The notes: generated by a model not told the origin, from the sequence alone. A stretch of DNA of 64,000 nt from Planctomycetota bacterium (GCA_030746555.1 JASLMK010000100.1:1-64000); one strand, 5' to 3'. Positions 1-64,000 are shown, numbered from the stretch's first letter. Numbers and translations: made by a program.

Positions 1-150
1 CTTCGACGGCCTCTCGGCCCCTGGCGGCGCTTTTCGAGAACCTGGCTTCCTCGACGACCCGTTCAGGGTCGCCTGCGTCGCCAGAACCCGCAAAGCACCA
101 CCCCGAACCGAGTTGCTGTGTCTCGTGCACGTCTTCATGAATGATCCGGG
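1..150. mobile_element. Partial copy of a short inverted-repeat (MITE-like) element, right end
   Basis: This is nearly the same sequence as bases 23936-24083; the differences are a few substitutions and small indels. It ends in TTCATGAATGATCCGGG, the right terminal inverted repeat, followed at once by CTAG (151-154). CTAG is the same tetranucleotide that flanks the complete copy. The left part lies outside the window. No transposase is encoded, so it is a non-autonomous element or intergenic repeat. It sits just beyond the 3' end of the pyrophosphatase gene. Confidence 0.75.
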
Positions 151-175
151 CTAGCCCGGATGGACGGTCTTGGGG

Positions 176-2254
<2,079 letters not shown>

Positions 2255-2344
2255 CGAGTATTGGGGCTGGGAACCGCCGCGGGCGGTGTCGGCTGGGGGG
2301 GGTGGTGAGGGGATCGGTCGCCCTCGGGATTTTGGCCGGGGATT

Positions 2345-3049
2345 CTACCGGCCCCGCCCACCGAATGCGCCCCCCGCGGGAGGGCTCTCTTCCCCAGGGG
2401 CCGCCGCCGCGCTCAACTGGGCCGCCTGGCGGGCTCGCAGCCGCATCCGCTGGCGGACGAGGAGCGTCAGGAGGCCCGAGACCAGGGCGAAGGCCAGGAT
2501 CAGGTGCAGGGTCTCGTTCATCCGCTGGTGGAGATCCTGCACCTCGTGGGCGCCGACGCGCGCGAGCCAGATCGAGGTGGGAACCGAGATCGCCACGCCG
2601 CACAGGTCCAGCGCCAAGAAGCGCCAGTAGGGCATGCCCAGCGTGCCCGCCGTGAAGTAGCCGGGGATGCGGATGCCGGGCAGGAAGCGGCAGGTGAAGG
2701 TCACCCAGTTGCCGTGCTCCTGGAATCGACGGTCGATCAGGGCGAAGCGTTCGGGGTGCAGGATGCGGGCGACCCAGCCCACGTGCACGGCCGACATCCC
2801 GTAGCGCCGCCCGAGCCAGTAGGGGACCGAGTCCCCCAGCAAGATGGCCGCGGAGCACACGAGAGTGATCGGCACGAACTCGACTTCTTCGCGGTAGAGC
2901 AGGATGCCCGAGCCGATCAACGTGACCTCCTCGGGCAAGGGCAGGCCGACGCCGCACAGGAACAGGAGCACGAACGGCCCGATGTAGTGGGAGCGACCGA
3001 CGAGTACGTCGGCCCACTCGGGGAGTCCGTCGATCACCAGGGCCAGCAC
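2345..3049 (-). CDS. DedA-family membrane protein
   Basis: Polytopic DedA/SNARE-associated inner-membrane protein of about 234 residues. The family is linked to lipid-carrier flipping and envelope homeostasis. The amphipathic family core is visible: GVGLPLPEEVTLIGSG near the N-terminus, then GDSVPYWLGRRYG and FTCRFLPGIRIPGYFTAG. A C-terminal membrane segment is followed by a Pro/Gly-rich tail. The frame stays open upstream to 3181 but would then overlap the preceding gene, which ends at 3105. I therefore prefer a GTG start at 3049 or 3037. No clear Shine-Dalgarno sequence separates the two. Confidence 0.85.
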   Translation of the reverse strand: MLALVIDGLPEWADVLVGRSHYIGPFVLLFLCGVGLPLPEEVTLIGSGILLYREEVEFVPITLVCSAAILLGDSVPYWLGRRYGMSAVHVGWVARILHPERFALIDRRFQEHGNWVTFTCRFLPGIRIPGYFTAGTLGMPYWRFLALDLCGVAISVPTSIWLARVGAHEVQDLHQRMNETLHLILAFALVSGLLTLLVRQRMRLRARQAAQLSAAAAPGEESPPAGGAFGGRGR

Positions 3050-3104
3050 GGCCGGAATGCTACCGGTCGCCGCCGCCGCCGGGGGGGGAATCCACCCAGA
3101 AGCG

Positions 3105-3638
3105 CTAGTTCGCTCGCTTCCCGTTCGAGTGCAGGCGTGCGGCTTCCTCCATGGCGGCGGCTGCCTGCTCGAGTGCAGCATCCGTGCCTCCCGGCCACGG
3201 AACGGCGCCGTCGGAGAGCCCGACGTGCAGGAGCAGCAGGCCGCGCTCGAAGCGCAGCAGATGGGGTTGGTCCACGCCGGCTTCTCCGCGCGCCAGGACG
3301 GCCAGGGCCTTGTTCACCCACTGCGTCCGTCGCGCCGGCAGCGGCTCGACCTCGGGGGAACCGCGCTGGTAGGCGAGGTGGCGGGCGAGGTGCAACCAGC
3401 CGCCCTCGTCGGCGGGAGCGAGGGCCAGGGCACGCTCGGCCAGGGCGTAGGCTCGTTGCGGCCGCCCAGCGTCGAGTTCCGCGTCCACCCGCACCCATTG
3501 CACCGTCGCCGCCAGCGACCCGATCGGCCCGAGCAGGCGGCCGAGCGGCGTGGGGGGCACCTCCCGGCCGGGCGCGAGCGGGGCCATGACCAGGGCGCAG
3601 GCGACTCCCAAGGCGACCCAGCGGCGGACGTGCTTCAT
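3105..3638 (-). CDS. Secreted or membrane-anchored helical-repeat protein of unknown function
   Basis: A 177-residue protein that starts MKHVRRWVALGVACALV, an uncleaved or cleaved N-terminal signal. The remainder is Ala/Leu/Arg-rich helix with TPR-like spacing (RAYALAERALALAPADEGGWLHLARHLA). The ATG at 3638 overlaps the stop of the upstream permease gene as ATGA, so it belongs to that ABC operon. Its role is unknown. The position suggests an accessory part of the exporter, perhaps with a substrate-linked or assembly function. Confidence 0.7.
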   Translation of the reverse strand: MKHVRRWVALGVACALVMAPLAPGREVPPTPLGRLLGPIGSLAATVQWVRVDAELDAGRPQRAYALAERALALAPADEGGWLHLARHLAYQRGSPEVEPLPARRTQWVNKALAVLARGEAGVDQPHLLRFERGLLLLHVGLSDGAVPWPGGTDAALEQAAAAMEEAARLHSNGKRAN

Positions 3639-4783
3639 GCGCGACTCCACCCGCACGCAGCGCCCAGGCGCGCCAGCCCCAGGCCGAACAGGACCCATGC
3701 GCCCGTCCCCAGCCAGGCGGCTGCTGTGGGCGGCGGTGGGACGATCCCCTCGCCGACCCACGAGAGGGCCTCAGCCCAGTCCGCCGCCGGGAGCCACGAC
3801 CCCGACGGGCCGGCGGACAACCAGACGAGCGCCTGGGCTCCGGCCAGGACGGCGACGGCTCCCCTCGCGCTCATCCAGGCTCCCAATCCCAGGCCGAGGG
3901 CGCACCAGGCGGCCAGGGCCAACAGCAGGCGCGAGGCGAGGGCGACGCTCGCCAGCCGCTCGCTCGCAGCGGGCACGAGCAGGCTCAGGGCGGCGGGTTC
4001 GAGGACCACCGCGGCACCGCCGCCTCGACGGACGAGGGTGAAGAGGAAGTCGCCCTCGCCCGGGGGCAGGTCGAGCTCAACGATCGCCGCACGAGCCAGC
4101 CTGTCCTCGAGGATCGTCCCCTCGCCGCCTCCCTCCCGTTCCACCTTCAGGGTGATCTCGGTCGCCGGGCCGCCCCGAGACCACGTCGAGAGCTCGAGGC
4201 GCGCACGGCTTCGGGGCGGGAGGTCGGCTGGCGCCGGCGAGCGCCAGTGCAGGCCATCTGCGCGGACGGCCCCCTCGTCGGCCTCGATAGGCAGATTCCC
4301 CGCGGAACGCAGAGCGGTCGCCCCTGCGGCGCCCGCGGCGAGTTCGGCGGCGGCGGACAGGCCGAGCACGCCCACGCCGGCGGCGGCGCACAGCCCCGAC
4401 CAGGTGGAGGCCAGGACCACCCGCTGCGGAGCTGCGCTCGAGGTGAGCCAGGCCGCACCACCCTCGCGCCGCATCGCCGCCTCACGGGCGGCGGCGATCA
4501 CCAGGGCGGGCACGACGAGCAGGCAGACTGCGGTCCACATCGCCCGGCGCTCCAGGCCGCGCTCGATGCGCGGGCCGTTCTCCGCGCCCAGCTCGAGCCC
4601 GCCCGACGGCGAGTCCGCGACCCACAGCGCACACACCAGGGCGAGGGCTGCCACCAGCCACCCCCCTCGCAAGGCGCGCCGCAGGGAGAGCAGAAACAGG
4701 GACCGGTTCACCCACACGCCGGCCGAGGATAGGGCCTCGCTCGCGACCGGCACCAGGTTTCCCTCGGGCGGTCGTCGCGGCAC
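3635..4783 (-). CDS. ABC-2-type permease-like membrane protein
   Basis: A 382-residue membrane protein encoded immediately after an ABC ATPase, so it is taken as the membrane subunit of that exporter. There is one membrane segment near residue 43, one near 85, one near 130, a soluble extracytoplasmic domain at about 160-270 and a cluster of segments at the C-terminus. This resembles ABC-2 permeases carrying an inserted domain. The GTG start at 4783 is 8 bp after the ATPase stop; an internal GTG at 4711 (VNRSLFLLSLRRAL) would also leave a plausible N-terminus. The substrate is unknown. No strong motif confirms the family, so the call rests on topology and context. Confidence 0.65.
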   Translation of the reverse strand: MPRRPPEGNLVPVASEALSSAGVWVNRSLFLLSLRRALRGGWLVAALALVCALWVADSPSGGLELGAENGPRIERGLERRAMWTAVCLLVVPALVIAAAREAAMRREGGAAWLTSSAAPQRVVLASTWSGLCAAAGVGVLGLSAAAELAAGAAGATALRSAGNLPIEADEGAVRADGLHWRSPAPADLPPRSRARLELSTWSRGGPATEITLKVEREGGGEGTILEDRLARAAIVELDLPPGEGDFLFTLVRRGGGAAVVLEPAALSLLVPAASERLASVALASRLLLALAAWCALGLGLGAWMSARGAVAVLAGAQALVWLSAGPSGSWLPAADWAEALSWVGEGIVPPPPTAAAWLGTGAWVLFGLGLARLGAACGWSRA

Positions 4784-4791
4784 GCCGCGCG

Positions 4792-5664
4792 TCAGCCCGT
4801 CACACCCTTGCCGCCGGGGGAGGCGGAGCGGTACAGCTCGAGCAGGGTGCGACCTCCCGGTACTCGGGAGCGCACGCGCCCGCCGTGGTCGTCCACCCAG
4901 ACGCGCAGCTCCTCGACGAGCGCCGGCTCGAGCGCCTCGATCTCCAATCGCCAGCAGTCCGGCCGCGAGAGCAGCTCGGCCGGCGTTCCGCGGGCCGCCA
5001 CCCGGCCGCCGAGCAACAGGGCCAGCTCGCTGCAGCGCTCGTGCACGTCTGCGGAGAGGTGCGAGGCGAGGACGATCGTCGCCCCGCGCCCGCGCGCCTC
5101 GGCGAGCAGGTCATCGAGGGCCTCGAAGCCCTCTCCGTCCAGGCCGGCGCTCGGCTCGTCGAGCAGGATCAGGTCGGGGGACTGCAGCCAGGCCTGGGCC
5201 AGGCCGAAGCGGCGTGCCATGCCGCGCGAGAAGCGCCGCAGGGCGAGGCGGGCGTGGTCGTGGAGGCCCACGCGCTCCAGGAGCTCGTCCCCCCGGGAAC
5301 GGGCGGCGGAGCGCGTCATGCCACCCAGGGTGCCGATCAGCTCCAGCACGGCCCGGGCCGAGAGCTCGCCGGGGAAGGGGGAGTCCTCGGGCAGGTAGCC
5401 CGTGCGCGCGCGCACGACCGCGTCGAAAGGGCTTCCGCCCAGCACGGCCAAGACGCCGGAGGACGGCGCGTCCACTCCGGCCAGCAGTCGCAGGAGCGTG
5501 CTCTTGCCCGATCCGTTGGGCCCGATCAGACCGAGCACCGCGCCGCGCGGGAGTTCGAGGTCCACGCCCCGCAGCACCTCGCGCCGTGCGAAGCCGAGCT
5601 TGATCGGGTAGGAGCGGCACAGGCCGCGCGCGAAGATCGCGCCCTCCCGCTCGCCGTCGTTCAC
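4792..5664 (-). CDS. ABC transporter ATP-binding protein (ABC-2 exporter type)
   Basis: A 290-residue ATPase. Walker A is GPNGSGKST; the signature region reads RRFSRGMARRFGLAQAWL, a degenerate signature typical of ABC-2 ATPases; Walker B is LILLDEPSAGLDG and the switch histidine is in LASHLS. It is followed by about 75 residues of C-terminal extension. The GTG start at 5664 overlaps the upstream hydrolase stop as GTGA. It pairs with the permease-like gene that follows. Drug, lipid or polysaccharide export are all possible and the sequence does not discriminate. Confidence 0.9.
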   Translation of the reverse strand: MNDGEREGAIFARGLCRSYPIKLGFARREVLRGVDLELPRGAVLGLIGPNGSGKSTLLRLLAGVDAPSSGVLAVLGGSPFDAVVRARTGYLPEDSPFPGELSARAVLELIGTLGGMTRSAARSRGDELLERVGLHDHARLALRRFSRGMARRFGLAQAWLQSPDLILLDEPSAGLDGEGFEALDDLLAEARGRGATIVLASHLSADVHERCSELALLLGGRVAARGTPAELLSRPDCWRLEIEALEPALVEELRVWVDDHGGRVRSRVPGGRTLLELYRSASPGGKGVTG

Positions 5665-6512
5665 CGCTGCTCGCCTTCCAGGCAGGCCTCGTAGAACTCC
5701 CGCACCGTCTCGAGGTCCTCGGCGCGGCGCGTGAATCCGCCGTCGTTGTGGCCGCCGCTCGTGCGCCACAAGCGCGCGTCTCCCCCGGCGGCGGCGAGGA
5801 GGCGTTCGGAGTGCGAGAACGGAACGATCTCGTCCGCCGGGCTGTGCAGGAGGAGGATCGGCAGATCGAGGGCGCCGAGCTTGTCGATCGTGCCGTAACG
5901 GATGCGTGCCAGGGCACGCACCGGGAGCCAGGGGTAGGCGGCTGCGCCGATGTCGGCGAGCGAGGTGAAGGAGCTCTCCACGACCAGGCCGGCGGCCGCG
6001 CGCCGCCCGGCGAGCTCGACCGCGACCGCCCCGCCGAGGGACTCGCCCTGGAGGATCAGGCGCTCCGCGGCCACCCCCAAGGGCCCGGTCACCCGTTCCC
6101 AGGCGGCGACGGCGTCGAGGTAGGTGCCCTCCTCGTCGGGAGCGCCCTCACTGTTCCCGTAGCCACGGTAGTCGAACAGGAACACGGCCAGGCCCATCTC
6201 GTGCAGGGCGCTCGCGATGTGCAGGCGGCCGGCGATGTTCCCGCCGTTGCCGTGGCACAACAGCACCGCGCCCGCACCCGGGTCGGCGGGGATCCACCAA
6301 CCGTGGAGGCGCACGCCGTCGGAGGCCTCGAAGTAGTGCTCCTCGAATGCCTGGCCCACGTCACCGGGGTCGGCTGCCGGCGGTCCGCCGGGGAAGTAGA
6401 CCATCCTGCGCTGGCCCAGGAAGGCCAGCAGGCAGACACCCCCGTAGAGCGCGCCGAGGGTCAGCGGGAGGGTCAACATGGAGCGCAAAGGCGACCGTGT
6501 GGGGGCGGCCAT
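5661..6512 (-). CDS. Alpha/beta hydrolase, membrane-anchored (Bem46/YqkD-like)
   Basis: A 283-residue serine hydrolase with an N-terminal hydrophobic anchor (LTLPLTLGALYGGVCLLAFL). The nucleophile elbow is GESLGG, the probable acid is Asp in HSPADEIVPF and the catalytic His is in SGGHNDGG. YFPGG and LFDYRGYGNSEG are typical of Bem46-like hydrolases. I chose ATG 6512; an ATG at 6480 is an alternative. It is the first gene of a minus-strand operon with the ABC transporter genes. Its substrate is unknown. It diverges from the response-regulator gene at 6706. Confidence 0.85.
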   Translation of the reverse strand: MAAPTRSPLRSMLTLPLTLGALYGGVCLLAFLGQRRMVYFPGGPPAADPGDVGQAFEEHYFEASDGVRLHGWWIPADPGAGAVLLCHGNGGNIAGRLHIASALHEMGLAVFLFDYRGYGNSEGAPDEEGTYLDAVAAWERVTGPLGVAAERLILQGESLGGAVAVELAGRRAAAGLVVESSFTSLADIGAAAYPWLPVRALARIRYGTIDKLGALDLPILLLHSPADEIVPFSHSERLLAAAGGDARLWRTSGGHNDGGFTRRAEDLETVREFYEACLEGEQR

Positions 6513-6561
6513 GCAGGGACCATACGAACTTTCCGATCTCGCGCTACCATGACCGGCCGAT

Positions 6562-6586
6562 GCCGGGGAGGACCGCGCTCCCCGGC
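6562..6586 (+). promoter_or_regulatory. Perfect 9-bp hairpin in the leader of the response-regulator gene
   Basis: GCCGGGGAG and CTCCCCGGC pair perfectly around a 7-base loop. The hairpin ends a few bases before a purine-rich ribosome-binding sequence (GGAGAGGAG) and ATG 6596. No T-run follows, so it is unlikely to be an intrinsic terminator. A structure that affects translation initiation, or half of an operator, is more plausible. Confidence 0.45.
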
Positions 6587-6595
6587 GGAGAGGAG

Positions 6596-6709
6596 ATGAG
6601 CGAGGTCCTAGGGAGGAAACGTGCCCGCGTGCGGACCGGCGCAGACCGCGCTCGTGTCGGTCGTGCGGCGGAGCCGCGGCGGGACCATCCGCGCGAGGTG
6701 GACGCGTGA
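6596..6709 (+). CDS. Possible 37-residue basic leader peptide
   Basis: Short frame (MSEVLGRKRARVRTGADR...) that begins just after a strong purine-rich Shine-Dalgarno-like sequence. Its TGA overlaps the GTG of the response regulator as GTGA, the same coupling seen between real genes here. The product is very Arg-rich and resembles nothing I recognise. The frame is open further upstream, and an alternative ATG at 6560 lies across the hairpin. It could be a translated leader or simply chance in GC-rich DNA. Confidence 0.35.
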   Translation: MSEVLGRKRARVRTGADRARVGRAAEPRRDHPREVDA

Positions 6710-7368
6710 GCGCCACGCGCATCTTCCTCGTCGACGACCACGAGCTGGTTCGCGACTCCCTCGCCGCGGTGATCGGCGAGAGAGTCGACTTCGACATCGT
6801 GGGAGAGGCGAGCAGCGCCGACGATGCCGTCGAGCTGGCCGGCGTCGCGCGTCCCGACCTGCTCATCATGGACGTAGACATGCCCGGCCTGTGTTGTTTT
6901 GAAGCGCTGCGCCGGATCCGAGCAGACCTGCCGGACGTGCGAACGATCTTCCTCTCCGCCACCTGCCACGACCGGCACATCGAGCAGATGCTGTCGGTCG
7001 AGGCGCACGGTTTCGTCTCCAAGGGCGATTCCCTCGCCGTGCTCTTCGAGGCACTGGAGAGCGTGGCCTCGGGAGAGCCGTACTTCTCGCGCCGCCTTCG
7101 GGAGCGCCTGCGCCGCGACTTCGTGCCTCAGGGAGGAACGAGGCTGCCGGCGAGGGGTTCGACGCGCCGCGAGAGCTTGACCGTGCGCGAATCCCAAGTC
7201 CTGCTGTACCTCGCACGCGGCCTGGCCAAGAAGGAGGTCGCCCAGCTCATGCAACTCTCGGTGAAGACCATCGAGCACCACAGCTCCAGCATCATGCGCA
7301 AGCTCGACATCCACGACCGCGTGGAGCTCGCCCGCTACGCGATCCGCGAAGGCCTGGTCGAGGCCTGA
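6706..7368 (+). CDS. NarL/LuxR-family response regulator
   Basis: A 220-residue two-component regulator. The receiver domain spans residues 1-120 with acidic pocket DDH (10-12), phospho-acceptor D56 in LIMDVDMPG and a conserved Lys in FVSKGD. The C-terminal LuxR-type helix-turn-helix spans about 150-215 (LTVRESQVLLYLARGLAKKEVAQLMQLSVKTIEHH). The GTG start at 6706 is supported by the downstream-shifted domain start. No cognate histidine kinase is adjacent, so it is an orphan here. The FHA protein follows 9 bp downstream and is probably co-transcribed. Confidence 0.92.
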   Translation: MSATRIFLVDDHELVRDSLAAVIGERVDFDIVGEASSADDAVELAGVARPDLLIMDVDMPGLCCFEALRRIRADLPDVRTIFLSATCHDRHIEQMLSVEAHGFVSKGDSLAVLFEALESVASGEPYFSRRLRERLRRDFVPQGGTRLPARGSTRRESLTVRESQVLLYLARGLAKKEVAQLMQLSVKTIEHHSSSIMRKLDIHDRVELARYAIREGLVEA

Positions 7369-7377
7369 GGTCAGTCC

Positions 7378-8205
7378 ATGCCGCGCCTGTTCGTTCTCAG
7401 CGGTGTCGACCTCGGTCGCACCTTCGACCTGGGGGATGGGGACCACATCGGCCGCGACCCCGCCTGCGCGGCCCCCATGCGGGCGACGTCCATCAGCCGT
7501 CGCCACGCGCGTCTGGAACTCGGCCCCACCGGTTGGGCGATCGTGGACGAGGGGTCGCGCAACGGCCTGCTCCACGAGGGGTCGAGGATCGCGAGGCTCG
7601 AACTCCACGACGGCGCCGTGTTCCGTCTCGGCGACGTGGAGCTGCGTTACCGGCAGGAGGGCGGAGTGCCGGCCCCGGCAGCGGGCTCGCGCCCCGAGGC
7701 GGGTTCGCCCCCAGGCGGCGAATCGGCCCCCCCGGGCGAGGCGGAACGCGCCGCCCCGGAGGCGGGCGAGCTCGAGGAGATCGAGCTCGAGGAGATCGTC
7801 CTCGGGGACGGACCCGCCGTTGCGCCGCCCGCGCCGCCGCCGGCACCCCCGCCTCCACCGCCGCCCGCGCCCTTGGCCGCACCGGCGCCTCAGGCCGCTC
7901 CTGCTCCTTCCAGCGCTCGGGAGCGCATGGCCGAGGAGCTCGCCCGCAGCGGCGCGCCTCGGCCCGCGGCCGGTGGCGTGGACGTCCAAGCCGGCCGACC
8001 GCCGTTGCAGTACCACGCCAAGCCCGCGAGCCGCGGGCTCCTGGTGAGCGACTTCTCCCAGTTCCCGGGCTGGCTCAGGTTCCTGCTGGTGGTCGGCGCC
8101 GTCGGCTTGGCCTTGGGGGCGTTCCTGGTGGCCTTCAGGGCCACGGGGGCCCTCAAGGGAGGCGATCGGGCGACCGACCTCCCCCCCGTGACGGACGAGG
8201 GCTGA
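7378..8205 (+). CDS. FHA-domain protein with proline-rich linker and C-terminal membrane anchor
   Basis: 275 residues. The N-terminal forkhead-associated domain (about 1-95) has the phosphothreonine-binding signature: GRDP, then SISRRHARLE, then GSRNGLL. A Pro/Ala-rich linker follows (about 100-185, with runs of up to seven prolines). A single hydrophobic segment close to the C-terminus (FLLVVGAVGLALGAFLVAF) would tether the domain to the inner face of the membrane. It probably reads Ser/Thr phosphorylation; no kinase or phosphatase gene is nearby. Likely in one transcript with the response regulator before it. Confidence 0.88.
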   Translation: MPRLFVLSGVDLGRTFDLGDGDHIGRDPACAAPMRATSISRRHARLELGPTGWAIVDEGSRNGLLHEGSRIARLELHDGAVFRLGDVELRYRQEGGVPAPAAGSRPEAGSPPGGESAPPGEAERAAPEAGELEEIELEEIVLGDGPAVAPPAPPPAPPPPPPPAPLAAPAPQAAPAPSSARERMAEELARSGAPRPAAGGVDVQAGRPPLQYHAKPASRGLLVSDFSQFPGWLRFLLVVGAVGLALGAFLVAFRATGALKGGDRATDLPPVTDEG

Positions 8206-8267
8206 GCGCGCCCGTGGGCGCCGCCCTCCACGAAACCCTCCGGAGGATTCTGCGTTAGGATGGGCGC

Positions 8268-9860
8268 ATGACGCCGATCACCGGTTGGAAGGCCGATCCG
8301 GGGAAGCGGCGCGCTGACCTGCCGCCGCTCACCGAGCGCCAGAGGGTGGTGCACCTGCTGCGCCGCTTCAGCCCTGGTTGCACACCAGAGCTGGTGTCGC
8401 AGGTCAGCGGACTGGGGATCGAGGAGTGGCTCGACCGGCAGCTCGAGGGGCGCGTCGAGCCCGCCCTCGACCTCGACCGCCGCCTGGAGTCACTGGGCTC
8501 GATCGGTCTCACCAACGCCGAGGTCTTCAGCGAGTACGTGAAGCCGATCCCCGCCGACCTCTCGGCGGAAGAGCGCCGGGCGCGCAACCGGCTGCGCAAC
8601 GTCCCCAGTCGTGAGGTGCGCGACAGCGTCCTCCTACACGCCGTCTACGGACCTCACTGCGTGCTCGAAGTCGCCGCCGACTTCCTGCGCAACCACTTCT
8701 GCGTGGCCGTCGACAAGGGCGCGGTGAAGTACTTCGCGACGGAGTACGAGCGCGAGGTGATCCGCGGGCGCTGCTTCGGCGCCTTCCGGGGCATCCTAGG
8801 GGCGAGCGCCAAGCACCCGGCGATGCTCACCTACCTCGACAACGAGGTCTCCCGACGCCCGCCCACCAAGGCGGAGCTGAAGGCGATCGAGATGCGCAAG
8901 CGCCTCGAGACGAACTCCAAGCGGCAGGGGCAGGAGGCCAGTGACATCGCCGCCCAGCGCGGGCTCAACGAGAACTACGCACGCGAGTTGCTCGAGCTGC
9001 ACACCCTCGGCGTGGACAACTACTACACCCAGGGCGACGTGGAGGAGGTGGCGCGGGCGCTCACCGGCTGGACGATCGAGAAGGGCGGGCGCGAGCCGAT
9101 GGTCTTCAAGTTCCACGCCGACATGCACTGCGGGGACAACAAGCGCGTGCTCCACAAGGTGATCCGCCGCGACTGGAAGGATCCCCAACAGGAGGGCGAG
9201 CAGGTCCTCGACTTGCTCGCGGAGCACGAGGGCACCGCTGACTACCTCGCCTGGAAGCTGTGCCGCTTCTTTGTCTGCGACGACCCGCCCGAGGGCATCG
9301 TCCGGCGCGTGGCGGCCGCCTTCCGCAAGAGCGACGGCAATCTCGCGGCCGTCTACAGGGCGATCGCCACCGACCCCGACTTCTTCGACCCCCGGTTCTA
9401 CGGCGCCAAGTTCAAGCGGCCCTTCGAGTTCGTCGTCAGCGCTCTCCGCGTGACCAGGGCCGACATCCGAAGTTGCACCGGCCTGCACAAGGCGCTTGCG
9501 GCCATGAACGAGAACATCTACCTGTGCAAGGATCCGACCGGCTACTACGACCAGGCCGAGGCTTGGCTCGATCCCGGCGCCCTCGCCGTGCGCTGGAAGT
9601 TCGCCAAGGATCTCGTCGCCGGTAGGATCGAGGGAGTGCGCGTACCGAGCACCTTCTACGCGGGTCTGGAGGATGCGCGCGAGGAGTACCTGAATCTCGA
9701 GCTCGTGCGGCGCGTGCTGCCCGCCGGCGTGGGCGAGCGCACCTCGCGCGTCTTGAGCGCCAGGATCGCCGAGCACTCCGGGACCGAGAGGAGCCTGCGC
9801 AAGGCCGTGCCCTCCCTGGTGGGCGTGCTCCTCGCTTCCCCCGAGTTCCAGGAGCAGTAG
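8268..9860 (+). CDS. DUF1800-family protein
   Basis: 530 residues. It carries the DUF1800 hallmarks: an N-terminal repeat-like helix (LLRRFSPGCTPELVSQVSGLGIEEWLDRQL), NHFCVAVDKG, and the core LNENYARELLELHTLGVDN followed by VARALTGWT. No signal peptide is visible. DUF1800 genes nearly always sit directly upstream of a DUF1501 gene, as here (3-bp gap). The pair is thought to act in the envelope or in secretion, but the activity is unknown. Starts at ATG 8268; an ATG at 8259 hits a stop at once. Confidence 0.9.
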   Translation: MTPITGWKADPGKRRADLPPLTERQRVVHLLRRFSPGCTPELVSQVSGLGIEEWLDRQLEGRVEPALDLDRRLESLGSIGLTNAEVFSEYVKPIPADLSAEERRARNRLRNVPSREVRDSVLLHAVYGPHCVLEVAADFLRNHFCVAVDKGAVKYFATEYEREVIRGRCFGAFRGILGASAKHPAMLTYLDNEVSRRPPTKAELKAIEMRKRLETNSKRQGQEASDIAAQRGLNENYARELLELHTLGVDNYYTQGDVEEVARALTGWTIEKGGREPMVFKFHADMHCGDNKRVLHKVIRRDWKDPQQEGEQVLDLLAEHEGTADYLAWKLCRFFVCDDPPEGIVRRVAAAFRKSDGNLAAVYRAIATDPDFFDPRFYGAKFKRPFEFVVSALRVTRADIRSCTGLHKALAAMNENIYLCKDPTGYYDQAEAWLDPGALAVRWKFAKDLVAGRIEGVRVPSTFYAGLEDAREEYLNLELVRRVLPAGVGERTSRVLSARIAEHSGTERSLRKAVPSLVGVLLASPEFQEQ

Positions 9861-9863
9861 CCG

Positions 9864-11117
9864 ATGAAGCGACGCACCTTCCTCAAGGCCTCCGGCGCGA
9901 GCTTCGCGTCCCTGGCCCTGCCCCTGCCCGCCGCCCACCTGCGGAGCGCATTCGGTGACGACGAGCCGCGGCCCACCCTGGTCGTGGTCTATCTCCGGGG
10001 CGGGGCGGACCCGCTCAACATGGTCGTGCCCTACTCCGACGACCGCTACTACGAGCTGCGCACGACGATCGCGATCCCGCCCGAGGACACTGCCGAGGGT
10101 CCCGGAGTCCTGCGCCTCGACCGCGACTTCGGCCTCCACCCGGCCATGTCGAGCCTGATGCCCTACTGGGAGGATGAGAAGCTCGCGCCGATCCTCAACG
10201 TCGGCTCGCCGCACCCCACGCGCAGCCACTTCGACGCGCAGGACTTCATGGAGTACGCCGCGCCGGGGATGCGCACCGTGCGCAACGGCTGGTTGAACCG
10301 CTTCCTCTCGGCATCCGACCGCGAAGGAGAGGGAAGCGACCTGCGCGCTCTCGCCATGCAGGGACTCCTGCCGCGCTCCCTGCGCGGGTCGTACACCGCC
10401 CTCGCCGTGCCCGAGGAGAGGGTGCTCGGCGACGAGGAGTTGCTCGACCTCTACGGACCGCTCTACGGCGGCTCGGGAGGTGCCATGGAGCCGCGGCGCG
10501 AGGGCGAGGATTCACTGATCGACGCCGGTAGGGACACCTTCGAGACCCTCGAGCGCTTCCGCGAGATCGTCGGGCGCAAGGAGGGGCGCTCTCGTCGGAG
10601 AGGCCGCTACCCTGACGATGGACTGGGCTCGGCCATGCGGGATCTGGCCCGCGTCATCCGCTCAGGCGCCGGACTCGAAGTTGCGGCCCTCGACGTCGGT
10701 GGCTGGGACACCCACGCCGGTCAGGGCGGAGCGACTGGCTCCATGGCCAACCGCCTGCGCAGCCTGGCCGACGCCCTCGCCGCATTCATGGGCGACATCG
10801 GCCCGCACGCGAGGCGCACCCTGGTGATGGTGATGACCGAGTTCGGCCGCACCTGCCGCGAGAACGGCAACTCCGGCACCGACCACGGCCACGGGAGCGC
10901 GATGTTCCTGTTGGGCGGGAGCGTGGCGGGCGGGCGCGTACACGGCAAGTGGACTGGCCTGGAGGAGGCGAACCTCTACCAGCGCCGCGACCTCGAGGTC
11001 ACGACGGACTTCCGCGACGTGTTCGGCGAGGTGCTGCGCGAGCACTTCCGCTTCGACGCACCCAAGGACTTCTTCCCCGAGTACTCGGCCGGCCGCGTGC
11101 GCAAGCTGTTCGCCTGA
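9864..11117 (+). CDS. DUF1501-family protein with Tat-like signal
   Basis: 417 residues. The N-terminus MKRRTFLKASGASFASLALPLP is a twin-arginine-like export signal. The body belongs to the sulfatase/alkaline phosphatase superfamily branch DUF1501: VVVYLRGGADPLNMVVPY near the start, GGWDTHAGQ in the middle and MTEFGRTCRENGNSGTDHGHG near the end. It is the partner of the DUF1800 gene upstream. Enzymatic activity is not established for the family. Its 3' end lies 12 bp from the convergent gene below. Confidence 0.9.
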   Translation: MKRRTFLKASGASFASLALPLPAAHLRSAFGDDEPRPTLVVVYLRGGADPLNMVVPYSDDRYYELRTTIAIPPEDTAEGPGVLRLDRDFGLHPAMSSLMPYWEDEKLAPILNVGSPHPTRSHFDAQDFMEYAAPGMRTVRNGWLNRFLSASDREGEGSDLRALAMQGLLPRSLRGSYTALAVPEERVLGDEELLDLYGPLYGGSGGAMEPRREGEDSLIDAGRDTFETLERFREIVGRKEGRSRRRGRYPDDGLGSAMRDLARVIRSGAGLEVAALDVGGWDTHAGQGGATGSMANRLRSLADALAAFMGDIGPHARRTLVMVMTEFGRTCRENGNSGTDHGHGSAMFLLGGSVAGGRVHGKWTGLEEANLYQRRDLEVTTDFRDVFGEVLREHFRFDAPKDFFPEYSAGRVRKLFA

Positions 11118-11129
11118 GGGCGAACCGAG

Positions 11130-14100
11130 TCAGGGGCGGTGGAGCCGTAGATCGCCGGCGCGGACGAACCGCGTGGAACCCTCTTCGACCGAGCGCCGCC
11201 ACAGGACGGTGTCGATCCCGCGGGCGAAGGAGCGGACGCGCATCCCGACCACGCCCCGCGCGCAGGCCGCTCTCCAACCGACCACGGCCGCACCCCGTGT
11301 CTGGTCGCCGAAGGGCGTCGCCCCGAGAGCGTGGGTGACGAGCAGGTTGAGGCTGCCCGCTGGCAGGCCCTGCACGCCCAAGATCACCGTCGTCCCGCCA
11401 CCGGCCACCGGGGTGCAACGGGGAACCGCGGCAGCGACAGGAGGCCCGCAGCCCGCGGGATGCGCGAGGAGCGCGGGGGTGCTGCCAGGGTCCGCCGGAT
11501 CGCAGCCCGCGTCGAGCTCGTCGCGATCGAGGGCGCCGTCGCCGTCACGGTCGACGCCCACGCGGCGCGCCTGGGAGAGGGGGACCTCGGTCCAGGTCAG
11601 GCGCTCCCCCTCCAGCGCCGAGTCGAACAGGCGCTCCCATCCCAGCGTCTCCCCGTCGCGGTCGGATTGCATCCGCCCGCCTCCGGCGTGGAACCAACCG
11701 CGACGCTCGCCGTTGCGCCGGCCCTTGGCGACCAGCCCGACGGCGCCCTTGCGCGCCCGCTCAACGGCGGCCTCGACTCGCCCGCGCCGGCGCGGATCGC
11801 CGCCGCCCCCGGCTACGCTCGTCTGCCTGCCGATGGCTGCGTGGGCGTCGGGACTGTCTGTTCCCGGCGGGTGCCGCAGGTCGCCCTCTCGGGCGACCGG
11901 CAGGTCCGACCCCGTGAGGCTCAGCAGGAAGGCGACCACGTCGGCCACGTCCTGGTCGTCTTGCACGGCGAAGGCGGGCTGGGACACAAAGCGCGCCAGG
12001 GAGTCGACGCTGCCGTCGTGCAGGAACCCGAAGCCCGCCCGGGCCGTCGCCCGCGTCGTCTCAAAGCCCACCTTCTCGTAGGCGTTGCGCAGGTGCGGGA
12101 TCTTGAAGTGGTGCTGGGAGGAACCGTCCCCCGCGAACAGGGCGTGGTTGCGCTCGCCGCGCGGCCCGGAGGGGATCGGCGCGTAGCGCGTGCCCTCCCA
12201 GCGTGAGTCGGTCCCCGCGCCCGTCGGGAGCGTGTGGCAGGTGGAACAGTGCAGCCGGCCCGCGTTCAAGGCGCCTCGGTCGAAGAGGGCGAGCCCGCGC
12301 CGCGCGTTTCCGTCCGGCAGAGGGCGGCCCGCCGGGCCGAAGCGCCCGCTCGCGAAGTGCCCGGGGAGCGCGAGCCGCTCCCGCAGGCTGTTGTCGGGCT
12401 CGCGGAACGGGTTGGGCGGGTAGTGGATGCTGCGCAGGAACACCTTGAAGGCCGCCAGGTCGACCTCGCCGGGGAGCTCGTCGTCTCCCTGCAGGGAGCG
12501 GAAGGCCGGCGCGAAGTCCTCGATCCCCAGGCGGTCGCCGCGCCAGTGCAGCGGCTCCAATCCGACGGCGCCCTGTAGGGTCTGGGTCGTCATCGGACCC
12601 TTCATCGGGTGGTAGTCCTCGAAGCCGGTGAAGCCGGGGAAGTTCGCCCCGAGGTTGCGCCCCGCGATCGGGGTGACCGCCCCCGAGGGGTCGCCGAGGT
12701 CCCAAGCCAGACGGTCCATGCGGCCGTCGACGTGGCACGAGCCGCAGGCGACGTGCCCCAGACCGGAGGTTGCGTGGGTGTCGTACAGGAGCCGCCGCCC
12801 GGCGCGGACGGCCTGGGGCGTGGGGTCGTGGAACGGGATGCGCGCCGTCTCGCGCTCGGTGGCGAGGTCCACCACGCACAGGGCGCTCGCGAAGCGGGCC
12901 AGGACGAACAGCCGGCCGCGCGCCTCGTCGAGGGCGAGCCCGGTCGGTCCCTCGCCGACTTCGATCGTCGCCGCCCGCCCCGCGCGCGCTCCGGCGGCGT
13001 CGATCACGACGACGTTGTTCGAGCCCATGCCGCTCACGTAGCCCTTGCCCGACGACGCGCTCCAGGCGATGCCCCGCGGGTCGCCCAGGGAGCGGTCGCG
13101 CACCGCCTGGGGGACCCGCGCCCCGGCGTAGTCGAGGTGGGGATTGAGATCGACGACCGTCACCCCCGCGGCATCGACGAAGGCCGCGTTCACACGCAGG
13201 AAGCGGCCGTTGAGGCGCGGCTCGAAGCGCACTTCGTTGGTCGCGTCCGTGCCGATCACGCAGACCGCTCCGGTCCGTGGGTGGACCGCGAGCGCCATGC
13301 AGAGGTTCATCAAGCCGCCGCTGTAGGTGACCGAGAGGTCGCGCGCGTCGATCGCCGCGAGGTCGTGGTCGAGAAGCTCCCAGCCGACCGGTCGACCCGA
13401 GAGGGGAGCGTCGGGGCCGCTGACGAGATCGCTCCAGTCGGCGCCGGTGTCGTCGCGCCAGCGCCCGTTCCCGTCGCGCTTGACGATCAGGCCGACCCTG
13501 GGCGGCGGCGGGGTGTCCGCGGCGGGCCGCGGCTCGAAGTTCGCGCCCGCGTTCGGCGGCGGGTTGAGCCCGCCGTGGGGGCCGGCGGCGGCGCCGAGGG
13601 CATCGGGCGGGTAGGAGAAGGGGCGGGAGCCGTCCAGGCCGCCGGAGAGGATGGTCGAGCCGTTGCCCGATTCGAAGATCGCGGCGTAGACCGTCGTGCC
13701 GTCGAGGCTGCGTGCGAGGGCGCGGGGGTCCTCGCCCTCGATCTCGATCTCCACCGGCGCCGCGGTCGGATCGGCGGGATCGAAGACCAGGATCCTGCCG
13801 GCCTGAGAGCAGGAGACGAAGGCGCGCTCTGGCGTACCCGCGAACACGACGTCGCAGGGCTCGTCGGCGGTCTCGAGGGTGGCGACGACGTCGAGCGAGG
13901 GGAGGTCGACCACGCTGACGCTGTCGGAGACGTGGTTGGCGACCCAAACCTCGGTCTCGTCACGAAAGCGCACCGACACGGGGTCGAGGCCCACCGGAAC
14001 GCTCGCGGTCAGCCGCGGGCTCTCGCCGGAGACGTCGAAGACCTCCAGGCGGGCGTCGGGGGTGTTGACGGCGCAGAGCGTTGCGCCGCCTGGCGAGAGG

Positions 14101-14195
14101 GCGAGGGGCGAGACGTGGGGCGTCTCGAAGTGAACGAACGTCTCCGCCGCCGCACCCTGAAGGAGGGCGGCGAGGACGGCGTGGGCCAGGGTCAC
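11130..14195 (-). CDS. Secreted beta-propeller / di-haem cytochrome c peroxidase-like protein
   Basis: 1021 residues. A signal peptide (TLAHAVLAALLQGAAA) leads into a YncE/NHL-type propeller (DLPSLDVVATLE, GEGPTGLALDEARGRLFVL). A MauG/cytochrome-c-peroxidase-like region follows with two haem motifs, CGSCH and CSTCH. The family's VTPIAGRNLGANFPGFTGFEDY and FKIPHLRNAYEKVGF segments are present. Close to the C-terminus is a calcium-binding-like loop (DRDGDGALDRDELDAGCDP). The GTG start at 14195 overlaps the upstream glycosyltransferase stop as GTGA. The substrate is unknown; such proteins often act on surface or protein-bound aromatic residues. Confidence 0.83.
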   Translation of the reverse strand: MTLAHAVLAALLQGAAAETFVHFETPHVSPLALSPGGATLCAVNTPDARLEVFDVSGESPRLTASVPVGLDPVSVRFRDETEVWVANHVSDSVSVVDLPSLDVVATLETADEPCDVVFAGTPERAFVSCSQAGRILVFDPADPTAAPVEIEIEGEDPRALARSLDGTTVYAAIFESGNGSTILSGGLDGSRPFSYPPDALGAAAGPHGGLNPPPNAGANFEPRPAADTPPPPRVGLIVKRDGNGRWRDDTGADWSDLVSGPDAPLSGRPVGWELLDHDLAAIDARDLSVTYSGGLMNLCMALAVHPRTGAVCVIGTDATNEVRFEPRLNGRFLRVNAAFVDAAGVTVVDLNPHLDYAGARVPQAVRDRSLGDPRGIAWSASSGKGYVSGMGSNNVVVIDAAGARAGRAATIEVGEGPTGLALDEARGRLFVLARFASALCVVDLATERETARIPFHDPTPQAVRAGRRLLYDTHATSGLGHVACGSCHVDGRMDRLAWDLGDPSGAVTPIAGRNLGANFPGFTGFEDYHPMKGPMTTQTLQGAVGLEPLHWRGDRLGIEDFAPAFRSLQGDDELPGEVDLAAFKVFLRSIHYPPNPFREPDNSLRERLALPGHFASGRFGPAGRPLPDGNARRGLALFDRGALNAGRLHCSTCHTLPTGAGTDSRWEGTRYAPIPSGPRGERNHALFAGDGSSQHHFKIPHLRNAYEKVGFETTRATARAGFGFLHDGSVDSLARFVSQPAFAVQDDQDVADVVAFLLSLTGSDLPVAREGDLRHPPGTDSPDAHAAIGRQTSVAGGGGDPRRRGRVEAAVERARKGAVGLVAKGRRNGERRGWFHAGGGRMQSDRDGETLGWERLFDSALEGERLTWTEVPLSQARRVGVDRDGDGALDRDELDAGCDPADPGSTPALLAHPAGCGPPVAAAVPRCTPVAGGGTTVILGVQGLPAGSLNLLVTHALGATPFGDQTRGAAVVGWRAACARGVVGMRVRSFARGIDTVLWRRSVEEGSTRFVRAGDLRLHRP

Positions 14196-15280
14196 GCCGC
14201 GGCCTCCGTCCACGCGCGCACCAAGCGCGCCGCGGAGTCGTCCCAGCGCCAGCGCTCCGCTCGGGCGCGGGTCTCGCGCAGCGCCTCCTCGGAGGTGGCG
14301 AGGGCCGCGCGGATGGCGAGGGCGCAGGCGGCCGGGTCGTCGGGCGCGAAGGTCGGCGTCGAGGGGCCGGCGACCTCGGAGAGGGCGCCCGCGCTGGAGA
14401 CGCACAGGGGGACTCCGGCGCGCCCGGCTTCGAGGGCGGCGATGCCGAAGCCCTCGAGCAGGGACGGCAGGGCGACGCAGGCGGCGCGCGCGTAGAGGCG
14501 CGCGAGCTCGGCGTCGTCCACGGCGCCGACGAGGTTGACGCGCTCGGCGACACCCAGCTTTCGCGCCAACCCCGCGAGGCGCTCGTCCTCTCCCTCCTTG
14601 GGGGCGCCCGCCGCCAGCAGGGGCGGAAGATCGGCGTCCACGGCCAGGGCACGCAGTAGGAGCTCGATGTTCTTGCGCCGCTCGACGTGGCCGACGTGCA
14701 AGATCGGCGCGTCCGGCCCGGCCTCCCGCGCCAGGACCGGCAGATGGTCCCCGGCGTTGGGGACGACGAGCACGCGCTCGGCGTCGAGCTCGAAGCGCTC
14801 CAGGAGGTCCTCCCGCACCGTCTCGCTGACGGTGATCACGCACGCGGCGTGCTCGACGGCCCTCCCGATCACCTTCCGGGCCACCATCCGCCGTGACATC
14901 GGCGTGTGGGCCAGCTCGAGGTCGCGCAGGTCGTGCAGCGTCAGGCTGTAGGGGACCGGCAGGTGGCGCGGGACCGGAAGGTGCGCGAGGTGGACCAAGT
15001 CGAAGGGCGTCTTCGCCGCCTCGAGCACCTTGCGCAGCCAGCGCCCCTCGAGGGTCGCCCGCACCAACACCGGGCGCGGCGGGACGCTGCTCCTCAGGCG
15101 CTCGACGCTGGACGGCAGGCCGAAGGCCACGGGCACGCTGCCCTCCATCATCGCGAGTGCGCCGCCCGAGCTTCCGAGCAGGTTCGCCGCCCGGGGGAGC
15201 AGCTCGGCGCAGTGACGGCGCACGCCGCCTGCGGGTTGGCCGAGGAGCACGCCGGAGACCAGGACCCTCGGCGCGCTCAC
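14192..15280 (-). CDS. Glycosyltransferase, GT4-like (GT-B fold)
   Basis: 362 residues. The nucleotide-sugar-binding C-terminal half is clear: ILHVGHVERRKNIELLLRAL, then GAVDDAELARLYARA and the E-X7-E motif in LLEGFGIAALEAGRAG. An N-terminal acceptor domain has SLTLHDLRDLE and HAACVITVSETVREDLL. The GTG start at 15280 overlaps the preceding glycosyltransferase stop as GTGA, and its own stop overlaps the following gene. It probably builds a surface glycan together with the next glycosyltransferase; donor and acceptor are unknown. Confidence 0.87.
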   Translation of the reverse strand: MSAPRVLVSGVLLGQPAGGVRRHCAELLPRAANLLGSSGGALAMMEGSVPVAFGLPSSVERLRSSVPPRPVLVRATLEGRWLRKVLEAAKTPFDLVHLAHLPVPRHLPVPYSLTLHDLRDLELAHTPMSRRMVARKVIGRAVEHAACVITVSETVREDLLERFELDAERVLVVPNAGDHLPVLAREAGPDAPILHVGHVERRKNIELLLRALAVDADLPPLLAAGAPKEGEDERLAGLARKLGVAERVNLVGAVDDAELARLYARAACVALPSLLEGFGIAALEAGRAGVPLCVSSAGALSEVAGPSTPTFAPDDPAACALAIRAALATSEEALRETRARAERWRWDDSAARLVRAWTEAAA

Positions 15281-16320
15281 GCCAGCTCTTCCCAAACGGC
15301 CTCGATCGCACGCGCCGAGCGCTCCCAGGTGAAGGCACGCGCGCGTTCGATGCGGAGCTCCCGGTCGCGCTCGCGCTGCTCCACGGCCAGACGCAACCCG
15401 GCGGCCACCGACTCGGGATCGGCGGGTTCGACCTCGATCCCCGCCGCGCCGGCCACCTCGGCCTGGGCGCTCGCCCGCGGCACGAGGACCCCGACGCCGC
15501 ACGAGAGGGCCTCGAGCGCCGGCAGGCCGAAGCCCTCGGAGGTCGAGAGGACGGTCGCGGCGGCGCTCGTGCGCAGCAGGCCCGCGAGCTCCTCGTCGGA
15601 GAGCACACCCGGCGTGGACACGTGGCGGTTGAGGCCCAAGCGGGAGACGAGCCCGAGGTCGCCGCGCAGTTGGGCGGTCTCCTCGCCGGTCACGACCACG
15701 TGGACCCGCGGGCCGCCCGAGTCGTGCAGGTGCGCCACGCCGTGCAGGACCGCGGCCAGGTTCTTCTTGGGCCTGACGGCTCCGGGGCAGACCACCAGGG
15801 GGTCCTCGGGCAGGCGATAGCGGTGGAGGACGGCCTCGTCGACGACCCCCGGCGGCGGCGCGGGGCCGAACGGCGGCCCGACGCCCCAGGGACACACGCG
15901 CACGCGGGCGGCGCCGGGGAGCAGGCGGCGCCGCAGGTCCCCGGCCACGACCTCGGTGGCGCACACGACGCGGTCGGCGCGCAGGGGGCCGATGGCGGCC
16001 CAGAGGCGGTGGCGCGGGCCCGCGTTCTCCCCCACGCCGTGCCGCCAGGGGAGCTCGTGGATCGTCTGCACCCGCCTGCCCGGGCCGCGCAAGGGGAAGG
16101 CCGACAGGAACGAGTGGATGCCCGCGAGGCCCCGCTCCCCGGCGAGCTTGGGGAGCAGGCGTTGCCGCCAGGACGAGAGCTCTTGCCCCGGCGTGGGGGC
16201 GAGGCGCACGACCTCGAGCCCGCCGCGGGCCTCGATCGCCCCGACCGTCTCGTGCACGACGCGCACGATCCCCAGCGGGTGGGGTCGAACGAGAGGCGAA
16301 CAATCGAAGCCGACGCGCAT
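15277..16320 (-). CDS. Glycosyltransferase, GT4-like (GT-B fold)
   Basis: About 347 residues, starting MRVGFDCSPLVRPHPLGIVR (ATG 16320; a GTG 12 bp upstream is also possible). The UDP-sugar-binding region reads VCPGAVRPKKNLAAVLHGV, GVLSDEELAGLLRTS and STSEGFGLPALEALSCG, which contains the E-X7-E glutamates. The N-terminal half has the family's TIHELPWRHG and ADRVVCATE. First gene of a three-gene minus-strand operon (two glycosyltransferases, then the propeller-cytochrome protein) whose genes overlap by four bases. Confidence 0.88.
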   Translation of the reverse strand: MRVGFDCSPLVRPHPLGIVRVVHETVGAIEARGGLEVVRLAPTPGQELSSWRQRLLPKLAGERGLAGIHSFLSAFPLRGPGRRVQTIHELPWRHGVGENAGPRHRLWAAIGPLRADRVVCATEVVAGDLRRRLLPGAARVRVCPWGVGPPFGPAPPPGVVDEAVLHRYRLPEDPLVVCPGAVRPKKNLAAVLHGVAHLHDSGGPRVHVVVTGEETAQLRGDLGLVSRLGLNRHVSTPGVLSDEELAGLLRTSAAATVLSTSEGFGLPALEALSCGVGVLVPRASAQAEVAGAAGIEVEPADPESVAAGLRLAVEQRERDRELRIERARAFTWERSARAIEAVWEELA

Positions 16321-16370
16321 GGTCGCGGGCACCCTACCGGATGGTGGTCGGCGGTCGCCACGGCCTTGGC

Positions 16371-17162
16371 TCAGCGCAGGCGCTGCACCGCGGCCTCGTC
16401 GACCCAGACGACGATGTCGGGATGGCCGTGCAGGCAGGAGGCTGGTAGCTCGCGCCGCGCCGGTTCGCGGAGCAGGCGCTCGACGGCGGCGGCCTTGCTG
16501 GCGCCGAAGGCGAGCAGGCGCACGCGCCGCGCCTCGAGGATCGTCGCCAACCCCATGGTCACCGCCCGTCGGGGGACCTCCTCGCCGTCGGGGAACGCTC
16601 CCGCGTTGGCGGCGCGCGTGTCCTCGGTCAACCTCGCCACCCGGGTGCGCGAGTCGAAGGCTGTCCCCGGTTCGTTGAAGGCGATGTGGCCGTTGCGGCC
16701 GAGGCCGAGGACCTGGAGGTCGATGCCGCCCGTTGCGGTGATGGCGCGCTCGTATTCGGCGCAGTGCAAGGGGTAGTCGTGCTCGGAGAGGGTGCCGTCG
16801 GGGGAGTGGGTGAGCTCCGCGGACATGCCCGCGGGCTCGAACAGGTTGCGGCGCATGAAGGCGGCGAAGCTGGCGGGATGGTCGGGCGCCAATCCCACGT
16901 ACTCGTCGAGGTTGAAGGTCGTCACCTCGGAGAGGTCGAGCCCCTCACGCGAGCGCTGGACGAGCTGCGCGTAGAGCTCGCGGGGCGTCTCGCCGGTGGC
17001 CAGGCCCAAGGTGGCGCTCTGGCCCTCGGCGCGGGCGCCTTCCACCAGGGTTGCGATCTCCTCGGCGAGGGCGGCGGCCGCCTCCAGCGCCTCGCCGACC
17101 ACAAGAGTCCGCAGGCGAGCGCCGCCCAGCTCACGCGGCGTCTGAGATGGGTCGGGGTGCAT
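16371..17162 (-). CDS. nagB: Glucosamine-6-phosphate deaminase
   Basis: Converts glucosamine-6-phosphate to fructose-6-phosphate and ammonia in amino-sugar breakdown. 263 residues from ATG 17162, the usual NagB length; the frame is open upstream but is not NagB-like. Motifs: phosphate-binding LGLATGETPRELY, catalytic region TFNLDEYVGL, and LGLGRNGHIAFNEPGT with the ring-opening histidine. A NagB-like 6-phosphogluconolactonase is less likely given NLDEY and NEPG. Divergent from the sodium symporter gene 152 bp away, which suggests a shared control region and joint uptake and catabolism of amino sugars. Confidence 0.92.
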   Translation of the reverse strand: MHPDPSQTPRELGGARLRTLVVGEALEAAAALAEEIATLVEGARAEGQSATLGLATGETPRELYAQLVQRSREGLDLSEVTTFNLDEYVGLAPDHPASFAAFMRRNLFEPAGMSAELTHSPDGTLSEHDYPLHCAEYERAITATGGIDLQVLGLGRNGHIAFNEPGTAFDSRTRVARLTEDTRAANAGAFPDGEEVPRRAVTMGLATILEARRVRLLAFGASKAAAVERLLREPARRELPASCLHGHPDIVVWVDEAAVQRLR

Positions 17163-17314
17163 GGGCGCGAGATCATAGCCCGATACGACCCGCACCGGGC
17201 TCGCACCCTGGAGAGCGGTCGGCCTCGCCCGTAGGATCCGGCGCGGACGACGCATGCCCACCTCGCTCCACCTCGCCGCCGCGTTCGCGATCGGCGTCGG
17301 CCCCCGTGCCGGCG

Positions 17315-19060
17315 ATGGGTGAGCCCACCCGCTTCGGCGGCCTCGACTGGGCGGTCGTGTTCGGCCTCTTGGTCCTGACGACCCTCGTCGGCGAGCGCCT
17401 GGCTCCCAGCCAGCGCTCGGTGCGCGACTTCTTCCTCGGCGGCCGCAACCTGCCCTGGTACGCCGTGGCGGCTTCCATCGTCGCCACCGAGATCAGCGCC
17501 GTGACCTTCATCAGCCTGCCCTCGGTCGTTGCCCGACCCGGGGGGAACCTGACCTACCTCCAGCTCGGGTTGATCGGCTCCCTGTGCGCCAAGGCGATCA
17601 TCGGGCTCGTGCTCGTCCCGGCCTACTACGAGCGGGAGATCTACAGCCCCTACGACTACATGGGAGCTCGCCTGGGGAGCGGTGCACGCCTGACGGCCTC
17701 GGGCCTGTTCGCCCTCGGCGGCGTCCTCGGTCAGGCGGCCCGCGTCTACCTGACGGCCGTCGTCTTGGAGGTGATCTTGGCCGGGGAGCTGGCCTGGGTC
17801 GAGGCGCACACCGGCCTGCCGCCGCTGGTCACCGCCGTGACCGCCATCGGCGTGGTTGCCGTGGCCTGGACCCTGATCGGTGGGATCGCCACGGTCGTCT
17901 GGACCGACGGGATCCTGTTCCTCCTGTTCCTCGTCGGCATCGGCATCTCGCTCGCGGTCCTCTCCGGGCGGTTGGAGGCGGGTCTGGGCGGTGCTGTGGA
18001 GGCGGCCTGGGAGACGGGGAAGCTGCGCCTTCTCGACTTCGACCCCTCGCCGGTGAAGAACTACACGATCTGGACGGCGGCGATCGCCTCCACCTGGGGC
18101 ATGGTCGGCTTCTACGGCACCGACCAGCTGATCGCCCAGCGCCTGTTCTGCTGCGCGAGCGCGACCGACGCGCGGCGGGCGGTGATCTCGAGCTACGCCG
18201 CGATGATCGTCACCTGCCTCGTGGCGGCCGTGGGGGTGGGCCTGTGGGCGTTCGGCGTCGACCATCCCCAGAGCGCGACCGCCCTCGCCCTGACGTCCGA
18301 CCAGCCCGACCGCGCCTTCCCCGCCTTCATCGTCGAGGCCCTGCCTCCGGGGGCCAAGGGCCTCGTCCTCGCGGGGGCCTTCGCCGCGGCCATCTCGAGC
18401 CTGGACTCGATCCTGGCCGCCCTCTCCCAGACGATCCTGTCCGCCGTGGTCGTCCCCGTCCTGCGCAGGCGCGGCCGTGAGCTCGACTCCGCCGCCGCCT
18501 TGCGCGTCTCGCGCCGTCTGGTCTTCGTCTGCGCCATGCTCCTGTGCTCGGTGGCGGTCTGGATCGACCGCGTGGCAAAGGACTACGCCTCGATCCTCGA
18601 CCTGGCGCTGGCCGTGGCCAGCTACACCGGGGGCGCCCTCGTCGCTGGGTTCTTCCTGGCCCTCACCGGTCGGTCGCGGGCCGGGGCGGGCCTGGTCTGG
18701 TCGGCACCGGTCTCGGTCCTGGCGGTCTTCGCCGTGACGTCCCACCAGAGCTGGGCGCGGGAGCTCGGCGTGGAGCCGCCGCTGGCATGTCTGGGAGCGG
18801 GGGCCGCGCTGCTGGCGCTCTTCGTGCGCTACCGAGCCCTCCCCGAGTTGCGCTCGGGGGTGCCGCCCGTGCCCGTCGCGGCCCGCGTCGTGATCCTGGC
18901 CCTCGCGGCGGCCGGGGTCGTGGCCCTCTCGCTGTGGGGTTCCTTCCCCGCTCCCGACGGCGGCCGGGCGGTCCTGGCCTGGCCCTGGTACGTTCCCCTG
19001 GGGAGCGCGATCGCGTTCACCCTCGCCATCGCCCTTGCCCGACCCGCATCCTCGCGATGA
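17315..19060 (+). CDS. Sodium:solute symporter (SSS family)
   Basis: 581 residues with about 13-14 membrane segments. SSS features are FFLGGRNLPWYAVAASIVATEISAVTF near the N-terminus, YSPYDYMGARLG, GFYGTDQLIAQRLF in the middle and GAFAAAISSLDSILAALSQT near residue 365. The ATG at 17315 begins directly before the first membrane segment. The substrate cannot be read from sequence. The divergent nagB and the overlapping GHL10 glycosidase argue for an amino sugar or peptidoglycan-derived sugar. Sialic-acid and sugar transporters occur in this family. Confidence 0.9.
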   Translation: MGEPTRFGGLDWAVVFGLLVLTTLVGERLAPSQRSVRDFFLGGRNLPWYAVAASIVATEISAVTFISLPSVVARPGGNLTYLQLGLIGSLCAKAIIGLVLVPAYYEREIYSPYDYMGARLGSGARLTASGLFALGGVLGQAARVYLTAVVLEVILAGELAWVEAHTGLPPLVTAVTAIGVVAVAWTLIGGIATVVWTDGILFLLFLVGIGISLAVLSGRLEAGLGGAVEAAWETGKLRLLDFDPSPVKNYTIWTAAIASTWGMVGFYGTDQLIAQRLFCCASATDARRAVISSYAAMIVTCLVAAVGVGLWAFGVDHPQSATALALTSDQPDRAFPAFIVEALPPGAKGLVLAGAFAAAISSLDSILAALSQTILSAVVVPVLRRRGRELDSAAALRVSRRLVFVCAMLLCSVAVWIDRVAKDYASILDLALAVASYTGGALVAGFFLALTGRSRAGAGLVWSAPVSVLAVFAVTSHQSWARELGVEPPLACLGAGAALLALFVRYRALPELRSGVPPVPVAARVVILALAAAGVVALSLWGSFPAPDGGRAVLAWPWYVPLGSAIAFTLAIALARPASSR

Positions 19061-20196
19061 CACAACTCGTCCTCCGGCTCGTCCTCATCCTGTCGGCCTG
19101 CGCGCCGACGGCCTCCGCCGCCGAACCCGTGCGCGCGATCTGGATTACGCGCTGGGACTACCGCACGCGCGACGACGTCGAGCGCATCGTCGAGCACTGC
19201 GCCGACGCCGGATTCGACACCCTCCTGTTCCAGGTGCGCGGCAACGCGACCGCGTTCTACCGCTCCTCCCTCGAGCCCTGGGCGGAGCAGCTGGGCTGGG
19301 CCGATCCCGGCTTCGATCCCATGGCGACGGCAATCGCCGCCGCCCGGCGCCGAGGCGTCGCCTTGCACGCCTGGGTGAACGTCGTTCCCGCCTGGTGGGG
19401 GCCGGATCCTCCAACCGACCGGGCGCACGTCGTCCACACCCACCCAGAGTGGCTGTGGTTTGACGCCCAGGGCCGCCGCCAGGCCTTCTCGCCGCGCTTC
19501 TACGTGAGCTTGAATCCGTGCCTGCCCGAGGTGCGCGAGTACCTCGTGGCGGTCCTGGCGGAGCTCCTGGAGGAGTACGCCGTCGACGGGCTGCACCTCG
19601 ACTACATCCGCTTCCCCAACGAGCCTCCGGCCCAGCGGCCGGACCAGGACTTCCCACGCGACGTGCGCACCCTCGCCCTGTACCGGGAGGCGACCGGCCT
19701 GGCGCCCGACGAGGATCCGGGTGCGTGGGACGGTTGGCGCGCCGAGCAGGTGACCGAGCTGGTGCGCGCGATCGCGGGTGCGCGGGATCGGGTGCGACCG
19801 GACGCGGAGCTGAGCGCCGCCGTGGGGGCGGAGGCCGAGGCCGCACTCTCCCACCACCAGGACTGGCGGCGCTGGATCGCCGAGGGGCTGCTGGAGCGCG
19901 TCTTCCCGATGAACTACACGGCCGATCCGGCGCGCTTCGAGCGCCGCATGGAGGCCTGGTCCGCCTTCGCCGACCGAGTGAGCGTCGTGATGGGGTTGCG
20001 TGCGGGCTCGGTCGCCCCCGAGGTCCTGATCGAGCGCATGCGGTGGGCGGAGCGCTCCATGGCCGGCTTCGGCGTCTTCATGTACGCCGACTTCCACGAC
20101 TCCCAGAACACGGTCATCGACGTCCAGACTCCAGAGCGCAGCCGGGAACGTGCTGCGCTTCGGAAGGCGGTCCTTCCTCACCTGCGAGGCTCGTGA
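19057..20196 (+). CDS. GHL10-family (YngK/DigH-like) secreted glycosidase
   Basis: 379 residues. Signal peptide LVLRLVLILSACAPTASAA is followed by the glycosyl-hydrolase-like 10 core: RAIWITRWDYRTRDDVERIV, GFDTLLFQVRGNATAFY, GVALHAWVNV, and the acidic active-site region VDGLHLDYIRFP. The ATG overlaps the symporter stop as ATGA, so the two are translationally coupled. E. coli DigH, a relative, cleaves denuded peptidoglycan strands. Release of wall sugars, import by the symporter and deamination by NagB form a coherent inferred route. Confidence 0.85.
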   Translation: MTQLVLRLVLILSACAPTASAAEPVRAIWITRWDYRTRDDVERIVEHCADAGFDTLLFQVRGNATAFYRSSLEPWAEQLGWADPGFDPMATAIAAARRRGVALHAWVNVVPAWWGPDPPTDRAHVVHTHPEWLWFDAQGRRQAFSPRFYVSLNPCLPEVREYLVAVLAELLEEYAVDGLHLDYIRFPNEPPAQRPDQDFPRDVRTLALYREATGLAPDEDPGAWDGWRAEQVTELVRAIAGARDRVRPDAELSAAVGAEAEAALSHHQDWRRWIAEGLLERVFPMNYTADPARFERRMEAWSAFADRVSVVMGLRAGSVAPEVLIERMRWAERSMAGFGVFMYADFHDSQNTVIDVQTPERSRERAALRKAVLPHLRGS

Positions 20197-20347
20197 GCGA
20201 GCCCGCCCGCCGCGCGCTCGGAGGCCCGTGGGCGGCTTGTCGGTTTCGCCGATCACGGCTAGAGTCGAAGCGGGCGCCGGGTGTCGGCTTCATGCCGGCA
20301 CGAACCCCGCACCCCAGGCCCCGGCGAGTTCCGGACCCCAGATTCTC

Positions 20348-21439
20348 ATGAGAAAGATCCAATCGTCGTGGTGGGTCGCGCTCCTCGTCGCGCCCGCGAG
20401 CGCTGCAGCCCAGGAGTTCAACCTCGACGTGGGGGACGCGACCACCTTCGGGATCCCCTCGAGCGCCTACGGCGCGGCGGCGGGCCAGGCCGGGGAGTGG
20501 TTCAGCCTCAACGGCGGGCCGCCCTACGCCTTCACGCTCGACGACGTCCACGGCACGACGACGAGCGTCGTGACCGACTGCCAGGTCATGGGAAACGGGT
20601 TGGGGGACTACAGCTCCGACAACGCCCTCACCTCCGGTGACGACGAGTTGCTGATGGACGATCTCCAGGACGTCGGCGGCGTTGGGTCGACGGCGATCTG
20701 GACCTTCAGCGGTCTGGCGCCGGGCGCCTACAACGTCTTCACCTATGCATGGGCGCCGGACGTGGCGACCTACACGACGAACATCACGCCGGGCGGCACC
20801 AGCGACACACAGGTCAGCGGGGGCCCGTGGCCCGGGGGCCACGCTCTGGGAACGACCTACGCCCTGCACTGCGTGACGGTCGACTCGGCGGGAGTCCTGG
20901 TGTTGGAGATCGCCACCGCGACCGGTTTCGGCTCGGTCAACGGTTTCCAGCTCGTGCCCAAGTCGACGGCCTGCGGCGGCGGGGCGCCGGGGGTCGCGTT
21001 CTGCTTCTGCGACGGCGGAGGCACGGCCGCGCCCTGCGGCAACACCGGTGCCGCGGGGAACGGTTGCGCCAACGGCTCCGTGTCCGCCGGTGCGAACCTC
21101 ACCGCGACGGGCGCGCCCGTACCCGACGGATTGGTCTTGGAGGCCGTCGGCCTCGTGCCCGGCCAGCCGGGTCTGTACTTCCAGGGCGACAACGAGATCA
21201 ACGGCGGGCTAGGCGTCACCTTCGGGGACGGTCTGCGCTGCGCCGGCGGGGGCGTGGTCCGGCTCCAAGTCGTCGCCGCCACCACGGCGGGGACTTCCGC
21301 CACGACCGTGGACCTGTTCGTGACCGGCGGCATCACGCCCGGTGACACGAGGAGCTACCAGCTCTGGTATCGCGATCCGGCGTCCTCCCCCTGCGGCACG
21401 GGGTTCAACCTGACCAACGGCGTGACGGTCGATTGGTAG
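20348..21439 (+). CDS. Secreted protein, paralogue 1, with shared Cys/Gly-rich C-terminal domain
   Basis: 363 residues. Signal peptide to about residue 21 (WWVALLVAPASAAAQ). The N-terminal domain (about 22-215) has no recognised family. It begins FNLDVGDATTFGIPSSAYGA and contains SDNALTSGDDELLMDDLQDVGGVG and a predicted beta-rich core (YNVFTYAWAPD). The C-terminal domain (about 220-363) contains FCFCDG, GNTGAAGNGCANGS, GQPGLYFQGDNEINGG, GDGLRCAGGGVVRLQV and ends SYQLWYRDP...FNLTNGVTVDW. The next gene shares both domains; the one after shares only the C-terminal one. Function unknown; extracellular or surface-attached. Confidence 0.85.
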   Translation: MRKIQSSWWVALLVAPASAAAQEFNLDVGDATTFGIPSSAYGAAAGQAGEWFSLNGGPPYAFTLDDVHGTTTSVVTDCQVMGNGLGDYSSDNALTSGDDELLMDDLQDVGGVGSTAIWTFSGLAPGAYNVFTYAWAPDVATYTTNITPGGTSDTQVSGGPWPGGHALGTTYALHCVTVDSAGVLVLEIATATGFGSVNGFQLVPKSTACGGGAPGVAFCFCDGGGTAAPCGNTGAAGNGCANGSVSAGANLTATGAPVPDGLVLEAVGLVPGQPGLYFQGDNEINGGLGVTFGDGLRCAGGGVVRLQVVAATTAGTSATTVDLFVTGGITPGDTRSYQLWYRDPASSPCGTGFNLTNGVTVDW

Positions 21440-21619
21440 GTGCACCGTCGGCCGTCGGAGGCACGCGAGGACCGAGCGTGAGGCCGCGGGGAGCGTTTTC
21501 AGGGCGTCCGACGGGCGCCTCGGCCCCCAGCGAGAGGGAGGGGTGGCCGAAACGGACGGGTCGGGGGTAGGTTTGCACGTGGCACTACCAACCCATCCAA
21601 CCCCAGCCTCTGCTGCACC

Positions 21620-22720
21620 ATGAAGCGACACGTCAGCCTGTTCTCCTCGGCCGCGTTCCTGCTCCTCGCCGGATCGGTGAGTGCCCAGAACTTCAACATC
21701 GACGTCGGAGACACCTTCAGCATCGGCCACCCCTCCGCCAACTACGGCGCCGGAGCCGGTCAAGCAGGATTCTGGAATCCGGTCGACGGCGGTCCTCCCT
21801 ACCAGTTCACCCTGCTCGATCTGAACCAGCAGGCGACGACGGTCACGACCGATTGCCAGGGCAACGGCGGCGGAGGTGACTTCTACAGCGACAACGGCGC
21901 GACCACGGGCGACGACGAGGCCCTGCTCGACGACCTTCAGGACATCGGAGGTGTCGGCGGCGTCTACACCTGGACCTTCGGCAACTTGGCCGACGGGTTC
22001 TACGACATCTACACCTACGCCTGGGCCCCGGACAACCCCAGTTACATCACCAACATCACAGGGGGCGACCTGGGAGACATGCAACCTGTCGGCGGCACGG
22101 CTTGGACCGGCACCCACACCCAGGGAGGCACCTACGCGCGCCACTGCGTGACCGTCTCGGGCGGTTCCCTGGTGCAGATCGAGATCGCCAACTCCGGCTC
22201 CGGCTTCGGCTCCTTGAACGGGTTCCAGATCGTCGAGCGTCTCAATGCGTGCCCGGGAGCGGAACCGGGAATGGGGTTCTGCGACTGCACCAACTCGACG
22301 AGCGCCTGCGGCACGACCGGCGGCGCCGGAAACGGCTGCGCCAACGGCTCCAACCCCGCCGGCGCGCACCTGGGCGCCTCGGGAGTCGCCGACACGGCTG
22401 CCGACACGGTCGTCTTGGAGGGCAGCGGGTTGGTCCCGGGTCAGCCGGGCTTGTACTTCCAAGGCAACAACGCCATCAACGGCGGCAACGGAGTGACCTT
22501 CGGCGACGGCCTGCGGTGCGCCGGCCAGGGCGTCCAGCGCCTGCAGGTGCGGGCGGCAGACGCCACCGGCAACTCGGCGACGAACACCTCGATCTCCGTC
22601 GGGGGCGGCGTCAGTCCGGGTGACACCAAGCACTACCAGCTGTGGTATCGGGATCCGGCCGGCTCGCCCTGTGGAACGACCTTCAACCTGACCAACGGCT
22701 ACACGATCGTCTGGTTCTGA
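21620..22720 (+). CDS. Secreted protein, paralogue 2, with shared Cys/Gly-rich C-terminal domain
   Basis: 366 residues. Signal peptide MKRHVSLFSSAAFLLLAGSV. It is colinear with the upstream paralogue over its whole length: FNIDVGDTFSIGHPSANYGA, SDNGATTGDDEALLDDLQDIGGVG, YDIYTYAWAPDNP, SGFGSLNGFQIV. The same C-terminal domain follows (GTTGGAGNGCANGSNPAG, GQPGLYFQGNNAINGG, GDGLRCAGQGVQRLQV, HYQLWYRDP, FNLTNGYTIVWF). The 180-bp gap to the upstream gene, without overlap, suggests its own promoter. The tandem arrangement points to gene duplication. No function can be assigned. Confidence 0.86.
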   Translation: MKRHVSLFSSAAFLLLAGSVSAQNFNIDVGDTFSIGHPSANYGAGAGQAGFWNPVDGGPPYQFTLLDLNQQATTVTTDCQGNGGGGDFYSDNGATTGDDEALLDDLQDIGGVGGVYTWTFGNLADGFYDIYTYAWAPDNPSYITNITGGDLGDMQPVGGTAWTGTHTQGGTYARHCVTVSGGSLVQIEIANSGSGFGSLNGFQIVERLNACPGAEPGMGFCDCTNSTSACGTTGGAGNGCANGSNPAGAHLGASGVADTAADTVVLEGSGLVPGQPGLYFQGNNAINGGNGVTFGDGLRCAGQGVQRLQVRAADATGNSATNTSISVGGGVSPGDTKHYQLWYRDPAGSPCGTTFNLTNGYTIVWF

Positions 22721-22748
22721 TCTCCCCGCGAACTCAACCGAGACGGCG

Positions 22749-22783
22749 CCTGCGGGCTGCTCCTGCTAGGGGCGGCCCGCAGG
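22749..22783 (+). terminator. Candidate intrinsic terminator / strong hairpin after paralogue 2
   Basis: CCTGCGGGC pairs perfectly with GCCCGCAGG. The inner GCTCC/GGGGC continues the stem with one G-T pair around a TGCTA loop. It lies 29 bp after the stop at 22720 and about 40 bp before the next start. Only a short T-containing stretch follows (TCGTGTTCCC), so termination may be weak or factor-assisted. Confidence 0.45.
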
Positions 22784-22820
22784 GTCGTGTTCCCACTCCC
22801 TACACACCCCGAGTGCGTCC

Positions 22821-23813
22821 ATGCTGCCCCTGATCTTGCTCTCCCCGGCGCTCCTGTGCGCCGCGACCCAAGGCCCTGCCTCCGTCGCGGTCCTCAAGGG
22901 CGCCGTGGCCGTGAACCCCGCGCCGACCGGGGCCGGTTGGCTGGGAGGAAGCGACTCCTGTGCGACGCCGACGCCGATCGCCGGCGAGGGGATCTTCCCC
23001 TTCGACAACAGCGCGGCGACGACCGGGACGGAAGGCCAGAACGAGTCGCTGTGCGCCGGAGCAGGTGGCCCGCGGATCACCAACGACGTGTGGTTCGAGT
23101 GGACGTCGCCGGGATCGGGCACGGCGACCCTGACCACCTGCAACATGGTCTTCATGGACAGCAAGGTGGCCGTCTACCCCGGCAGCGGCTGTCCTCTCGA
23201 CGGCACGGCGCTGGCCTGCAACGACGACGACTGCCTGACGCGCTCGACGATCAACTGGCCAATCACCGTCGGCGCCACCTACACGATCCAACTCGGGAAC
23301 TGGCCGGGCGGACCGGGGAACTCCGGCAACTTCGAGATCACCACCGATGCCGCCCCGCCGGGAGCGGGCTACTGCTTCTGCGACCAGACCTCGCCCTGCG
23401 GGAACTCGGGGGCCGTCGGGAACGGCTGCGGCAACGGGTCCAACCCCGCCGGCGCGAACCTGACGGCGAGCGGGTTCCCCAGCGTCGCCGCCGACACGAT
23501 CTCCCTGGAGGGCGGGGGAGCCGTGCCCGGCCAGCCGGGGCTTTTCTTCCAGGGGGACAACGCGGTCAACAACGGCATGGGCGTCTTCTTCGGTGACGGC
23601 CTGCGCTGCGCGGGAATGAACGTCGTGCGCCTGCAGGTCGTCGCGGCCGACGGGAACGGCGACTCCCAGACCTCGGCGGCCATCGCCGCCTCGGGCGGGG
23701 TCTCGGCGGGGGACAGGCGCCACTACCAGCTGTGGTACCGCGATCCGGCGGGCTCTCCCTGCGGAACGACCTTCAACCTGACCAACGGCCTGACCCTCGA
23801 CTGGCTGCCCTAG
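22821..23813 (+). CDS. Secreted PPC-like protein with the same shared C-terminal domain
   Basis: 330 residues. N-terminal signal MLPLILLSPALLCAATQ. The first domain differs from the two paralogues and looks like a pre-peptidase C-terminal (PPC)-type jelly-roll: ITNDVWFEWTSPGSGTATL, then DSKVAVYPGSGCPLDGTALACNDDDC. The last 150 residues are the shared domain: FCDQTSPCGNSGAVGNGCGNGS, GQPGLFFQGDNAVNNG, GDGLRCAGMNVVRLQV, HYQLWYRDP, FNLTNGLTLDWLP. The common domain at the end of proteins with different N-terminal parts suggests a localisation or anchoring role, which is inference. Confidence 0.85.
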   Translation: MLPLILLSPALLCAATQGPASVAVLKGAVAVNPAPTGAGWLGGSDSCATPTPIAGEGIFPFDNSAATTGTEGQNESLCAGAGGPRITNDVWFEWTSPGSGTATLTTCNMVFMDSKVAVYPGSGCPLDGTALACNDDDCLTRSTINWPITVGATYTIQLGNWPGGPGNSGNFEITTDAAPPGAGYCFCDQTSPCGNSGAVGNGCGNGSNPAGANLTASGFPSVAADTISLEGGGAVPGQPGLFFQGDNAVNNGMGVFFGDGLRCAGMNVVRLQVVAADGNGDSQTSAAIAASGGVSAGDRRHYQLWYRDPAGSPCGTTFNLTNGLTLDWLP

Positions 23814-23888
23814 AGGCCCTCGGTCGGCGTCGGAGGCCCTGCTAGGATGGCCGGCGTATGCCGCGCGGAGCCGAGCCGATCGTCCTAG

Positions 23889-24083
23889 CCCGGGTTATTC
23901 ATGAACACGCACACCAGACTTCGCAAGCGGCCGTCTTCGACGGCCTCTCGGCCCCTGGCGGCGCTTTTCGGAACCTGACTTCCTCGACGACCCGTTCAGG
24001 GTCGCCTGCGTCGCCAGAACCCGCAAAGCACCACCCCGAACCGAGTTGCTGTGTCTGGCGCACGTCTTCATGAATCACCCGGG
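23889..24083. mobile_element. Complete 195-bp inverted-repeat element (MITE-like) with CTAG target duplication
   Basis: The left end is CCCGGGTTATTCATGAA; the right end reads CCCGGGTGATTCATGAA on the opposite strand. Partial symmetry continues for about 39 bp (ACG..C.CCAGAC). CTAG flanks both sides (23885-23888 and 24084-24087), a likely 4-bp target duplication. No transposase frame is present. The internal sequence matches bases 1-150 almost exactly. The element splits the start of the sulfatase-like lipoprotein gene, and removing it together with one CTAG rejoins that frame. The parent transposase family is not identified. Confidence 0.85.
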
Positions 24084-26375
24084 CTAGCCGGTGCGCTGTG
24101 CGCCTGGGGGTTTCTCTGGCTGGCGGGCTGCGGGGCGGGCGAGGACGGCGAGAGCTTGCCCGCGCGCTTCGAGCGCCTCCACTGGGAGCCGGTCGGCGCG
24201 CCGGCGACGTTCCCCGAGGGAAGGCTGCTCGCGCACTGGGAGGACTTCGAGGTCGGCCGCCAGCACGCCGGCTGGGACTTCGGGGGGGCCCGCCGCTGGG
24301 TCGGGAGCTTCCGCGGCCGGCCCGTCCTGCGGGTGTCCCGCGAGGAGCCGGTGGAGATCGTGATCCCGATCTCGGCGGCCTTTCGTGACGCCTGCGTCGT
24401 GACCGTGATGGCGACCGTGCCCGGGCGCGGGGCGGACCTGACCGCAACGCTGGTCGAGGACGGCAGGACCCTGGGGCGCGCGCGCCGGACTCCGCCTTCC
24501 ACTCCCGACATCCAGGCCATCGCCCTGCGCATCGAGAGCGAAACGGCGGGGAGCCACGCGCCCACCCGGCTGGTCCTGTCGGTCGCCGCGGACTCGGCCC
24601 CCCTGGGGATCGCGGCGATCTCCCTCAGGGAGGCGACCGAGGGCATGGAGCTGGGCGCGGCTGTCTTCGGCGGGCGAGCCCTGGTCGAGCTCGAGGGCGA
24701 CGCCCGACTCGCCACGGTGCTCGCCGGCGGCGGGGGCTTCGAGACCCGCTTTGAGGTGCGCGAGGACGGGGAGCGCCTGAGCTTCTCCCACGGGCGGCCC
24801 GCTTTCCTCGAGGACGTCATCGGCGACGCTCGCCTGCGCCTGAGGTTGGAGGGAGACTCCGGCGGTGTGTCCGAGACGCTCCTCGAGCTGGGCGGACAGG
24901 GTGGGTCGGCGGCACGCTGGCGGGATGCGTCGGTTGCCTTGGACCCCTGGCGCGGCCGGCGCGTGAGGGCGAGCGTCGACCTCGTCGGGGCGAGCGGGGA
25001 GACCCTCTGCCTGGTCACCATGCCGCGCGTCGTCCACCCCCGGCGCGAGTCGCCGACGGTGCTCTTGGTCACCTCGGACACCCACCGCGCGGATCACGTC
25101 GGCTTCGTCGCGGGCTCCGACGCCCTGGAGACGAGAGCCCTGGATGTTCTTGCGCGCGAGGGCGTCGCGTTCCTCGATGCCGTCTCCAGCGCCAACAACA
25201 CGACCCCCTCCCACGCGGCCCTGCTCACCGGCCTCTCCCCACGGGACACGGGTCTGGTGGCGAACCGCAAGCGCCTGGCGGAGGAGGCGCGTACCCTCGC
25301 CGAGGTGTTCGCCGAGCGGGGCTTTGCGACCCTGGCGGCGGTCAGCGCGGCGCCGGTCAAGTTCGCTAGCTCCGGCCTCGGGCAAGGCTTCGACCGCTAC
25401 TCGATCCCCGCGCGGAGCCCCTCACGCACGGCGGAGGAGACGGTCGCGCGCGCCCTGGAGGCCCTGGAGGACTTCACGGGCGCCGCGGTGTTCTGTTGGG
25501 TCCACCTCTTCGACGCCCACGGGCCCTACGAGCCTCCCGACGATGTTCTGGCGCTCTACTACGACGAGAGCCGTGACCCGTTCGATCGCGACCGCCCGGT
25601 TGCGGACCGCCGGCTGGCGCCGACTTGGGGCTACACCATCACCGATCCCGACTACACCGAGGCGCTCTACAAGGGCGAGATCACCTTCCTGGACAGGCAG
25701 TTGTCCCGCCTGCTCGCCCTCGAGCGCGTGCGCAGGGGGGTGACGGCCTTCACCGCCGACCACGGTGAAGTGCTGCGCCACGGCCGGGAGCGTCCCTTCG
25801 ACCACGGCGGCCTCTCCTGGAGCACCCTCGCCGTCCCGTTGATCCTCCGTGCGCCCGGACTGGCCGCGGGGACGACGCGCTCGGATGCGGTACGGCAGAT
25901 CGACGTCGGTCGGACCCTGCTCGACCTTGCGGGACTCGAGGACGCGCCCTTCCCCGGGCGCAGCCTCCTGCGCGCGGAGGGCGGTCCGCGCTTCGCCATC
26001 GAGGCCAACGGCATCAGCGCCTCGATCATCAACGAGGGGTGGATGCTGCGCCTGTTCCTGCGGTCGGTGCCCCCGACCCGGGGCGCGCGGGGCGGCGAGT
26101 TGCACGAGCTCGAGCTCTTCGACCTCAGCGCCGACCCCTTCTGCCTCGAAGACCTCGCGGCCGCCGCGCCCGAGCGCTGTGCACGCCTGCGAGGGGTGCT
26201 CGTGCGTTGGCTGGGTCAGGCGAGCGCGCGCTCCCTGGTGACGAGCTCGTTCGCCCCCGACAGCGAGGTCGAACGCCAGCTCGCCGCCCTGGGGTACGTC
26301 TCGATGGTCGATGCTCAGAGCGCGAGCTGGATCGAGGCCGACTGCGACTGCCCACGTTGCGCGCCGTTCGAGTGA
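24051..26375 (+). CDS. Sulfatase-superfamily lipoprotein, 5' end interrupted by a short element
   Basis: 774 residues from GTG 24051, which lies inside the inserted element. An N-terminal beta-rich region of about 330 residues precedes the alkaline-phosphatase/sulfatase fold (VLLVTSDTHRADHVG, FCWVHLFDAHGPY, FTADHGEVLRHG, ELELFDLSADPFC). At the catalytic position it has T384-T-P-S-H388 where sulfatases have Cys/Ser-X-Pro-X-Arg, so it is not a formylglycine sulfatase and may be a phosphatase or transferase-like member. The original start was probably ATG 23858, giving a lipoprotein signal MPRGAEPIVLAGALCAW followed by the lipobox LAGC; the element now breaks it. From GTG 24051 the hydrophobic core and lipobox survive, so export may persist. 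Confidence 0.8.
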   Translation: MSGARLHESPGLAGALCAWGFLWLAGCGAGEDGESLPARFERLHWEPVGAPATFPEGRLLAHWEDFEVGRQHAGWDFGGARRWVGSFRGRPVLRVSREEPVEIVIPISAAFRDACVVTVMATVPGRGADLTATLVEDGRTLGRARRTPPSTPDIQAIALRIESETAGSHAPTRLVLSVAADSAPLGIAAISLREATEGMELGAAVFGGRALVELEGDARLATVLAGGGGFETRFEVREDGERLSFSHGRPAFLEDVIGDARLRLRLEGDSGGVSETLLELGGQGGSAARWRDASVALDPWRGRRVRASVDLVGASGETLCLVTMPRVVHPRRESPTVLLVTSDTHRADHVGFVAGSDALETRALDVLAREGVAFLDAVSSANNTTPSHAALLTGLSPRDTGLVANRKRLAEEARTLAEVFAERGFATLAAVSAAPVKFASSGLGQGFDRYSIPARSPSRTAEETVARALEALEDFTGAAVFCWVHLFDAHGPYEPPDDVLALYYDESRDPFDRDRPVADRRLAPTWGYTITDPDYTEALYKGEITFLDRQLSRLLALERVRRGVTAFTADHGEVLRHGRERPFDHGGLSWSTLAVPLILRAPGLAAGTTRSDAVRQIDVGRTLLDLAGLEDAPFPGRSLLRAEGGPRFAIEANGISASIINEGWMLRLFLRSVPPTRGARGGELHELELFDLSADPFCLEDLAAAAPERCARLRGVLVRWLGQASARSLVTSSFAPDSEVERQLAALGYVSMVDAQSASWIEADCDCPRCAPFE

Positions 26376-26439
26376 GCAAGGGCCGCGGTCGGCGGTCCGA
26401 CGGACCCGCGCGGGCACCGATTGGAGTAGCCTCACGGCC

Positions 26440-27270
26440 ATGAAGCACGCATGTCTGGTCCTGGGCGTCGCGGCGCTGGCCGTGGTCGCGGAGTCACCGC
26501 GCGCCGCCGCTCCGACGGCGGGTGCGGTGGTCGCCGTCGGCGGCGGCGCCGTCGGCGACGAGGTCTTCGAGAGCCTGTTGGACCTCGCGGGCGGGAAGGC
26601 GGCGCGGGTCGTCGTCTTGCCCCAGGCGTCCTCCCGCGAGGACGCGGGGGCGGCGTCGGTGGCCCGCTGGCGCGCCGCGGGCGCTCTGCACGTGGAGCTC
26701 GCCGATGGGGGCGAGCCATCCACCGACAGGGAGCGCGTCGGCGCGGCGGACCTCATCTGGATGGGAGGCGGGAGCCAGGTGCGCCTGCTCGACGCCCTCG
26801 CGGAGGCGGACTTGGCGGACCTCGTGCGCGCGCGGCACGCCGAGGGGGCCGTGGTCGCCGGGACGAGCGCGGGGGCCGCGGTCCTCTCCGAGCGCACGAT
26901 CACCGGTCACGCGGACCTCGAGAGCATCACGGCCGGGGCCACCCGGACCCGCGCGGGGCTGGGCCTGTTGGGGGGCGTGATCGTCGACCAGCACGCCCTG
27001 CGGCGCCGGCGGCTCAACAGGCTGGTGTCGGCCGTCCTCGACGCGCCGCACCTGTTGGGCGTCGCCGTCGACGAGGGCACCGCCGCCGTCGTCCACGACG
27101 GGCGCATCAGCGTGCTCGGAACGAGCAGCGTCGTCGTCGTCGACGGGCGCACGGCGCGGGTGGAACGCGCCGCCGAGGGGAGCCCTGCGGCGGGCACGGG
27201 GCTGGCCCTGCACGTCTTGCGCGAGGGGATGACGCTCGCGTCGGCCGCGCCCAAGACCGAGGAGCGCTGA
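26440..27270 (+). CDS. Cyanophycinase-like peptidase (family S51)
   Basis: 276 residues with a signal peptide (CLVLGVAALAVVAESPRAAA). S51 features: VVAVGGGAVGDEVFE at the mature N-terminus, IWMGGGSQVRLLDAL, the nucleophile serine in VVAGTSAGAAVLSE, and VIVDQHALRRRRLNRL with the conserved DQH. Cyanophycinases release beta-Asp-Arg dipeptides; an exported form suggests use of external polymer or another peptide substrate. The glycosyltransferase relic starts 9 bp downstream, so they were probably co-transcribed. Confidence 0.87.
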   Translation: MKHACLVLGVAALAVVAESPRAAAPTAGAVVAVGGGAVGDEVFESLLDLAGGKAARVVVLPQASSREDAGAASVARWRAAGALHVELADGGEPSTDRERVGAADLIWMGGGSQVRLLDALAEADLADLVRARHAEGAVVAGTSAGAAVLSERTITGHADLESITAGATRTRAGLGLLGGVIVDQHALRRRRLNRLVSAVLDAPHLLGVAVDEGTAAVVHDGRISVLGTSSVVVVDGRTARVERAAEGSPAAGTGLALHVLREGMTLASAAPKTEER

Positions 27271-27279
27271 GAGAGGATC

Positions 27280-28411
27280 GTGCGCGTCGCCTTCCTGATC
27301 GACCGCTGGCAGCCGAGCCGCGGCGGCGCCGAGCGCGCCCTGGCGCAGTTCGCCGCCCACCTGGAGGGGCGCGGCCACGAAGTCCTGGCCTTCGGCGTGC
27401 ACGGCCCGCGCAGCGACGAGGCCGCGCCCGGGCGCTTCGTCCCCGTCGCCGCCCGCGGTCTGGGGCGGGCGGCACGGGAGCGTAACCTTGGCCAGGCCCT
27501 GCTCTCCGCCGCCGAGCGAGCGGGGTTGCGACGCCACCGTGGGCGTCCGTCATCTGCCGCGCGTAGATCTGTATTGGCCACACGGCGGCGCCCACGGCGC
27601 CACCCTGGCCGCCCTGAACAAGCCCTGTCGCGGGCGCCACGCGACCTTCGTCGAGCTCGAGCGCGGCCTGCTCGAAGGGGGGCAGGCCCGGGCGGTGGCG
27701 TGCGTCTCCGAGCTGGTGCGCGAGGAGCTCGAGCGGCACTACCCCGCCGCCGCCGAGCGCCTGCACCTCGTCCCCAACGGCGTGGACCTCGACCGCTTCC
27801 GGCCCGCCGAGCGCGGGCCGGCGCGGGCGCGGCTGGGGGAGCTGCTGGGTTGGCCCGAGGAGGTGCCGCGCCTGTCCTTCGTCGCCCGCCACCCCATCCC
27901 CAAGGGATTCGAGCTGTGCTGCGAGGCCCTGAGCGCGCTCGGGGGACGGCCCTGGCGGCTGCTCCTGGCCGGGGCGGCCGGCCACCGCCGCTGGTTGCGC
28001 CTGGCCCGCGCCCGCGGCCTGCCCGCCGACCGCGTCGCGGTGGTCGAGCGCGTCGACGGCCTCGACCTGGCGGCGGGGGTAGACCTGCACCTGGCGCCCA
28101 GCCGCCGCGATCCCTGCCCGCTGGCCGTGCTGGAGGCTCTGGCCGCGGGCACGCCGGCCCTGGTCAGCGACGCGGTCGGCGCCGCCGACGCCGTGATCGG
28201 CGGTGTGGGCGGCGAGGTCCTGCCCCTGGGCGCCCCCCGACGCTGGAGCGCGGCGATCGGAGCGTGGCTCGAGCGGTTGCGGTCGGAGGCGCCCCGTCCC
28301 GATCTGGTCCGACGCGGCGTCGAGGAGCGCGGGCTGGGACCGTGGCTCGAGCGACTCGAGGAGTTGCTCGTGAGCACGGCGAGCGCGTCGGGTCGTGTCC
28401 GCGAGCCTTAG
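27280..28411 (+). pseudogene. Glycosyltransferase (WaaG-like GT4) with a single-base frameshift
   Basis: Bases 27280-27521 encode a GT4 N-terminus (MRVAFLIDRWQPSRGGAERA ... GQALLSAAERAG). The rest, in the next frame, encodes CDATVGVRHLPRVDLYWPHGG, FVELERGLLEGGQA, VACVSELVREELERHY, LHLVPNGVDLDRF and the donor-site segment PCPLAVLEALAAGTPALVS. The frames join cleanly if one G is removed from the four-G run at 27522-27525, giving AERAG-CDATVG. Order and spacing match WaaG-type LPS-core or related glucosyltransferases. It is a genuine frameshift, a slippage site or a sequencing error. Confidence 0.82.
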
Positions 28412-28453
28412 GGCCTGGGCATCGCACGTCCATCGGCCCCATCCCATCGGCTC

Positions 28454-28783
28454 ATGCCCGCCCTCATCGCCTCCGAGGTCGCCGTTCCCGCCCCGATCGT
28501 CTCCGAGATCGCCCCCGCCGACACGGCGTGGATCCAGGCCCTGGCGGTCGCGGTCGCGCTGCTCTACAGCGCGGGCGCCTCCTTCGCTCTGTACAAGCTG
28601 ACGAGTCTGGCCGTCGGGCTGCGGGTGGACGACGTCGAGGAGGGCCGCGGGCTCGACGTGCCCCTGCACGGTGAGCAGGCGACCTCTTCGGGTGAGGGAG
28701 CCCTGCTGCTCACCCGCGCGGAGACCTTGGAGCTGCCCGGCGTCTTCTCCAACCTCGGTGAATCCCACGGGAGATCTTCATGA
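28454..28783 (+). pseudogene. Remnant of an ammonium transporter (Amt) C-terminus
   Basis: The 109-residue frame ends in the hallmark of Amt proteins: a last membrane helix (WIQALAVAVALLYSAGASFALYKL) followed by GLRVDDVEEGRGLDVPLHGEQA, the conserved cytoplasmic tail that contacts P-II proteins. All of the preceding ten or so membrane helices are missing, and the upstream DNA is glycosyltransferase code. The first 22 residues (MPALIASEV...) are not Amt-like. Its TGA overlaps the ATG of the P-II remnant as ATGA, as in an intact amt-glnK pair. Function is unlikely. Confidence 0.75.
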
Positions 28784-28929
28784 GACTGATCACGGCCATC
28801 GTCTCGGCCGCGCGCACCGGGGAGGTGGGGGACGGGAAGATCTTCATCACCGACCCTCAGGCGAACAGCTCGGTCACCACCCGCGGGCTCTCGCTGGGGC
28901 CGATCAACCGCTGCTCGAGGCCCTGGTAG
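28780..28929 (+). pseudogene. Remnant of a P-II nitrogen regulatory protein (GlnK/GlnB)
   Basis: The 49-residue frame begins MRLITAIV, the P-II N-terminus, and jumps directly to SAARTGEVGDGKIFITDP, the C-terminal nucleotide-binding motif normally about 90 residues later. The T-loop and the body of the protein are absent. From about base 28857 the frame runs antisense into the 3' end of the DUF1501 gene, so the true C-terminus is also lost. This is consistent with an in-frame internal deletion between similar TAIV/AIV-AARTGE segments plus a right-hand deletion junction. Confidence 0.72.
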
Positions 28930-30314
28930 GGATAGCGCAGGCTGTAGGGGTCGAGGCCCAACAGGTGCAGGATCGTCGCCTGCAGGTCGTGCACGCCGAC
29001 GGGGTCGGCGGTGATCGTGTAGCCGAGCTCGTCGGTGGCCCCGTAGACGCGCCCGCGGTGGATCCCCGCACCGGCCATCCAGATCGTGAAGCAGTCGGCG
29101 TGGTGGTCCCGGCCGAGGTAGACCGAGCCGTTGCGCTTCTCGTTCATCGACGTGCGCCCGAACTCGCCGCCCCAGACGACCAGGGTCTCGTCGAGCAGGC
29201 CGCGGCGGGAGAGGTCCTCGATCAGGGCGGCCACGGGGCGGTCGACATCCCCGAGTTTCTTGGGCAGTCCGGTCACCAGGTCGTTGTCGGGGCCCGTCCC
29301 GTGCATGTCCCAACCCCAGTCGAACAACTGCACGAAGCGCACGCCGTTCTCGACCAGGCGGCGCGCGAGCAGGCAGTTGTTGGCGAAGGAGGCCTTCGAC
29401 GGGTCCGCGCCGTAGAGGGCGCGCACCTCCTCGGGCTCGCGTTGGATGTCCATCACCTCGGGCACGGCCGCCTGCATGCGGTAGGCGAGCTCGTACTGCT
29501 CGATCCGCGCCCGCGTCTCGGGGTCGCCCGCCTCCTCGTGCTCGATTTCGTTCAACTCCCGCAGAGCGTCGAGGCTGCGCCTGCGTACCTGAGACGACAT
29601 CCCGGAGGGGTTGGAGACGTACAGGACGGGGTCGCCCTGGCCGCGCAGGCGCACGCCCTGGTACTCCGACGGCAAGAAGCCCGAGCCCCAGGTGCTCTTC
29701 CCGCCGGTCGGATCGCTGCCGCCGGAGACCATCACGACGAACCCCGGCAGGTTCTTGTTGGGCGAGCCGAGCCCGTAGGTGGCCCAGGATCCCATGGAGG
29801 CCCCGCCGACCTGGCGCTTGCCGGTGAACAGGAACAGGTCGGCCGGCGCGTGGTTGAACTCGGTCGTGTGCATTGAGCGCACGATCGTGATCTGGTCGAG
29901 GATCGACGCCATGTGCGGCGCCAGCTCGTTCATCATCACGCCGGACTCGCCGGCGGGAACGAAGCGCTGCTGGGAGCCGAGCAGGGTCGGGTGGCCCTTG
30001 ATGAAGGCCAGGCGCTTGCCCTCGATGAACTCGGTCGGGCACAGCTCGCCGTGCAGCTCGCCGAGCTTGGGCTTGTGGTCGAAGAGGTCCTGAGGCGGCG
30101 GCGCGCCGGCCATCTGCAGGTAGATCACGTGCTTGGCGCGCGCCGGATGGGTCGGCACGAGGGGGCGCGCGCTCTCGCCGGGGGCGGCGAGGCCGTCCTC
30201 GCCCAGCAGGCTCGCCGCGGCCACCGCCCCAAGGCCCGCGCCGCAGCCGCGCAGGAAGTGGCGTCGGGTCGTGGCGATCGCCTCGACCTCGGGCAGCTCG
30301 GGGCGCGACCTCAT
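28857..30314 (-). CDS. DUF1501-family protein with Tat-like signal
   Basis: 485 residues. An N-terminal twin-arginine-like signal (ATTRRHFLRGCGAGLGAVAAASLL) is followed by the long DUF1501 form typical of planctomycetes: KHVIYLQMAGAPPPQDLFDHKP, EFNHAPADLFLFTGKRQVGG, VQLFDWGWDMHGTGPDND, VVWGGEFGRTSMNEK and GRDHHADCFTIWMAGAG. The ATG overlaps the stop of the DUF1553 gene as ATGA. This pair is one of the most expanded gene pairs in planctomycetes. The role is unproven; processing of complex carbohydrates or export has been proposed. Confidence 0.92.
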   Translation of the reverse strand: MRSRPELPEVEAIATTRRHFLRGCGAGLGAVAAASLLGEDGLAAPGESARPLVPTHPARAKHVIYLQMAGAPPPQDLFDHKPKLGELHGELCPTEFIEGKRLAFIKGHPTLLGSQQRFVPAGESGVMMNELAPHMASILDQITIVRSMHTTEFNHAPADLFLFTGKRQVGGASMGSWATYGLGSPNKNLPGFVVMVSGGSDPTGGKSTWGSGFLPSEYQGVRLRGQGDPVLYVSNPSGMSSQVRRRSLDALRELNEIEHEEAGDPETRARIEQYELAYRMQAAVPEVMDIQREPEEVRALYGADPSKASFANNCLLARRLVENGVRFVQLFDWGWDMHGTGPDNDLVTGLPKKLGDVDRPVAALIEDLSRRGLLDETLVVWGGEFGRTSMNEKRNGSVYLGRDHHADCFTIWMAGAGIHRGRVYGATDELGYTITADPVGVHDLQATILHLLGLDPYSLRYPYQGLEQRLIGPSESPRVVTELFA

Positions 30315-33300
30315 GGCTTCACCAAGACCCCGTCCTGATTGAGCATCACGTTCGCCACGACCGTCCAGGCCGCGAGCTCCTCGGCGCGCTCCCCCTCGGG
30401 CAGGGGCCCGAGCGGGTCGGTCGCCAGGGCCAGCGCAGCCTCGGGCTTGCCGCTGAAGTGCGCGCGCTCGCTCTCGAAGAGCCCGGTGAGCACCTCCACC
30501 TGCCGGGGGTCGGGCGGGCGGGTGAGGCACAGCCACAAGCCGTGCTCGATCCTCTCGTGAACGCCCTCGCCGGCCTCCGACACGATGCGCCGCGCCAGGG
30601 CCTGGGCGGCCTCCACGAAGACCGGGTCGTTGAGCGTCACGAAGGCCTGCAGGGGAGTGTTCGTGCGCAGGCGGCGCGGCGTGCACGCCTCGCGGCTGGG
30701 GGCGTCGAAGACGGCCATCGAGGGGTAGGGGACGGTCCGGCGCAGGAAGACGTACACGCCGCGCCGGTAGCGATCCTCGCCGGTGCTCTCCTGCCAGTTC
30801 CGCTCGCCGTTGAAGGCCGCCTTCCACAGTCCCGCGGGCTGGGGCGGGAAGACCGACGGTCCGTAGAGCTTGCGACTCAACAGGCCGCTCGACGCCAGGG
30901 CGACGTCCCGCACGGTCTCGGCCTCCAGGCGGAAGCGGGGGCCGCGGGAGTGGAGCCGATTGGCCGGGTCGCGGGTCCGGCGGGAGCCGTCGGTGCGCGA
31001 CGCCTGGCGGTAGGTGGCGGAGGTGACGATCGTCTTCAGGAGGGCCTTCGTGTCCCAGCCGCCGTCGACGTAGGTCACGGCCAGCCAGTCGAGCAGCGCG
31101 GGATGGCTCGGGAGCGCTCCCTGGGTGCCGAAATCCTCCTCGGTCTCCACGAGCCCCGCTCCAAAGAGCGCGGCCCACCAGCGGTTGACGGCGACGCGGG
31201 CGGTGAGGGGATTCGCCCCGTCCACCATCCAGCGCGCGAGCCCCAGCCTGTCGGCGGATTGATCGGCGGGCCAGGGGTTCAGGGCGGCGGGGACGTGGGC
31301 CTCGACCCGGTCGCCGGGCAGCAGGAAGTTCCCCTTCACCATGACGCGGGTCTCGCGTCGCTTCGACTCGGCGAGCTCGACCATCACCGGCGTCTTCGTG
31401 AGCGGGGCGGCCTCGAGCTCGCCCCGCGCCTGCGAGAGCTCATCTCGAACGCTCTCCAGGAGCGGGTCGATTCCACGGTAGTGCTCGGCGAGCCGGTCGC
31501 GCGCCTCTTCGTCGCGCTCGTCGGCGGGGATCGCCAGGGCCCGGGTGACCGCCAGGGGCAGGGCGCGCACCGGTGCCGGCTGGTCGGTGACCGACAGGCG
31601 CAGGCGACCGAGGGTGTGCTGGGTCCCGTACTCCTGGTGCAGGGTGAAGGTCAGATTCGGGCCGCTGACGCCGTGGGGTGTTTCGAAGGCGGCGACGTGC
31701 CCGATGCCCTGCTCCGGCCCGATGGCCCAGCCCAACTTGCCACTCTCGTCGGCGTCGATGGCGCGCCCCACGCCCCAGCCGTCCTGGCTGAAGTCCGCGC
31801 TCGCATCGACCAGGGGGACGCTGGTGACGAAGGTCTCCAGGTCGATCGCGAGGTCGGGGCGCGGCGCGCGATCGATCGTTGTCGACCACTGGGTCCGGCG
31901 CTGTTCGTCGAGGATCTGGATCGTCACCCCGACCAACCTCCCCTCGGCACCGTCGCTGCGGTTCCACACGCCCAGGCCGTCGATCTCGACCGCGCGGCCG
32001 AGATCCAGCTCCCACCACGGGTCGGACTCGGTTGCCGTGTGGGTCACCGAGCGGGCCTTGAAGAAGTGCCCGTCCCGCACTCCGTCGACCGCGAGGTGAG
32101 CGGGCCCGTCGTAGGCCGTGCTGGACTGGCTGGCCGCGCCCTGGGGAGCGACGTTCGTACCCGCGCTCTGCACCTCGACCTCCGCCAGGGAGAGGATCTT
32201 GTTGCCGCCGGGGTTCTCGAAGCGCACGAAGCGACCGCGCACGCGCTCGCGTGCCTGCTCGGCGGGCGGCGCAGAGGTGAGCTCGAGGTGGTTGAGGACG
32301 AAGTTGCCGTTGTCCACCGAGCGCCCCGGTCCGCCGCGCGGGAGGGCGGGGTCGGCCAGGACCTCGAGCCGCACGGCGGTGATGTCGGTGAGCTCGCTCG
32401 TGGCGCGGATCGTGTAGACGTCGGTGTCCGGCGAGGGCCCGGAGGCCGAGATCGATCCGTCTTCCCTGACGGTCAGGATCGCCCCGCCTTCGGACCGGGC
32501 GTCTTGGATGTCGAGGACCTCCCACCGACTCTCCCGCGCGCGCTGCTCGTCCTCCCAGGCGGCGAGGGCCGCGGTCGCGTCGTGGGTCGGCGAGGCGAGC
32601 TCGCCCTCGAGCTCGGCCACGTGCGCGGCGAGCCGCTCGCGCTCGCCGAGCTCATCGACCGTGGGGGTCTCGAGCAGCGGCCTGTCGTCGTTGGCGTCGT
32701 TGTCGGCGGTCTGGTTGAAGAACGCGTAGAAACCGTAGAACTCCTCGTGGGAGAGGGGGTCGAACTTGTGGGAGTGGCACTCGGCGCAGCCCAGCGTCAG
32801 CCCCATCCAGACTTGGGCCGTCGTGATCGCGCGGTCCTTCACCGCGGCGACCCGGAACTCCTCGTCGTCGGTCCCGCCCTCGGTGTTGGTCATCGTGTTG
32901 CGATGAAAGGCGGTCGCGAGACGCTGCTCCACGGTCGCGTCGGGCAGCAGGTCTCCGGCGAGCTGCTCGATCGTGAAGCGGTCGTAGGGCATGTTGTCGT
33001 TGAAGGCGGCGATCACCCAGTCGCGGTAGCGCCAGATCGTGCGCAGGGGATCGGAGCCGTGGCCCTTCGAGTCGGCGTAGCGCGCCAGGTCGAGCCAGAC
33101 GCGGGCCCAGCGCTCGCCGTAGGCGGGACTGTCCAGGAGCCGGTCCACGAGGCGCTCGTAGGCGTCCGGGCTCGGATCCTCGGCGAAGGCCCGAGCCTCG
33201 TCGGGCGTCGGCGGCAGGCCGGTCAGGTCCAGCGCGAGGCGGCGGATCAGGGTGTAGCGGTCGGCAACGGGCGCGGGGTCGAGTCCCTCGGCTTCCAGCC

Positions 33301-33808
33301 GAGCCAGGACGAAGGCGTCGATGGGATTGCGGATCCAGTCGGGGCGAGCGACCCGCGGGGGCGGCGTCGGCGCCGGCGCCGCGAAGGCCCAGTGGGGCGT
33401 GTACTCCGCACCCTCGTCGATCCAGCGCCGCAGGACCGCGACCTCCTCCTCGCTCAGGTTGCGCCCCGACTCCTCCGGAGGCATGGGGTCGATCTCGTCA
33501 GTGATGCGCAGCACCAGCTCGCTGTCGCCGCTGTCTCCGGGAGCCACCGCACGGTAGCCGCCGAGGTCCTTGACGGCGTGCTCGCGCAGGTCCAGGCGCA
33601 GGTCCGCCTCGCGCGCACCCTCGTCGAGTCCGTGGCAGGCGAAGCAGTTGCGGGCCAGGATCGGCCGTACCTCGCGTACGTAGTCGAGCTTGCCGGACGG
33701 TGTGTCCCCACCGAGGCCGCTGCCCGCGGCCAGCAGGCCCGAAAGCACCGCCGCACAGAGAGCGCCGGTCCCCAGGAGGGCGCTGGAGTTGTGGCGCATA
33801 CGGACCAT
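30311..33808 (-). CDS. PSCyt1-DUF1549-discoidin-DUF1553 protein
   Basis: 1165 residues from ATG 33808. Signal peptide ([19 protein letters not shown]), then a planctomycete cytochrome-c-like PSCyt1 domain ([13 protein letters not shown]) and DUF1549 ([18 protein letters not shown] ... [15 protein letters not shown] ... [18 protein letters not shown]). Next come a CAECH motif, an F5/8-type-C-like insertion ([28 protein letters not shown]), and C-terminal DUF1553 ([31 protein letters not shown]). First gene of a two-gene operon with the DUF1501 protein. The inserted discoidin domain suggests carbohydrate or surface binding. Confidence 0.92.
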
Positions 33809-33911
33809 GGCGACCCGCCCAGCGTAGCAAGGTCCGCCAGGGGCCGGTACGCGGCAGCCGAGCCTGCCCGGCAATGCGCCCGTTCCCTGCGTGGAGCGTA
33901 CGCGCTGCGTG

Positions 33912-33935
33912 CTACGCAGCACCGCCCATGCGTAG
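33912..33935. promoter_or_regulatory. Inverted repeat in the divergent region before the nap genes
   Basis: CTACGCA and TGCGTAG form a perfect 7-bp inverted repeat around 10 bases, partly overlapping a second dyad, TGCGTGCTACGCA. It lies between the divergent DUF1553 gene (start 33808) and napD (start 34039), about 105 bp upstream of napD. It differs from the TGCATA palindromes of the nar promoters. It could be an operator for nap control; nothing else in this 230-bp gap is recognisable. Confidence 0.35.
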
Positions 33936-34038
33936 GTGGCCGCTACGGAATGGTCCCGTGCGCCCTGCGCAGAGCGCCCGAGCGCCGCGACCCGCGCTTC
34001 CGGCTAGAACGGGAGTGTCGGATGAGGAGGTTCCCTTG

Positions 34039-34263
34039 GTGACCGTCGGTGTTCATGTCCGGACGAGGCTCGGCTGCGAACGCAGCGTCGCACTCGCCCT
34101 GGGGGAATTCCACGGCATCGAACCGATCGAGCTGGAGGAGCCGGGAACCCTGGGAGTCCTCATCCGGGACGAGACCCTCGAGAGCGCGCAGGCCCGGCTG
34201 CGGGAGGAAGTCACCAGGCTCGAGAACGTCCTCGTCGCGTGGCCCATCCACTTCGAGTGGTGA
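34039..34263 (+). CDS. napD: NapD-like periplasmic nitrate reductase chaperone
   Basis: 74 residues: a small ferredoxin-fold protein that binds the NapA Tat signal and delays export until cofactors are inserted. The sequence VTVGVHVRTRLGCERSVALA, the ELEEPGTLGVLIRDETLE middle and a C-terminal IHFEW fit NapD in size and pattern (beta-alpha-beta with a central acidic strand), although identity to characterised NapD is low. A strong Shine-Dalgarno (GAGGAGG) 8 bases before GTG 34039 sets the start. It lies 41 bp before napA, which supports the call. Confidence 0.75.
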   Translation: MTVGVHVRTRLGCERSVALALGEFHGIEPIELEEPGTLGVLIRDETLESAQARLREEVTRLENVLVAWPIHFEW

Positions 34264-34304
34264 AGCAAGGCGGCGGGCCGGACCCGTGAACCAAAGGAGC
34301 ACCG

Positions 34305-36617
34305 ATGCGCATCAACAGACGGGACTTCGTCAAGATCTCAGCGGCGACCGCCACCGCCGCATCCGCCACCGCGGGCACCCTCGGCGCGGGGATGATGGCG
34401 CGTCCTGGACCGGAGTGGGTCAAGTCGGTCTGTCGCTTCTGCGGCACCGGCTGCGGGGTCCAGCTCGCGATCTCCGACCGCAAGCTGGTCGCCTTGCGCG
34501 GGGACGTCGACCACCCCACCACCCGGGGGCTGGTGTGCGCCAAGGCCCTCTACCTGCCCAAGATCGTCCACTCGCCGACGCGCCTGACCCACCCGATGAT
34601 CCGTCGGGGAGGGAAGCTCGAGCGCGCGAGCTGGGAGGAGGCGATGAGCCTGGTGGCGGAGAAGTTCGCGGATGCGATCGCAGACCACGGACCCGATAGC
34701 GTCGCGTACTACGGCTCAGGCCAGGCGCTCTCCGAGGAGAGCTACTTCGCCAACCGTCTGTTCAAGGGAGGGATCGGAACGAACAACGTCGAGGGCAACC
34801 CTAGGCTGTGCATGGCGAGCGCCGTGGGCGGCTACGTCTCGACCTACGGCAAGGACGAGCCGATGGGTTCCTACGACGACATCGACCACGCCAACGTGTT
34901 CTTCCTGATCGGCTCAAACGCCGCGGAGTGCCATCCGGTCATCTTCGATCGGATCATGGCCCGCAAGCAGGAGAGCAACCGCGTCATGGTGATCTGCGTC
35001 GATCCGCGCAAGAGTCCGGTGCAGTCGATCGCCGATGTCTACCTCAGTCCCAAGCCAGGCTACGACCTCGCGTTGCTGCACGGGATGGCTAGCGCGATCA
35101 TCGAGACCAACCGGCACGACGAAGAGTTCCTCGCCGAGCACGTGCAGTTCAAGAAGGTCGTGGACGGCAAGCCGGTCTCCGTGGGCTGGGAGGCCTACCG
35201 CGAGTTCCTCGACGACTGGACCCCGGAGAAGGCAGAGGCGGTCTGCGGCGTGAGCGCGCAGGGCATTCGGGACGCCGCGCGGGCCTTCGCCATGGGTCCG
35301 ACGATGTCGTTTTGGACGATGGGCCTGAACCAGCGCACGCGCGGGGTCTGGGCCAACAACCTCGTCCACAACCTGCACCTGTTGACGGGCCAGATCGGCA
35401 AGCCCGGGGCGACGCCGTTCTCCCTGACCGGTCAGCCCAACGCCTGCGGCGGCGTACGGGACACGGGCTCATTGTGCCACATCCTCCCCTACGGCCGCGT
35501 CGTGAAGAACCCCGCGCACCGCGCCGAGATGGAGGCGCTGTGGGGCTCTGAGGAGGGCCGGATCAAGCCCGCGCCCGGATTGCACACGGTCGCGATGTTC
35601 AACGCCCTGGGACAGGGGGACATCAAGGCGATGTTCGTCCTGACGACGAATCCCGCCCACTCGATGCCGAACCTCAACGCCCACCGCCGGGCGATGGCGA
35701 ACGCTCCCTTCCTGTGCGTGATCGACGCCTTCGAGACCCAGACGACCAGGCTCGCCGACGTCGTGTTGCCGGCGGCGATGTGGACCGAGAAGGCGGGGGT
35801 CTTCGGGATGTCCGAGCGGCGTTACCAGTACCAGCCGTGCGTCGTAGACCCGCCGGGCCAGGCTCGGCCCGACCTCGACGTCCTGATCGATCTCGCCAAG
35901 CGCCTCGAGGCGCGCGGGGTCGTCCCCGAGGGATTCGTCACGGGGAAGCTGGAGGATGCGGACGCGATCTGGGACGAGATGCGAGAGGCCTCGCGGGACA
36001 CGGCGTATGACTTCCGCGGAATGACCCGCGAGCGCCTCAAGCGGGAGCGCGGCGTGCGCTGGCCGGCGCCGACCGTCGACCACCCCGGGACGGCCCGGCG
36101 CTTCGTCAAGGGCGACGACCCGCTGCTCGACGCCGGCCCCTACGCCGACGAGAGCCTCGCCGAGGGCCAACTGAAGTTCTACGCGGCGAGCGATCACCGC
36201 GCGGTGATCTGGCTCCGGCCGGTCGTCGGCCCGGCGGAGGAGGCGGACGAGGAGTACCCCTTCCTGCTCTCCACCGGTCGGGTCCTCGAGCACTGGCACA
36301 CCGGCACGATGACGATGGCGGCCCGCGAGCTGCGCCGGGCCCAGCCCAAGGCCTTCGTGGAGATCCATCCCGAGGACGCGCGGGCTCTGGAGGTCTCGAC
36401 CGGAGATCTCGTGCACCTGGAGTCGCGCCGCGGCGAGGCTTCCATCGAGGCGCGGGTGGTGGACATGCCGCAGAAGGGCACGGCCTTCGTTCCCTTCCAC
36501 TGGGAGCACGCCGGGAGCCTCATCAACGATGTGACGATCGACGCCTTCGACGCCGGCTCCAAGCAGCCGGAGTTCAAGATCTGCGCCGTTCGCCTCTCCA
36601 AGGCCCGGACCGTCTGA
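34305..36617 (+). CDS. napA: Periplasmic nitrate reductase catalytic subunit
   Basis: 770 residues. The Tat signal RRDFVKISA is followed by a [4Fe-4S] site (C43, C46, C50, C78) and the molybdopterin-guanine-dinucleotide domains. Cys169, in NPRLCMASAVGG, sits where NapA supplies the Mo-thiolate; this separates it from Nar, which uses Asp. Other NapA-like stretches are GSNAAECHPVIFDRI and FWTMGLNQRTRGVWANN. C-terminal motifs (STGRVLEHWHTGTMT, FVPFHWEH) complete the enzyme. It reduces nitrate to nitrite in the periplasm with electrons from NapB. AAAGGAG precedes the ATG. Assimilatory Nas is less likely because of the signal and napD/napB context. Confidence 0.93.
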   Translation: MRINRRDFVKISAATATAASATAGTLGAGMMARPGPEWVKSVCRFCGTGCGVQLAISDRKLVALRGDVDHPTTRGLVCAKALYLPKIVHSPTRLTHPMIRRGGKLERASWEEAMSLVAEKFADAIADHGPDSVAYYGSGQALSEESYFANRLFKGGIGTNNVEGNPRLCMASAVGGYVSTYGKDEPMGSYDDIDHANVFFLIGSNAAECHPVIFDRIMARKQESNRVMVICVDPRKSPVQSIADVYLSPKPGYDLALLHGMASAIIETNRHDEEFLAEHVQFKKVVDGKPVSVGWEAYREFLDDWTPEKAEAVCGVSAQGIRDAARAFAMGPTMSFWTMGLNQRTRGVWANNLVHNLHLLTGQIGKPGATPFSLTGQPNACGGVRDTGSLCHILPYGRVVKNPAHRAEMEALWGSEEGRIKPAPGLHTVAMFNALGQGDIKAMFVLTTNPAHSMPNLNAHRRAMANAPFLCVIDAFETQTTRLADVVLPAAMWTEKAGVFGMSERRYQYQPCVVDPPGQARPDLDVLIDLAKRLEARGVVPEGFVTGKLEDADAIWDEMREASRDTAYDFRGMTRERLKRERGVRWPAPTVDHPGTARRFVKGDDPLLDAGPYADESLAEGQLKFYAASDHRAVIWLRPVVGPAEEADEEYPFLLSTGRVLEHWHTGTMTMAARELRRAQPKAFVEIHPEDARALEVSTGDLVHLESRRGEASIEARVVDMPQKGTAFVPFHWEHAGSLINDVTIDAFDAGSKQPEFKICAVRLSKARTV

Positions 36618-36629
36618 GAGGAGGGCACC

Positions 36630-37196
36630 ATGTGGAACAGAACTCTCCCGGCCCTGTCGGCCAGCCTCCTGGTGCTGGCGGTCGTCTATCGCGGTGGCAT
36701 CGGAGCGGGCGTCACGGCCTCACCATCGTCGGATGGCGAAGCTGGGACGACGTGGTCTGTGGAGGCGCCCGCTCCGTCCTTCTTCGACTTCGCGCGCAAC
36801 GCCTTCCCCCCGACCCTTCCGGGGGACGAGACCCACGCAAACGCGTGGTACGGCGACGACTGTCTGCTGTGCCACGCCGACGGCGATCGGGACACTCCGC
36901 GCGTGAGGCACTCGGGCATGACGCCCCTGCTCCTGAAGGTGCGCTGCCGTACTTGTCACGTGCCGGAAGGCGACGGGGATCCTCCCGACGAGGAGTGCGG
37001 CGTGCCGTTCCTGCGGCGCGCCTTCCCGCCCCAGCTCCCAGAGGACGCCGACCACGACGGCGCCTGGCTGCGCGACGACTGCCTGTTGTGCCACGCTGAC
37101 GGATCCTCGGGTGCTCCCCGCCTCCGGCATGCGGGGATGGCGCCGCTGTTGCTCCAGGCGCGCTGCCGCTCCTGCCACCTCCCGATCACGCAGTAG
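36630..37196 (+). CDS. napB: Tetrahaem NapB-like cytochrome made of two tandem NapB modules
   Basis: 188 residues. After an N-terminal anchor or signal (LPALSASLLVLAVVY) come two copies of a di-haem module, residues 58-113 and 131-186, with 36 of 56 positions identical. Each has AFPP-LP, DDCLLCHADG, a histidine in RHAGM or RHSGM, PLLL and CR-CH. The haem motifs are C78-H82, C106-H110, C151-H155 and C179-H183. The PP-P ... CLxCH ... H ... CxxCH pattern is that of NapB, which normally has one such module. Starts 12 bp after napA behind GAGGAGGG. Probably the electron donor to NapA. Confidence 0.82.
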   Translation: MWNRTLPALSASLLVLAVVYRGGIGAGVTASPSSDGEAGTTWSVEAPAPSFFDFARNAFPPTLPGDETHANAWYGDDCLLCHADGDRDTPRVRHSGMTPLLLKVRCRTCHVPEGDGDPPDEECGVPFLRRAFPPQLPEDADHDGAWLRDDCLLCHADGSSGAPRLRHAGMAPLLLQARCRSCHLPITQ

Positions 37197-37228
37197 GCGC
37201 TGCTCCCGCGCGGGTCTCTTCAATCGGG

Positions 37229-38104
37229 CTACGGACAAACCACCCGCACCGCCTCGGGATCGATCTCGAAGCGGGCGGGCAGGTGTCCGAGGGACTCGCC
37301 GTCGGCCTCGACGCCGACCTGCGTCGCACCGCGCACCTCGACCGTGCGGGCCCTCTCGACCTGCGCGCACGGATCGTCCGCCGGCGGGCCGTGGCCGAGG
37401 GACGGGAAGGTCCTCAGGATTCGGGCGCGGCTGAGGTCGCGCAGAACCAGGAGGTCGAACAGGCCGTCGTCCGGACGGGCGTCGGGCGCGGGCGTCAGGC
37501 CGCGGCCGAAGTGCCGGCCGTTGGCGATCACGAGGTTCGTGAGCCGGGCCACCTCCAGGCGCCGCTCGCCGTCGAGGACGATCTCGACCTCGTGCGGACG
37601 GTGCGAGGCCAGGGCGCCGAGGGTCGCCAGGGGATAGGCGAGGAAGCTCGGAGCGCGGCGGCTGTAGCGGTTCATCAACTCGACGACCCCGGCGGCGAGG
37701 CCGACGTTGGCGATGTTGGCGAAGGCGACCGGCGGGCGCTCACCGAGGGTTACGAGGCCGACATCGAGGGGCCGCGCGCGACCGTCGCGCGCCAGCACGA
37801 GGGCGCTCTCGAGGTCGGTGGGGATGGCGAGCATGCGCGCGAAGTCGTTGCCGGTCCCCGCCGGGACGATTCCCAGGGGAACGCCACAGCCGCGCAGGGC
37901 GGCGGCGGCCTGCATCACCATCCCGTCGCCCCCCGCGACGGCCACACGCTCGCAGCCCGCCGCCAGGGCCTCGCCGAAGCGTGTGCCCGCGTCGTCGGGT
38001 CCGCGGGTGAAGACCAGGTCTACCCTCAGGGCGGCCGCCGCGCGCTCGAGGGCCCGGCGCCGTCGTGTGCGGGGGTTGGCGATGCAGCGCAGAGGCCGAT
38101 TCAT
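37229..38104 (-). CDS. Diacylglycerol/lipid kinase (DagK/YegS family)
   Basis: 291 residues. ATP-binding and catalytic features of the DAGK family: RCIANPRTRR at the N-terminus, VAVAGGDGMVMQAAAAL (GGDG motif), GIVPAGTGNDFARML (GTGNDFA) and a C-terminal beta-sandwich ending ADGESLGHLPARFEI. It would phosphorylate a diacylglycerol, an alkylglycerol or a similar lipid. ATG 38104 overlaps the glpD stop as ATGA. It is the last gene of an operon with glpD and the alkyl-DHAP-synthase-like gene, which places it in (ether) glycerolipid metabolism. Confidence 0.9.
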   Translation of the reverse strand: MNRPLRCIANPRTRRRRALERAAAALRVDLVFTRGPDDAGTRFGEALAAGCERVAVAGGDGMVMQAAAALRGCGVPLGIVPAGTGNDFARMLAIPTDLESALVLARDGRARPLDVGLVTLGERPPVAFANIANVGLAAGVVELMNRYSRRAPSFLAYPLATLGALASHRPHEVEIVLDGERRLEVARLTNLVIANGRHFGRGLTPAPDARPDDGLFDLLVLRDLSRARILRTFPSLGHGPPADDPCAQVERARTVEVRGATQVGVEADGESLGHLPARFEIDPEAVRVVCP

Positions 38105-39684
38105 GCCGGCACCCCGAAGAGCCGAGCCTGCTCGCTGTACTCGTCGAGCTCGGCGCTGACGTCCCAACCGGTCTTGACCGCCAGGAAGCGGGCGATGGAC
38201 TCGGCCGCGGCGGCGGTCCCTTCGGGCGCCAACAAGCCAAGGCGCGTGCGGCGCAGCAACAGGTCGGCGAGGGTCACCGCTCGCTCGTGCTCCAGGGCGT
38301 AAACCGCCTCCGCGAGGCTCTCCGGCCGGCTCTCGACCAGAGGGCGGGCGAGGTCGCCGTCGCGTTCCTGCATCCCGCGCACCACCGCCGCCTCGCTGCC
38401 ATGAGAGCGCACGAGCGGGTCGTCGCCCGCGGGCGCGGCGAAGAGCGCGAGGGTTCTGGTCGTGCAGGGGGCCGTCCTCCCGAGGGCCTCCGCGACGCGA
38501 TCGACGACCCGCTCGGCCATGTGGCGGTAGGTCGTCAGCTTGCCGCCGGTGACCGAGATCAGGCCCGAGGGGGAGCGCTCGATCACGTCGTCGCGCGGCG
38601 CGCGTGAGGGATCGGCTTCGTTGTCGTGGCCGAGCAGGGGCCGCAGCCCGGCCCAGGTGGCGAGGACGTCGCCGCGACCCAACCCAAGGTCGGGAAAGCG
38701 CTCGTTGGCGAGAGAGAGCAGCAGCTCCACGTCCGCCGCTGTCGCCCGAACCTCATCGAGGTCGTCGTCGTGCTCGGTGTCGGTGGTGCCGAGGATCGCC
38801 CGCTCTCCCCAGGGGAGCAGGAAGCCCGACGGCCCTCCCCGCGGTAGGGAAAAAGCCACGGCGCAGCGGTTGCGCACGCGCTCGCGGGGCAACAGCAGGT
38901 GCACGCCCTTGGACGGGCGCAGCAGCGCACTCGCCCGCGGCTGATCGAGGCGCCGCAACTCGTCGCACCAGACGCCGGTCGCGTTGACGATGACGCGCGC
39001 CTCGATGCTGCTCTCGCTCCCGCCGCGGACGTCGCGCAGGCGCGCGCCGCTGACTTGGCCGTCGGAGTGACAGAGCTCGTCGACGCGAACGTAGCTCAAG
39101 GCCGTGCAGCCGGCGCTGACGGCGCGCTTGAGCACGTGCAGGGTCAGGCGGCAGTCGTCGGCGCGGGCGTCGTGGAACACGTAGGCGCTGCGGTCGGTGG
39201 GGGCGAGCGACGGGAGTTGCTCGAGGGCGAGCGCGCGGTCGAGGTGACGGTGCCCCCGACGGGCGTGCCTGCCACCGGCGGAGCCGTAGAGCCACATCCC
39301 GGTCCCGAGGACGAGCCGCTTGCCGAGGCCGCCGTCGACGGGCAGCAGGAACGGCAGGTCCTCGACGAGGTGCGGCGCGAGGCGCTGCAGGGTGGCTCGC
39401 TCGCGCGACGATTCGCGCGTCGTGCGCCACTGCCCTTGGCGCAGGTAGCGCAGGCCTCCGTGGATCAGCTTCGAGGAGCGGCTGCTCGTGCCCGAGGCGA
39501 AGTCGCCCTTGTCGACCAGAGCCGTGCGCAGGCCGCGCGCCGCGGCGTCGAGGGCGATCCCCGCTCCGGTGATGCCGCCTCCGATGACGAGCAGGTCGAC
39601 CGGGCGGGAGGAGAGGCCCGCGAAGTCCCGCCCGCGGTCGCTGCGCGACCAGACAGGCATGCGCACGGGGCCCGCCGGCTTCAC
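38101..39684 (-). CDS. glpD: FAD-dependent glycerol-3-phosphate dehydrogenase
   Basis: 527 residues; oxidises sn-glycerol-3-phosphate to DHAP at the membrane. FAD-binding LLVIGGGITGAGIALDAAARG at the N-terminus, SRSSKLIHGGLRYLRQGQ, VNATGVWCDEL, SKGVHLLLPRER, AILGTTDTEHDDDLDEV and TGGKLTTYRHMAE are all GlpD signatures. The GTG at 39684 overlaps the upstream gene stop as GTGA, so I chose it over ATG 39660. The neighbour upstream consumes a DHAP derivative, so here GlpD may supply DHAP for ether-lipid synthesis as well as serving respiration. Confidence 0.93.
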   Translation of the reverse strand: MKPAGPVRMPVWSRSDRGRDFAGLSSRPVDLLVIGGGITGAGIALDAAARGLRTALVDKGDFASGTSSRSSKLIHGGLRYLRQGQWRTTRESSRERATLQRLAPHLVEDLPFLLPVDGGLGKRLVLGTGMWLYGSAGGRHARRGHRHLDRALALEQLPSLAPTDRSAYVFHDARADDCRLTLHVLKRAVSAGCTALSYVRVDELCHSDGQVSGARLRDVRGGSESSIEARVIVNATGVWCDELRRLDQPRASALLRPSKGVHLLLPRERVRNRCAVAFSLPRGGPSGFLLPWGERAILGTTDTEHDDDLDEVRATAADVELLLSLANERFPDLGLGRGDVLATWAGLRPLLGHDNEADPSRAPRDDVIERSPSGLISVTGGKLTTYRHMAERVVDRVAEALGRTAPCTTRTLALFAAPAGDDPLVRSHGSEAAVVRGMQERDGDLARPLVESRPESLAEAVYALEHERAVTLADLLLRRTRLGLLAPEGTAAAAESIARFLAVKTGWDVSAELDEYSEQARLFGVPA

Positions 39685-41252
39685 AGGAGCTTCTCGGGAT
39701 TCAGGATGCCGGTCGGATCGAGCTCGCGCTTGGCCGCGCGCAGCAGGGCCATGCCGCGCTCGCCGTGCTCGACGGCCATGAACGGTCGGTGGTCGTGGCC
39801 CACGGCGTGGTGGTGGCTGAGGGCGGCTCCGTGGGCGGCGAGCACCTCGCCCGCGGCGCGCTTGGTGCGCGTCCACAGCTCCAGGGCCTGCTCGGGGTCC
39901 GGCGCGTCGGCGAACCAGGTGAAGTACAGCGACGCGCCGTCGGGGTAGGCGTGGGAGAGGTGGCACATCACCAGCGGCGCCTCGAGAGCCTCGCGCACCG
40001 CCTCGACCAGAGCCGGGATGCGGGCGTAGGTCGTCGCGGTCTCGAAGGTCTCGGCCAGCACGCCGACGTCGAGCAGCCGGTCGCGCAGGTAGGGGTGGGC
40101 GAAACGCTCCCGCTCCCAGTGGCGACCAGGGGAGGAGCCGACGGGGAACCCGCCGCCGGCGCGGGCGATTCGAGAGGCGTGGCCCTGCTCGCCTCGCGCG
40201 ACGCGGTCGCCGGCCGGCCCCGCGCCCTCGAACCCGGCCATGAGGTGGCAGCCGTCGAGGCGGCTGCCCGCGCCGAACGCGCGCAGCAGGCGCGGGCCGA
40301 GCTTGCGGTCGGCGCCGGAGAGGGTGAGGTGCAGGCGCGTCTCCAGCTCATCGGACAACCGCAGCACCGCAGGCCGCAGGCCGGCCTGCATCATCTCGCG
40401 CAGGGCCGCGCGCCCGGAGGCGAAGCAGGGGAAGAACCACGACGAGAAGCGCATCGCGCCGGGGAGCCGGTGGACCCGCAGGGTGACGTCGGTCAGGACG
40501 CCGAGCTGGCCCTCGCTGCCGACGAGCAGCTCGCGCAGCTCCGGCCCGCTGGCGCGGGCGGGTAGGGCGGGCACGGTCCACTCGCCTCCGGGCGTCACGG
40601 CGCGCAGGCCCGCCACCATGTGCTCGATCTTCCCCCAGCGCGTCGAGTTCTGGCCCGCCGAGCGCGTCGCCACCCAGCCTCCGAGCGTGGAGTGCTCGAA
40701 CGACTGGGGGAAGTGCCCGACGGACCAACCGCGGGCGTTGAGGCGCGCCTCGAGGTCCGGCCCGAGGACGCCGCACTGCGCCTCGACCAGGCCGGACTCC
40801 TCGTCCACCTCGCCCACGCTCGACAGCCCGCCGAGGTCGAGGCTCACTGCGGCGCGGTGCCCGCCGCGCCGTGCGTCGACGCCACCCACGACGCTCGTTC
40901 CCCCTCCGAAGGGGATGACGGCCACGTCCTCGCGGGCGGCCCAGGCGAGGGCCTCGGCGACCTCGGCGGCCGAACCGGGGAAGAGCACCGCGTCGGGGGC
41001 ATGGGGCAGGCGCGCCAACCGAAGCAGGAGGAGGTCGTGGCTGCTCTTGCCCGTGCTGTGAACCAGCCGCTCGTGGGGGTCGACAGAGGATCGCAGCGGC
41101 GGGGAGAGCGGGACCGGCGGCGGCGGCTGCGGCGCGTCGCCGACCGGACGCGGCGGACGATCTTCGGCTCCCAGCAGGGAGAAGAGGGCCGCCCGAGCCT
41201 CTTCCGGAAGGGGGCCGTCCCGGCCGTCGCGGCCCCAGCCCCACCAGCGCAT
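39681..41252 (-). CDS. Alkyl-dihydroxyacetonephosphate synthase-like flavoprotein
   Basis: 523 residues. It starts with the motif MRWWGWG that opens alkyl-DHAP synthases (AGPS). FAD-binding PCMH domain: VIPFGGGTSVVGGVD and SLDLGGLSSV, then GHFPQSFEHSTLGGWVATRSAGQNSTRWGKIE. The C-terminal part has SHAYPDGASLYFTWF, the GAALSHHHAVGHDHRPFM catalytic histidine cluster and LDPTGILNPEKL. AGPS swaps the acyl chain of acyl-DHAP for a fatty alcohol, making the ether bond. First of three overlapping genes with glpD and the lipid kinase. An FAD-linked (lactate-type) oxidase is the alternative, but RWWGWG and the His cluster favour AGPS. Confidence 0.83.
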   Translation of the reverse strand: MRWWGWGRDGRDGPLPEEARAALFSLLGAEDRPPRPVGDAPQPPPPVPLSPPLRSSVDPHERLVHSTGKSSHDLLLLRLARLPHAPDAVLFPGSAAEVAEALAWAAREDVAVIPFGGGTSVVGGVDARRGGHRAAVSLDLGGLSSVGEVDEESGLVEAQCGVLGPDLEARLNARGWSVGHFPQSFEHSTLGGWVATRSAGQNSTRWGKIEHMVAGLRAVTPGGEWTVPALPARASGPELRELLVGSEGQLGVLTDVTLRVHRLPGAMRFSSWFFPCFASGRAALREMMQAGLRPAVLRLSDELETRLHLTLSGADRKLGPRLLRAFGAGSRLDGCHLMAGFEGAGPAGDRVARGEQGHASRIARAGGGFPVGSSPGRHWERERFAHPYLRDRLLDVGVLAETFETATTYARIPALVEAVREALEAPLVMCHLSHAYPDGASLYFTWFADAPDPEQALELWTRTKRAAGEVLAAHGAALSHHHAVGHDHRPFMAVEHGERGMALLRAAKRELDPTGILNPEKLL

Positions 41253-41427
41253 TCCGCTCACCGACCAGTCCTCCGAGCGGAGAGGAGGGCGACGGCGAAT
41301 CGGGAAGGGCCGGGGGAGATCATCGAGAGCAGGATCGACGAGGGCGGGTCGGTGGTCGAGGCGACGGGCGAGAGGATACCCCGCCGCCGCGCCAAGCCAC
41401 TTCCCTTCCCTCGCCCGGTCGTGGATC

Positions 41428-42897
41428 ATGGACCGAATGGACTCGGTGGACCACACGCTCCTGACGCGCTCCGCAACCGTCCTCGCGCGTTGGATCGCCG
41501 GCGGCGAGGAGAGCTCCGAGGAGATCGTCTCGGCCCACATCCGCCGCATCCGCCAGGTCAACCCAGCACTGAACGCTCTCGTGAACGAGCGCTTCGAAGA
41601 GGCGCTCGAAGAGGCCCGCGCGGTCGACCGCGCCGTGGCGGCGGCGCCCGCGGGAGCGGAGTTCCCGCCCTTCTACGGCGTCCCGTTCTCCCTCAAGGAG
41701 TGCATCCCCGCCGCGGGCCAGCCGCACACGAGCGCCCTGGTGGCGCGCAGCGGCATGGTCGCTGAGCGGGACGCGCCGGCCGTCGCCCGCATGAGAGCGG
41801 CCGGGGGCATCCTCCTGGGCGTGTCCAACCTCTCCGAGGCGGGCTTTTGGATCGAGTCGGTCAATCGCGTCTACGGTCGAACCGGGAATGCCTACGATCC
41901 TCGGCGTACCTGCGGCGGCAGCTCCGGCGGCGAGGGCGCCCTGGTCGGCTCGGGGTGCACCCCGATCGGCATCGGCAGCGACATCGGCGGCTCGATCCGC
42001 ATCCCCGCCTTCTTCAACGGCGTGTTCGGCCACAAGCCCAGCGGCGGACTGGGGTCGATCGAGGGGCACCAGCCGATGCCGAACGGCTTCGCACGGCGCT
42101 ACCTGTGCATCGGCCCGCTCGCCCGCCACGCGGAAGACCTCTGGCCGCTGCTCGAGGTGCTCACCGCCGAGGGGGAAGGGAGCCCCGCCGGCGAAGAGCG
42201 CCTGCGGGGCGATCCCGCGGAGGTCGACCTCGGCGCGCTGCGCCTGCTCCACTGGACCGACACCGGGATGTGCAGCGTCAGCCGGGAGCTGCGCGAGACC
42301 CAGGACAGGTGGGCGGCCGCCCTGGTGGCAGGCGGGATGAGCGCGGACGACACGCCGCGTCCGGCCACCTTCGCGCGCGCCTTCGCCATCTGGACGCAGT
42401 GCATGCGCGAGGCCGCGGCGGACGTTCCCCTGCGCGTGCACCTGGGCGCGGGAGAGGCGATCAACCCGTGGAAGGAACTGCTGCTGTGGACCGTCGGGCG
42501 CTCCCGCCACTCCCTGCCGCCGTTGGTCGTGGCCGCGGGGGAGAACCTGCCGCTGATCGTCCCCCGCGACCGCCGCCCGGTGATGGAGGAGATGGCGGCC
42601 CTGCGCGCGGAGCTCAACGGGCTCCTCGGGCGAGACGGCGTGCTCCTGTTCCCCAGCTACGCGGACGTCGCACCCCGCCATCGCGTTCCCCTCCTGCGGC
42701 CGTTCCAGTGGCTCTGCGCGGGTCTATTCAACATCCTCGAGCTGCCGGTGACCCAGGTGCCCCTGGGGCTGGGGACGCGCGGCCTGCCCCTGGGGGTCCA
42801 AGTCGTCGCGGCGCACGGCAACGACGAGCTCACGATCGCCGTGGCGAGCGAGCTCGAGCGCCTCGTCGGCGGCTGGCGCCCGCCGTTCGAGGGCTAG
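41428..42897 (+). CDS. Amidase-signature hydrolase (FAAH/GatA-like)
   Basis: 489 residues. The Ser-cisSer-Lys catalytic triad is visible: Lys in FSLKECIPAAG, the cis-Ser in CGGSSGGEGALVG and the nucleophile in GSDIGGSIRIPAFF. The overall arrangement, including the C-terminal VTQVPLGLGTRGLPLGVQVVA, is nearer to fatty-acid-amide hydrolases and other free-standing amidases than to GatA, and no gatB/gatC is adjacent. Starts at ATG 41428 (ATG 41437 is possible). Divergent from the ether-lipid operon with a 175-bp gap in which I see no clear site. Confidence 0.87.
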   Translation: MDRMDSVDHTLLTRSATVLARWIAGGEESSEEIVSAHIRRIRQVNPALNALVNERFEEALEEARAVDRAVAAAPAGAEFPPFYGVPFSLKECIPAAGQPHTSALVARSGMVAERDAPAVARMRAAGGILLGVSNLSEAGFWIESVNRVYGRTGNAYDPRRTCGGSSGGEGALVGSGCTPIGIGSDIGGSIRIPAFFNGVFGHKPSGGLGSIEGHQPMPNGFARRYLCIGPLARHAEDLWPLLEVLTAEGEGSPAGEERLRGDPAEVDLGALRLLHWTDTGMCSVSRELRETQDRWAAALVAGGMSADDTPRPATFARAFAIWTQCMREAAADVPLRVHLGAGEAINPWKELLLWTVGRSRHSLPPLVVAAGENLPLIVPRDRRPVMEEMAALRAELNGLLGRDGVLLFPSYADVAPRHRVPLLRPFQWLCAGLFNILELPVTQVPLGLGTRGLPLGVQVVAAHGNDELTIAVASELERLVGGWRPPFEG

Positions 42898-43097
42898 TCG
42901 GCGGACCTCGACGACCGACTCCCCCCCCCGACCCAGTGCGTATTCCGGCCTGGAACAGGCGCGCCTAGAGTGGATCGTGCGGCGCTCGTGAGGGCTTCGC
43001 GTCCAACCTGGCGAGGCAAGCGGCGGACACGGACTGGAGCGCCCTGCGCAGGGCAGGCTGGACCGACCGTCTGGGGCGCTGGACCTCGGGAAGCGGC

Positions 43098-45131
43098 TTG
43101 TTCTTGATCGTCAGCGGCCTGGCGGTCTTCGCCCTGCCCTTCAGCGCGTTCACCCAGCACTCCCTGCTCGTCCACACGCTGGTTGGAATCCTCTTCCTCC
43201 CCGCGGCCGGCGTCTACCTCGCGCGTCACGTCAGGGCGTGGCTGGCCTTCCCCCTGACCCACATCAAGTTCACCGGCTGGGCGAGCGGCGTGATGCTCGT
43301 CGTCTGCGTCGTCTCGGGCCTGTGGCTCACGGGGCAGGGCGCCTTGGGGACGCGCATCTCCTACCTGTGGCGCGCGGTCCACATCGTCACGACCTTCGGG
43401 TTGATCCTGTTCGCCGTTCCCCATCTCGTCGCCGTCTTCCTGCGCAAGCCGACGCGTGCCGACGGGGCCGCGTCGCTGGCCGCCGTCCGCAGGGGTTGGT
43501 CGCGCTTCACCCTCGGTTCCGCACTCGTCCCCTGTCTGGTCGTGGGCGCCCTCGCGTTCACGATCCCGGCGGTGTCCTTCGACAACGCCTTCCCCGTGGA
43601 CTACGAGCACAGCCCCTACGAGGGGGCCGGGCCGTTCTCGCCGAGCCTCGCGACGACGTCCACCGGCGGCGCCCTCGACAGCCGCTCCCTGGGGGACTCG
43701 GCTTCCTGCGGGACATCGGGTTGCCACGAGGAGATCTATCGGGAGTGGCTCCCCAGCGCCCACCGTTACGCGTCCATGGACGCCGGCTTCCAGAAGATCC
43801 AGAGCGTGATGGCCCAGCAGAACGGCCCGGTCACGACTCGCTACTGCGGGGGCTGCCACGATCCGATCTCGCTCTTCTCGGGCACCAAGAACATCGGTGT
43901 CGACGACCTCACGGGCCTGGCGGGCTACAACGAGGGGATCAGCTGCGTCGCCTGCCACGCCGTGGAGGCCACCGACGTCCAGGGGAACGCCAACTACGTG
44001 ATGGCGCAGCCGGCGCGCTACGTCTTCGAGCTGCGGGACGGGCCCGTGGCCGGTTTCCTCTCGAAGTTCTTGATCCGCACCTACCCCGCCCACCATGTCG
44101 AGACCTTGTCCCGGCGCATGTTCAAGACGCCGGAGTTCTGCGCGGCCTGTCACAAGCAGTTCATCGACGAGGAGGTGAACGACGTCGGCTGGGTCCAGCT
44201 CCAGAACCAGTACGACAACTGGCGTGCCAGCCGCTGGCACGACGCCGACGACCCCGAGCAGACGATCGAGTGCCGCGAGTGCCACATGCCGCTGGTGGAT
44301 TCGCTCGACCCGGCGGCGGGGGACGAGGCGGACTTCAATCGCTCAGCCGACGACGGGAAGCACCGCAGCCATCGGTTCCTGGGGGCGAACCAGTTCATCC
44401 CGCTGTTGCACGAGCTCGAGGGAGCCGAGGAGCACGTAGAGCTCGTCGAGGCCTGGTTGCGGGGAGAGCTCGAGATTCCCGAGATCGCCGACCGCTGGCA
44501 CGAGGGGCCGGCGGTGCCGATCGCCCTGGAGGTGCCCGAGGAGGTCCGGCCCGGGGAGGAGTTCCCGATCCGGGTCCACGTGGCCAACAACAAGGTCGGT
44601 CACGACTTCCCGACCGGCCCCCTCGACATCATCCAGGCCTGGATCGAAGTGCGGGTGACCGACGCCGACGGTCAGGTCGTCTTCCACACCGGGACCGTGG
44701 ACGAGCGGAACTTCGTCGAGCCCGGCAGCTACATGTTCAAGGCCGAGCCGGTCGATCGCTACGGCAACCTGATCGACAGGCACAACCTGTGGGAGATGGT
44801 CGGCGTGCGCTTCAAGCGCTCCCTGTTCCCCGGAGCCGCGGAGGTGGCGCGCTTCTCGTTCGATTGCCCGGGAGCCGCCCCGGCCGTGACGCAAGGCGAC
44901 GGCGGTGCGGGTGGCGGAGCGGAAGACGCGCCCGAGCCCTACCGGGTCCTGACCCCGGCCTCAGCGCGTGGACCGTTCGAGGTATCCGCCATGCTGCACT
45001 ACCGCAAGTTCGACCAGTTCCTCTTGAACTTCGCCTTCGGAGAGGATTCGGGGCTCACGGCGCCGATCACGACCGTCGCGGAGGCCAGCGCCACGGTCGG
45101 CCTGGCGGCAGAGGGACGCAAGGGACTCTGA
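43098..45131 (+). CDS. Membrane b-type / pentahaem c-type cytochrome fusion
   Basis: 677 residues from TTG 43098. Four membrane helices with paired histidines (VHTLVG, ARHVRAW, AVHIVTTFG, VPHLVAVF) suggest a b-haem quinol-oxidising anchor, followed by a fifth helix. A periplasmic domain has five c-haem motifs: CGTSGCH (CX4CH), CGGCH, CVACH, CAACH and CRECH, in the style of the cytochrome c554/NapC/HAO group. A beta-sandwich (VHVANNKVGHDFPTGP) forms the C-terminus. The frame is open back to 42969 with coding-like residues (DWSALRRAGWTDRLGRW) but no ATG/GTG/TTG, so the true start is uncertain. Probably passes quinol electrons to periplasmic acceptors. Confidence 0.8.
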   Translation: MFLIVSGLAVFALPFSAFTQHSLLVHTLVGILFLPAAGVYLARHVRAWLAFPLTHIKFTGWASGVMLVVCVVSGLWLTGQGALGTRISYLWRAVHIVTTFGLILFAVPHLVAVFLRKPTRADGAASLAAVRRGWSRFTLGSALVPCLVVGALAFTIPAVSFDNAFPVDYEHSPYEGAGPFSPSLATTSTGGALDSRSLGDSASCGTSGCHEEIYREWLPSAHRYASMDAGFQKIQSVMAQQNGPVTTRYCGGCHDPISLFSGTKNIGVDDLTGLAGYNEGISCVACHAVEATDVQGNANYVMAQPARYVFELRDGPVAGFLSKFLIRTYPAHHVETLSRRMFKTPEFCAACHKQFIDEEVNDVGWVQLQNQYDNWRASRWHDADDPEQTIECRECHMPLVDSLDPAAGDEADFNRSADDGKHRSHRFLGANQFIPLLHELEGAEEHVELVEAWLRGELEIPEIADRWHEGPAVPIALEVPEEVRPGEEFPIRVHVANNKVGHDFPTGPLDIIQAWIEVRVTDADGQVVFHTGTVDERNFVEPGSYMFKAEPVDRYGNLIDRHNLWEMVGVRFKRSLFPGAAEVARFSFDCPGAAPAVTQGDGGAGGGAEDAPEPYRVLTPASARGPFEVSAMLHYRKFDQFLLNFAFGEDSGLTAPITTVAEASATVGLAAEGRKGL

Positions 45132-45150
45132 GCCGGAGCGGGCGCACCCG

Positions 45151-47655
45151 GTGGCCGTCCTTCGCAACCGACGCACCAGGCGCTTGTTGGCGCTGGCCCT
45201 CGTGGTGCTCTCGGCGGTCGGGGCGTGGCTCGCTCTGCGCGGGCGCACCGACCCCTATCGCGCCGGTGACGTAACCGACGGGCTGACCGACAGGCTGGGG
45301 CGGAGCCTTCCGGCCGATGCGCCCGAGGTGGGGTTCACCGATGTGACCGTCGCGGCGGGCATCGCCTGTGAGCATTCTTCGGGCGAGCGCACGGGCTTGC
45401 TCTCCGAGGACATGGGCTCTGGAGTCGCCCTGGGGGACGTGGACGGCGACGGTTGGTGCGACGCCCTGGTCATGGTGATCGCAAGCGCAGGAGCGGCGCC
45501 GCCCCGGTTGTTCCGAAACCTCGGCGACGGGACCTTCAGCGATGTGACCGAGCGGGCGGGCTTGAGGTCGGTGGGGATCGGCATGGCGGCCGCCTTCTGC
45601 GACACCGATTCGGACGGTGACCTCGATCTCGTGCTGACGTCGGTTGGGGGAGTGCGACTGCTGCGCAACGACGGTGCACTGCGCTTCACCGACATCACAG
45701 AGGAGGCAGGTCTGGCCTTGATCGACGGGTTCCTCGCGGGGATCGCCGTCGGAGACGCCGACGGCGACGGCCTGATGGACCTGTACCTGTGTCGCTATGT
45801 CGACTTCCGCGAGGACGCCTCAGACCCCGGCGTGCTCTCCCAGTTCGGCGTTGCCATCCCGATGCTGCTGAATCCGTCCGCCTTTGAGCCCGTGCCGAAC
45901 CTGCTCCTGCGCAACCGGGGCGGGAACCGCTTCGAGGACATCTCTGCGGCCGCGGGCGTTGCGAATCCCGCCGGGCGCAGTCTGGGCGCGATGTTCTGCG
46001 ACCTGAACGACGACGGCTTGCCGGACCTCTACGTGGCGAACGACGTGTCGGACAACGCGCTGTTCGTGAACCGGGGGGACGGGACCTTCGACGACTTGAC
46101 CAACGAGGCGCTCGTCGGAGACTACCGCGGGGCCATGGGGCTCGCGGCGGGAGACTTCGACGGCGACATGGACCTCGACTTCTTCGTCACCCACTGGATC
46201 GCCCAGGAGAACGGTCTGTACGTGAACCACACGCCGTCGGGGGTCGACCGCGGGGGCGCGCCGCTGTTCATGGACTCCGCCGATCGCTTCGGTCTGGGGC
46301 ACGTCGCTCTGGATCGTGTGGGATGGGCGACGGGCTTCGTGGACTTCGACCTCGACGGGCGCCTCGACCTGTTCGTCCTCAACGGCAGCACGATCCCCGA
46401 GGAGGAGCGCCCGGCGGAGCTGGTCGCGATGAGATCGCAGTTGTTCTGGAACGCCGGAGCCGAGCGCGGATTCTTCGAGGTGGGTGACGCCGCGGGGGAC
46501 TTCTTCGCCCAGCGCCACGTCGCCCGGGGCGGCGCCGCATTCGACTACGACGGCGACGGAGACGAGGATCTCCTCGTCAGCCTGCACGGCGGGGGCCCTC
46601 GGCTCCTGCGCAACGACACGCCGACCGGTGGTTCCGTTCGCCTGCGCCTGCGCCAGGAGGAGGGGAACCGCTTCGCCGTGGGGGCGCACATCACGGCGGT
46701 AGCGGGCGGGCGGACCCTCCTGCGCGTGAGCGATTCCCAGGGCTCCTACCTCTCCCAGCACGCCGTGGGCGAGACGCTGATCGGCCTGGGCGGCGCCGAT
46801 GCGCTGGAGAACGTGACCGTTCGCTGGCCGGACGGCACGGAAGGCGTGGCGGGGCCCTTCGCCGCCGGCAGCGTCGTCACCTGGACGCGGGGGCTGCGGC
46901 CATCGGTCGAGCGGCCGGGGGCGCCGGTCGTGACCGTCGGCGCGCGCCTCGACGTCGAGGCGCAGCGCCTCTTCTACGACCGCCAACGTCGGGCGCGCCG
47001 TGCCAGGGTGGAGGGCCGCATCGCCGAGGCCGTCGGCGTGTACCGCGAGGCCCTCGAGATGTGGCCGGACCACGCCGACAGCCTCTACTACCTCGCGAAC
47101 TGCCTCTTGGACCTCAACGACGAGCCGGGCGCGCTGGAGGTGTTCGAGCGCCTGACGGCCGCGCATCCCGACAGCAGCCGGGGGTTCATGCGCATCGGAA
47201 CGATCCGCCTTCCCGGGGGCGACCCCGCCCTCGACGATCTCCTCGCGGCGCGGGACGCCTTCGAGCGCTGCCGCCGCATCAACGGCGAGGAGAGCCTGCC
47301 GATCCTGCGACTGGGTTTGGTGGCTCTGTTGCTCGGCGAGCACGAGCACGCCGCCGACCTGCTGGGGAGGGCCGCCGTGGCCAACCCACGAGACCCTCAG
47401 GCACCCTACTTCGGCGGGCGCGTGGCGTGGGTAGCGGGCGACCGAGCCCGGGCCCAGTCGCTGCTGGAGGAGGCCCACGCCGTCGCCTCGGGCGGGGCGA
47501 GTGACGCCTCGGTCTCCAGCGAGGGCGACACGCGCAGCGGGGCGCCGCTGGTGGCGGAGCCGTCGGTGTCGGGTGGCGGCGTCCTCGGGCGCTGGCGCGG
47601 CCTCGCCGAGCGCGAGCCCCTCGCCGAGGCGGAGTACGTCTGGCCCGGAGACTGA
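45151..47655 (+). CDS. FG-GAP/VCBS-ASPIC/UnbV protein with C-terminal TPR repeats
   Basis: 834 residues with an N-terminal membrane anchor (RLLALALVVLSAVGAWLAL). Repeated calcium-binding FG-GAP/VCBS blades follow (GVALGDVDGDGWCDALV, GNRFEDISAAAGV, DLNDDGLPDLYVAND, DFDLDGRLDLFVLNG). An ASPIC/UnbV (CRTAC1-like) domain reads VGETLIGLGGADALENVTVRWPDG. The C-terminal 170 residues are TPR-like (AVGVYREALEMWPDHADSLYYLA). GTG 45151 lies 19 bp after the multihaem cytochrome stop, so they are co-transcribed. Likely a periplasmic binding or assembly partner of that cytochrome; precise role unknown. Confidence 0.85.
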   Translation: MAVLRNRRTRRLLALALVVLSAVGAWLALRGRTDPYRAGDVTDGLTDRLGRSLPADAPEVGFTDVTVAAGIACEHSSGERTGLLSEDMGSGVALGDVDGDGWCDALVMVIASAGAAPPRLFRNLGDGTFSDVTERAGLRSVGIGMAAAFCDTDSDGDLDLVLTSVGGVRLLRNDGALRFTDITEEAGLALIDGFLAGIAVGDADGDGLMDLYLCRYVDFREDASDPGVLSQFGVAIPMLLNPSAFEPVPNLLLRNRGGNRFEDISAAAGVANPAGRSLGAMFCDLNDDGLPDLYVANDVSDNALFVNRGDGTFDDLTNEALVGDYRGAMGLAAGDFDGDMDLDFFVTHWIAQENGLYVNHTPSGVDRGGAPLFMDSADRFGLGHVALDRVGWATGFVDFDLDGRLDLFVLNGSTIPEEERPAELVAMRSQLFWNAGAERGFFEVGDAAGDFFAQRHVARGGAAFDYDGDGDEDLLVSLHGGGPRLLRNDTPTGGSVRLRLRQEEGNRFAVGAHITAVAGGRTLLRVSDSQGSYLSQHAVGETLIGLGGADALENVTVRWPDGTEGVAGPFAAGSVVTWTRGLRPSVERPGAPVVTVGARLDVEAQRLFYDRQRRARRARVEGRIAEAVGVYREALEMWPDHADSLYYLANCLLDLNDEPGALEVFERLTAAHPDSSRGFMRIGTIRLPGGDPALDDLLAARDAFERCRRINGEESLPILRLGLVALLLGEHEHAADLLGRAAVANPRDPQAPYFGGRVAWVAGDRARAQSLLEEAHAVASGGASDASVSSEGDTRSGAPLVAEPSVSGGGVLGRWRGLAEREPLAEAEYVWPGD

Positions 47656-47667
47656 GGGCGGCGGGAC

Positions 47668-49041
47668 TCAGCTCCAGAGCTTGTGCCGCTGGGGTTGCAC
47701 CAGGAGCGGCGCCCAGGCGAGGACGAGCTTCACGAGGAACAGGCCCACGGTGATGCCGAGGAAGGCGAACAGGTAGGGGAAGGGCTCGAGCCAGTCCGGC
47801 TCGCGCTGCCCGAGGTAGCGGGTGACGCCGACGGCGAGGCCGCGCACGAGCAGCCACAGGACGAGGAGGACGAGGGCGGCGTTCAGCCTGCGCGCGATGG
47901 CGCGCAGGCGCGGGCTGTCGATGTAGCGGCGCAGGATCTCTCGTTTGGGGAAGATCGTGCCGAGGATGTAGGCGAAGACCGCGAACAGGATGTAGCTGTC
48001 GATGGCGAGCTCCGAACCCATGGCGTGCGCCATCACGACGTGCGTGCCGTGGATCAGGGAGTTGAGCGGCGGCACGGAGATCAACAGGGCGAGGGTCAAG
48101 AGGCAGGCGTTCCAGTACTTGGAGTACTCGATGAACTGCACGGATGCGCGGTAGTCGAGAGAGGAGCCCGGCTTGCGCTGCATCATGAGCGTCACTTCGC
48201 GGAAGACGAGCACGAGCAGGATGATCTCCAGCATGCTCACGACGAACGCGATCCACTTGATGAGGTGATCCTGGGGGATGTGGTAGGTGTGGTGCGCGTA
48301 GTTGGTGAAGGAGTTGAGCAGACCGATGAAGAACAGCGAGAACGAGGTCTTGGAGTGCCCCGCCCGCGTGTCGCCGGTCATCCGCTCACCGACGAAGATG
48401 AGCGATCCGTAGACCATCTGGTTGAACGCGGCGACCAGGGTCCCGCAGCTCTTCCACTGGATCTGCAGGTCGGCGATGGGGTGGCGGTCGATGCCGGGGA
48501 GCAGGTATGCGTGTCCCTCGATGAAGGTGTAGATGAAGTAGAGGATCCCCGCGCCCCACATGTAGACGTAGACCGGCCGCGAGAAGAAGCCGCGGGAGAC
48601 GCGCCGGAAGAACGTGTAGGCGAAGAGGAACCACCCGGCGAGGATCAGGACGGAGATGAGCGGGTGGAACCCCAGGTACTCGCGGCCGGTGGTGATCCCC
48701 AGGGTCAGGGTGGCGAGCGCGGCCAGGCCAGCGAGACCCCAGCACGCGAGCTGGGCCTTGACGCGCAGCTTCTCCGCCGCGGTCGGTCCGCGCGACTCGA
48801 ACAGGAAGTGCAGGACGGCGGCGGTCACCCCAAGGAAGATCCACGAGGAAGCAAAGGTGGTGTGCAGCGGCCTGAGCTCGACCAGGCTGATGCCCACGGC
48901 GCCGGCGAGCGGCGCGAGGGGCGGCAGGTAGTAGAGCGCTCCCAGCGCCCCCGCGAGGATCGAGAGCAGCAGACAAACGAATGCGCAACTCATCACTGCG
49001 AGCGTGACGCGCTGGCCGTCGGCGAGGCGGTCGTCGCTCAT
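47668..49041 (-). CDS. NorB-like haem-copper-superfamily subunit with atypical ligands
   Basis: 457 residues, 12 membrane helices. NorB-like features: His60 in ELRPLHTTFASSWIF (low-spin haem), FIEGHAYL (E175) at the position of NorB HLWVEG, NYAHHTYH (H250, H251) as metal-B ligands, and HGTHVVMAHAMGSELAID (H339, high-spin haem). Two differences from canonical NorB stand out: the His four residues before E175 is Tyr, and the second low-spin-haem His is Met341. It could be an NO reductase of a divergent class or an oxidase-like relative. ATG 49041 overlaps the NorC-like stop as ATGA. Confidence 0.8.
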   Translation of the reverse strand: MSDDRLADGQRVTLAVMSCAFVCLLLSILAGALGALYYLPPLAPLAGAVGISLVELRPLHTTFASSWIFLGVTAAVLHFLFESRGPTAAEKLRVKAQLACWGLAGLAALATLTLGITTGREYLGFHPLISVLILAGWFLFAYTFFRRVSRGFFSRPVYVYMWGAGILYFIYTFIEGHAYLLPGIDRHPIADLQIQWKSCGTLVAAFNQMVYGSLIFVGERMTGDTRAGHSKTSFSLFFIGLLNSFTNYAHHTYHIPQDHLIKWIAFVVSMLEIILLVLVFREVTLMMQRKPGSSLDYRASVQFIEYSKYWNACLLTLALLISVPPLNSLIHGTHVVMAHAMGSELAIDSYILFAVFAYILGTIFPKREILRRYIDSPRLRAIARRLNAALVLLVLWLLVRGLAVGVTRYLGQREPDWLEPFPYLFAFLGITVGLFLVKLVLAWAPLLVQPQRHKLWS

Positions 49042-49796
49042 TCGAACTCGAACCAGGGGATCTCGGAGAGGAGGAGCTCGTCGCTGGTCGCACGGCTCTC
49101 GAAGCGCGCGCGGATGCCCTCGCCGTGCTCGCCGAGCCAGCCCAAGAAGGCGAGCACTGCCTCGCAGTCCTCGTCGTCCAGGCCCAAGCGCGGCATCGCC
49201 GTCGGGGGGATGCCGTCGCGCAGTACTCCGAAGAGGCGCGCGGGCTCCACCTGCTCGGCCATCGCCGTCAGGTCGGTGGCGAGGTGGAGGCTCTGGCCGT
49301 TGGGGAGATGGCATCCGATGCAGCCCTGAGCGGCGACGATCTCCCAGCCACGTGCGGCGCTCTCGCCCAGGTCGCCGGTCGACTCGACGAGGCCGCGCAG
49401 GAGATCGGCCGGCGCGACGACCTCTCCCAGCACCGCCTGGGCGACGCCTGTCTCGTCGAGCTCGCCCAGGAACGCGGCGACGGCCTCGCGTGCCGGCGCG
49501 TCGAGTCCGAAGGCCGGCATCTGCCCGGCACCGTCGGTGAGGATGGCGGTCAGCCGTTCGGGGCTGATGAGATCGATCGCGTTGGTCAGGTCCGGCCCGA
49601 GGAACCCTCCGAAGCCGTAGATCTGATGGCAGCTCTGACAGTTGTGGTCGCGCCAGACCGCCTGACCCTCGAGAGCGAGCGGCGAGAGACTCTGGAGTCT
49701 CCCAAGAGGGTCGGAGTAGACGCGCCAGGTCTGCATGCAGAAGATCGCCACGAGCAGGGCGAGGAACAGCTGCCGGGTCCGAACGTCCACGGCCAT
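49038..49796 (-). CDS. NorC-like di-haem cytochrome c
   Basis: 252 residues. An N-terminal membrane anchor (QLFLALLVAIFCMQTW) is followed by a NorC-like haem domain: ALEGQAVWRDHNCQSCHQIYGFGGFLGPDLTN, which matches the NorC pattern VW...C..CH...G.G.....PDLTN. Canonical NorC has one haem; here a second domain carries GCIGCHLPNGQ with a likely Met ligand further on (PTAMPRLG). It forms a two-gene operon with the NorB-like subunit and would feed it electrons. It diverges from the sensor-kinase gene with a 143-bp gap. Confidence 0.82.
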   Translation of the reverse strand: MAVDVRTRQLFLALLVAIFCMQTWRVYSDPLGRLQSLSPLALEGQAVWRDHNCQSCHQIYGFGGFLGPDLTNAIDLISPERLTAILTDGAGQMPAFGLDAPAREAVAAFLGELDETGVAQAVLGEVVAPADLLRGLVESTGDLGESAARGWEIVAAQGCIGCHLPNGQSLHLATDLTAMAEQVEPARLFGVLRDGIPPTAMPRLGLDDEDCEAVLAFLGWLGEHGEGIRARFESRATSDELLLSEIPWFEFE

Positions 49797-49939
49797 AGTC
49801 TCGCGTGCGGTGCCGGGGTTGCAAGGTCCTGCGGCGGCGGATCGGGGGGCGGGCGCCCAGTTCCTCCGGGGCGGCGCACATCCGGCCCAGGTCGCCGTGC
49901 TACAAGTGGACCCGGTCGGCCGGCGCCGACCGCGCGACC

Positions 49940-52192
49940 ATGAGGGATCCGCTCCGCAACGTCTCCGTCCGCTACAAGCTGGTCATCTCCTTCCTGGGGG
50001 TCTGCTTCCTGGCCTTCGGTGTCGGCGGCTTCCTGGTGTCCTCGTCGGCTCGGGAGTCCCTCGAGCGCGAGATCCTGACCCTCCTGCGCTTCCAATCGCA
50101 GTTCTACGCCACGGTCCTCGAGGCGGACCTGCGGGCGCTCGGTCTGCGCGCGCGCGACTTCGCCTCGGACGGCTACATCCGGACGCGCTTCGACGAGCTA
50201 GGCGCCGAGCCCGATCCCGTCGCCCGCGCCGGAGAGGAGGAGGCCCTGCGCGGCCACCTCCTGCGGAACAAGCTCACCCTCGAGCCTGCGTTCTCGAACC
50301 TCGCCCTGGCGAGGCCGGAGGGGAACGGGATCTTCCTGGCCGACGAACAGGACGCGCTCTGGATTCGGTCCCTGACGCCGGCCGCTTTCGGCACCGACGA
50401 CTGGTCGAGCGGGATCGTGGTCGGGGAGGGGGAGGACACGCGGCCCTCGGTCGTCCTCGCGACCCCGCTCTGGAGCCTCGCGGGGGATCGGCGCGTCGGG
50501 ACCCTCCTCGTGCGCGTCGACTGCGGCGTGTGGATCGCAAGTGCCCTCGGCTCCATCCAGGTCGGGGAGGAGATGCGGGGAGCCGATCCCAGCCTGCGCC
50601 TCCGCGACCGCTCGGGGAGGGCCCTGGAGATTCCCCAGCGGATGCTGGGCGGCGGCGTCGCGACCGGGGGGAGCGGGAGAGGACGGGGATCCGTCCTCGT
50701 CGTCACCGGAGGGGAGGCACAGCGCGAGCGCGTCCCCGTCCTCTCCCGCGACGTGCTGGCGAGCAGCTTCCCGATCACCATCAACGGCTGGGCGCTGGAG
50801 ACCTCATTGGAGACGACCGAGGCGCTGCGCGCCGTCTCGGGTTTGCAGGCGCGCTTCCTGCTGACGGGCGTTGTCCTGGCGCTGGCTGCTTGCGTGATCC
50901 TGTTCTTCCCCATGCGCTTCCTCGTGCGCCCGATCCGAGAGCTGCGGGATGCGACCGTGCACATCGGCGAGGGTGACTTCAGCGTGCGCGTCCCGGTCGA
51001 CTCCACCGACGAGATCGGCGACCTCTCCCAGTCCTTCAACCGCATGGCCCGTGCCGTCGAGGAGAGGACGGAGTCGCTGGAGGCGACCGCCGAGTCGCTC
51101 TCCCAGCGCAAGAACGACCTGCTCAAGGAGCGCGACCGCCTGAACGCGGTGATCCTCTCCATGCGCGACGGCCTGATGGTCCTGGACGCCGACGGCAGGC
51201 CGGATGTCTGGAACGCGGCGGCGGAGCCGCTGCGGACGGCCGTCGCCGACGGCGGGCTGGGCGTGGCGTCGCACCGCAACTGCCAGCGGTCCGCCCTCCC
51301 CGACGAAGAGGATCCCCAGCCCGTGACGGATGCCGGGCATCCCTGCCTGAAGTGCCTCTTCGAGCCCGCGGCTCCGCCGCGCTCCTGCCTGCTCGACGTC
51401 GGCCCCTTCGTCTACGAGATCCACTCCACGCGCCTGTCCTCCGAGCCCGACGGCCGCGCCGGTCGCGTCCTCGTCGCCCGCGACGTGGCCGACCGCGCCC
51501 AGCAGGACGAACGCGAGATCCACCAGGAGCGGCTGGCGGTCTTGGGGGAGGTAGCGGCCGTGATGGCGCACGAGTTGAACAACCCCTTGGCGGCGATCAA
51601 GATGTTCAGCCAGATGATCGTCTCCAAGCTCCCCGCCGACTCTCCGCTGCTCGAAGACGTCAAGGTGATCGAGCGCAACACCCAGACCTGCACGCGCACG
51701 ATCCGGGAGCTGCTCGACTACGCCACGGGAGCCACCCCCGAGGTGGGTCCCGTCGACATCCACGAGAGCCTGAGGGAGGTGGCGAGCTTCCTGCGCGCCT
51801 TCCGCGAGCGCAAGGAGATCGAGCTCGAGTTGGTGCTCGCCGCGGAGGACCCCGTGGTCACCGGTGACGAGGTGCAGCTGCGTCAGGTCTTCGTGAACCT
51901 GATCCTCAATGCCCTGCAGGCGGTCGGAGAGGGAACGGTCGAGGTCAGGACGCGGCAGGGCGGCGGCCACATCGTCGTCGAGGTGGAGGACGACGGCCCG
52001 GGCATCCCGCCCGAGTCCGTGGAGGAGATCTTCAGGCCCTTCTACACGACCAAGCCGCGTGGCAGCGGCACCGGATTGGGGCTCTCCACCGCGCGGCGCA
52101 TCACCGAGATCCAGGGCGGCGGGATCGAGCTGGTGGAGTCGCGGCCGGGCAAGACGGTGTTCCTCGTGCGGCTCTTGCGTGACGCGCCGTGA
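49940..52192 (+). CDS. Membrane sensor histidine kinase with cysteine-rich PAS-like domain
   Basis: 750 residues. TM1 at about 13-35, an extracytoplasmic sensor region of about 265 residues, TM2 at about 300-325, HAMP (about 326-378), a coiled linker, a PAS-like domain (about 388-505), HisKA with His544 in VMAHELNNPLAAIK, and HATPase_c (NLILNALQAVGEG, DDGPGIPPE, GSGTGLGLSTARRI). The PAS-like domain contains C448, C469, C472 and C483 (C-X20-C-X2-C-X10-C), which could bind a metal or Fe-S cluster. The stop overlaps the regulator start as GTGA, so they form a two-component pair. The stimulus is probably redox, oxygen or nitrogen oxide (inference). Confidence 0.92.
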   Translation: MRDPLRNVSVRYKLVISFLGVCFLAFGVGGFLVSSSARESLEREILTLLRFQSQFYATVLEADLRALGLRARDFASDGYIRTRFDELGAEPDPVARAGEEEALRGHLLRNKLTLEPAFSNLALARPEGNGIFLADEQDALWIRSLTPAAFGTDDWSSGIVVGEGEDTRPSVVLATPLWSLAGDRRVGTLLVRVDCGVWIASALGSIQVGEEMRGADPSLRLRDRSGRALEIPQRMLGGGVATGGSGRGRGSVLVVTGGEAQRERVPVLSRDVLASSFPITINGWALETSLETTEALRAVSGLQARFLLTGVVLALAACVILFFPMRFLVRPIRELRDATVHIGEGDFSVRVPVDSTDEIGDLSQSFNRMARAVEERTESLEATAESLSQRKNDLLKERDRLNAVILSMRDGLMVLDADGRPDVWNAAAEPLRTAVADGGLGVASHRNCQRSALPDEEDPQPVTDAGHPCLKCLFEPAAPPRSCLLDVGPFVYEIHSTRLSSEPDGRAGRVLVARDVADRAQQDEREIHQERLAVLGEVAAVMAHELNNPLAAIKMFSQMIVSKLPADSPLLEDVKVIERNTQTCTRTIRELLDYATGATPEVGPVDIHESLREVASFLRAFRERKEIELELVLAAEDPVVTGDEVQLRQVFVNLILNALQAVGEGTVEVRTRQGGGHIVVEVEDDGPGIPPESVEEIFRPFYTTKPRGSGTGLGLSTARRITEIQGGGIELVESRPGKTVFLVRLLRDAP

Positions 52193-53580
52193 ACGCTCCC
52201 TCCCGACTCGACCTCAGCGACCTGCGCGTGCTGGTCGTGGACGACGAGGACGACATCCGCCTGGGGCTCGGGCGCCTGGCGGCCTCGGTCGGCGCCCAGG
52301 TGGAGGAGGCGCCCGACGGCCGGGCCGCCCTGGGCGTGCTCGACCGCTGGCCCGCGGATCTGGTCTTGACGGACCTGATGATGCCCAAGATGTCCGGTGG
52401 GCAGCTGCTGGTGGAGATCAAGAAGCGCCAGCCCGGCACCGAGGTCGTGATCCTCACCGGCTACGGGACCGTGCAGTCGGCCGTGCAGTGCCTGCAGACC
52501 GGTGCCGCGCACTTTCTGACCAAGCCCTTCGACAACGAGGGCGTCACGCAGCTCATCCGGCGGCTGGGTCGCCAGGTTCTGGCCCGCCGCATCCCCGAGG
52601 CGGACGGCGATGCGACGCTGCTGGCTCAGGACGCGCGCATGAAGCCGGTGACCGAGCTGATCGCGCGCGTGGCGCAGAGCTCGGTCGCGGTCCTGATCGA
52701 GGGCGAGAGCGGGACGGGCAAAGAGGTGATCGCGCGGGAGATCCACCGCCGCAGCGCCGTGGCCGACCGGCCGTTCCTGGCGGTCAACACGCCCGCGTTG
52801 CCCGACACGCTCCTCGAGTCAGAGCTGTTCGGCCACGAGCGCGGGGCCTTCACCGGCGCCGACCGCGCCCGGGAGGGCATCTTCGCCGAGGCCGGCGGAG
52901 GGACGGTCTTCCTCGACGAGGTGTCGTCCATGTCCGCCCCGTTCCAGGGCAAGCTCTTGCGCGTGCTGCAGGAGCGCGTCGTACGCCGCCTGGGTGGTTC
53001 GGGCGACGTGCCGGTCGAATTCCGCCTCCTCGCCGCCACGAACCGCGATCTAGAGGTGGCGATTCGCAAGGGGGAGTTCCGTGAGGACCTCTTCTACCGG
53101 CTCGGCGTGGTGCGGATCTTCGTGCCGCCCCTGCGCGCCCGCCCCGACGACATTCCGCTCCTTGCCAACCACTTCCTGCGCCGCAGCGCGGGCACGAGCT
53201 TGGGCGAAGGGGTCGAGGCGCCGCGCATCTCCACGGAGGCCATGAGCGCACTCCTCGGCCATGACTGGCCCGGCAACGTGCGCGAGCTCGAGAACGCTCT
53301 GCAGCGGGCGGTGATCGTCTGCACCGATGGAGTCATCGAGCCCTGGCACCTCGGTCTGCGCAGCAGCGGCTGGGAGCCGGCGGAAGCGGAGGAAGAGGAC
53401 ATGGACTACTCGCGGAGCAAGCAGCGGGCCGTCGAGGAGTTCCAGCGCCAGTTCGTGCACAGGGCGCTCGAGGGCGCGCGGGGGAACATCTCGCGGGCCG
53501 CCCAGTCGTGCGGCATGACCCGGGCGGCGCTCCAGCGGATCATGCGCCAGCTCGACATCGAGCGAGAGGCGTACGAGTAG
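52189..53580 (+). CDS. NtrC-family sigma-54-dependent response regulator
   Basis: 463 residues in the classic three-domain order. The receiver (about 12-128) has phospho-acceptor D62 in LVLTDLMMPKMSG and K112. The AAA+ domain has Walker A GESGTGKE (172-179), the sigma-54-contacting GAFTGA (219-224) and Walker B TVFLDE. The C-terminal Fis-type HTH reads GNISRAAQSCGMTRAALQRIM. An intact GAFTGA means it can activate sigma-54 RNA polymerase. The likely targets are the two following transcription units, which carry sigma-54-type promoters with matching upstream palindromes. Confidence 0.95.
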   Translation: MNAPSRLDLSDLRVLVVDDEDDIRLGLGRLAASVGAQVEEAPDGRAALGVLDRWPADLVLTDLMMPKMSGGQLLVEIKKRQPGTEVVILTGYGTVQSAVQCLQTGAAHFLTKPFDNEGVTQLIRRLGRQVLARRIPEADGDATLLAQDARMKPVTELIARVAQSSVAVLIEGESGTGKEVIAREIHRRSAVADRPFLAVNTPALPDTLLESELFGHERGAFTGADRAREGIFAEAGGGTVFLDEVSSMSAPFQGKLLRVLQERVVRRLGGSGDVPVEFRLLAATNRDLEVAIRKGEFREDLFYRLGVVRIFVPPLRARPDDIPLLANHFLRRSAGTSLGEGVEAPRISTEAMSALLGHDWPGNVRELENALQRAVIVCTDGVIEPWHLGLRSSGWEPAEAEEEDMDYSRSKQRAVEEFQRQFVHRALEGARGNISRAAQSCGMTRAALQRIMRQLDIEREAYE

Positions 53581-53682
53581 GGCCCGACTCTCACCGCGGG
53601 CAAGGGCCGGCGAGGCGCAAGCGAGATACGCACTGATACCGATGCTCGCGACGCTCCGCGAGTCCTGCGCCCGCCACCGGCG

Positions 53683-53711
53683 GTATGCGGGATTGCATAG
53701 CCGCGTATGCA
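53683..53711. promoter_or_regulatory. Upstream activator site of the NarK-DoxX gene
   Basis: A perfect palindrome, TGCATA-GCCGCG-TATGCA, occupies 53694-53711. A further TATGC half-site at 53684-53688 gives TATGC/GCATA elements phased every 11 bp. The 17 bases TGCATAGCCGCGTATGC recur exactly upstream of the nar operon. The palindrome centre is 60.5 bp before the GG of the sigma-54-type promoter. It is the best candidate for binding by the adjacent NtrC-type regulator. Confidence 0.7.
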
Positions 53712-53760
53712 GGAGTGGGCCTTCCAGGTGGCGCGAGCCGCCTCCGCTTCTCCTTCAGGA

Positions 53761-53776
53761 TTGGCACACCGCTTGC
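53761..53776 (+). promoter_or_regulatory. Sigma-54-type promoter of the NarK-DoxX gene
   Basis: TTGGCACACCGCTTGC matches the -24/-12 consensus (YTGGCAC N5 TTGC) with the required GG-N10-GC spacing (GG 53763-53764, GC 53775-53776). Transcription would start near 53788, leaving a leader of about 65 bases before ATG 53853. The remainder of the 272-bp gap after the regulator gene shows no other recognisable feature. Confidence 0.78.
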
Positions 53777-53852
53777 GCGGGAGCCTGCCGGTCGCGAGGC
53801 GCATTGCCTGACGCCTCGCACGAATCCGAGAGGACGCGCACGGAGCGGAGAC

Positions 53853-55646
53853 ATGGACGTCAAGAACAAGGCGACCCGCATTGACCTGTTCAGCCTGAGG
53901 ACCCCGCAGATGAGGGCGTTCCACATGTCGTGGTTCGCCTTCTTCCTGTGTTTCTTCTCCTGGTTCGGGATCGCGCCGCTGATGGCGATCGTGCGCGACG
54001 AGCTCGGCCTCACCAAGGCGCAGATCGGGAACACGATCATCGCGTCGGTCGCCATCACGATCGTGGCCCGCCTGATGATCGGCTGGTTGTGCGACCACAT
54101 CGGACCGCGCATCAGCTACACGATGCTGCTGCTCGGGGGGTCCCTCCCGGTGATGGGGATCGGGCTCGCCGAGAGCTATGAGAGCTTCCTGCTCTTCCGC
54201 CTGGGGATCGGCGTGATCGGCGCCTCCTTCGTCATCACCCAGTACCACACGTCCGTCATGTTCGCGCCCAACTGCGTGGGGACGGCGAACGCGACCAGCG
54301 CCGGTTGGGGGAATCTGGGGGGCGGCGTTACCCAGATGGTGATGCCGCTGGTCTTCGCGGGATTCGTGGCCCTGGGGTACACCGACGCCATCAGCTGGCG
54401 GCTGTCCATGGTCGCCGCCGGGGGGGTGTGCTTCGTCACCGGCATCGCCTACTTCTTCCTCACACAGGACCTCCCCGACGGCAACTTCGGCGAGCTGCGC
54501 AGGCGCGGGGAGATCACGACCAAGGAGAAGACGCGCGGTAGCTTCCTGCTCGCTGCCAAGGATCGGCGCGTCTGGATGCTCTTCCTGGTCTACGCGGCAT
54601 GCTTCGGGATCGAGCTGACGATCAACAACATCGCCGCCCTCTACTACATCGACTTCTTCGGGCTCGGATTGAAGTCAGCCGGCCTCGTCGCCGGCCTGTT
54701 CGGTCTGATGAACATCTTCGCCCGGACTACCGGGGGGATCATCGGAGACAAGTTCGGGCGTCGCTGGGGCCTGAGGGGGCGCGTGCGCTGGCTCTTCATC
54801 GCACTCTTCGTGGAGGGGATTGCGCTCATCTGCTTCTCGCGCATGACCATCCTCCCCGTGGCGATCGGCACGATGATCGTCTTCAGCCTGTTCGTGCAGA
54901 TGTCCGAGGGCGCGACCTACTCCGTCGTTCCTTTCATCAACAAGAAGGCCCTGGGGTCGGTCGCGGGGATCGTGGGGGCCGGCGGAAACGTGGGGGCGGT
55001 CTCCGCAGGGTTCCTGTTCCGCATGGAAGGCCTCACCTGGCCGGGCGCTCTCTTGATCCTGGGTTGCGCGGTGCTGTGTCTGTCCTTCGTGGCCCTGCTC
55101 GTGCGCTTCAGCGAGGCGGACGAGAAGGAAGCGACCGCGGAGCACGCCGACGCGCTGGCCGTGCGGGCTCGCACCAAGCGAGAGCGCAGCTTCGAACTGC
55201 CGCGTCCGGCGGCGGGGCGGCGCGTGACCCCGATTGCCGTGTTGCGCATCTACCTGGGCGTCGCCCTGGCGGTCAAGGGCATCTACTTCATCCTCAACAT
55301 GGGCGATCTGGAGGCGCACATGGAGGGGACCTTCGGGCACGCACAAACGGTGGTCGCCTGGTTCGTAGTTCTGGCCCACTCGGTGGGCGGCGCGTGCCTG
55401 GCGCTGGGCCTGGCCACCCGCTTCGTCGCGGCCGTGAACGCTGTCGTGCTGAGTGGTGCCGTCCTGGTCCACCTGACCGGAGCGACGAGCCTCGAGCTCC
55501 TTGGAGCCAACCTCAACTTCCAGTTCGCCATGCTCGTGTTGGTGACGCTGGTCATCATCTTCTGGCAGGGAGCCGGCGGCTTCTCGATGGACCGCATGGT
55601 CCGCGAGGAGAGCGGTTCGGAGAGCGGCGTCGCCTCGGCCACTTGA
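53853..55646 (+). CDS. narK: NarK-type nitrate/nitrite transporter fused to a DoxX-like domain
   Basis: 597 residues. Residues 1-470 form a 12-helix major-facilitator transporter with nitrate signatures: SAGWGNLGGGVTQ in the first half and GIVGAGGNVGAVSAGF in the second, plus the RLMIGWLCDHIGPR loop. A charged linker (about 455-510) leads to a C-terminal four-helix DoxX-like domain (AVLRIYLGVALAVKGIYFIL, VVLAHSVGGACLALGLATRF, NLNFQFAMLVLVTLVIIF). It moves nitrate in or nitrite out for the cytoplasmic Nar enzyme. The DoxX domain is unusual and may couple transport to redox or quinone state (inference). Predicted sigma-54 control. Confidence 0.88.
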   Translation: MDVKNKATRIDLFSLRTPQMRAFHMSWFAFFLCFFSWFGIAPLMAIVRDELGLTKAQIGNTIIASVAITIVARLMIGWLCDHIGPRISYTMLLLGGSLPVMGIGLAESYESFLLFRLGIGVIGASFVITQYHTSVMFAPNCVGTANATSAGWGNLGGGVTQMVMPLVFAGFVALGYTDAISWRLSMVAAGGVCFVTGIAYFFLTQDLPDGNFGELRRRGEITTKEKTRGSFLLAAKDRRVWMLFLVYAACFGIELTINNIAALYYIDFFGLGLKSAGLVAGLFGLMNIFARTTGGIIGDKFGRRWGLRGRVRWLFIALFVEGIALICFSRMTILPVAIGTMIVFSLFVQMSEGATYSVVPFINKKALGSVAGIVGAGGNVGAVSAGFLFRMEGLTWPGALLILGCAVLCLSFVALLVRFSEADEKEATAEHADALAVRARTKRERSFELPRPAAGRRVTPIAVLRIYLGVALAVKGIYFILNMGDLEAHMEGTFGHAQTVVAWFVVLAHSVGGACLALGLATRFVAAVNAVVLSGAVLVHLTGATSLELLGANLNFQFAMLVLVTLVIIFWQGAGGFSMDRMVREESGSESGVASAT

Positions 55647-55657
55647 GGAGGTCGGGG

Positions 55658-55697
55658 GTGCATAGGGAGTTTGGCGGGGTGCATAGCCGCGTATGCG
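55658..55697. promoter_or_regulatory. Upstream activator site of the nar operon
   Basis: TGCATA-GCCGCG-TATGCG at 55680-55697 shares 17 consecutive bases with the site before the NarK-DoxX gene. A direct repeat of its left arm, GTGCATAG, lies 21 bp upstream (55658-55665), two helical turns away. The palindrome centre is 59.5 bp before the promoter GG, within 1 bp of the spacing at the other site. Confidence 0.7.
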
Positions 55698-55746
55698 CAG
55701 TTCGACGGGATTCGAGCCGGAGACGTGCGCAGGCGCTCTCGCTTCC

Positions 55747-55762
55747 CGGCACGGAGTTTGAA
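55747..55762 (+). promoter_or_regulatory. Sigma-54-like promoter of the nar operon
   Basis: CGGCACGGAGTTTGAA resembles TGGCACGN4TTGCA with GG at 55748-55749 and TTGA in place of TTGC in the -12 element. The GG-N10-G spacing is kept but the -12 C is A. It is a weaker match than the NarK-DoxX promoter; the identical upstream site at the same distance supports it. Predicted start near 55773, about 22 bases before ATG 55795. Confidence 0.55.
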
Positions 55763-55794
55763 GTACGCAGGTCCCCGAGCACGCACGAGGTTCC

Positions 55795-56685
55795 ATGTTG
55801 AACAAGATCCACCGGCTCTCCCTCTCTCTCTCCGCTCCCGTCGCGGCGGCCCTGCTCTCGGTGACGCCGAGTGTGGCCCTCGCCCAGGACGCTCCGTCGG
55901 AGGAGACGATCGAGTACTTCCGGCAGAACTGCATGAGCTGCCACACGATCGGCGGCGGACCTCTGACCGGGCCCGATCTGAAGGGCGTTACCGAGCGGGC
56001 GGACGAGGCGTGGCTCGTCGACTTCATCCTCGACCCCAAGGCCGTGATCGACAGCGGAGACCCCTACGCGGCGGAGCTGCTGCGAGAGGCGCGCGGCGTC
56101 TACATGACCCAGGTTCCTGGGCTCGACCGCGCCAAGGCCGAGAAGCTCGTGAGATTGATCGTCGCCGAGTCGGCCAAGGAGCGCTCGCTGTTCGCCGGCC
56201 TGGAGATCAGCGATCGTCCCCTGACGGAGGCCGACGTCGAGCGCGGCCGCGCTCTGTTCATGGGCACCGCTGTCTACGAGAACGGTGCGCCGGCCTGCAT
56301 CTCCTGTCACACGGCGAGCGGCATCGGCGGACTGGGCGGGGGTCGGCTAGGGCCCGACCTGACGGACGCCTACGCACGGCTCGAGGGGCGCAAGGCCCTC
56401 TCCGCCTGGCTCGGCGCGCCGCCGTCGTTGGTGATGCAACCGGTCTTCAAGAACCACGCCCTCGACGGCGAGGAGATCCTGGCCATCGTCGCCTACCTCA
56501 AGTCCGTCGCGGAGAGCGAGGCGAACGAGGGGCCGACCAGCATCCTGCAGTTCGTGCTCCTCGGCTTCGGGGGTTCCGCCCTGCTCCTGTTGCTCTTCGA
56601 CTTCCTCTGGCGCGGGCGCTACCGCGCGACCCGGCGCCCCCTGATCAGCGACAGCAAGCACGCGCGAATGGGATCCAGCTCATGA
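55795..56685 (+). CDS. Membrane-anchored di-haem cytochrome c of the nar operon
   Basis: 296 residues. Signal peptide ([23 protein letters not shown]), then two class-I-like haem domains with CMSCH and CISCH, and likely Met ligands in YMTQVPGL and [13 protein letters not shown]-terminal membrane helix ([21 protein letters not shown]) ends in basic residues. It resembles the NarC-type cytochromes encoded with nitrate reductase in several deep-branching bacteria and archaea. Its stop overlaps the narG ATG as ATGA. Likely connects quinol or cytochrome pools to the Nar complex or to a periplasmic acceptor. Confidence 0.87.
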
Positions 56686-59600
56686 AGAACGGCTTCGCGG
56701 GGAACCCCGACAACCCCTACATCCAGGACTCCGTCGATCCCAAGGCTCGCTCTTGGGAGGAGTTCTATCGCAACCGTTGGCAGCACGACAACGTCGTGCG
56801 CAGCACCCACGGGGTCAACTGCACCGGCGGGTGTTCTTGGAACATCCACACCAAGGACGGGATCGTCACCTGGGAGATGCAGGCTCTCGACTACCCGACG
56901 ATCGACAAGCAGATCCCGCCCTACGAGCCTCGCGGCTGCCAGCGCGGGATCTCCTACTCCTGGTATCTCTACAGCCCGCTGCGGGTGAAGTACCCCTACA
57001 TCCGGGGCGCACTGCTCGATCTGTGGAAGGAAGCTCGTTCGCAGCACGAGGATCCGGTAGACGCCTGGAAGGCGCTCCAGAGCGATCCGGCCAAGCGAGC
57101 GCGCTACCAGCGCGCACGCGGCAAGGGCGGTTTACGTCGCACGTCTTGGAGTACGGTCAAGGAGATCATCTCGGCCTCGGCCGTCCACACGATCAAGGAC
57201 CACGGACCCGATCGCATCGTCGGCTTCTCGCCGATCCCGGCGATGTCGATGCTGTCCTATGCCGCAGGTGGCCGAATGCTCCAGCTGATGGGCGGGGTCA
57301 ACCTCTCGTTCTACGACTGGTATTGCGACCTTCCCAACGCCTCGCCCGAGACCTGGGGCGAGCAGACGGACGTGAACGAGTCGGCGGACTGGTTCCACGC
57401 CAAGTTCCTGGCCGTGATGGGGGCGAACCTGAACATGACCCGCACGCCCGACGTGCACTTCGCCTCGGAGGCGCGAACCAACGGGTCGAAGATGGTCGTC
57501 TTCGCACCGGACTTCAACCAGGTGGCGAAGTTCGCCGACGAGTGGATTCCGATCAACGCCGGGCAGGACGGCGCGTGGTGGATGGCGGTCAACCACGTCA
57601 TCCTCAAGGAGTTCCACCACGAGCAGCAGAACGAGGCCTTCCTCGACTACACCCGCAGCTTCACCGACGCGCCGTTCCTCGTGGAGCTCGAGGAGGCCGG
57701 CGGGGCCTACAAGGCCCGCCAGCTCCTGAGGGCCGGGAGGCTGGAGGCGTACGACGACGAGGAGAAGGGCGAGTGGAAGTTCCTGCAGTGGGACCGCGGT
57801 GACGCCCGCGCGAAGATGCCGATGGGCAGCTCCGGCCACCGTTGGCAGGAGAAGAAGGGGCAGTGGAACTTGCTCCCGACCGACGGCAAGGACGGCAGCG
57901 ATATCGACGCGGCCCTGACGCTGCTCGACGACCACGACGAGATCGTCCAGGTGGCGCTCGACGACTTCGGCGCTGCCAGGTCGGTGGAGCGCGGCGTGCC
58001 GGCCAAGCGCATCGCGCTCGCCGATGGCACGCAGGTGCTCGTCGCGACGGCCTACGACCTCCTGATGGCGCAGTACGGCGTCGGACGGGGCTTGGAGGGA
58101 GACTACCCCTCCAGCTACGACGAGGACGCGACCTACACCCCCGCCTGGGCGGAGCGCTACACCGGGATGGGGCGCGAGACGATCATCCGCTTTGCGCGGG
58201 AGTGGGCTTCGACGGCGCACCACACCGGCGGCAAGTGCACGGTCATCATCGGGGCGGGGATCAATCACTGGTACCACGCCAACCTCATGTACCGCGCGGC
58301 GATGCACGCGCTGATGTTCTGCGGCTGCGTGGGCGTGAACGGAGGCGGCCTGGCCCACTACGTGGGGCAGGAGAAGCTCGCGCCGATGGAGCCGTGGTCC
58401 AACATCGCCTTCGCGAAGGACTGGTATCCCCCGTCCCGGCTTCAGAACGCGCCGAGCTGGCACTACGTCCACTCCGATCAGTGGCGCTACGAGAAGAGCC
58501 ACCGCGACTACAACTGCGTGCCCGCGGACCATCCCGACGGCGGGCTGGCAGACGGTCACACAATCGACACGAATGTGCGGGCCGTGAAGGGCGGCTGGCT
58601 CCCGTTCTACCCTCAGTTCGACCGCAGCTCGGTGGACGTCGTCCGCGAGGCGCGCGAGGCGGGAGCGGAAGACGATGCCGGTGTCGTCGACTTCGTCGTG
58701 GACTCCCTCAAGAAGGGTGGCTTGAAGTTCGCCATCGAGGATCCGGACGCGGAGAGCGCGTGGCCGCGCCTGTGGTTCATCTGGCGGGGGAACGCCCTGA
58801 TGTCATCGGCCAAGGGGCACGAGTACTTCCTCGATCACTACCTGGGCACGCACCACAACAACGTCTCCAAGGACATGGCCGCGGACGCCGTCAACGACGT
58901 CGTCTGGAGGGGGCAGGCGCCCAGCGGGAAGATCGACCTCGTCATCGATCTGAACTTCCGCATGGACACCTCGGCGTTGTACTCAGACATCGTTCTTCCT
59001 GCGGCGACGTGGTACGAGAAGGACGATCTCAACTCGACGGACATGCACAGCTTCATTCATCCGCTGTCGCAGGCCGTTCCTCCGTGCTGGGAGTCGAAGA
59101 GTGACTGGGACATCTTCCGCACGATCTCCAAGAGCTTCTCCGAGCTGGCCGCCAAGCACCTGCCCGGTTTGACGCCGGACATCATCGCCGCGCCGATCGC
59201 CCACGACACCCCCGGCGAGGTCTCCCAACCGAAGATGCTCGACTGGAGCAAGGGAGAGTGCGAGGCGATCCCGGGTGTGACGATGCCCAACCTCAAGGTC
59301 GTCCAACGCGACTACGAGAACCTCTACAACCAATTCATCTCCTTCGGGCCCATCGCACGCAAGAACGGTCTGGGCGCCCACGGAACCAGCTACGCGATCG
59401 ACGACTTCTACGACGAGATGCTGGCCACGGGACCGGTCCAGCGCTGGGGCGAGGGGACCTACCCGTCACTCATGGAGGCTCGCGAGGCGGCGGACGCGGT
59501 CTTGCGTCTGGCCACGGTCACCAACGGCGAGTTGGCGCATCGTTCCTACGCCAACATGGAGGAGAAGGTCGGGCTGCCGCTGACCGACATCGCCCAGGCG

Positions 59601-60335
59601 GACCGCAACGTCCGCATGACCTACAAGGACCTGCAGTCCCAGCCGCGACGGCTGTTGAACTCACCAATGTGGAGCGGGCTGGTGGGGAGCGGACGCACCT
59701 ACGCGCCGTTCACCTACAACCGCGAGCGCATGGTCCCCTGGCGCACGCTGACGGGAAGGCAGCACTTCTACCTCGACCACGAGGGTTACATCCAGCTCGG
59801 GGAGCACCTTCCGACCTACAAGCCCAAGCCGACTCCGAACGAGTACGCGGACCTCGTGTTCAGCGCCGAAGCGGGACCCACGATCCAACTCAACTACCTG
59901 ACTCCGCACGGGAAGTGGCACATCCACTCGACCTACGGAGACAACCATCGGATGACGACCCTCTCGCGCGGTTGTGAGCCGATGTGGATCAACCCCACCG
60001 ACGCCGCCGCGATCGGCGTGGACGACAACGACTGGGTCGAGGCGCACAACGACCATGGGGTCGTCGTGACGCGTGCGGCGGTCAGCCGGAGGATTCCGCA
60101 GGGGATCTGCCTGATCTACCACTCTCCGGAACGCACCTACTCGGTGCCCAAGTCGCCCCTGCGCGGGAACCGGCGAGCGGGAGGGCACAACAGCCTCACA
60201 CGCACGCGCCTCAAGCCCAACCTGATGATCGGGGGCTACGGCCAGTTCACCTACCACTTCAACTACTGGGGCCCGACGGGCTGCAACCGGGACACGCACA
60301 TCCTGGTTCGCAAGCTCCCCGAGCTGAACTGGTAG
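56682..60335 (+). CDS. narG: Respiratory nitrate reductase alpha subunit
   Basis: 1217 residues, standard NarG length. The FS0 cluster ligands are His43, Cys47, Cys51 and Cys86 ([13 protein letters not shown] ... RGCQRG), the His-Cys3 pattern of NarG. The Mo ligand is Asp216 in [20 protein letters not shown]. The N-terminus is short and lacks a twin-arginine motif, so a cytoplasmic orientation is expected, consistent with the NarK transporters. It reduces nitrate to nitrite. Its stop is 21 bp before narH. Confidence 0.97.
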
Positions 60336-60356
60336 CCCATCTTCGAGAGGACAGAC

Positions 60357-61844
60357 ATGGACGTTCGATCTCAGATCTCGCTGGTGTTCCACCTCGACAA
60401 GTGCATCGGGTGCCACACGTGCAGCGTCGCCTGCAAGAACGTGTGGACCGACCGCGAGGGCACGGACTACATGTGGTGGAACAACGTCGAGACCAAGCCG
60501 GGGACCGGGTATCCGACGAAGTGGGAGGACCAGGAAGCCTACAAGGGCGGGTGGAAGACCGACGGGAAGGACCTCGAGCTGAGGTCGACGAGCAAGCGCA
60601 AGATCGTCCCCAACATCTTCCACAACCCCTCGCAGCCGAGCCTGGACGACTACTACGAGCCGTGGACGTACGACTACAGCGAGCTGTTCAATGCCCCCGA
60701 GGGGGACGACCAGCCCGTGGCGCGCCCGATCTCGATGATCACCGGCGAGCCGCTGGAGATCGAGGCGGGGCCGAACTGGGACGACGACTTGGGCGGGTCG
60801 GAGGTCTACGCGGCCAACGACACGAACCTGGACGTGCTGTCGGAGGAACAGCAGCAGCAGATGAAGGCCATCGAGCGGATGGTCATGTTCTACCTGCCGC
60901 GCATCTGCAATCACTGCCTCAACCCCGCTTGTGTGGCTTCGTGCCCGTCGGGTGCGATGTACAAGCGTGGGGAGGACGGGATCGTCCTCATCAACCAGGA
61001 TCGCTGCCGGGCCTGGCGGTCGTGCATCTCCGCCTGTCCCTACAAGAAGACGTACTACAACTGGTCCACAGGCAAGTCGGAGAAGTGCATCCTCTGCTTC
61101 CCGCGCCTGGAGGCGGGAGAAGCTCCCGCGTGCTTCCACAGCTGCGTCGGCCGCATCCGCTACCTGGGCAATGTCCTCTACGACGCGGACCTGATCAAGG
61201 AGGCCGCCCTGTGTCCCGACGACGAGCTCGTCGAAGCCCAGCGGCGCACCATCCTCGACCCCAACGATCCGACGGTCGTCGAGGCGGCTACGCGCTGTGG
61301 GATCCCCGAGGCGGTCATCGACTCGGCCCGCAAGTCGCCGGCGTATCGGTTTGCCAAGGAGTGGAAGCTCGGCCTGCCGCTGCACGTGGAGTACCGCACC
61401 TTCCCCATGCTGTTCTACGTTCCGCCGCTCCTGCCAGTGATGTCGATCTCCGAAGGAGACCTCGTGCGCAGCGACGTGGACGAGTTGTTCGCGGAGATCG
61501 AGAAGGCGCGGGCGCCCATCGGCTACCTGGGGAAGCTCTTCGCTGGGGGCAACGAGGGCAAGGTTCGCTACGCGCTGCGCAAGCAGCTCGCCGTCCGCGT
61601 CTGGCGGCGCCACGTCACCGTCGGGGACGTCGGCCTCGAAGCCGCGACCCAAGCCCTGATCGAGGCGGATTGCTCGCCCGAGGAAGCCGATGAGATCTAC
61701 AAGCTGACGGCCCTCTCCACCTGGGAGGATCGGTTCGTCATTCCGCCGTTCCAACGCGAAATGGCCATGGAGATGATCACCGATCCGCACGAGCACCGCT
61801 CGGCCGCGGGGTTCGGCTTCCGGGACGCACCGCGCAGGAGTTGA
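60357..61844 (+). CDS. narH: Respiratory nitrate reductase beta (Fe-S) subunit
   Basis: 495 residues with four Cys clusters: CIGCHTCSVAC near residue 16, ICNHCLNPACVASCP, CRAWRSCISACP and CILCFPRLEAGEAPACFHSC. In the third cluster Trp replaces one Cys (CRAW), which is characteristic of NarH and gives a [3Fe-4S] centre. It passes electrons from NarI to NarG. GAGAGGA precedes the ATG. The C-terminal part (YIGYLGKLFAGG-like region and EDRFVIPPF) is NarH-typical. Confidence 0.97.
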   Translation: MDVRSQISLVFHLDKCIGCHTCSVACKNVWTDREGTDYMWWNNVETKPGTGYPTKWEDQEAYKGGWKTDGKDLELRSTSKRKIVPNIFHNPSQPSLDDYYEPWTYDYSELFNAPEGDDQPVARPISMITGEPLEIEAGPNWDDDLGGSEVYAANDTNLDVLSEEQQQQMKAIERMVMFYLPRICNHCLNPACVASCPSGAMYKRGEDGIVLINQDRCRAWRSCISACPYKKTYYNWSTGKSEKCILCFPRLEAGEAPACFHSCVGRIRYLGNVLYDADLIKEAALCPDDELVEAQRRTILDPNDPTVVEAATRCGIPEAVIDSARKSPAYRFAKEWKLGLPLHVEYRTFPMLFYVPPLLPVMSISEGDLVRSDVDELFAEIEKARAPIGYLGKLFAGGNEGKVRYALRKQLAVRVWRRHVTVGDVGLEAATQALIEADCSPEEADEIYKLTALSTWEDRFVIPPFQREMAMEMITDPHEHRSAAGFGFRDAPRRS

Positions 61845-61845
61845 G

Positions 61846-62394
61846 ATGAGGCCGGCTCCCGAAGTCCACGACGCCCTCGCGTGCCTGCTCACCTATCCGG
61901 GGGAGGGCGGAGGGTCCGAACGCTACGCGGCGGCCGCCGATGTGGTCAGCCGGTCCCTTCCCGACTGTGCGGAGGAGTTGCGGGCCTTCCTCGCCGGCAT
62001 CGGCGAGCTCGGTGATGGCGAGCTGGAGGAGCTCTACACCCACACCTTCGACAACGTCGCGGACCGATCACTCGAGGTCGGCTGGCAGCTCTTCGGCGAG
62101 AACTACGCGCGCGGAGTGCTGATGGTTCGCCTGAGGGGTCTGATGCGCGAGCATGGCATCACAGAGCACACCGAGCTTCCCGACCACCTCACCCATGTCC
62201 TGGCCCTTCTCGGGCACCTGCCCGAGGATTTGGCGGGAGCCCTGGCCCGTAACCAGGTCCACCAGGCAGCGGAGAAGATCCACGAGAACCTGCGAGCGAT
62301 CACGAGCCCCTGGGCCGGCGTCCTCGCGGTCACCCTCCGAGTGCTCGAGTCGCACTCTTCTCCGACCTGCGCCGAACAGGAGGCTACGCGATGA
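61846..62394 (+). CDS. narJ: Nitrate reductase assembly chaperone
   Basis: 182 residues. TorD/NarJ-like all-helical protein: LACLLTYPGEG near the N-terminus, then EELYTHTFDNVADRSLEVGWQLFGENYARG and LPDHLTHVLALLGHL. The LxxLxxYTxTFD-type segment and the DH-T motif are NarJ hallmarks. It binds apo-NarG and allows molybdenum cofactor insertion. The ATG starts one base after the narH stop, and its own stop overlaps narI as ATGA. Confidence 0.92.
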   Translation: MRPAPEVHDALACLLTYPGEGGGSERYAAAADVVSRSLPDCAEELRAFLAGIGELGDGELEELYTHTFDNVADRSLEVGWQLFGENYARGVLMVRLRGLMREHGITEHTELPDHLTHVLALLGHLPEDLAGALARNQVHQAAEKIHENLRAITSPWAGVLAVTLRVLESHSSPTCAEQEATR

Positions 62395-63080
62395 ACGAGT
62401 TCGTTCTCTTTGGAGTGCTGCCCTACGTGGTGATGGTCGTGTTCTTCATCGTGACGATCCAACGCTATCGCCTGAAGGCCTTCAGCTACTCGAGCCTGTC
62501 GTCGCAGTTCCTGGAGAACCAGCACCACTTCTGGGGGTCGGTGCCCTTCCATTACGGAATCCTCGTCGTCCTGTTCGGGCACGTCCTCGGGTTCCTCGCG
62601 CCCAAGACGATCCTCTCATGGAATGCCGAGCCGGCGCGGTTGATGCTGCTCGAGGTCACCGGCATCGCCTTCGCAGTACTCACGCTCGTCGGCCTGGCGA
62701 ACATCATGATCCGCCGCTGCACGAGCGCCCTCACGCGCCGGGTGACCACCCGCGGTGACTGGATCGTCTACGCCCTGCTGCTCGTCCAGGTGCTCACGGG
62801 GATCGGTGTGGCCGTGTTCCACGGTTGGGGGAGCTCGTGGTTCGCCACCAACCTGACCCCGTGGCTCTGGTCGCTCGTGAAGCTCTCGCCCGACGTGTCC
62901 TTCGTCGCCCCGCTGCCGTTCATGGTCAAGGCGCACATCGTCAATGCGTTCCTCCTGATCGGTTTCTTCCCGTTCACACGCCTCGTGCACATCCTCGTCG
63001 TTCCCAATCCCTACCTCTGGCGCCGCACGCAGGTCGTGATCTGGAACTGGGATCGCACGAAGATCCACAACCACGACTGA
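62391..63080 (+). CDS. narI: Respiratory nitrate reductase gamma subunit (cytochrome b)
   Basis: 229 residues, five membrane helices. Histidines positioned for two b haems: HYGILVVLFGHVLGF in helix 2 and MVKAHIVNAF...RLVHILVVP near the end. It anchors the complex and oxidises quinol. The C-terminal NPYLWRRTQVVIWNWDR tail lies on the cytoplasmic side and would contact NarGH. Length and topology match NarI. The NarK-like gene follows after 16 bp. Confidence 0.95.
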   Translation: MNEFVLFGVLPYVVMVVFFIVTIQRYRLKAFSYSSLSSQFLENQHHFWGSVPFHYGILVVLFGHVLGFLAPKTILSWNAEPARLMLLEVTGIAFAVLTLVGLANIMIRRCTSALTRRVTTRGDWIVYALLLVQVLTGIGVAVFHGWGSSWFATNLTPWLWSLVKLSPDVSFVAPLPFMVKAHIVNAFLLIGFFPFTRLVHILVVPNPYLWRRTQVVIWNWDRTKIHNHD

Positions 63081-63096
63081 TCAGGAAGGTCTATCC

Positions 63097-64000
63097 GTGA
63101 AGACACCCGAACGCTGGGACGTCGAGGACGAGCAGTTCTGGGACTCCGAAGGCAAGGCGATCGCCAATCGCAACCTCTGGGTCTCCATTCCCAATCTCCT
63201 GTGCGGCTTCTCCGTGTGGCTCTACTGGGGGATGCTGGCGAAGTTCATCCAGAAGTTGCACTTCACGAGCAAGGAGCTATTCGACTTCACCTTCATGAAC
63301 GACGGCGCGTCCTACTCGGGAGACGAGTACCGGGCGCTGCTCTTCACGCTGCCTGCGGTGGCCGGCTTGTCGGGGGCCACGCTGCGCATACCGAATGCGT
63401 TCATGATCGCCATTTGCGGCGGACGCAACGTCAAGTTCATGACGACCCTGATGTTGCTCCTTCCCGCCATCGGAGCCGGGTTCGCCCTGCAGAACCCCGA
63501 CACTCCGTTCCACGTCTTCATCATGCTCGCGGCGCTCTCGGGCGTGGGCGGGGGCGCGTTCGCGTCATCGATGTCCAACATCAGCTTCTTCTTCCCCAAG
63601 CGGATGCAGGGCCTGTCTCTGGGGCTCAACGCGGGGTTGGGCAACGCCGGCGTGAGCGTGATGCAGTTCCTCCTGCCGTGGATCATCACCTTCGGCGCGT
63701 TCGGAGCCATCGGGGGCGAGCCCTTCGTGGGGGCCGGAGGGGCGGAGGTCTGGGTGCAGAACGCGGCGCTGGTCTGGGTTCCGATCCTGGGCGTGCTAGC
63801 GATCATGGCCTACCTATTCATGAACAACCTGCCGCAGCACGAGTGCGGCACGCTTCCCGTTGCGATCGGGAAGTACCTGTGGCTGACCCTCCTTGGGTTC
63901 GCGAGCGTCTCGGTGGGTGTCGTCCTGCTGATCGTCCCCTGGGGCGGCGTTCCGGTCCTGCTGAAGACCTTCCTCGTGCTGCTCGTGACCATCCTCGTGA
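63097..64000 (+). CDS. NarK2-type nitrate/nitrite transporter, truncated by window end
   Basis: At least 301 residues, still open at the window's right edge. GTG 63097 follows a GGAAGG-like ribosome site. The N-terminus KTPERWDVEDEQFWDSEGKAIANRNLWVS is typical of NarK2-like proteins of nar operons, which have a WDPEDxxFW-type start. Nitrate signature LGLNAGLGNAGVSVMQ lies in the middle, flanked by RMQGLSL. It is a major-facilitator protein distinct from the NarK-DoxX fusion upstream. It completes a cytochrome c-narGHJI-narK arrangement. Confidence 0.9.
   Translation, partial: MKTPERWDVEDEQFWDSEGKAIANRNLWVSIPNLLCGFSVWLYWGMLAKFIQKLHFTSKELFDFTFMNDGASYSGDEYRALLFTLPAVAGLSGATLRIPNAFMIAICGGRNVKFMTTLMLLLPAIGAGFALQNPDTPFHVFIMLAALSGVGGGAFASSMSNISFFFPKRMQGLSLGLNAGLGNAGVSVMQFLLPWIITFGAFGAIGGEPFVGAGGAEVWVQNAALVWVPILGVLAIMAYLFMNNLPQHECGTLPVAIGKYLWLTLLGFASVSVGVVLLIVPWGGVPVLLKTFLVLLVTILV

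Follow-up and report, generated by a model that had tools for sequence, protein, structure and literature searches.

A local two-component circuit predicted to drive nitrate respiration through RpoN in Planctomycetota

Introduction

In the open-access literature searched, nitrate respiration is placed under FNR, NarXL/NarQP, NreABC, DNR or CRP-like regulators; the roles tied to sigma-54 are nitrogen assimilation and NO detoxification. The locus described here raises the question of whether nitrate import and cytoplasmic nitrate reduction are instead governed by one NtrC-type activator acting through sigma-54 (RpoN). It lies in a 64,000-nucleotide stretch of DNA from a Planctomycetota bacterium (JASLMK010000100.1:1-64000, here called the window). 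An initial annotation had proposed such a local circuit. Comparative evidence supports it: in many genera and families, the orthologous promoters carry the palindrome and a sigma-54 element, and this activator is present as well. Judged from sequence, a kinase-activator pair encoded at the locus very probably switches on nitrate respiration through RpoN.

Genes of the nitrate locus

The genes of the locus and one protein domain are as follows.

49940-52192, plus strand: membrane sensor histidine kinase (TM, Cache-like periplasmic domain, TM, HAMP, Cys-PAS, HisKA, HATPase)
51149-51484, plus strand: PAS-like domain within the kinase (residues about 404-515), in which C448, C469, C472 and C483 are invariant
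52189-53580, plus strand: NtrC-family response regulator and sigma-54 activator (receiver, AAA+ with GAFTGA, Fis-type HTH)
53853-55646, plus strand: narK1, nitrate/nitrite MFS transporter (TIGR00886) with a C-terminal DoxX domain (Pfam DoxX)
55795-56685, plus strand: diheme c-type cytochrome, first gene of the nar operon (Pfam Cytochrom_C, two CxxCH)
56682-60335, plus strand: narG, respiratory nitrate reductase alpha subunit (TIGR01580, 1476 bits, cut-off 1084)
60357-61844, plus strand: narH (TIGR01660, 643 bits, cut-off 524)
61846-62394, plus strand: narJ, between narH and narI, with counterparts in the same place in relatives
62391-63080, plus strand: narI (TIGR00351, 129 bits, cut-off 105.6)
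63097-64000, plus strand, continuing past the window to about contig base 64720: narK2, second nitrate/nitrite transporter (TIGR00886)

The NarG, NarH and NarI products all score above the cut-offs of their equivalog models, as expected of a NarGHJI reductase, and no twin-arginine signal was seen at the NarG N terminus. The translation of the cytochrome has two CxxCH motifs and a C-terminal hydrophobic stretch that reads as a membrane anchor. NarK1 matches TIGR00886 slightly below the cut-off (E = 1.9e-89, 300.3 bits, cut-off 311.7), and NarK2 (L062 1098-2720) is below the cut-offs of both TIGR00886 (E = 1.7e-39) and the NarU-type model (E = 5.8e-56). Full-length counterparts of the narK1-DoxX fusion occur at loci L038-L041 and L046 and at the rearranged locus L061.

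Two neighbouring gene groups are recorded here as surroundings. A divergent norB-like heme-copper oxidase subunit and a cytochrome c adjoin the kinase on the minus strand (47668-49796); a five-ortholog profile of the norB-like protein matches only CcoN in the PDB (E = 0.041). These genes were rejected as members of the regulon, because the DNA that separates them from the kinase (49797-49939) has neither a palindrome nor a clear sigma-54 element. Downstream of narK2 lies a Qrc/alternative-complex-III-like cluster (L062 3138-9981, contig bases about 65137-71980) with a QrcB/QrcC-like fused protein, an ActD-like protein, a cytochrome c and a membrane subunit, the ActD-like and membrane-subunit labels being our own reading of the sequences.

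Predicted operators and promoters

The regulatory elements found before narK1 and before the cytochrome gene are listed below.

53684-53688, plus strand: extra half-site TATGC before narK1, read directly
53694-53711, no strand assigned: predicted activator site 1, TGCATAGCCGCGTATGCA, TGCATA-N6-TATGCA with perfect arms, 18 bp
53761-53776, plus strand: sigma-54 -24/-12 element of narK1, TTGGCACACCGCTTGC, near-perfect at 13.5/14
55659-55664, plus strand: half-site TGCATA upstream of site 2, at 21 bp from its left arm, read directly
55680-55697, no strand assigned: predicted activator site 2, TGCATAGCCGCGTATGCG, which ends in TATGCG
55747-55762, plus strand: sigma-54 -24/-12 element of the cytochrome-nar operon, CGGCACGGAGTTTGAA, 12/14

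According to the initial annotation, a 17-mer is duplicated, each copy lies at a set distance from a sigma-54-type promoter, and extra half-sites stand nearby. Within the window, TGCATAGCCGCGTATGC indeed occurs at 53694-53710 and 55680-55696 only. Measured between the palindrome centre and the -24 GG, the distance is 60.5 bp for narK1 and 59.5 bp for the cytochrome-nar operon, as had been given, and both half-sites are in place. By a weighted score against GG-N10-GC in a TGGCAC-N5-TTGC context, the first promoter is near-perfect and the second is good, with GA instead of GC at -12. The description as a duplicated 17-mer needs amending: both copies are present, but what is conserved is the arms and their spacing, not the whole 17-mer. 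The two window sites share the spacer GCCGCG, which looks incidental because the corresponding spacers in a genome of the same genus are GTGCCC and GCGGCG.

With up to one mismatch, TGCATA-N6-TATGC gives four strand-matches in the window, all at the two promoters, against 0.03 expected. Across the whole genome of 4,008,930 bases, the exact palindrome pattern occurs only at the two window sites, and one further match with one mismatch (C36:54140) has no adjoining nar gene. The palindrome is thus not spread randomly through the genome, a point on which the proposal depended.

Activator and sensor kinase

The kinase and the NtrC-family regulator with intact GAFTGA that had been described just upstream were both found, and the motif is present in the translation. 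According to translation and Pfam, the receiver domain (Response_reg, 94 bits, with the phospho-acceptor D62 invariant), Walker A motif, GAFTGA and Fis-type HTH of the activator are all intact; Sigma54_activat scores 214 bits, and the C-terminal HTH_8 scores 24.2 bits (cut-off 22). F221, T222, G223 and A224 are invariant in 25 orthologs. The protein therefore has the GAFTGA AAA+ domain, the receiver with partner kinase and the Fis-type HTH that define NtrC-family enhancer-binding proteins. It scores below the cut-offs of the NtrC equivalog (TIGR01818, 378 bits, cut-off 558.6) and of the NorR equivalog (307.8 bits, cut-off 476), its N-terminal domain being a receiver, and also below the curated cut-offs of AtoC, NtrX and ZraR. 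The ortholog group comprises 25 loci in 154 class genomes, the window's own included, at 519-1006 bits, with the next best match at 342 bits. In a tree with 24 other activators, 40 orthologs of the activator group as a single clade (support 0.88); among the matches listed, activators of other groups are 37-46% identical to the window activator. As an RpoN-dependent circuit demands, rpoN is present in the genome, in two copies (202 and 160 bits, at G000:C102:1580 and G000:C106:2310).

The partner kinase gene adjoins the activator gene in the class loci. In the kinase, Pfam places HAMP, HisKA and HATPase_c above cut-off, and the match to dCache_1 is weak. An AlphaFold model orders the protein as TM helix, Cache-like periplasmic domain, TM helix, HAMP, PAS and kinase core; with a mean pLDDT of 77 and a pTM of 0.44, it is good for domain types only. 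A fold search with this model returned only generic histidine kinases as best matches. The model gives the four-cysteine region PAS-like strands and helices, and the cysteines, spaced C-x20-C-x2-C-x10-C, are invariant in 23 of 23 class kinases and in 32 of 32 across the phylum, as in a NreB-type Fe-S PAS kinase. This domain suggests redox/oxygen or Fe-S sensing, given its likeness to the NreB PAS domain, which contains an oxygen-labile [4Fe-4S] cluster. At a threshold of E <= 1e-100, orthologs of the kinase were found in 27 of the 392 phylum genomes sampled (the window's own included), and they reach eight families outside the class (f15, f35, f47, f54, f63, f71, f75 and f82). A search of 24 genomes of other groups, run without a positive control, returned no ortholog of the kinase.

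Conservation within the class

For the comparison within the class, up to 20 kb were taken around each of the 25 activator loci. The gene order kinase-activator-(narK1)-cytochrome-narGHJI-narK2 is kept in most of them. Between the activator and its target gene, relatives carry the palindrome with constant arms and a changing spacer, for example TGCATAGTGCCCTATGCA, TGCATATCGTCGTATGCA, TGCATACGGCGGTATGCA and TGCATACCAAAGTATGCA. The palindrome is regarded as the predicted binding site because its arms recur before nar genes while the six central bases vary. Over 19 family-level promoter regions, mismatches to TGCATA-N6-TATGCA add up to 13, where Markov shuffles give 94.5 +/- 3.3. Among order-level relatives, the arms drift to a TGC[A/T]TCC type, with 23-24 mismatches against 52-54 +/- 2.4 in shuffled sequence. 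Most family members repeat the upstream half-site, at 21-22 bp, in their cytochrome-nar promoters (L038-L041, L043, L046 and L052). The family of the window thus has one palindrome with a half-site 21-22 bp upstream, in contrast to order-level relatives, in which two degenerate 18-bp palindromes often stand 66-68 bp apart before the cytochrome-nar operon, for example at L045, L047, L051 and L054-L058.

These comparisons bear on the reading that the repeat arose by chance or is a functionless leftover of a local promoter duplication. The two window copies share even their six-base spacer, as a recent duplication would leave them. In relatives, however, the arms are conserved and the spacers vary, several genomes have two separate sites, and the palindrome is specific both genome-wide and class-wide. 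The comparative footprint already refutes this reading, whose probability is negligible.

Exact copies of the 18-bp palindrome number 11 in the 154 class genomes, and every copy lies at a nar promoter. The exact palindrome is present in 9 of the 25 genomes with the activator and in none of the 129 others (p = 2e-8), and narG is present in all 25 and in about 9 of the 129 (p = 1e-21), genomes being treated as independent in both tests although they are related. When a composite pattern was searched with the palindrome relaxed, six genomes yielded seven matches away from nar loci, which were judged from their sequence to be chance.

Another possibility is that the sites and the sigma-54 promoters are real but a different regulator binds the palindrome, the adjacent activator working elsewhere. 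Adjacency is not binding, and class genomes hold tens of candidate NtrC-type activators each. Within the class, however, the exact palindrome is confined to genomes with the adjacent type of activator. Activator, site and nar genes also stay together through a rearrangement: at L061, narK1 has moved and diverges from the kinase, yet it keeps its own palindrome and, 50.5 bp downstream, a sigma-54 element, TGGCATCACAGTTGC. In addition, NtrC-family dimers typically have an 18-bp inverted repeat upstream of a sigma-54 promoter as their site. A different binding protein is accordingly very unlikely, and control by the adjacent activator remains the preferred reading.

The activator is not obligatory for nar, since about eight class genomes have narG without it. 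The about nine narG genomes counted above as lacking the activator include G107, with a partial narG, and G101, in which the activator may merely be unassembled because a kinase fragment lies at a contig end. Full narG without an activator ortholog occurs in G040, G042, G083, G084, G087, G125 and G058, and nar control must differ in these genomes. A genome of the same genus as the window has a second full narG (G014:C43:3828-7412) away from its kinase-activator locus.

Conservation across the phylum

Outside the class, most kinase loci run kinase-activator-cytochrome-narGHJI, with sigma-54-like elements mostly 100-160 bp before the cytochrome. Palindromes occur there as well, such as TGCATACGACGGTATGCA (L214), CGCATACCGCCGTATGCA (L198) and CGCATAGCCGGGTATGCA (L211). 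Elsewhere in the phylum, 13 regions upstream of cytochrome-nar contain 29 mismatches in total, against 61.9 +/- 2.5. Over 42 regions, the best sigma-54 score averages 12.4/14, the shuffled value being 10.1 +/- 0.12.

Beyond the family, the site becomes looser, with TGCWTCC-type arms and some regions at 4-5 mismatches. The distance between site and promoter ranges there from 42 to more than 180 bp; consequently, the fixed 60 bp appears as a trait of one sublineage. Palindrome-promoter spacings shorter than 130 bp group around a period of 11 bp (R = 0.71, p = 5e-5; p = 0.01 at 10.5), a periodicity that is suggestive, the statistic being soft because related loci are pooled and five periods were tried. 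A period of about 11 bp would be expected if activator and polymerase had to share a DNA face at short distance.

The exact palindrome was ruled out as a phylum-wide marker, kinase-less genomes being at background level. Outside the class it is found at nar only in G363 (L223), and ten other out-of-class occurrences are at background level, mostly in AT-richer genomes.

Classical control

The initial annotation had noted that the wiring would be unlike that by Fnr and NarL, and both window promoters indeed lack FNR and NarL consensus sites. The corresponding alternative is that nar is mainly under an FNR/CRP- or NarL-type regulator at a sigma-70-type promoter, sigma-54 being minor or condition-specific. 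Such control is the textbook arrangement (PMC8139620), and the genome encodes two distant HTH_Crp_2 proteins, one of them 1.6 bits over the cut-off. However, the best match to an FNR box has 4 mismatches in either window promoter, FNR-box mismatches over the 42 regions average 3.67 against a null of 3.88 +/- 0.12, and neither promoter contains a NarL 7-2-7 site. The sigma-54 elements are conserved instead. Mainly classical control is therefore unlikely, and the RpoN circuit is preferred.

Proposed mechanism and implications

In the proposed circuit, the kinase would sense a periplasmic signal and, by way of the PAS domain with its four cysteines, probably also the redox state of the cytoplasm, and would phosphorylate the NtrC-type activator. 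The activator would then bind TGCATA-N6-TATGCA about 60 bp upstream of the two sigma-54 promoters, with neighbouring half-sites helping, and would contact sigma-54 RNA polymerase by short-range DNA looping, using its GAFTGA ATPase. In this way, narK1 and the cytochrome c-narGHJI-narK2 operon would be switched on together. The parts of this putative circuit, their arrangement and their conservation can be read from the DNA itself. We infer that the activator is the protein that binds the palindrome, that it activates rather than represses, and that the signals are nitrate and oxygen or redox state.

A more tentative possibility concerns the origin of the arrangement. A single two-component system may be the ancestral control of nitrate respiration in the phylum, with both textbook inputs united in its kinase, a Cache domain for a periplasmic nitrate-type signal and a four-cysteine Fe-S PAS domain for oxygen or redox state. 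Its output would pass via RpoN at a single operator, specific to the lineage and co-evolving with the DNA-reading helix of the activator.

The arrangement seems to replace the FNR/NarL control of textbook bacteria. With a conserved RpoN circuit at narGHJI in a large and mostly uncultured group, expression of the first denitrification step would need the ATPase of an activator, and such nar expression could be fully silent in the absence of the activator's signal. The circuit also supplies a concrete operator, a promoter spacing and a sensor candidate, as well as a motif for finding the nitrate-respiration regulon in metagenomes.

Comparison with known systems

NtrC-type sigma-54 circuits are already known as a kind, and none is reported for narGHJI in the open-access literature searched. 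A word search of a review on the control of nitrate respiration finds no mention of NtrC, RpoN or enhancer (PMC8139620). The available part of a 2025 sigma-54 survey lists nitrate-reductase-annotated COG3383 members in Proteobacteria and Bacilli and no narGHJI regulon. The legend of Figure 6 in PMC10732223 marks an NtrC-family kinase ('flgS') and sigma-54 regions near Planctomycetota nar clusters; in the accessible portion of that paper these serve as labels only, with no analysis of operator, promoter or regulon. The same source describes Planctomycetota nar genes with a Qrc/ACIII-like cluster, a neighbourhood similar to that downstream of the window.

Operons in which the cytochrome gene comes first and nar transporters are present occur in Thermus (narCGHJIKT) and Geobacter metallireducens, and the Geobacter paper calls the latter's cytochrome a diheme c-type; the portions of these sources available describe a local regulator pair, DnrS/DnrT, immediately upstream of nar in Thermus and name no nar regulator for Geobacter metallireducens (PMC6282519, PMC2700814). 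Thermus differs from the window in that DnrT is CRP-like and DnrS is a GAF protein, so that the two are not a sigma-54 two-component pair.

The NtrB/NtrC and AtoS/AtoC circuits likewise consist of a kinase and a receiver-AAA+-Fis activator with GAFTGA, with inverted repeats before -24/-12 promoters. They differ in that the window activator falls below the cut-offs of NtrC, AtoC, NtrX and ZraR and that its predicted target is respiratory nitrate reduction. The NtrC consensus is TGCACY-N5-RGTGCA (17 bp), unlike the 18-bp window site TGCATA-N6-TATGCA; the best match to the NtrC consensus has 4 mismatches in both window promoters. With NarXL and FNR of enterobacteria, the window shares a membrane kinase and the predicted joint control of narK and narGHJI. 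Enterobacterial narGHJI, however, has sigma-70 promoters with FNR and NarL sites, neither of which was found in the window promoters.

According to the available text of a reconstruction of nitrogen-oxide regulons, NorR is the sigma-54 member; it activates a step of respiration or detoxification, and tandem sites precede the sigma-54 promoter (PMC1274295). The likeness to the predicted window circuit lies in a sigma-54 activator for a nitrogen-oxide step. NorR is a one-component protein with GT-N7-AC sites and nor, hmp and hcp targets, whereas the window has a two-component system at nar.

NreC of staphylococci is not known to be a sigma-54 activator. The NreABC two-component system controls the nar genes and narT, and NreB carries an oxygen-sensitive [4Fe-4S] cluster in its PAS domain (PMC8139620). 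The window kinase differs from NreB in being membrane-bound, in having a Cache-like domain and in spacing its cysteines as C-x20-C-x2-C-x10-C.
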